23,050 bases of DNA from a virus, in IMG/VR virus record IMGVR_UViG_3300044675_005396, positions 1 to 23,050 of that record; one strand, given 5' to 3'. Positions within the stretch are counted from its first letter, which is position 1; each line of letters opens with the position of its first letter. Positions 1 through 23,050 of this stretch are shown here, piece after piece. Made by a program: the position numbers and the translations under genes. Below the pieces are notes generated by a model, which was not told the DNA's origin, made no database searches, and saw nothing but the letters and a program-made list of their open reading frames with translations.

Positions 1-297
1 GCTCTCAACGCCTTTGCTGGAGACTTTAATCTGTCTTGACGCTTTCGTTTCTTTCCGAGCGTTCACGGAAAATGGAAGACCTTCGCCTAAAGTAATAATT
101 ATTTCGCTTTCGCCAAACTCGATTTCAGATCGATCGTTTTCACGGAATCGGGCGAGCTTTAAAACGTACTGTGAAATGTACAGTACAAAACTATCTCGAT
201 TTTGTCCCTTAGTTTGTGTGTGCCAAGAATAAGACACGCTTTCATTGTTGCCGCACGGGGTGCTTGATACTAATTCCGACAGTTTAGTTAATTTCAT
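1..297 (-). CDS. Unknown protein, N-terminal 99 residues, cut by the left edge
   Basis: An open leftward frame starts at ATG 297 and stays open for 99 codons to base 1. An in-frame TAA lies seven codons upstream, so the ATG is the earliest start. The product begins MKLTKLSELVSSTPCG and continues with alternating charged and beta-type residues (for example SEIEFGESEIIITLGEG, residues 57-73). I recognise no family. Its base composition is clearly more AT-rich than the late genes to the right, so it may belong to an early or regulatory module or to the host. No Shine-Dalgarno sequence precedes it; the leader is A-rich. About 180 bp (298-478) separate it from the next leftward gene, and I see no convincing gene there. 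Coding status is supported by the long stop-free frame with plausible composition; function is unknown. Confidence 0.6.
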   Translation of the reverse strand, partial: MKLTKLSELVSSTPCGNNESVSYSWHTQTKGQNRDSFVLYISQYVLKLARFRENDRSEIEFGESEIIITLGEGLPFSVNARKETKASRQIKVSSKGVES

Positions 298-478
298 TGG
301 TTTTGTTTTTTGCTGGCCTTATTTCGCGGCCCGCCAGCTAGGTCGTTGGCCTTTAGTTTACGACGGTTGGCCCCGTCAAGTGGCACCTCGCGCCGCCTCC
401 GCTTGTCCCCGTATTATCGCGTTTCCACATGCTGCAATTCGGGGGGCGGTGATCAGCTGAGGTAATTGGTGCGGTTGA

Positions 479-601
479 TCAGTCCGCCTTTTGATCGTTT
501 TGCATTTCGTCAAGCGCGTCCTTTACCGGCTTTCCGGCGAAGGCGGCTGCAACCATCAGGCCGCCGAGAATGGCGGCGAAAGCGTAAGCTAGGGCAATCA
601 C
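479..601 (-). CDS. Small single-span membrane protein, 40 aa
   Basis: A 40-codon leftward frame starts at GTG 601, and that GTG overlaps the TGA stop of the RHH gene (GTGA overlap), the classic sign of translational coupling. Residues 1-22 are almost entirely hydrophobic (VIALAYAFAAILGGLMVAAA) and form one membrane helix. Residues 23-40 are a charged tail (KPVKDALDEMQNDQKAD). It is too short to assign to a family. Being coupled to a DNA-binding RHH gene suggests a shared regulatory or immunity role, but that is inference. The overlap is the main reason to believe it is a gene. Confidence 0.5.
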   Translation of the reverse strand: MIALAYAFAAILGGLMVAAAFAGKPVKDALDEMQNDQKAD

Positions 602-750
602 TTTGCCACCTCCGACTTGGCTTCCGACATTTCCAGCACAAAGCGAATGTGTCCCGACAAGGTGCGCCCTGCGGCCTTTGCCGATTTCCTCAATCGGGCA
701 ATCAGCCCGTCCTCGGCCTCAAAGCTCACGTTTTTCTTTCTTTTTTTCAT
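598..750 (-). CDS. Ribbon-helix-helix (Arc/CopG-like) DNA-binding protein, 50 aa
   Basis: A 50-codon leftward frame from ATG 750 gives a protein with the layout of the RHH fold. A basic N-terminus (MKKRKKN) is followed by a short beta strand (VSFEAE, residues 8-13), a first helix (DGLIARLRKSAKAAG, 14-28), the turn residues RT-LS, and a second helix (SGHIRFVLEMSEAK, 32-45). RHH proteins bind DNA as dimers through the strand and commonly act as repressors or antitoxins. The start lies two bases after the stop of the 82-aa gene and the stop overlaps the GTG of the 40-aa membrane gene, so the three form one transcription unit. A palindrome upstream of the unit at 1036-1058 is a candidate operator, but binding is not shown by the sequence. 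Confidence 0.65.
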   Translation of the reverse strand: MKKRKKNVSFEAEDGLIARLRKSAKAAGRTLSGHIRFVLEMSEAKSEVAK

Positions 751-752
751 GA

Positions 753-1001
753 TTAACCCTGATTAGGGTCTAGGGCGAAAGCCCTTTGCTCCGCCACCTC
801 GGCGGCCGTATACTGGGGGTTGCGGGCCATCATATCGGCCGCCGCCATTCTGCGGGCGGATACCTCGGCCCATGACCAATGTCCTACCTTGTCCCATACC
901 CGGGCACCAATATCAGCGCCGTGGACGGACTTCATTTCCCATTTTTCGTTTTTCATGTGTTTTTTGGTTACGTCGCCAACAATGCATCCCATTCCACGCA
1001 T
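753..1001 (-). CDS. Unknown small protein, 82 aa (or 67 aa from an internal ATG)
   Basis: This leftward frame starts at ATG 1001, with an AGGA element about 12 bases upstream, or at the internal ATG 956 (MKNEKWEMKSVHGADIG). The product is hydrophilic, with an Ala/Met-rich helical stretch (AEVSARRMAAADMMARNP) and ends FALDPNQG. No family is recognised. It is the first gene of a tightly packed leftward set: its TAA at 753-755 is followed after two bases by the ATG of the RHH protein. The upstream DNA is AT-rich and carries the 1036-1058 palindrome, so promoter and operator probably lie there. The opposite-strand frame over the same DNA looks like a shadow. Confidence 0.55.
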   Translation of the reverse strand: MRGMGCIVGDVTKKHMKNEKWEMKSVHGADIGARVWDKVGHWSWAEVSARRMAAADMMARNPQYTAAEVAEQRAFALDPNQG

Positions 1002-1035
1002 TGCAAGCTTTTTTCCTAAAATTTATTAAAAAACC

Positions 1036-1058
1036 CGTGTTTACCTAGGTAAAACACG
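1036..1058. promoter_or_regulatory. Palindromic operator candidate with core TTTACCTAGGTAAA
   Basis: A perfect 14-base palindrome (1040-1053) extends into CGTG/CACG arms with one extra A. It sits 35 bases upstream of the leftward 82-aa gene, next to an AT-rich stretch (around 1011-1033) that could supply a -10 box for leftward transcription. Two-fold symmetry and position suit a repressor site, possibly for the RHH protein encoded in the same unit. CCTAG recurs in inverted repeats near 2523-2586. Confidence 0.45.
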
Positions 1059-1107
1059 ATGAAAAAAATGTGGCGAACAGCGCAATTAGCCCAAGAATTA
1101 AGCCCAT

Positions 1108-1480
1108 GCCCTAATCAAAGCCTAGCGCTTTGGCTCGGGGTTAGTCGTCTGCGCACACCTCACCCATTGAAGGGAGGGATGTGCGGGTCTAAAGCGAAGC
1201 GCTTAGGACTGGGAAGCCTGTTGCATGCACGCGGATTGCTCCGCTCCGTAGCTTGCCCCCACGGCATCATGTCATTTCAGGGGGTGGAAGATTGAGGGGA
1301 GTAGGCGGCGGGTGATTACTCCGCTAGGCTGGCTTCGTCATCGGGCTATCACGGCCCATGCAAACACATCACCAGTTGCCCACTCTCCTCAATCGTCCAT
1401 TGCTACGGTCCTCACTGCCATTGCTGGCACCATGGAATTAAATCAGGCCGGTTATGGATCAAGCCTGATACCGTTTGTTT
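1108..1480. other. Gene-poor, hairpin-rich stretch
   Basis: No frame on either strand looks convincingly coding. Several inverted repeats are visible: CGCACA (1152-1157) with TGTGCG (1180-1185), whose interior also pairs as CCC/GGG; and ATCAGGC (1442-1448) with GCCTGAT (1463-1469). The stretch ends in a rightward terminator-like hairpin. It may encode a structured RNA or be a long leader; I do not recognise tmRNA, RNase P RNA or any other named RNA. Confidence 0.3.
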
Positions 1481-1482
1481 CT

Positions 1483-1524
1483 CTCCCTCGCTGCCGACTA
1501 AGGCAGGGAGCGGGGTTTGTTTTT
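1483..1524 (+). terminator. Rightward Rho-independent terminator candidate
   Basis: CTGCC (1491-1495) pairs with GGCAG (1502-1506) around a 6-base loop. The stem extends through a G.G mismatch to CTC/GAG and further C-G pairs, and is followed by TTTGTTTTT (1516-1524). It would end a rightward transcript entering from the 1060-1480 stretch. Confidence 0.4.
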
Positions 1525-1540
1525 CCCGAAGGCATAGCCT

Positions 1541-1584
1541 AAAAACAGAAAAGCCCGCCGAACGGGTGGAGGATTCGGCGGGCT
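1541..1584 (-). terminator. Leftward Rho-independent terminator
   Basis: A perfect 11-bp G+C-rich stem (1574-1584 with 1552-1562, loop of 11) is followed on the minus strand by TTTCTGTTTTT. No well-supported leftward protein gene ends just upstream, which raises the question of what transcript it terminates. Confidence 0.6.
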
Positions 1585-1690
1585 CTAGGAGCGGGTTTCG
1601 TGCAAGTTTCCTTGCAGTTCCACCCGCTCGGATGAGAGGAGAAAGGCGACCCCAGCGCTTTGGGTCAATGATGTGTTGGAATTATTTTAG
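1541..1690 (-). ncRNA. Putative leftward small RNA: nested hairpin followed by a terminator
   Basis: Read leftward, GAGCGGGT and ACCCGCTC (arms at 1622-1629 and 1589-1596) close a stem. Inside it TGCAAG/CTTGCA (arms at 1611-1616 and 1601-1606) forms a second stem. Directly downstream is a perfect 11-bp stem AGCCCGCCGAA/TTCGGCGGGCT (1574-1584 with 1552-1562) followed by TTTCTGTTTTT, a strong terminator. An AT-rich, -10-like TAAAAT lies near 1683-1690. A 25-codon TTG-started frame also spans the hairpin and stops at 1585, so a tiny gene with a terminator is the alternative. The terminator is well supported; the RNA gene is inference. Confidence 0.3.
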
Positions 1691-1710
1691 GTTTATTTTT
1701 TTTGTGCCAT

Positions 1711-1776
1711 TCACTGAGCATTCACGGAGTCCTCACTGAGTGCTCACGGAGTCCTCACTGAGTGCTCACAACATGC
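1711..1776. repeat. Cluster of six 11-bp phased repeats (iteron-like)
   Basis: Consecutive 11-mers begin at 1711, 1722, 1733, 1744, 1755 and 1766: TCACTGAGCAT, TCACGGAGTCC, TCACTGAGTGC, TCACGGAGTCC, TCACTGAGTGC and a degenerate TCACAACATGC. They alternate T and G at position 5, so the array also reads as a 22-bp tandem repeat. Spacing is about one helical turn. An AT-rich tract (about 1679-1708) lies directly to the left. Confidence 0.8.
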
Positions 1777-1906
1777 CCCCAAAATGCTCAAAATCTCGCC
1801 AACGCAAAACCCCTTGTTTTCCGCACCCCCTGATTTTTGCGTTTTTACGCCACAAAAAAACAGCCCATCCGTTTTTTGCCTTTGCAAGTCGTTGACCAAT
1901 ATCAAT

Positions 1907-1961
1907 GCAGTGACGACTCACTGATTACTCCGTGATTGATCAGTGATCATTCACTGCGGGA
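1907..1961. repeat. Second cluster of 11-bp phased repeats
   Basis: Five consecutive 11-mers begin at 1907, 1918, 1929, 1940 and 1951: GCAGTGACGAC, TCACTGATTAC, TCCGTGATTGA, TCAGTGATCAT and TCACTGCGGGA. They share a TCACTGA-like half with the cluster at 1711-1776. The 11-base register is kept, although units are more diverged than in the first cluster. Confidence 0.55.
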
Positions 1962-2010
1962 AGGGAAGGGAAGGGAACAAGGGAACAAGGGAACAAGGGA
2001 ACAAGGGAAA
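1958..2010. repeat. GGGAA / GGGAACAA minisatellite
   Basis: Three copies of GGGAA (1958-1972) run into four copies of GGGAACAA (1973-2004) and a final GGGAAAGG. It is a simple slippage-prone repeat at the edge of the phased-repeat region. Frames that read through it give low-complexity protein and are not credible genes. Confidence 0.9.
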
Positions 2011-2033
2011 GGAGAAGGCGCTTTCGCGCCGTC

Positions 2034-2055
2034 GTCGGCTTTGCCGACCTTTTTT
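2034..2055 (+). terminator. Rightward Rho-independent terminator
   Basis: GTCGGC (2034-2039) pairs with GCCGAC (2043-2048) across a TTT loop and is followed by C and six T residues (2050-2055). A second hairpin, GGCGC/GCGCC (2017-2030), lies just before it. No rightward gene is evident upstream. Confidence 0.55.
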
Positions 2056-2317
2056 GCCAAATCCCCCAAAAATAGAACAAATGCGTTTTAAGCCCACCAT
2101 CAAAGCAGCCCGCTACCTTGGCCTTGGCAGCATCATTTGCGCTCGATTTTAGGCACAAACTCGGCACTTGGCGCGCCATTTCAAAAACATCCAAGCGCCC
2201 AATTTGCCCCAATCAGCGCCAATTACCCATCAACAGGCTTGCACCTCACTCGCACATCCACCATCCACCTTTCGTGGATTGCGGCGGAGCTTTCATCTCT
2301 GGTTAGTTTAAACCACA

Positions 2318-2349
2318 CAGGCCGGAACAACCGCATAATGTCCGGCCTG
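2318..2349. promoter_or_regulatory. 9-bp inverted repeat upstream of a small gene
   Basis: CAGGCCGGA (2318-2326) and TCCGGCCTG (2341-2349) are perfect complements around a 14-base spacer, ending 10 bases before the ATG at 2360. It could be an operator or a leader hairpin. It lacks a T-run, so it is unlikely to be a terminator. Confidence 0.4.
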
Positions 2350-2359
2350 CCAAAAAACC

Positions 2360-2530
2360 ATGACCACTTCTCAAAAAATTAAATCAAGCGCGGGCAATGC
2401 TCGGCGCAACAACCGCCGGACTCTCTCGCTCAAACCTAAGTGGGTGCGCATCATCATGGCAGGCGGTCACCTCCCTCCCCCCCCTCCCAACCTTTGGGGC
2501 CTTGGCGTTAAACCGGCAAAAATTGCCTAG
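2360..2530 (+). CDS. Possible small basic protein, 56 aa
   Basis: A rightward frame from ATG 2360 to TAG 2528-2530 gives a 56-residue protein. The N-terminal half is strongly basic (KIKSSAGNARRNNRRTLSLK) and the C-terminal half contains a run of five prolines encoded by a C-rich tract. No family is recognised. It sits directly upstream of the terminase genes. The eight-C run (2477-2484) makes the frame sensitive to sequencing error or slippage. A competing rightward frame overlaps its first 23 bases. Coding status is uncertain. Confidence 0.3.
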   Translation: MTTSQKIKSSAGNARRNNRRTLSLKPKWVRIIMAGGHLPPPPPNLWGLGVKPAKIA

Positions 2531-2586
2531 TTCATAGGCAAATGCCCCCCCCCCCAAATTTTTTTACTAGGTACTTTTTGCCTAGT
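2523..2586. promoter_or_regulatory. Pair of CCTAG-containing inverted repeats flanking an 11-C tract
   Basis: TTGCCTA (2523-2529) and TAGGCAA (2535-2541) form a perfect 7-bp inverted repeat with a 5-base spacer. ACTAGG (2566-2571) and CCTAGT (2581-2586) form a second. Between them lie 11 consecutive C residues (2545-2555), AAA and seven T residues. The region is immediately upstream of the terminase operon, where a late promoter and its control sites would be expected. No consensus promoter is clear. Confidence 0.4.
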
Positions 2587-2668
2587 GCCATGCCGCAGGG
2601 AATTTACACAGCCCCGAGGCTTTTTTAGGCATAGATTTTTAATCTTAGGTTTCCTGCTTAACTTACTC

Positions 2669-3148
2669 ATGATAACCATTGCACAAGCGGCCAAGATTTT
2701 GACGGTTACGCATCGGCGCATAACGCAGATGGTCGAAGAGGGGAAATTGAAGCGCCCCGAGCCCGGGCGAATTTCTTGCGAATCGATTGCCGAGTTTATC
2801 CGCGACGAGAGGAAGGCAAGCGATGAAGCGCCAGGCGATTACGAAGCTGACAAGGCGCGAAAGATGAAAGCGGACGCAGACCTTGCCGAGCTGCTTACGG
2901 CGAAGGAGGGGCGCAAGCTCGTCGAGATCGCCAAGATTGAGCGGCGGTGGGCAAACGCATTAAGCGGGCTGCGCGGCAAGTGCATGGCGATGCCTGCGCG
3001 GATTGGCCCGATGGTGGTGATTGCAAAGAGCGCGGGCGATGCGACCAAGTTAATCGAGACCGAGCTGCGCGACGCATTTGAAAGCATCGCGGACGATGGG
3101 CCTGATGACGGCGCGGAAAGGGAAAGCGAGGAGGGCGAAGCAGAATGA
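2669..3148 (+). CDS. Terminase small subunit (DNA-packaging, Nu1-like)
   Basis: The small terminase subunit binds phage DNA at the packaging site and hands it to the large subunit. I chose ATG 2669 (MITIAQAAKILTVTHRRITQ, 159 aa) because it begins exactly at a helix-turn-helix like that of lambda Nu1: ITIAQAAKIL, VTHRRITQMVEEGKL, then a Pro-Gly wing (KRPEPGR). The 28 residues that an upstream ATG at 2585 would add are not family-like. A long charged helical middle (KARKMKADADLAELLTAKEG) and an acidic tail (DDGPDDGAERESEEGEAE) follow; the tail is a plausible contact for the large subunit. The stop overlaps the large-subunit start by four bases (ATGA). The family is inferred from the N-terminal fold and the partner gene; overall similarity to Nu1 looks low. 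Confidence 0.8.
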   Translation: MITIAQAAKILTVTHRRITQMVEEGKLKRPEPGRISCESIAEFIRDERKASDEAPGDYEADKARKMKADADLAELLTAKEGRKLVEIAKIERRWANALSGLRGKCMAMPARIGPMVVIAKSAGDATKLIETELRDAFESIADDGPDDGAERESEEGEAE

Positions 3149-5157
3149 GCCAAGCCATTAAAAAGTATTGCCGCGCCAACGACAAAGCCGCGCTGGTTCG
3201 GGCGTGGAAGTTTCTGCGTTGGCCGATGAAGATGACCGTTGCCGAATGGGCTGAAAAATACCGCATCCTTTCGCGTGGCGCTTCGTCGGAGCCGGGCAAA
3301 TATCGGTGCGACCGCGTGCCGTACCAGCGCGAAATCATGGAATCTTTCACCGCGCCGGATGTTCGGGAGACGGTCCTTTGCATCGCTAGTCAGGTTGGAA
3401 AAACCGAGCTGATGAACAACCTTATCGGCTACATGATTCATGCCGACCCGTCGCCGATCTTGGTTAAATACCCGACGCTTGACGCCTCAAAGGGTTACTC
3501 GAAGGAGAAGCTTGATCCAATGATCCAAGACACGCCTGTATTGGCTGCGCTGATACAAGACGCGAGGTCGCGTGACAGCGGAAACACGATTTTGCAAAAG
3601 AGCTTTCCTGGTGGTTTTATCCGAATCGCGGGGGCCAACTCACCGAGCGGGCTGCGGCGGGCGTCGTGCCGCGTCGTGCTACAGGATGAAATCGACTCAG
3701 ACCCATTTTCAGCAGGCGAAGAAGGCGACCCATGCGCGTTAGCGGATCGACGCGCCTCCAATTTTTCCAACGCGGTAAAAGTCAAGATGTCCACGCCGAC
3801 GGTCAAGGGCCGGTCAAAGATTTGGGCGCTGCTTGAGGATTCCGACTTTCGGACGTGGCGAGCGATTTGCCCGCATTGCAACAAGGCGCAGGAGCTGACA
3901 TGGGCGGGCGTGCGTTGGGACAAAGATGCCGAGGGCAAGGCGATGCCAGAAACGGCCTATTACTTGGGCGAGTGCGGCTGCCGGTGGACGGACCTTGACC
4001 GGCAACGTGCAATCGTTCGTGGGCATTGGCAGGCGCGGCAACCGTTCAAGGGCAGGCGCGGCTACCACTTGAGCGGCCTTTACCGGCTCATGGGTCACAA
4101 GCCTCAGTTCACCTCCATGCTCCATGAGTTCGCGGTGGATTTTCTTGAGTCGAAGGCGGGCGGGCCCGAGCGAATGAAGCCTTGGATGAACACTTTTTTG
4201 GCGGAACCTTCGGAAGAAGAATTTGAAAAGCTCGACGAGAAATCCGTGCTGGCACGCGCCGAGGACTACAACCCTGACGAGCTGTTGCCCGCGGGCGTGC
4301 TGCGCATAGCGGCGGGTGCCGACGTGCAGGATGACCGAATCGAGTGTGAGTTTGTTGGATACGGCGAGGGCGAGGAAACGTGGGGGCTCGGGTATCACGT
4401 TATCCACGGCGACACGCAGGCGGATAAGGTGTGGGAGGAGCTGGACTTGCTACTTGCGAAAACCTTCACGCATCCCAGCGGCAAGGTAATGGGGGCAGCG
4501 ACGACGTTCATCGATTCGGGGGCAAAGCAAGATCGCGTCCTACAGTTCACCGGCCCCCGCCGGTCGCGTGGGATTTTCGCGTCGAAGGGCCAAAACACCA
4601 TCGGCAAACAAATCCCGATCATGCAACGGAAGCCGTCGATTAACAACAAGCGCAAGGTCCACCAGTGGATGGTGGGCGTCACGGCAGCTAAGACGGTGAT
4701 TTATTCGCGCATCATGTTGCCGGTGCCAGGCGCGGGCTCGATGCACTTCCCGAAAGGGCACGGTTACGACACGCGCTTTTACCACCAGTTGACGAGTGAA
4801 AAGCGGATGACGCGGTACAGCCACGGGCGGCCGTATTACATCTACGAGGCGGGCAACCGGCGCAACGAACCGCTCGACATCCGAGTGTATGCGCTCGCCG
4901 CTCACCGCCGCTTGACATTCGACACGGTGGCGATTCGTGCGGAAATGGCGGCGATGGTGAAGCCAGACGCGCCAACGACTGCGCCGGTTCCCGAACCTGC
5001 CGCAAATCAAACGCAAGCACAGCCCGAGCGGATCGTTGGCAACATCGTCGTGGAGCGTGCGCCCATCCCGCAACCGAGCGCAATCCTGCCCGCCTACGTG
5101 CCGATGTCGCAACGGCGCGGCGCGGGAGGAACCGGCGAGTCAATGTTTAGCCAATGA
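3145..5157 (+). CDS. Terminase large subunit, lambda GpA family
   Basis: This is the ATP-driven packaging motor and endonuclease that cuts concatemers and translocates DNA into the prohead. The 670-aa length fits the GpA family (lambda gpA is about 640 aa). Visible landmarks are a Walker A-type loop ASQVGKTE (residues 81-88), a Walker B strand with DEID (RVVLQDEID, 176-184), a zinc-ribbon-like insert with C242, C245, C277 and C279, and a C-terminal nuclease half. The nuclease has candidate metal-binding Asp393 (GADVQDDR) and Asp457 (FIDSG). The last 70 residues are Ala/Pro/Gln-rich and probably flexible. A clear GGAGG-type ribosome site precedes the ATG, unusual among these genes. Its last 11 bases overlap the 3' end of an antisense gene. 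Confidence 0.95.
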   Translation: MSQAIKKYCRANDKAALVRAWKFLRWPMKMTVAEWAEKYRILSRGASSEPGKYRCDRVPYQREIMESFTAPDVRETVLCIASQVGKTELMNNLIGYMIHADPSPILVKYPTLDASKGYSKEKLDPMIQDTPVLAALIQDARSRDSGNTILQKSFPGGFIRIAGANSPSGLRRASCRVVLQDEIDSDPFSAGEEGDPCALADRRASNFSNAVKVKMSTPTVKGRSKIWALLEDSDFRTWRAICPHCNKAQELTWAGVRWDKDAEGKAMPETAYYLGECGCRWTDLDRQRAIVRGHWQARQPFKGRRGYHLSGLYRLMGHKPQFTSMLHEFAVDFLESKAGGPERMKPWMNTFLAEPSEEEFEKLDEKSVLARAEDYNPDELLPAGVLRIAAGADVQDDRIECEFVGYGEGEETWGLGYHVIHGDTQADKVWEELDLLLAKTFTHPSGKVMGAATTFIDSGAKQDRVLQFTGPRRSRGIFASKGQNTIGKQIPIMQRKPSINNKRKVHQWMVGVTAAKTVIYSRIMLPVPGAGSMHFPKGHGYDTRFYHQLTSEKRMTRYSHGRPYYIYEAGNRRNEPLDIRVYALAAHRRLTFDTVAIRAEMAAMVKPDAPTTAPVPEPAANQTQAQPERIVGNIVVERAPIPQPSAILPAYVPMSQRRGAGGTGESMFSQ

Positions 5158-5323
5158 CGGCATCCCGAACCAGCCGCTCGAATGCTCGAGCGTGGCTGAG
5201 TTTGGTTAAGTGGCAATATAGCCGGAAGCGTGAGGCAGTGTATGCGTTCACCTTCACCGTGACCGCCACCCGAGCGGGGCCAGCCTTGCGGCCTGCCCCT
5301 TTGCGTTTGCCCCCTGCGGTCAT
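5147..5323 (-). CDS. Antisense RHH-like DNA-binding protein, 58 aa
   Basis: A leftward frame from ATG 5323 gives 58 residues. A basic Gly-rich head (MTAGGKRKGAGRKAG) is followed by a beta strand (ARVAVTVKVN, residues 17-26), a helix (AYTASRFRLYCHLTK, 27-41), a short turn and a second helix (SHARAFERLVRDAVIG, 43-58). That is the strand-helix-helix plan of RHH repressors and antitoxins. The ATG overlaps the TGA of the 60-aa gene upstream (ATGA), so the two are translated as a pair. The stop lies inside the terminase gene on the other strand. It resembles the 598-750 RHH protein in plan but not in residues. The 67-aa rightward frame over the same DNA is Pro/Arg-rich and judged a shadow. Confidence 0.65.
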   Translation of the reverse strand: MTAGGKRKGAGRKAGPARVAVTVKVNAYTASRFRLYCHLTKLSHARAFERLVRDAVIG

Positions 5324-5502
5324 AGGCTGGCCGCAACCTCTGCGGCGATGCGCTTAGTACGGAAGCACATAACGATACCGTCCGCATTGCAGAGCATCCC
5401 GCCAGTGGCGAGAACCACGGCAAAACCTTTTGACCAAGTGCGGCCAAAAGCACCAACGCGAAATTCACCAGCAGGGCAAGAGAAGGAAATGACAGAGTTC
5501 AT
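5320..5502 (-). CDS. Antisense small protein of unknown function, 60 aa
   Basis: The leftward frame from ATG 5502 gives a compact 60-aa protein (MNSVISFSCPAGEFRVGAFG at the start, FRTKRIAAEVAASL at the end) with a Gly-rich middle and three Cys residues. An AGGG element lies about 10 bases upstream of the ATG. No family is recognised. It overlaps the downstream RHH gene by four bases, and the two point against the late operon. The DNA upstream (5503-5597) is AT-rich and could hold a leftward promoter, for example TTGATT with TGCAAT about 17 bases later, but this match is weak. A toxin-antitoxin pair, a repressor operon or a prophage-expressed 'moron' are all possible. Confidence 0.55.
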   Translation of the reverse strand: MNSVISFSCPAGEFRVGAFGRTWSKGFAVVLATGGMLCNADGIVMCFRTKRIAAEVAASL

Positions 5503-5597
5503 GAGTTAGACCCTGACCGCGTGTTTGATTGATTGCAAGCACTAAATCAAAAAAAATCAAATTGCCTTATGTTGTCACGGACAACAATCACAACCGC

Positions 5598-5792
5598 ATG
5601 AACAAAATTGAAAGAATTTCGCCAGTCCTCCTCATCATCGGTGGAATAATCCCGACGGCAATCGGCATCGCCTGGATCATCTTGCCGTTCCTACTCATCT
5701 CGCGCCTCGACATGATCAAGACCGAGATCAACGAAATAAACGTCGCCGTAATGCGGCACGAAGCACGCGCGCGCAATCCGGCGAACCGCTGA
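5598..5792 (+). CDS. Small membrane protein, 64 aa
   Basis: From ATG 5598 the product MNKIERISPVLLIIGGIIPT... has one long hydrophobic segment (about residues 9-36) that could cross the membrane once or as a tight pair. A charged C-terminal helix follows (DMIKTEINEINVAVMRHEAR). A longer TTG-started version from 5529 would add a hydrophilic, Lys-rich head; the ATG is preferred because it starts just before the hydrophobic core. No Shine-Dalgarno is seen. A membrane protein between terminase and portal genes is out of place for a head module. It might be a holin-like or superinfection-exclusion protein, but I cannot assign it. Confidence 0.5.
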   Translation: MNKIERISPVLLIIGGIIPTAIGIAWIILPFLLISRLDMIKTEINEINVAVMRHEARARNPANR

Positions 5793-5808
5793 GTTGACGG
5801 CGGCAATC

Positions 5809-5827
5809 GTATCGGCTAATCCGATAC
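5809..5827 (+). promoter_or_regulatory. Hairpin immediately before a start codon
   Basis: GTATCGG (5809-5815) and CCGATAC (5821-5827) pair perfectly around CTAAT, ending one base before the ATG at 5829. In mRNA it would occlude the initiation region of the 295-aa gene. As DNA it is a possible operator. Confidence 0.45.
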
Positions 5828-5828
5828 A

Positions 5829-6716
5829 ATGAAGATCACCGCAACCGTTGACGTTAAGCCGGTCGAAACATTTTTCGGCCAGCTTGCCGTCGTGCTGCGC
5901 AAGAAGGTCCCCGAGACGATCAGAGGCGAGGTGAAGCACATCATCCGCGCAACGCTGCGGATGCACAAGCACTTAAAGCCCGCTGAAGTACAGGCGCGTG
6001 CTTTCAAAAAAGGTGTGGCGTCGTTTCGCGGATCGGGTGGCAGCAGTTTTGGCGGAACCACCAACGTCTCGGGGCGGCGCGGCGAGTACGGGCGGCAATG
6101 GATGGTTGGGCGGCGCGGAACTAAAAAAGCAATTCCAATGGGGTGGTTTAACCCAGATTCGGGAAGGTTTGCATTTTTGCAAAACGGATCAAGCAAAGGA
6201 GGCACCAAGGGCATGAAACTAAACCGCAGTCCTAACGGGGTCAATCGACTACGCGCCAAGCACCGCAGCCGCAACGGGTGGCGCGTGAAGGAGGATGATT
6301 GGAATAACTTTAAGCGTACGTGGTATGAAGACATGCAAGACACTGATGACCGAATCAGGGACCGGCTCGCCGCCCGAGGTATCACTGCGCGGTCTTGGCT
6401 TGAGGTTATTCAAAAGCTGCAAAGCGGAGACGCCGAGGGCATCCCCGACTTTGTGCGCCGCGCTCGGCCAATTTCCAATCGCTCCCGAACGATTGCGGGC
6501 GTCATCGCCACCGGCGAACGCACAAATAACTTCGAGATCACCGTTCTCAATTTTTCCGGTCTGGCATCGGCAACGGGCGGTCAGCGCAAACTTGAGAGCG
6601 CAATCTCGGCCCGCCGCCGATTCTTCATGCAGCACTTGGACAATGGATTTTATTCCGACGCTAAGTTTGTCGCCAAGTATCACCCGTGGGCGAGCGTGAA
6701 GCCGCGCCAACACTAA
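5829..6716 (+). CDS. Unknown phage structural protein, 295 aa
   Basis: The ATG at 5829 begins MKITATVDVKPVETFFGQLA. The N-terminal 45 residues (a beta strand, then amphipathic basic helices) loosely recall tail-completion proteins of the HK97 gp10 or minor-tail Z type. The middle is very Gly/Arg/Ser-rich (about residues 58-140, with several RRG and GRRG motifs), and the C-terminal part is mixed alpha/beta. The pI looks strongly basic. Position between terminase and gpW is unusual for a tail-completion protein, so a DNA- or head-associated role is also possible. The family assignment is weak; the gene itself is well supported by length and by clean spacing to its neighbours. Confidence 0.75.
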   Translation: MKITATVDVKPVETFFGQLAVVLRKKVPETIRGEVKHIIRATLRMHKHLKPAEVQARAFKKGVASFRGSGGSSFGGTTNVSGRRGEYGRQWMVGRRGTKKAIPMGWFNPDSGRFAFLQNGSSKGGTKGMKLNRSPNGVNRLRAKHRSRNGWRVKEDDWNNFKRTWYEDMQDTDDRIRDRLAARGITARSWLEVIQKLQSGDAEGIPDFVRRARPISNRSRTIAGVIATGERTNNFEITVLNFSGLASATGGQRKLESAISARRRFFMQHLDNGFYSDAKFVAKYHPWASVKPRQH

Positions 6717-6759
6717 TCGGAGTATTGACAAAATGAATACGCGCACGCACTAAAGGGCA

Positions 6760-7023
6760 ATGGCCCTTACTGCGTCGCAATCCGTCCGCCTTGCCGAGAT
6801 CGAAGAAGAGATCGGGCAAATCCAAAACCGTCTTGCGGTTTCGCACGGGCTTGGCGACTCGCATTCCTCGCAAGGAGTGAGCGCGACGTTTAACGACAAC
6901 CCGCGTTGGCGCAACAAGTTGACGCTGCTTCGCCGCATGCGTGAGCAATACCTTGCCATCGCCGCAGGCGGAGAAATCCCCGCGCCGTCTGGAATCAATT
7001 TAAGCAACTACGTCCCCGAGTAA
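6760..7023 (+). CDS. Head-to-tail joining protein, gpW-like
   Basis: An 87-aa protein, slightly longer than lambda gpW (68 aa). gpW closes the filled head and prepares the connector for tail attachment. The family plan is visible: an N-terminal helix with LTASQSVRLAEIEEEIGQIQ, a beta-type centre (GVSATFNDN), and a second helix with WRNKLTLLRRMREQYLAIA. The tail is Gly/Pro-rich. The order terminase, gpW, portal matches lambda A-W-B, which supports the call more than sequence alone. It ends two bases before the portal ATG. An AAGGG element lies close to its ATG. Confidence 0.75.
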   Translation: MALTASQSVRLAEIEEEIGQIQNRLAVSHGLGDSHSSQGVSATFNDNPRWRNKLTLLRRMREQYLAIAAGGEIPAPSGINLSNYVPE

Positions 7024-7025
7024 AA

Positions 7026-8879
7026 ATGGCATCATCCACCCCAATGATTCTGGACCGATTCGGCAGGCCGATGAAGTATTTTGTTGGTGAATACGAGGCG
7101 AGCCGCAACACCCGCGAGCGCAAGCTGTATGGATCATGGGACTACAACACGCGCCCCGAAACGGAAATGCTGCCGTTTTCGGATCGCAAAAAGATCATCG
7201 CCTACCTGCGCCGCTCACTGCGCAACAATCCAGTTGTGGCGGCGCTGGCCTTCCGCTACGCGCTGGCAATCGGCTCGCCAACGGTTCACGCAATCACAAA
7301 TGACGGCGGCTTTAACGACCAAAAAGAACGGTCGCTTGAGCGCCGTTTGCGCTCGATCATGTACGGTTGCGGGTGGAGCTGGCACCGCATGCACAGGATC
7401 ATTTCAGTGGAGACGCTCATTGCGGGCGAGGTCTTCGCGGTAGATGCCGAGGAACAAGTTCAGCTAATCCCTTCAGAGCTTTGCGGATCACCGGCCAAGC
7501 CCGAAAAGGGCGAGATCGACGGCATTATTTACGACGAAACGGGCGTTCCTTTGTTTTACCGCTTTGGCGTTCGCAAGCAGACCACGGATCAATTTCAGTC
7601 ATCGGTTGTGTCGTTCGAGGAAAAGGACGGCGCGCAACTTATCCCCGCCGAGTTCGTTTCCCACATCGGCACCCCCATGCGCATCGAGGAGCGCCGATTC
7701 TCGCCCATTCTTTCATCGGTCATCGCGCAGATTCAAAACCTTGACGACATCATAAAGGCCAAGGTAACGACGGTTAAAAACCAGTCGGCAATGTCGATGT
7801 TCTTCACGAAGAACTTTGACCCTGGCATGTTCGCGGAATCGTCCGCGCTGTCATCGACGGTCGAGCAAAATGGCGGCACGATCTTAGCGCAAAGCGTGGC
7901 GCGTTCGTCTTATCAGGACATCAAGAACGGATCGATTATGTATGGCGAGGTGGGTGAGGACGTGAAGCTCATAGAGCCTAGTTTAAACGCGCAGGACTTT
8001 TCCTCGTTCGCGCTGATGTTGCTCGATCAAATCTGCGCACCTACCGGCCTATTCCCCGAGGAGGTTTTGGTTGGGTATCGGAATAGCAACTACTCATCCG
8101 CGCGCGCTGACCGCATCCGCTTGACGGACGTACTCAAAGACATTCGCCGCGAGCGGGAAGTGTTTTGCGACCGTGTTATTGAGCGCCAAACCGCCATCGC
8201 CGTTGATTCGGGAGAAATCCCAATCGAGGGCGACGGCATCGCTGACATTTCCTACGGGTGGCCCGTGGTCCGCGAGATCGACGAAACGAAGCACGTGCTC
8301 GCTCAAGGAACGGCGTTGGCAAACGGGTCGAAGTCTCTCGACGATGTATGCGCGGAGAACGGCAAATTTGCCGATCAAGTGCAGCAGCAGGTCGTGCGCT
8401 CGGCGGTACGCTGGGCAAAGAACGTGCGGGCTTATGCGCTGTACGCGGCCCCGACGAAAGAGCAGATCGAAGAGCAACAGGTGACCTCCAAGGAGATCAT
8501 GGCCTACATGCCGAACGCTACCGCAGCAAGCGAGGCAATGAACGCGCTCGCAAATGCCGACGCAGCTCCGGTCAATGCCAACGCCAACGCGGCGCGTGCT
8601 GGTGCCATTGCGCCGGTTGCAGGTGCGCCGGTATCCACCGAGGCCGCGCCGGTTATCGCGCCCGCAGCCAAGCCGCTAATCGAGACAATCGGCATTGGCG
8701 GAACGCAGGCGCTTATCCAGATTTTGCAACAAGTATCCACAGGGGTGATACCACGCGAGCAGGGCATCAACACCATCAAGCTCCTGTTCGGCGTCACCGA
8801 ATCCGAAGCCGCTAGTATGGTTCCTGAGCAGGGCACCGCCTCCCCAGTTGTTGGCGCAACAGAAATTCCACCCGTCTAA
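7026..8879 (+). CDS. Portal protein, lambda gpB family
   Basis: The 617-aa protein forms the dodecameric ring at the DNA entry vertex. The N-terminal third carries the features of lambda-type portals: an Arg-rich start (MKYFVGEYEASRNTRERKLYG, here split by family-typical aromatic residues), RRSLRNNPVVAALA, and a WHRMHRIISVETLIAGEVF segment. The core contains a LNAQDFSSFALMLLDQICA stretch and the FPEEVLVGYRNSNYSSARAD region typical of the portal crown and stem. The last 110 residues are Ala/Pro-rich, then a C-terminal helix pair (IGIGGTQALIQILQQVSTGV and ITPREQ-like residues) closes the protein. The ATG follows gpW after two bases with no Shine-Dalgarno. Confidence 0.93.
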   Translation: MASSTPMILDRFGRPMKYFVGEYEASRNTRERKLYGSWDYNTRPETEMLPFSDRKKIIAYLRRSLRNNPVVAALAFRYALAIGSPTVHAITNDGGFNDQKERSLERRLRSIMYGCGWSWHRMHRIISVETLIAGEVFAVDAEEQVQLIPSELCGSPAKPEKGEIDGIIYDETGVPLFYRFGVRKQTTDQFQSSVVSFEEKDGAQLIPAEFVSHIGTPMRIEERRFSPILSSVIAQIQNLDDIIKAKVTTVKNQSAMSMFFTKNFDPGMFAESSALSSTVEQNGGTILAQSVARSSYQDIKNGSIMYGEVGEDVKLIEPSLNAQDFSSFALMLLDQICAPTGLFPEEVLVGYRNSNYSSARADRIRLTDVLKDIRREREVFCDRVIERQTAIAVDSGEIPIEGDGIADISYGWPVVREIDETKHVLAQGTALANGSKSLDDVCAENGKFADQVQQQVVRSAVRWAKNVRAYALYAAPTKEQIEEQQVTSKEIMAYMPNATAASEAMNALANADAAPVNANANAARAGAIAPVAGAPVSTEAAPVIAPAAKPLIETIGIGGTQALIQILQQVSTGVIPREQGINTIKLLFGVTESEAASMVPEQGTASPVVGATEIPPV

Positions 8880-8908
8880 AAAACAAACTTTCAATTATCT
8901 AAAACATC

Positions 8909-10222
8909 ATGGCTGACGCACTCTCACCAAACAGGCTAATCGCTCCCGTTGTATTGGTTAATCCTGATACACTCATACCCTACGACGCAAACGCCGCATA
9001 CGAACCCATCGGCGGCAAGATGCTCGTCGGCACTTCCCGCGAGAAATTCTTTGAGAATTTCCGCGACTTCGACACCAGCCCCACAGGCAATTGGGAGGTG
9101 GTGCAGACGGGCACCGGCATGGCGATCACCGGCCCGCTCGGTGGAGCCGCTGCGGGCAGCTCGCCGTATGTCAACATCGCCAGCGGTGTGGACGACGGCG
9201 CAGTGACCGTTATTCTTTCCCGCTCCACGTTCTCCGCGCCCGTTGAGGTGCGTTACCAAATCACCGCCTCGCAGCGCATCGCCAACAACGCGTTCAGGAT
9301 CGGCTTCGTCGAGGTGGATGACGCTGGCGCGGTGGTGGTTGATACGACCTATGCAGCCGCCCCCGGCGTGCTTAATGCGCGTAATGCGGTCATGCAAGAA
9401 ATTAGCGGCACCACGGCAACGAGCGGCACGCTCCTAGTGCGTGCCGCAGCCAGCGCGATCTCGACACTGACAACCAATTTCGGTGCCGGCTTCACGACCT
9501 TAGCCACCGGCTCCGCGCCTGATTTCCTCACGGCAACGACATTCGGGCTAATGTTCGAGCGGGACAAAATCAACGCTCGCGCATGGGGCATGAACGTAAT
9601 CACGAACACCGGCGGGCAATTCGGCTACGACCGCACGCTCCTTAATCCGAACCGCCAATACAAACTTTGTATCATCGTGGAGAATACGGGCGTCCCCGCC
9701 TCCTCGACTGATTGGCGCATCCACCTCGTCAACGTGATGGACGCCTTGCGCTTCGACGTGAGCCCACGCATGGCGGGCACGAACGACCAGTCGAAAGCAT
9801 TTCCGGCGTTCATCGGGGGCGGTACACTAGGCACCGTGACAACGATTACCACGGCGGGCACCCCCGCAGCCCCCACGGCTTACGTCGTCAACAGCGCCGC
9901 AACCACAAACGGGGCCAATCTATCGGCAGCCACCACGGGCCTCCAATCCGTCTATACGACCAACACGGGAGCGGGTGCGGCGTTCGTAAAACTCTACAAC
10001 AAAGCCACCGCGCCCACAGTCGGCACAGATGTTCCCGTGATGATTATCCCCGTCCCCGCCGCAGTGGCCGGTGTCCCTGGCGTCGCGCAAATCTCACCAG
10101 GCTTTAACGGCTACCGATTCGCACTCGGCCTCGGCATCGCGATCACGGGGGCGGTTGCCGACACCGACACCACCGCCGTCGCAGCCGGACAGGTCAAAGT
10201 CATCCTCAGCCGCACCACCTAA
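8909..10222 (+). CDS. Beta-rich head decoration or head-fibre candidate, 437 aa
   Basis: The protein is rich in Gly, Ala, Thr and Val with frequent beta alternation and few charged helices, as in surface-exposed virion proteins. The C-terminal domain (about residues 325-437) carries a pattern I know from many phage structural proteins: a start of the type AYVVNSAATTNGANLSA, then AAFVKLYNKATAPTVGTDVP, and an end with TDTTAVAAGQVKVILSRTT. The N-terminal 300 residues are not recognised. Location between portal and prohead protease argues for a head role (decoration or fibre). The ATG follows an A-rich leader with no Shine-Dalgarno. The stop overlaps the next start (TAATG). Confidence 0.65.
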   Translation: MADALSPNRLIAPVVLVNPDTLIPYDANAAYEPIGGKMLVGTSREKFFENFRDFDTSPTGNWEVVQTGTGMAITGPLGGAAAGSSPYVNIASGVDDGAVTVILSRSTFSAPVEVRYQITASQRIANNAFRIGFVEVDDAGAVVVDTTYAAAPGVLNARNAVMQEISGTTATSGTLLVRAAASAISTLTTNFGAGFTTLATGSAPDFLTATTFGLMFERDKINARAWGMNVITNTGGQFGYDRTLLNPNRQYKLCIIVENTGVPASSTDWRIHLVNVMDALRFDVSPRMAGTNDQSKAFPAFIGGGTLGTVTTITTAGTPAAPTAYVVNSAATTNGANLSAATTGLQSVYTTNTGAGAAFVKLYNKATAPTVGTDVPVMIIPVPAAVAGVPGVAQISPGFNGYRFALGLGIAITGAVADTDTTAVAAGQVKVILSRTT

Positions 10223-10407
10223 TGAGCGCCGAGGTACAAATCAAAACGGATTTGGCCCCGTACTACGAGATCGAGGTGGCGTTTAACGCCTTAACCTTCC
10301 CGCAGCTTATCACCACGCAGGCCACGGGGGAGGCCCTAGGGGCGCAACTACAGACCTACGCCGATGACTACGAGCAGGCGTTTAACGCTGAACAAACCCA
10401 ACTATAA
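10222..10407 (+). CDS. Small acidic protein, 61 aa, head module
   Basis: The 61-aa product (MSAEVQIKTDLAPYYEIEVA start, AFNAEQTQL end) is acidic, with two predicted helices. Its ATG overlaps the stop of the decoration-like gene (TAATG), and it ends three bases before the protease gene. I recognise no family. Tight coupling on both sides makes it a real gene; an accessory head role is inference. Confidence 0.6.
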   Translation: MSAEVQIKTDLAPYYEIEVAFNALTFPQLITTQATGEALGAQLQTYADDYEQAFNAEQTQL

Positions 10408-10410
10408 TTT

Positions 10411-11445
10411 ATGCCCCTCGTTCAATTTTACAACGCAGAGCCGCTCCAACTCACCAACGTCGACCCAGAAAATGGCATCCTCCGCAACGTCGCGCTTATG
10501 TCGATTGGCGAGGCTGCGGGCCACGACTGCCGCGTGGACTTGGGCACCTTGCAAGGGCTCTTTCAGTTGAGCCAAGGCAAGAGCGTAAAAGCCTTTTTGA
10601 ACCACTCCTACAACCCCGCGCCAACGGAGGTCGTCGGAGTGTTCTCGGGAATCTACATCGACGCCGAAAAAGGCGTTCTCCGTGCCTCGCAATTCAAGGC
10701 GCTCGAAGCATTCAAGAACCACAACCGCCAAGCCTACGACACGCTCTTTGAATTGTCGATGACCGCGCCGGAATCTTTCGGCGTTTCCGTCTCGATTTAC
10801 CACGATTTAGAGGACGCGGAAGACGGAGGAAGCGCATTCATCCGCCCGACATCTATCGAGTCAGCCGACTTCGTTTCCGCGCCCGCAGCAAACAAAGCCC
10901 TTTTCAGCAAGGAAACACCGCTTGACGTATCCGAAAAACAAATACACAACGAAATCACCCCCACTTTACCTGTAGTTGAAAACCCACCACACGCCCACTT
11001 TATGAGCACACTCAAAGACATCCATTCCGCCTTCGGAAAAAATCCCGAACACGTTGCCCGCGCCGTCAAATTCGCTGCCGAAAACCCCGAGGCCAAACCC
11101 GAGGATGTTATTGACGCCGTAAAAGATCAGCTTTCCGAAGAAGACCAAGCCGCCCTGATTGCCGAGCGTGACGCTCTGGTGATTGAGGTCGCCGCTCTTA
11201 AAGCCGAGATTGCCGCGCTCAAGCCCGACGCTGAAAAAGCCGCTGACCTTTCCAAGAAAAACAGCGAGCTCTCCGAGCAAGTCGCCCAGCTTTCCAAGCG
11301 CACCGCACGTTTCGGTATCCGCCCTGTTAATACCGGAGCACACGAAGCAAAAGAGGTGAAGTCTATCACCCGAGCCGAGTTCTCCGCGCTCAACCCCGTC
11401 GCTCAAGGACAGCACGTAGCAGCGGGCGGCAAAATCACCGCATAA
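10411..11445 (+). CDS. Prohead protease fused to scaffold
   Basis: The 344-aa protein appears to combine a maturation protease and scaffold, as in lambda C/Nu3-type genes. The N-terminal domain (about residues 1-168) has a His in LNHSY (His65), a GVFSGIYID strand pair and a Ser in ESFGVSVSI (Ser126 or Ser128), followed by SADFVSAPAANKALF. This matches the His-Ser plan of caudovirus prohead proteases. A Pro-rich linker (183-194) leads to a helical scaffold half with a coiled coil (AERDALVIEVAALKAEIAAL, 251-270) and a Gly/Ala-rich basic tail. The scaffold would guide coat assembly and then be cleaved out. It lies directly before the major capsid gene. The catalytic assignments come from motif position only. 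Confidence 0.8.
   Translation: MPLVQFYNAEPLQLTNVDPENGILRNVALMSIGEAAGHDCRVDLGTLQGLFQLSQGKSVKAFLNHSYNPAPTEVVGVFSGIYIDAEKGVLRASQFKALEAFKNHNRQAYDTLFELSMTAPESFGVSVSIYHDLEDAEDGGSAFIRPTSIESADFVSAPAANKALFSKETPLDVSEKQIHNEITPTLPVVENPPHAHFMSTLKDIHSAFGKNPEHVARAVKFAAENPEAKPEDVIDAVKDQLSEEDQAALIAERDALVIEVAALKAEIAALKPDAEKAADLSKKNSELSEQVAQLSKRTARFGIRPVNTGAHEAKEVKSITRAEFSALNPVAQGQHVAAGGKITA
11002..11445 (+). CDS. Possible nested scaffold from an internal ATG
   Basis: An in-frame ATG at codon 198 (MSTLKDIHSAFGKNPEHVAR) sits exactly at the end of the Pro-rich linker, at the start of the scaffold half. Independent initiation here would make a 147-aa scaffold without protease, as lambda Nu3 is made within C. There is no Shine-Dalgarno, but most genes here also lack one. 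This is an inference from domain boundaries. Confidence 0.35.
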   Translation: MSTLKDIHSAFGKNPEHVARAVKFAAENPEAKPEDVIDAVKDQLSEEDQAALIAERDALVIEVAALKAEIAALKPDAEKAADLSKKNSELSEQVAQLSKRTARFGIRPVNTGAHEAKEVKSITRAEFSALNPVAQGQHVAAGGKITA

Positions 11446-11483
11446 TTTCCCATAGCACTCCAACCACTTACACTTAAAATATC

Positions 11484-12650
11484 ATGGCTAACGAACTCAC
11501 ACTGACCTCCTTCGCGGAAAACATTTTCCGCGCTCGCGACACCGTTTCCCGCGAGCTCATCGGCTTTATCCCCTCCGTTCTCATCAACTCCGAGAGCGAC
11601 GGCGTAAGCATCAACGGCACCATCAACTCGCTGACCACCGCCGCCCCGACGCTTAACACCAGCTACACCCCCGCGATGACCATCCCTGCGGGCGATGACC
11701 AGACCATCGGCAACGTGACGATGACCATCGGCCAAGTTGCCAACGTGCGCGTCCCACTGCGCGGCGAGGACGTTAAGAAACTCGACAACGTCGGCCAATA
11801 TCAGGGCGTGCTCGACAACATGTTTGCCCAGGCATTCCGCCGCATCGGCAACACCATCGAGGCCCACGTCGGCTCCGTCGCTCAACTCGGCGCATCCCGC
11901 GCCTACGGCACCTCTGGCACAGCTCCCTTCGCCTCCGACCTTTCCGACACCGCGCAGCTTCGGAAAATCCTTGCCGATAACGGCGCACCTCTCAGCGATC
12001 TTTCGCTGGTTATCGACACCACCGCAGGCGCGAAGCTGCGCACCTTGACCCAGCTCACCAAGGCCAACGAAGCCGCGTCCGACGCCACCCTCCGCCGTGG
12101 CGAGCTGCTCAATGCTCACGGCTTCGCCTTCCGCGAATCCGCTGGCGTCACGTCCTTCGTCAAGGGCGCTGGCACCGGCGCGCTCGTCAATGCTGGCGGC
12201 GGTCTTGCGGTTGGCGTGACCACGATCCCCTTAGACACGCTCACGGTTAACACCACCGGAATCAAAGCTGGCGACGTTATCACCTTCGCCGCTGACACCC
12301 TCAATCAGTACGTCGTTCTGACCGGCACCACGTCCGCCTCTGGCAATATCACGATTGCCGCCCCCGGCCTGCGCGTTGCCATCCCGAACGATAACGCTAT
12401 CACCGTCACCAACAGCTTCACCGGCAACGTTGGCTTTGACCGTAGCGCCATCGAGCTCGTTATCCGCCCGCCTGCCCAGCCGATGGGAGGCGACCAAGCC
12501 GCCGACCGCATGACCGTCACCGATCCTGTTTCCGGTCTGGTTTACGAGGTCGCGCTATACAAGGGGTATGGTATGAACATGATCGACATTACCACGCTTT
12601 ACCAAGCCAAGGTGTGGAAGCCTGAGCATGTCGCCATCCTCAAGGGCTAA
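11484..12650 (+). CDS. Major capsid protein, P22 coat-like
   Basis: The 388-aa protein is the likely capsid shell subunit. The start (TLTSFAENIFRARDTVSREL), the IGQVANVRVPLRGEDVKKLD segment, DLSLVIDTTAGAKLRTLTQL and LLNAHGFAFRESAGV follow the plan of P22 coat-family proteins, which carry the HK97 fold. A Gly/Thr-rich beta insertion (about residues 230-315, containing GDVITFA) resembles the inserted domain of that family. The C-terminal stretch LVYEVALYKGYGMNMIDITT closes the fold. Position right after protease/scaffold fits. A-rich leader 'ttaaaatatc' precedes the ATG with no Shine-Dalgarno. Family membership rests on motif recall, not on a search. Confidence 0.85.
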   Translation: MANELTLTSFAENIFRARDTVSRELIGFIPSVLINSESDGVSINGTINSLTTAAPTLNTSYTPAMTIPAGDDQTIGNVTMTIGQVANVRVPLRGEDVKKLDNVGQYQGVLDNMFAQAFRRIGNTIEAHVGSVAQLGASRAYGTSGTAPFASDLSDTAQLRKILADNGAPLSDLSLVIDTTAGAKLRTLTQLTKANEAASDATLRRGELLNAHGFAFRESAGVTSFVKGAGTGALVNAGGGLAVGVTTIPLDTLTVNTTGIKAGDVITFAADTLNQYVVLTGTTSASGNITIAAPGLRVAIPNDNAITVTNSFTGNVGFDRSAIELVIRPPAQPMGGDQAADRMTVTDPVSGLVYEVALYKGYGMNMIDITTLYQAKVWKPEHVAILKG

Positions 12651-12665
12651 TCAAGCCGACTGACA

Positions 12666-13037
12666 ATGTACGACCCCTCGACGATTCCGGCAATCGACGG
12701 CAGCCTTCGCCGAGGGGTTTTTAGTGCCAACATTTACCGCAAGCCGTCCCTCGTTCTCTTTCGCGGGAAAGAGTACACGGCCCGCGTTTCTGAGCCTTCG
12801 TTTCAGCGAAAAATAGGGATTTCTGGATACACACAGGAAACCGCTGACATCGAACTCATGATCGCCCTTCCGCTCGGCATGGCCAAGCCGGAAGCGCAGA
12901 GCCAAGACAGCATTACGATTTACGAAACCGACCAACACGGCATCCGCTCGGGTTCGACTGTTTATCGAATCACCGACGTTCGGACCGATTTGGCAAAGGA
13001 CTGCTACCAGCTGACGCTATCCAAGCGCCGCAATTAA
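12666..13037 (+). CDS. Neck / head-closure candidate, 123 aa
   Basis: A beta-rich 123-aa protein begins 15 bases after the capsid gene. Strand-like segments such as GVFSANIYRKPSLVLFRGKE and GSTVYRITDVRTD suit the small beta-barrel head-closure or tail-connector proteins found in this position in siphoviruses. No specific motif is decisive. Six bases separate it from the next gene, so both are probably translated from one message. Assignment is by position and fold impression. Confidence 0.6.
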   Translation: MYDPSTIPAIDGSLRRGVFSANIYRKPSLVLFRGKEYTARVSEPSFQRKIGISGYTQETADIELMIALPLGMAKPEAQSQDSITIYETDQHGIRSGSTVYRITDVRTDLAKDCYQLTLSKRRN

Positions 13038-13043
13038 ACCGCC

Positions 13044-13562
13044 ATGCAAGCCCCCAGCTTAGAGCACCTCATGGATACGCAGGCCAACATCGAAGCTGGC
13101 TTCGTGGCATACTGCGCGGCCAATGGCTTAACCGTATACGGCACGCGCCACACCGGCGACGAGCCGGACAGCAAGGTAATCGTTCAATATCAGCACGGTG
13201 GCAGCGCGGGGCACTGCGCAACAAGCACCACCACCAACACCGGCGAAAAGGAGGACGATTGGTTTAATGGCGTCGTCATTTTCGAGGTTCACACCGAGCG
13301 CGCGCTTGCCGAGGTTTCGCCCGTTTCCGGCTTTGCATCGCTCCACGATTACCGCGTAGCGCAGGTCAAGGCGCTCATGTTGCGCGGGTCGCTTAACGGC
13401 ACTGTAAACGGCAAGACCGCACTGGCGCTAAATTACCACAGAATCGCGGTCATTTCGTCCACCGCAGAAGATCACGCCGTGAGCGAGGACGCTTTCGACG
13501 TTTCTACGATCAACTACGCCGTTCAATTACAGATCAAGGCCGACGCATGGCCGACTCCTTAA
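13044..13562 (+). CDS. Tail-terminator / completion candidate, 172 aa
   Basis: The 172-aa product shows an N-terminal helix (LEHLMDTQANIEAGFVAYCA) and alternating strands (DSKVIVQYQHGG, WFNGVVIFEVHTE), then a helix and a final strand set (INYAVQLQIKADAWP). This order (helix, strand pair, helix, strands) suits tail-terminator proteins such as lambda gpU or its functional equivalents that cap the tail tube. Location between neck and tube candidates agrees. I cannot name a family. Confidence 0.55.
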   Translation: MQAPSLEHLMDTQANIEAGFVAYCAANGLTVYGTRHTGDEPDSKVIVQYQHGGSAGHCATSTTTNTGEKEDDWFNGVVIFEVHTERALAEVSPVSGFASLHDYRVAQVKALMLRGSLNGTVNGKTALALNYHRIAVISSTAEDHAVSEDAFDVSTINYAVQLQIKADAWPTP

Positions 13563-13608
13563 CACCCCTTTTTTTCTCTAAACTGTATCCAAAAACTGAA
13601 TACCTACC

Positions 13609-13947
13609 ATGTCTTACGATCCCACTACTTCCGGCGTCACAACCGATGTCACCATCGGCGCGGTCACTTACATCGTCACTGATTTTAATGACAGCGGCGC
13701 TTCCGCTGTTGGGCCCGACTTCCAAAATTCAAACGGGTCATACCGTGGATGCCGCCGTGTCGCTGGTCCGCGTGAAGCATCAATGACCATTGAGCGAGAA
13801 AACGCCGCCGAGACTGCACCGGCCCAATTCGCCACGCTGAATTACCAAGGCAGCGCGTGGGTCATTTTCCAAGTCTCGGAGACTCTCAGCTCGTCTGCCG
13901 CTGGAACCTTCGCCCTTACGCTCCGTCGCACTGGAGCCGCTGTCTAA
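13609..13947 (+). CDS. Tail-tube candidate, small beta-rich protein, 112 aa
   Basis: The protein is 112 aa and nearly all beta (VTTDVTIGAVTYIVTDFNDS, SAWVIFQVSETLSSS, TFALTLRRTG). A segment PAQFATLNYQGSAWVIFQVS recalls tail-tube or completion proteins. Tube subunits are usually longer (about 150-250 aa), so this would be a small one. It sits just before the chaperone-position gene and the tape measure, where the tube gene normally lies. The stop overlaps the next ATG (TAATG). A T-rich tract (13566-13578) precedes it. Confidence 0.5.
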   Translation: MSYDPTTSGVTTDVTIGAVTYIVTDFNDSGASAVGPDFQNSNGSYRGCRRVAGPREASMTIERENAAETAPAQFATLNYQGSAWVIFQVSETLSSSAAGTFALTLRRTGAAV

Positions 13948-14630
13948 TGACTACCGGCCTGCCCCGATCCTTCACGGAGATCGAGGGCTGGCGCGAGGAC
14001 TTCGACGCAGCGAAGGCGCAACTGCGCGAGGTGCGCGACAGCTCTCTTTTCGCATTACCCGACGTTGTCTGCGGGTGCTCCGTGCTGCCGATCACGCTCA
14101 AAACGTGGTCGGTGCTCGACGCCATCGAGTCCCCGCTTGTCTGCGGTGGCGAGGTGACGTGTGCGGATGCGTTGCGCGCCCTTTGGATTCTGCGCGCTGA
14201 TTGGCTTGGCGTGCCGGAAGGGTCACGCAGGGCCAAGTTTCTGCGGGGATTCCGCGCAAACATGACCTTGCGTGCATGCGGTTACGACGAGCGGTTTATC
14301 ATTTACGCGGTGACGCAGCACGTTGAGCGCGGCTTTGTGGATATGCCAGGCCGATTCTCAACGGGCACAACGTCGGAAGACCCCGCCAACCCTTCGCGTG
14401 TAAACGTGCAAATCCTCATGGCTGGCGAGGTAATGGCGGAGTTCCCCGCGTGGACATTCGAGGCGCTGCGCGATATTCCGCTTGCGCAGTTTTGGCAGTG
14501 GCTCGCCCGCGCCCGCAAGGCCACCAATCCCGAGTATCGCGGAGACCAATTAACCGATCAAGTAAACCGCCGTTATCTCGGCAAAATGAACGCGCTACGA
14601 CGCGCAGAGAGACATTTTAAAAATGGCTAG
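13947..14630 (+). CDS. Tail assembly chaperone-position protein, 227 aa
   Basis: I chose ATG 13947 (MTTGLPRSFTEIEGWREDFD) because it overlaps the stop of the previous gene. An upstream start at 13857 would overlap that gene by 91 bases. The product is helical and Arg/Ala-rich (CADALRALWILRADWL, WQWLARARKATNPEYRG). Genes between tube and tape measure usually encode the tail assembly chaperones that coat the tape-measure protein, but I see no family motif and no obvious frameshift site for a longer product. It overlaps the tape-measure start by eight bases. Confidence 0.5.
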   Translation: MTTGLPRSFTEIEGWREDFDAAKAQLREVRDSSLFALPDVVCGCSVLPITLKTWSVLDAIESPLVCGGEVTCADALRALWILRADWLGVPEGSRRAKFLRGFRANMTLRACGYDERFIIYAVTQHVERGFVDMPGRFSTGTTSEDPANPSRVNVQILMAGEVMAEFPAWTFEALRDIPLAQFWQWLARARKATNPEYRGDQLTDQVNRRYLGKMNALRRAERHFKNG

Positions 14631-15978
14631 CATCAAAGCAAAGTTTGGGGCCGACGTCTCAGAGGTTGAGGCGAAAATGTTGCAGGCCACACGGGCAACC
14701 AAGGCTTACGAGCGCGCAGTGCAAGGCATCGCCAAGGCACAGCCACAGGGCGGCGGGATGCTCGACAAAGTCACATCAAGCGGCCCGAAAGCGATTGAGA
14801 CGGTAAAGAAATTGGCGGGCGCGTTCGGCTCTGCCGGTGCTGCGGCTGGGCTTATTCCGGGCTTAGGCGTGGCGGCGATTGGAGTGGCGGCGCTGTCTGC
14901 TGGCGTGAATGCTATCCGTGGGCATTACGAGAAAATAGCTGAACTCACAAAGGCGATAGCCGACAACGAAGCGCGTGGGCTCAAGTCGATAATGGAGCGC
15001 CTAAATATAGGAAAAACCGATCTACAGATTGAGGGCGAAAAGCAAAAGGCGGCAGAGGACAGAATTGCCGAAATCAAGAAGGCAAACGAGTACCAATTTA
15101 ACGGGAATCGTGGCGAGGCGGGCGGCATAAAGATGCGCGAGCTATCACTCGATCAACTCAGTGAGATTGCAAAGTTAGAGGCCGAAATAGAGGAATCAAA
15201 AACCGCGCAGGCGCGAATGGTGAAGACCACTGCGGATGCCGAGAAGAAAGCGGCGGATGAAAAAAAGAAACGGATGTTGGCCGAGGCTGACGCATCATTA
15301 AAAAAAGAGTCCGATGAAATCGCCGCGCTTCAGGCGGCTGCGGCTTTGTCAAAAATGACGGACGATCAAAAGCTCGAAGCGCTGAACAAGCAACGCAAGG
15401 CAGCCGAAGCGGCGGTGAAGGATAACACTGGCTCACTTGTTGCCGTGCTAAAACTCAACGCTGAGATTGGCGAGCTTGAGAAAAAACTGAGCCAAGAGCG
15501 TCAATCCGAATTTGAGAAGATGCAAAACGCCCATCAAGAGTGGGTGGAAAAACAGGAGAAGGACGAGGCCGCTTTAGCCGAGGCGCGCTACAATCACATT
15601 TGGGTGAACGCCACGCTTGAGCAGAAGATCGCGGAGACTAAAAAGAAGGGGCAAGAGGCATACGCGAAGGCACAAAGGACGCAGGCGGCAGAAGACATAA
15701 AGGCACTGGGCGACCTGCGTCTGAAATACGCCGAGCTTAACGCCGAGAAGGCGGGCGGCGGAAAAGGGCAGCCGATGGACTTGGCTGGCGAAGGCACGGG
15801 ACGCACGCGCAACGAGAAGGGCCAGCTCATGCGAAACGGCGTCGTTATCAGCGAGGAGGACGCCAAGCGCACGGAAAAGACAAAAGCGGAAAACCAAGTA
15901 ATAAAAGACAACCAAGGGAAAAAGCCCGAGGATATTTTAGAGCGAATCGAGAAGCTGCTGATGCCAAAGAGCGGATAA
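14623..15978 (+). CDS. Short tape-measure protein, 451 aa
   Basis: The start MASIKAKFGADVSEVEAKML with QATRATKAYERAVQGIAKAQ is typical of phage tape-measure proteins. A Gly/Ala-rich hydrophobic stretch (about residues 66-95, with GLIPGLGVAAIGVAALSAGV) follows. The rest is mainly charged coiled coil rich in Glu, Lys and Ala up to about residue 375, then a flexible Gly/Lys tail. Tape-measure length sets tail length at roughly 0.15 nm per residue in known siphoviruses, so 451 residues would give a tail near 70 nm. It overlaps the upstream gene by eight bases. The call is supported by composition, N-terminus and position. Confidence 0.75.
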   Translation: MASIKAKFGADVSEVEAKMLQATRATKAYERAVQGIAKAQPQGGGMLDKVTSSGPKAIETVKKLAGAFGSAGAAAGLIPGLGVAAIGVAALSAGVNAIRGHYEKIAELTKAIADNEARGLKSIMERLNIGKTDLQIEGEKQKAAEDRIAEIKKANEYQFNGNRGEAGGIKMRELSLDQLSEIAKLEAEIEESKTAQARMVKTTADAEKKAADEKKKRMLAEADASLKKESDEIAALQAAAALSKMTDDQKLEALNKQRKAAEAAVKDNTGSLVAVLKLNAEIGELEKKLSQERQSEFEKMQNAHQEWVEKQEKDEAALAEARYNHIWVNATLEQKIAETKKKGQEAYAKAQRTQAAEDIKALGDLRLKYAELNAEKAGGGKGQPMDLAGEGTGRTRNEKGQLMRNGVVISEEDAKRTEKTKAENQVIKDNQGKKPEDILERIEKLLMPKSG

Positions 15979-15990
15979 ACAATACACATC

Positions 15991-16911
15991 ATGTCATACG
16001 AATCCCACGTTACCACATCGCCCGTTTTTGACCGTCCCGCAAAGATCGTTTACCCATTCGCGGATGTAGGCGATAACGCGACCAAGGAGGTGCATCAGAC
16101 GCTGTACCAGTTGGCTGACCGCTACGTGCCGCCGACGCTCGGCGCTGTTTTTGTGCCAGCAACGGACGCCAATTTCTCTGGCTCGCCGGTGTCGATTGGC
16201 GATGCGTATTGCATTGGAGACTACGACTTGAGTGAGGCAGAATCGGGGCTGGTTTCGTTCACGCGCAAGTGGTCGAACATCCCAGCAATTCGCACCGAGC
16301 CAAACGGAAGCACGCTTTTTCAAATGGTCGGACTTCCTGCTGGTGTTGCCGGATCAACCAAAATACTAACGGCGTGTTCTGTTTCGGGAAACACTGCAAC
16401 ATTCACTTCAACGGCGCATGGATACCTCGTGGACGACTCAATCTTTATGTGGGTAACTTGCACGATTTCCGGGGTCGATGCATCTACGGCGACAAACTAT
16501 AAAGTAACAGCTGTTACCACTAACACGTTCAGCGTCATTGGCTCGGTATTATTTAGTAACTCGTTGGTTTACGGTAATGCTTTGAAAGTCCTGCCGTACC
16601 GCGCCACCAAGCAGGTGAAAACCACCTCTTATATGCGGTACGATTACGCGCTTCCTGGTGTTACTTCTGGAATTACTGCATTTGATGATTTCACGCCTGA
16701 AAAATCTTTCGACCCCATTCTGGTTACCACAGGTCAATCAATTTCCGATTTTGCGGATTTAGCCAACACACTTAGCCCATTAACTGCCCCAACTGATACG
16801 CAGTACATCGCAATGATAAAGGCGGGAGATTTCGTTGTGGCCGAGTCAAACATTTCAACCTACAAGGGGAACATCCTTCAGCGTGCAACGTTAATGGTCC
16901 GTGCAATGTAA
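15991..16911 (+). CDS. Tail-tip / distal tail candidate, 306 aa
   Basis: The first gene after the tape measure encodes a beta-rich 306-aa protein (MSYESHVTTSPVFDRPAKIV start) with strand-rich segments such as SVSGNTATFTSTAHGYLVDD and NTFSVIGSVLFSNSLVYGN. Distal-tail or tip baseplate proteins usually occupy this slot. No family motif is evident. The central part (around 16350-16760) is visibly more AT-rich than its flanks, suggesting a recently acquired or fast-evolving domain. The ATG follows a leader ending 'acacatc', like those of the decoration and capsid genes. Confidence 0.6.
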   Translation: MSYESHVTTSPVFDRPAKIVYPFADVGDNATKEVHQTLYQLADRYVPPTLGAVFVPATDANFSGSPVSIGDAYCIGDYDLSEAESGLVSFTRKWSNIPAIRTEPNGSTLFQMVGLPAGVAGSTKILTACSVSGNTATFTSTAHGYLVDDSIFMWVTCTISGVDASTATNYKVTAVTTNTFSVIGSVLFSNSLVYGNALKVLPYRATKQVKTTSYMRYDYALPGVTSGITAFDDFTPEKSFDPILVTTGQSISDFADLANTLSPLTAPTDTQYIAMIKAGDFVVAESNISTYKGNILQRATLMVRAM

Positions 16912-16916
16912 TTGCC

Positions 16917-17201
16917 ATGTCACTACCAGAAGACATTTCAGAGGCACCGGCTGCGTTTAATATCTTCCGCGTGCGCATCAACCAGATGCTTAAATTCCTG
17001 CGTGCGGTTGAAAGCATGGAAGGAACGAACGGAGTGAAGGTGAGCGTGTCGGACAACCGAATCGTGATTGACGGCAGCGCGCCGCCTGACGCGGGAGGCG
17101 GCGGCGATGGACTGCCTGACGGCTACGGCCCAGAGGAGTGGACCGTGTACGACGGCGGCGTGGTGACGACGCGCAATTTTCTGACCGACAATCCTGATTA
17201 A
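16917..17201 (+). CDS. Small tail-module protein, 94 aa
   Basis: The 94-aa protein has an N-terminal helix (AAFNIFRVRINQMLKFLRAV), a beta hairpin (GVKVSVSDNRIVIDG), a Gly-rich linker (PPDAGGGGDGLPDGYGP) and a short acidic end. The linker suggests two small functional parts. It starts five bases after the previous stop and ends one base before the next start. No family recognised. Confidence 0.6.
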   Translation: MSLPEDISEAPAAFNIFRVRINQMLKFLRAVESMEGTNGVKVSVSDNRIVIDGSAPPDAGGGGDGLPDGYGPEEWTVYDGGVVTTRNFLTDNPD

Positions 17202-17202
17202 C

Positions 17203-17850
17203 GTGCCGACGTCTCCGACATTCAAATACAGGGGGCCTGACAAGCGCTGCCCGTTCCCGTTCAATCGGGACGCGGCGACATGGCCAGGCGGAGGCTATAA
17301 ATACGTGACGCTGACCGAAACCAGCGGCGACGAAGGATTAGCCGAGGCGTGCCGGTTGTGGTGGCTGCTTCAAGAGGTTGTTTTCACGCCCACGGGTTCT
17401 TCAGAGTATCCACAGACCCCGTATCCTCCAATTACGGCAACATTAAGCGAGGTTCATACGGTCACTAATTCTGTCGAGCCAGTTGACAGGGTCGCATTAA
17501 CCGATCTCGAGTTCTTGGATGGGAGTGGCGATAGTGCAGGTGGAAGTGAAGATGGGTGGAATTACTACGCGACCTTTAAAATAGCCTACGTATCCTCCGA
17601 GTGGCGACTTTATTACCTGTTTTTCTTTGGCGCTAGGACTTTTGCTGGTGAGTATTTCCCGGGTGAACCCTTTTTTTTTAACGTTTACATAATTTCCAGT
17701 GAGGACGACAGCACCGGAAGCGGAACATTTAGCCTGTTTGGGTACACTCTTAATTGGTATGGTACGGGGTATATGGAGGGAATCGGCGACTTTATGCCTA
17801 TTACAGGAGGAGGTCTTACCGCGACATCAACTTTTTACACCTTGGTTTGA
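17203..17850 (+). CDS. Beta-rich tail-module protein with GTG start, 215 aa
   Basis: The frame opens with GTG 17203 one base after the previous TAA; no in-frame ATG gives a comparable product, so GTG is preferred. The 215-aa protein is rich in Gly, Ser and aromatic residues (WRLYYLFFFGARTFAGEYFP is one of several Tyr/Phe clusters). That pattern is common in receptor- or tip-associated proteins. From about 17440 the DNA is more AT-rich. No family recognised; a tail-tip role is inferred from position. Confidence 0.6.
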   Translation: MPTSPTFKYRGPDKRCPFPFNRDAATWPGGGYKYVTLTETSGDEGLAEACRLWWLLQEVVFTPTGSSEYPQTPYPPITATLSEVHTVTNSVEPVDRVALTDLEFLDGSGDSAGGSEDGWNYYATFKIAYVSSEWRLYYLFFFGARTFAGEYFPGEPFFFNVYIISSEDDSTGSGTFSLFGYTLNWYGTGYMEGIGDFMPITGGGLTATSTFYTLV

Positions 17851-17894
17851 TCGAGCACCCTTGACACGCAAGCGCGTATCCAAAAAGTGGGGAC

Positions 17895-18254
17895 ATGAGT
17901 TGCGCGACATCGAACCTTTGCTTGGCCGTCGGGTCTTCCCCGATTTGGTCCTTTACGGTGATTGACCCCGAGAGCGCTGGCGAAGCGGTGAACATTAGCG
18001 GATGCACCTTCAAGTTCGTCGTAAAGGCGAGCGAGGTTGACGCGGATGCCGACGCCATTTTTTCGCTTACCTCGGCCGCAAACGAAATCCTGATTATCAC
18101 CGCCGCGTCTGGCATCGGCCAAGTGCACCACGACGCCGCCAAGACGGCGCTGCTCGCCGTGAATCAGGTTTACCACTACACGCTTCGTTGCTTGTTCAGC
18201 ACCGGCGAACTACTGCGCGTGCAAGGCGGGCAACTCAAGGCCGTCGCGCTGTAA
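17895..18254 (+). CDS. Baseplate upper-protein-like (BppU N-terminal-like) protein, 119 aa
   Basis: The 119-aa protein has the strand order of small beta-sandwich tail proteins: WSFTVIDPESAGEAVNISGC, TFKFVVKASEVDADADAIF, NEILIITAASGIGQVHHD and YHYTLRCLFSTGELLRVQGG. This recalls the N-terminal domain of the BppU family of lactococcal baseplates and similar domains in other phages, which anchor fibres. The next genes are a 54-aa protein and the tail fibre. The similarity is a pattern impression only. Confidence 0.55.
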   Translation: MSCATSNLCLAVGSSPIWSFTVIDPESAGEAVNISGCTFKFVVKASEVDADADAIFSLTSAANEILIITAASGIGQVHHDAAKTALLAVNQVYHYTLRCLFSTGELLRVQGGQLKAVAL

Positions 18255-18257
18255 CCG

Positions 18258-18422
18258 ATGAAGGCTGTCATATATCGCACGGCCATAACCGCCGCAATTA
18301 AATGGCTTCGACCTTCTGCCAAGTTCAAGGCCACGGCATCAATCCCAGTTTCAAAAATCCGCACGCTCCCTGACGGCACATATCGCACGCTCGCAACCGT
18401 CGAAGTCCGCACACTCCCATGA
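18258..18422 (+). CDS. Tiny gene before the tail fibre, 54 aa
   Basis: The frame from ATG 18258 to TGA 18420-18422 gives a basic protein (MKAVIYRTAITAAIKWLRPS start) with a repeated RTLP element near the end (IRTLPDGTYRTLATVEVRTL). It starts three bases after the previous stop and overlaps the fibre ATG by four bases (ATGA). That coupling is the main evidence that it is real, together with the lack of any other explanation for this 164-bp gap. No family recognised. Confidence 0.55.
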   Translation: MKAVIYRTAITAAIKWLRPSAKFKATASIPVSKIRTLPDGTYRTLATVEVRTLP

Positions 18423-21037
18423 CAATCAACGGCCTCACACTCAAAGCTACCCCGCTTTCTAGCGACCGCATCGAACTTAACGACGGCCAATCCGCCGAGC
18501 TATCGACGCTCCCCGTTTCCACGCCTACGACTTCGGCAATCGCCGCCCATGCGGCCCTGACGACGACGCACGGATCAACCAGCGCGAACACCGCTGGCCG
18601 CATCGTGCAGCGTAGTGCTGCGGGCGTTACGTCCTTGTCTGGATTACAGCTCGACACCGCCGCAGCTCCGACGGCAGCGACGGGTTTAATCCGCTGGAAC
18701 GACGTGGACAAAACCGCCGAGATCGTGACCGAGGGCGGCGTGGCTTTGCAGCTCGGACAGGAGGAGACGGTTTACGTGCGCAACGCGTCGGGCGTGGCGC
18801 TTGTAAATGGCGATGCTGTTTACGTCACGGGCGCGACGGGGCAGCGCCCGACGGTGGCGAAGGCTACGGCCAACAGCTCGACGGCGCAAAAGATGATCGG
18901 GCTTGTGACCACATCTAGCGGGATTGCGAATAACGCCTTTGGCTTTGTGACGGTGGCGGGCATCGTGCGCGACCTCGACACGTCGGCTTTTACGGACGGC
19001 GCGGAGCTGTGGCTTTCGCCAACGGTTGCAGGAGCGCTCACCGCAACGCAGCCGAGCGGCGAGGCGCAGCGGATCATGCGCGTGGGCTACGTGCTGCGGG
19101 TGCACGCGAACCAAGGGCAAATTTTGGTGTCGACTCACTACCACGGGACGCCGCTTGCGAACGCGCTGATGGAGTCGGAGGGCGCGGCGGCAGGGCGGAC
19201 GGCGCTCGGTGCTGCAAGCGCGTCTGATCTCGCCGCCGAGACCGCCCGCGCCACGGCTGCGGAGGCTCTTAAAGCCGATAAATCCGCTAACTTGTCCGAC
19301 CTCGCCAACGCAGCCACCGCTCGCGCCAACCTCGGCCTTGGCACCTTGGCAACCCAGTCGGGCACGTTCAGCGGGACCAGTTCGGGAACGAACACGGGCG
19401 ACCAGACAGCCTCCACCGTCACCAACACGCCCGCAGGCAACATCGCGGCTACGACCGTGCAGGCGGCGCTAAACGAGCTGGACAGCGAGAAGACCACGGC
19501 AGCCGCAGCACTGGCAGCAGCCGACGCCGCCATCCAGTCCGCTTTTACGGCCTATTCCCCGCAAGGCTACCTGAACAGCGACGGCGCAACGCCGAACCGT
19601 GCGCAGATACAAGGCCCGTTCGACGCGGTGAACAACCCGCGAGGCTGGGTGGCGGGCGCGGCTACGCTGGAGTGGGTTGGTATACTTGCCATACCAACGA
19701 CCGCATTTCCATCGGGACAAGGAAATCGTGTTTTTCATGTGGGCCCTAGTGCAACACCCGGCGTATGGCCTACATTTACAGACTCGTGTTTGACTGCGCA
19801 CTTTTTTGGAAATAACCACGGAAAAACGGGAAACGAGTTTAGTCTAAATCAGAGCGGATTGAGCACTAATGGTTTCGCTAATCGGGAATGGCAATTGTCT
19901 GACTTCCGCACGCGATACTCGGGACGAACCATAAAACTGAGAATTAAGATTACGGCTGGCACATCGTCTCCGTATATTGAAGTCGATGACGTAGATATAA
20001 CTAGCCTAGGAACATACGCAACATCTGGGACAAGCATCCCCGACTGGCTCGCTTCTACTGGATTCACGCCGACCTACCACCTGACGGGCTACAACTGGCC
20101 CGCAGGCCCCGCGCCCGTGGGCTGCTTTATTCTCGGTTCTCTGACCGACGCCGACCGTGCGTTTCACCGCTCGACGGGCAAGTATCCGGCTTGGGTGGTC
20201 GCGGGTGGGAGTATGCAGCAACGCATCACGGACACCTCTCGCAATAGCGTTTTCAGCGCAGCTGGAACGGATTGGGATAGAAGCGCGAACGGGTCGCTTG
20301 CCGTTGATAATGCAAACTCTGAATTGGATGTAACCGTAACTGGTGTGGGCAGAACTCGGCTAGCTGACTTTTACTTTGGTGGTACATATGTCGCAAATGG
20401 TCGATATATTGTCGTTCAGTTTACAATCGCAAACTGGTCTATGTCAGCCGCTTCAGAGGCCTTTATTGACGTTAATAATACGCCTGTTTCCAATGGGCTA
20501 GTTAGCGGAAATGGAACCTTTACCTTGCAGGGGTTTGTTCCCGCGCAGTTTTACACTGGTCACCGCTTTTGCATCGAAGACACAGGGACTGGAACTTATT
20601 CGATCAAGAACGTGAAGATCATGTTCGGCGGCGCCCTCTCCCTGCCCGTAGTGCAGCCCATCGCCGTCCTCGACGACGCGACCACCATCGGCGGCAATCA
20701 GGCTCGGCTCGTCGGCGTGACTCCGGTGACGGATAAACGCGATTGGCGCATCAGCGCCGATACTTGGGCGAACGGCAATCAGCGCCTACTCGAAGGCGCT
20801 TTGATCGACTCGACCGCCGACATCATCAACACGATCGAGCAGACCACCACGGGCACGCCAACGACCACCATCGGCAGCGACTCGGCAGGCTCGCAGTACA
20901 AGGCCAGCGGCGCACTCACCGCAGGCATCAACCCCACCACACTCGTCACGCGCAAGGCCGCTTCAAACGAGTTTTGGGTGGGCTCCAACTCCACCGCAGT
21001 CGTCCGCACCACCATCATGGGTCACCGCGCCAACTAA
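18419..21037 (+). CDS. Tail fibre / receptor-binding protein, 872 aa
   Basis: This is the largest gene and likely recognises the host. The N-terminal 270 residues contain a beta-rich attachment region (VYVRNASGVALVNGDAVYVT, GFVTVAGIVRDLDTSAFTD). Residues about 264-330 hold a heptad-rich stretch and the fibre motif LSDLANAATARANLGLGTLA followed by Gly/Thr-rich DNA-shaft-like repeats. Residues about 385-730 look like one or two carbohydrate-binding beta-sandwich domains. The end (about 785-872) is a Thr/Gly-rich cap with NEFWVGSNSTAVVRTTI. Segments near 19680-20030 and 20240-20610 are AT-richer than flanking DNA, as expected for exchanged receptor-binding modules. No tail-spike enzyme or chaperone motif was recognised. 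Confidence 0.8.
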   Translation: MTINGLTLKATPLSSDRIELNDGQSAELSTLPVSTPTTSAIAAHAALTTTHGSTSANTAGRIVQRSAAGVTSLSGLQLDTAAAPTAATGLIRWNDVDKTAEIVTEGGVALQLGQEETVYVRNASGVALVNGDAVYVTGATGQRPTVAKATANSSTAQKMIGLVTTSSGIANNAFGFVTVAGIVRDLDTSAFTDGAELWLSPTVAGALTATQPSGEAQRIMRVGYVLRVHANQGQILVSTHYHGTPLANALMESEGAAAGRTALGAASASDLAAETARATAAEALKADKSANLSDLANAATARANLGLGTLATQSGTFSGTSSGTNTGDQTASTVTNTPAGNIAATTVQAALNELDSEKTTAAAALAAADAAIQSAFTAYSPQGYLNSDGATPNRAQIQGPFDAVNNPRGWVAGAATLEWVGILAIPTTAFPSGQGNRVFHVGPSATPGVWPTFTDSCLTAHFFGNNHGKTGNEFSLNQSGLSTNGFANREWQLSDFRTRYSGRTIKLRIKITAGTSSPYIEVDDVDITSLGTYATSGTSIPDWLASTGFTPTYHLTGYNWPAGPAPVGCFILGSLTDADRAFHRSTGKYPAWVVAGGSMQQRITDTSRNSVFSAAGTDWDRSANGSLAVDNANSELDVTVTGVGRTRLADFYFGGTYVANGRYIVVQFTIANWSMSAASEAFIDVNNTPVSNGLVSGNGTFTLQGFVPAQFYTGHRFCIEDTGTGTYSIKNVKIMFGGALSLPVVQPIAVLDDATTIGGNQARLVGVTPVTDKRDWRISADTWANGNQRLLEGALIDSTADIINTIEQTTTGTPTTTIGSDSAGSQYKASGALTAGINPTTLVTRKAASNEFWVGSNSTAVVRTTIMGHRAN

Positions 21038-21041
21038 TACC

Positions 21042-21479
21042 ATGCCACTCACTGAAATCGAAATCTCCCCTTGGCCCATGACCGTCACGGTCGCGCCCGA
21101 TGTCCACGTGAACGTCACGGGCATCTCGGGCAACAGCTACGTCATCGACAACCGCATTGGCCTCGAATCCCCGACCACGGCCAACGAGGAGAACGTCGAG
21201 GCCGAGCTGCCCTTGCTCTGGGCCAACCCGTACCGCTCGCCCGCGCCGCCACCCTCGCCCGTTACTCCGCTGCAAATCCGCCGCGCCATCAACGCATCGG
21301 GTATGCGCGGCATGGTCGAGGCCGCCCTCGCCGCCGCGCCACAGGACGCCCGCGATGCATGGGACTACGCCACCGAGGTCAAGCGCGACGACGCCACGCT
21401 CAACACCATGGCCGCCGCCCTCGGCATGAGCCCAGCGCAAATCGACGGACTGTTCACCCTCGCCGCCTCCTATTCGTGA
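21042..21479 (+). CDS. Fibre-associated protein, 145 aa
   Basis: The N-terminal half (ISPWPMTVTVAPDVHVNVTG) is beta-rich. After a Pro-rich linker (residues 65-74), the C-terminal half carries a helical pattern found in small proteins encoded beside phage tail fibres: TPLQIRRAINASGMRGMVEA, DARDAWDYATEVKRDDATLN, AAALGMSPAQIDGLFTLAAS. It starts four bases after the fibre stop and its stop overlaps the GTG of the peptidase gene. A fibre-assembly or tip role is inferred from position and the recurrent C-terminal module. Confidence 0.65.
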   Translation: MPLTEIEISPWPMTVTVAPDVHVNVTGISGNSYVIDNRIGLESPTTANEENVEAELPLLWANPYRSPAPPPSPVTPLQIRRAINASGMRGMVEAALAAAPQDARDAWDYATEVKRDDATLNTMAAALGMSPAQIDGLFTLAASYS

Positions 21480-21922
21480 AGCTCCTCCTAATCGCCCTCC
21501 TCGCCTGCCTCGGCGCTGCGGTCATGGCCGTCATCGTTGCAGAGGAAATCCAACGTCACCGTAACATGGTCAAAGCCCTGCCTCCCTCATCCACCGTCGC
21601 GCCGCATGAAATCGACGGCATGCTGCGCGAGGGCTACCCGCTCGTCGCCGTCCTCGGCACGGGCTCGATGCAACCCTACATCCCCGCAGGCGAGGGGCGC
21701 GTGGCGTGGTGCATGATCGAGCGGTGTGACTTCCGCGTGCTGGGCCAAGGCGACCTCGTCGTTTTCCGCACGCCCTCGGGCAACGTCGTCCACCAGCTCG
21801 CCGAACTCACCGCCGAGGGATGGACTGCCACGGGCCTCAATAACTCGCACTACGACTCCACCCGCGTCACCGCCGAGACCTTCGTCGGGCGCGTCGTCAA
21901 AACTTACCTACTCAAAAAATGA
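21476..21922 (+). CDS. Membrane-anchored S26-type peptidase (ER/archaeal signal-peptidase-like), 148 aa
   Basis: I chose GTG 21476, which overlaps the previous stop (GTGA) and begins exactly with a membrane helix (residues 2-22, LLLIALLACLGAAVMAVIVA). A catalytic-type motif LGTGSMQPYIPAG follows, with Ser64; then GQGDLVVFRTPSGNVVHQL, with His106; then TGLNNSHYDS, with Asp127 four residues after the second Asn. Bacterial signal peptidase I uses Ser-Lys, with Lys in a KR motif; here the position is VVHQL, so the arrangement is that of Sec11/SipW-type enzymes (Ser-His-Asp). The usual KGDNN Asp is replaced by Leu121. At 148 aa it is close to the minimal size. It overlaps the holin-like gene by four bases. 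Substrate and role are unknown. Confidence 0.7.
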   Translation: MKLLLIALLACLGAAVMAVIVAEEIQRHRNMVKALPPSSTVAPHEIDGMLREGYPLVAVLGTGSMQPYIPAGEGRVAWCMIERCDFRVLGQGDLVVFRTPSGNVVHQLAELTAEGWTATGLNNSHYDSTRVTAETFVGRVVKTYLLKK

Positions 21923-22353
21923 GCCTCATCGACATCCTATTCAACGCAGCGGGCGGCGGCGTCGTCGGCTCGCTCCTTCATCTCGGCACTGGGTTTTTCG
22001 AGACTTGGCAAAAAAAGAAAAACGCCGAGGTCGAAATCCTGCTGATGAACGCCAAGGTCGCCGCCGCTGAAAAGCAATCCGCTTGGGACGCCTTCACCGC
22101 TTCGCAAAAGACCAACGACGCAATCCCCATCCCCGCAGGCGCGGCACGCTGGGTGGCATCCCTGCTTGGCATCGTCGAAGCTTTGCGTGCCTTCACGCGC
22201 CCAGGCCTCACTTGGGCCTTGCTCGGCGTCCTTTCACTCGCCTATTTCAAAGCACCCGAGGAGGTGCAAGCGGGCATGGTGTCCGAACTCCAATTCGCCG
22301 CATTCACCGCAATCTTCTGGTGGCTTGGTAGCCGCTACACCTCTAAAAAATAA
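21919..22353 (+). CDS. Holin-like membrane protein (GTA/3TM holin type), 144 aa
   Basis: Holins permeabilise the inner membrane at lysis. The 144-aa product has an N-terminal Gly-rich hydrophobic segment (NAAGGGVVGSLLHLGTGFFE), a charged coiled stretch (KKKNAEVEILLMNAKVAAAE), then hydrophobic helices near residues 77-90, 98-107 and 121-137. The element ALRAFTRPGLTWALLGVLSL and the final FWWLGSRYTSKK follow the pattern of the three-transmembrane holin family known from gene-transfer agents. The start overlaps the peptidase stop (ATGA). The next gene, another small membrane protein, follows after three bases, fitting a lysis cassette. Confidence 0.65.
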   Translation: MSLIDILFNAAGGGVVGSLLHLGTGFFETWQKKKNAEVEILLMNAKVAAAEKQSAWDAFTASQKTNDAIPIPAGAARWVASLLGIVEALRAFTRPGLTWALLGVLSLAYFKAPEEVQAGMVSELQFAAFTAIFWWLGSRYTSKK

Positions 22354-22356
22354 CAC

Positions 22357-22509
22357 ATGGACCGAATCCGCCACCTCCTCTCCGCACTTTGGCTGACCGT
22401 AACCGGATTAACCATCGCACAGTTAAACGCTATCCTCGGAATGGTATCGCTGATAATCGGCATCAGCTACCAGCTTTGGAAATGGAAAAAGGAGGCCGAT
22501 AAAGCATGA
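22357..22509 (+). CDS. Small hydrophobic protein, 50 aa, lysis region
   Basis: ATG 22357 opens a 50-codon frame ending in TGA 22507-22509. The product is hydrophobic over most of residues 7-40, with aromatic and charged residues at the end (YQLWKWKKEADKA), forming one or two membrane helices with a positive C-terminus. It starts three bases after the holin-like gene and overlaps the zinc-ribbon gene by four bases (ATGA). A second holin, an antiholin or a pinholin are possible; the sequence does not decide. Confidence 0.65.
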   Translation: MDRIRHLLSALWLTVTGLTIAQLNAILGMVSLIIGISYQLWKWKKEADKA

Positions 22510-22703
22510 GCCTGCCAGACCGCGACAGCGTGCATCCCGCCGATCTCAGGGCCTACGCGCTCATCGACTGGCAGCCGTCGCAGCTTGTCCGCTGCCCAAC
22601 GTGCAGGGAGTCCGGCCTCGCTGGCTACTCCGCCCACAAGCTCGTCGCCCTCGCCTGCCAGAAGTGCGGGCCGATTTCGCTGCCTGCCGGACTGGGCCAA
22701 TAA
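22506..22703 (+). CDS. Small zinc-ribbon protein, 65 aa
   Basis: The 65-aa protein has CPTC (Cys30, Cys33) and CQKC (Cys51, Cys54), separated by a 17-residue loop (RESGLAGYSAHKLVALA), the layout of a zinc ribbon. The N-terminal 25 residues are polar (DRDSVHPADLRAYALIDWQP). It is the last gene of the late operon. Such small ribbons may bind nucleic acid or protein, but no specific function can be assigned. The start overlaps the stop of the 50-aa gene; a terminator follows. Confidence 0.7.
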   Translation: MSLPDRDSVHPADLRAYALIDWQPSQLVRCPTCRESGLAGYSAHKLVALACQKCGPISLPAGLGQ

Positions 22704-22738
22704 AAAGCCCACTTGTTACGGTGGGGCTTTGGTTTTTT
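22704..22738 (+). terminator. Rho-independent terminator ending the late operon
   Basis: AAAGCCC-AC pairs with GTGGGGCTTT (one bulged G) around the loop TTGTTACG, followed by GG and six T residues (22733-22738). It lies directly after the zinc-ribbon stop. The rightward late transcript most likely ends here. Confidence 0.75.
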
Positions 22739-22876
22739 ACAGTGCTTATGGGGTCTTGTGCTAGTGGAAAATGGTAAGCAAAAGCAGGCTTTAAGCCGAC
22801 CTAATCCACGCCGCGAAAGCCTGACTTTCTTACGGTTTATGGTGCGTAAGACCGCCCTATCTGGAAGAAGTTACGA
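22739..22876. other. Intergenic stretch with inverted repeats
   Basis: No gene is supported. CAGGCTTT and AAAGCCTG (about 22783-22823) form an 8-bp inverted repeat with a long spacer, and CTTACG/CGTAAG (near 22829-22850) form another. This could be a terminator for the leftward gene from the right edge or a boundary of the phage module. No attachment-site repeat is identifiable within this window. Confidence 0.3.
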
Positions 22877-23050
22877 CTACACAACGTTAGGCAAAACGGA
22901 AAGAAATGTTTCGTGGTGTTTGCCGTCGATGTGCCATCGCCAGCCGTGGCATCTCTCGACGCAATTCTTTCTGCGTGGGCTAAGCATTGCTATTGCAGCT
23001 TCGATTCTAGTTCTCCCTCGAAAGTTTACTGGCGATAACTGATCACTCGT
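22877..23050 (-). CDS. Leftward open frame entering from the right edge (C-terminal 57 residues)
   Basis: A leftward frame is open from base 23050 to a TAG at 22877-22879. The 57 visible residues (TSDQLSPVNFRGRTRIEAAI... FLSVLPNVV) contain a Cys/His/Trp cluster (CVERCHGWRWHIDGKHH). The other two leftward frames carry stops. It faces the late operon and ends about 140 bases from its terminator. No family recognised; the frame is short enough that chance is possible. The rightward 109-aa frame over the same DNA starts inside the terminator and is judged spurious. Confidence 0.35.
   Translation of the reverse strand, partial: TSDQLSPVNFRGRTRIEAAIAMLSPRRKNCVERCHGWRWHIDGKHHETFLSVLPNVV

Follow-up and report, generated by a model that had tools for sequence, protein, structure and literature searches.

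The two small leftward genes at 5147–5502 of the window, which is the entire IMG/VR record of 23,050 bases, are one example of a modular unit that we found on ~70 IMG/VR contigs of uncultured viruses. Each unit consisted of a conserved switch, a payload ORF and a conserved RHH (ribbon-helix-helix) gene, the last mostly starting at ATGA. We propose that this unit, a payload coupled to its autorepressor, works like the acr-aca locus of phages, and that the payload probably acts against host defences. We give this reading a probability of about 0.6.

The payload ORF, P60 (5320..5502 (−), 60 aa, ATG start), and the RHH gene, the proposed repressor (5147..5323 (−), 58 aa, ATG start), were positioned at the stop codon of the terminase large subunit gene terL (3145..5157 (+), GpA type), on the opposite strand. 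The other flank of the insertion was formed by a conserved head-module gene of 295 aa (5829..6716 (+)), and a lambda-type portal was recognized downstream of terL. These coordinates confirm what the first-pass annotation had described, namely two leftward ORFs of 60 and 58 aa with an ATGA overlap, lying between terL and the head genes, and the stop of the second one inside terL, in its 3′ end. The 60-aa protein had been called unrecognised there, and it remained so. P60 matched no known family in Pfam, NCBIfam, PADLOC and PHROGs, nor any toxin family in these libraries, an absence that proves little at 60 aa. Its structure model was poor (pLDDT 58, alignment of 3 sequences). In the proposed unit, P60 would be an early-expressed effector.

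Both genes have homologues. Protein searches gave relatives of the 58-aa protein on 29 viral loci and of P60 on 3 viral loci. The P60 homologues in L032 and L033 were 88–90% identical, each downstream of its own copy of the switch. The dN/dS values (Nei-Gojobori) of the 58-aa protein were 0.28 against the very close L003 and 0.08–0.18 against six others (7 pairs), and those of P60 were 0.11–0.13 against L032 and L033 (2 pairs). In the one pair per protein compared across all six frames (two pairs in total), the annotated frame had the lowest dN and the highest dS. The first-pass annotation had treated both frames as genes, and the relatives and low ratios agree with this, pointing to purifying selection on both proteins. 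That the two are chance ORFs opposite the packaging operon, for which nothing but their small size speaks, is practically out of the question, given the homologues, the selection and the conserved switch.

The 58-aa protein is a genuine RHH protein. Alone, it gave a weak Pfam match to RHH_10 (E 0.06). Across the 48 aligned family members, RHH_10 (PF23807) matched 32 (best 6.8e-7) and RHH_1 matched 21. The AlphaFold model, based on the 48-relative alignment, had a pLDDT of 84 overall and ~95 in the core, with helices at 27–40 and 44–54 and an extended segment ahead of the first one. The leading Foldseek neighbours were nearly all RHH proteins (CopASO, ParG, CopG, Arc, MazE), and the top ones, CopASO, ParG and CopG, had an rmsd of 1.0–1.6 over ~38 residues. 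The E-values were above 0.001, because a 58-residue protein is so small. With VIA-align, the model reached a Z of ~5 to Arc, CopG and NikR. The RHH plan with a basic, Gly-rich head, as read by the first-pass annotation, was thus borne out by the profiles across the family, AlphaFold and Foldseek. The head, GGKRKGAGRKAG in the window, precedes the strand-helix-helix. In the family, the N-terminal GGKRxGAGRK is near-invariant and forms a separate basic arm. The same peptide was also present in many other viral contigs, and GGKRxGAGR proved so common that it dominated a profile search aimed at remote RHHs (600 stretches, 12 relatives).

Upstream of P60 was a conserved switch region (5510–5551 (−)), absent from the first-pass annotation. 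It has a 28-bp block, TTTGATTTAGTGCTTGCAATCAATCAAA (5524..5551 (−)), in which a 7-bp inverted repeat, TTTGATT...AATCAAA, spans the −35 element TTGCAA, and a proposed −10 element, CAGGGT (5510..5515 (−)), ~7 nt before the ATG. The family switch reads TTTGAwwTA-N4-TTGCAA-NN-AATCAAA, 28 bp with the inverted repeat over the −35, and the −10 consensus is nAnnnT. The block was first spotted by comparing the neighbourhoods of loci from the protein search, and this observation is free of pattern bias; the information content within the 28 bp is biased by the search pattern. A first scan with a bare 15-mer returned mainly chance matches. The pattern scan of 2.9 million viral contigs gave 71 stretches. 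At two or fewer mismatches there were 55 distinct matches, and 52 of them had an RHH gene behind. Of the other three, two were cut copies of units found whole elsewhere, and L153 seems to be a chance hit. Scanning with another pattern, made for a divergent clade, brought in more contigs, every one with an RHH gene. The link between switch and RHH is two-way: the RHH search led to the switch, and the switch search led to RHH genes. The exact pattern gave 3 hits in bacterial and archaeal genomes (84,980 species), a search by which diverged switches would be missed. None of the three had an RHH gene behind, and we took them as chance.

The payload ATG was 35 nt from TTGCAA in 42/52 units, and 34 or 36 nt in most others, including the window (36 nt). 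An SD-like tetramer preceded the first ORF in 1/51 units, and the RHH start overlapped the stop of the first ORF by 4 nt (ATGA) in 29/51. The A and T columns of the −10 consensus were conserved, though they are outside the search pattern. In the divergent clade the −10 was canonical, TGTAATCT or TGTAGTAT, ~7 nt upstream of the ATG. A generic sigma-70 scan found no promoter at the window unit, and CAGGGT is weak by E. coli rules. The fixed ATG spacing, together with the near absence of an SD and the conserved −10 columns, points to a promoter with a predicted leaderless mRNA, and we propose, from the sequence pattern, that the inverted repeat over the −35 is the operator of the RHH protein.

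The payloads of the units were exchanged independently of the RHH genes. The 49 payloads fell into 34 unrelated families, and all RHHs into one cluster. Among the 81 unit pairs with an RHH identity of at least 85%, the payload family was common to 6 (directly adjacent pairs). At the same site, the window and L003 carried unrelated payloads, in a setting (terL flank, 28-bp switch and RHH) that was nearly identical in sequence. The same payload family also recurred with RHHs only 39–75% identical. In L032 and L033, P60 was part of a stand-alone unit of switch and payload, ahead of a complete second unit. Such decoupling would be expected of a common repressor acting on DNA, as in an acr-aca-like layout, and speaks against a cognate toxin-antitoxin pair, which should not show it.

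A type II toxin-antitoxin module, with the 60-aa protein as toxin and the 58-aa RHH as antitoxin, had been among the suggestions of the first-pass annotation. It would agree with two small overlapping genes, the RHH second, under their own predicted promoter, with the presence of the unit in attC cassette arrays, where toxin-antitoxin cassettes are common (PMC8618304), and with the weak matches of 12/48 RHHs to the BrnA antitoxin. However, near-identical RHHs were found behind unrelated first genes, payload units without an RHH of their own exist (L032/L033), and no payload matched a toxin family in the libraries searched. Moreover, most RHHs of the family are 55–68 aa long and end just after helix 2 (in the window, at residue 54 of 58), and neither the sequence alignment nor the model of the 58-aa protein has a toxin-binding segment beyond the RHH. 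The module is thus not supported, and we consider it quite improbable.

The position and the orientation of the unit varied among relatives. In the window and L003 it was antisense at the terL stop, an orientation special to the phage group of the window. L005 and L167 had it at the terL stop as well, but in sense orientation. The largest group carried it, again in sense orientation, between terS and terL, and there its switch overlapped the stop codon that precedes the unit. In G001–G003 the units were in cassette arrays far from terL, and the terL site was empty in G002 and G003. This variation indicates that the antisense position is one variant, and not the function. The first-pass annotation had also considered an antisense device, in which leftward transcription through 5147 modulates the terL mRNA. 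The RHH stop lies within terL, and between this stop and terL there was no convincing terminator (two terminator-like sites in 4900–6000, about chance expectation), as such a device would want. With relatives carrying the unit in sense or far from terL, antisense modulation is not a conserved feature, and we regard it as highly unlikely.

L003 TerL (1157–4354 (−)) had an in-frame insert after SQVGK, in the Walker A region, with LAGLIDADG / Hom_end domains; the insert is probably an intein in this packaging ATPase. L167 TerL, also ~1060 aa, may hold an intein as well.

No match to the 58-aa protein or to the wider RHH-family consensus was found in 50,697 isolate phages, and plasmids gave only hits with an E of 0.2–0.4. 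The only isolate-phage hit of P60, a weak one to Lactobacillus phage LBR48 (38%, E 0.3), was taken as chance. In the literature, which we covered partially, no description of the unit was found.

The relatives G001–G003, which are the records of L004, L006 and L007, had the same packaging and head genes as the window phage. In their arrays, the genes were separated by ~90 bp elements with GCCYAACG...GGTTRGGC ends, and units of promoter, payload and RHH were array members. Sixteen such elements shared a hairpin fold, with 9/21 pairs backed by two-sided changes, as in attC sites. With an attC covariance model, clear sites were detected in G001 (10), G002 (8) and G003 (7). Seven sites were found in the sequenced array of G012, a record near identical to the window, and further sites in L155, L189 and L199. 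The window itself had no attC site (covariance model R1, E up to 0.1). An integron integrase (TIGR02249) was not found in 11 unit-bearing records, which are fragments, so that its absence is not proof. A 402-aa ORF of G001, first taken for an integrase, had no Pfam match.

In relatives of the window phage, attC arrays with no detected integron integrase were located in L206 (1500–5500 (−)), L207 (6900–11200), L209 (1600–5200) and L213 (1–4000); in addition to the RHH units, they carried numerous small cassette genes of no known kind. One payload family had a member in an attC array (L007, unit at 1821) and another in a unit of a different phage (L150, unit at 2586); the two members were 73% identical, and their RHHs only 39%. 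The window phage and G012, near identical wherever compared, parted abruptly at a CTAACGTT box that borders the attC array (window 22893–23050; L213, from G012, 1–4362). The cassette arrays of the window phage and G012 seem to differ. G001 also encoded a RusA resolvase and a YqaJ-type recombinase (L206:8283–8738 and 9844–10482 (−)), enzymes that might assist in exchanging payloads across short conserved flanks.

With respect to function, no payload matched a known anti-defence family in PADLOC (0 matches), Pfam or NCBIfam (none meaningful), libraries which hold few anti-CRISPRs. The only strong Pfam match was DUF1391 (L006:2254–2421, 55 aa, 8e-25). One payload had weak matches to several PHROGs of unknown function, and the rest matched little or nothing. 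YdfA/YdaF, proteins of E. coli prophages, belong to the DUF1391 family. The Qin dicBF operon starts with ydfA (PMC10448788), and its DicB is reported to protect the cell against phage infection (PMC6832061). YdfA itself is uncharacterised.

A unit of the same build could also carry general morons, with payloads for superinfection exclusion, lysogenic conversion or host takeover. Its anatomy would be identical, and the sole payload with a clear known family is the one linked through ydfA to the dicBF operon. However, the payloads are small and are replaced very often at a fixed locus, which, by analogy, would fit an arms race better, and we find general morons rather unlikely. The first-pass annotation had named a lysogenic-conversion moron. 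The moron-like part of this, a gene block gained and lost, is supported; as for the payload function, we would favour counter-defence.

In the acr-aca-like mechanism that we propose, a promoter with its −35 inside the inverted repeat would drive a leaderless mRNA for an exchangeable payload (here P60) and the RHH, with the 58-aa RHH translationally coupled to the payload. During infection the promoter would at first be free, and payload and RHH would be made at once. RHH dimers would then occupy the inverted repeat and switch the promoter off, and the payload would appear as an early burst, leaving the surrounding late genes undisturbed. Antitoxin and repressor were the roles initially considered for the RHH; a repressor-type role is supported, and repression itself is predicted. 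The payload would most likely be a protein for counter-defence or host takeover; its frequent replacement next to a constant switch and repressor would then be explained. Of all steps of this model, the anti-defence role of the payloads is the weakest. Since the conserved switch and RHH flank the payload, homologous recombination could swap payloads, and in relatives whole units also travel as attC gene cassettes.

More broadly, the unit may be an RHH-controlled payload port, a slot filled anew by recombination, and by integron-type attC cassettes in some genera, with at least 34 mostly unknown families having anti-defence functions. We hold this tentatively, at just short of even odds. If true, the 28-bp switch would serve as bait for new anti-defence repertoire, and the phage cassette arrays would be its stores. 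The switch and the RHH are a simple sequence handle for dozens of unknown small phage proteins, nearly all family-less. If these are counter-defence proteins, they would provide a ready screening list, from phages whose unit is absent from the isolate collections searched.

Aca proteins act on an inverted repeat in the core promoter to repress their own operons, and Aca1–Aca10 are HTH, not RHH proteins (PMC9410906). The acr-aca operons have the same small variable first gene(s), with a conserved DNA-binding gene behind and one regulator family for many payload families. They also have the same inverted repeat inside the core promoter, here a putative operator conserved across units. In contrast to them, our unit has an RHH regulator, as indicated by profiles and structure prediction, a predicted leaderless mRNA with fixed spacing, and members inside attC arrays, and none of its payloads is a known anti-CRISPR. 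The 58-aa protein shares its fold with Arc, CopG, ParG and MazE-type RHH proteins, but is distinct by its basic, Gly-rich GGKRxGAGRK arm and had no close sequence relative among solved structures.

In p576-type plasmids, an RHH autorepressor gives a transient early burst of establishment genes; the same study compares this control with anti-CRISPR regulation, and states that phage repressors of such kind are HTH (PMC8708921). This Reg576 regulon, of p576/clade II pLS20-family plasmids, likewise has an RHH autorepressor, a conserved promoter-operator and small early genes with an entry burst (PMC8708921). In our unit the burst would be a prediction, and the likeness is one of layout. Unlike our unit, the Reg576 regulon belongs to conjugative plasmids, has several promoters per plasmid under one repressor, and lacks the two-gene build with an exchanged first gene. 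In archaeal viruses, too, many unrelated small genes share a conserved regulatory sequence, by which anti-defence genes can be baited (PMC11065993). That system differs in having TATA/BRE promoters, and its Aca8 is a predicted wHTH protein located apart from the payloads. CALINs in phages are already known (PMC9892861), and the attC arrays without a detected integrase in G001–G003, G012 and others are similar to them. Different from those, one recurring cassette kind is here a defined unit of promoter, payload and repressor, and the window copy is without attC. Together, these comparisons suggest that the unit would be the RHH counterpart, in phages, of Aca-type control, extending the acr-aca logic to an RHH regulator and tying it to phage-borne attC arrays.
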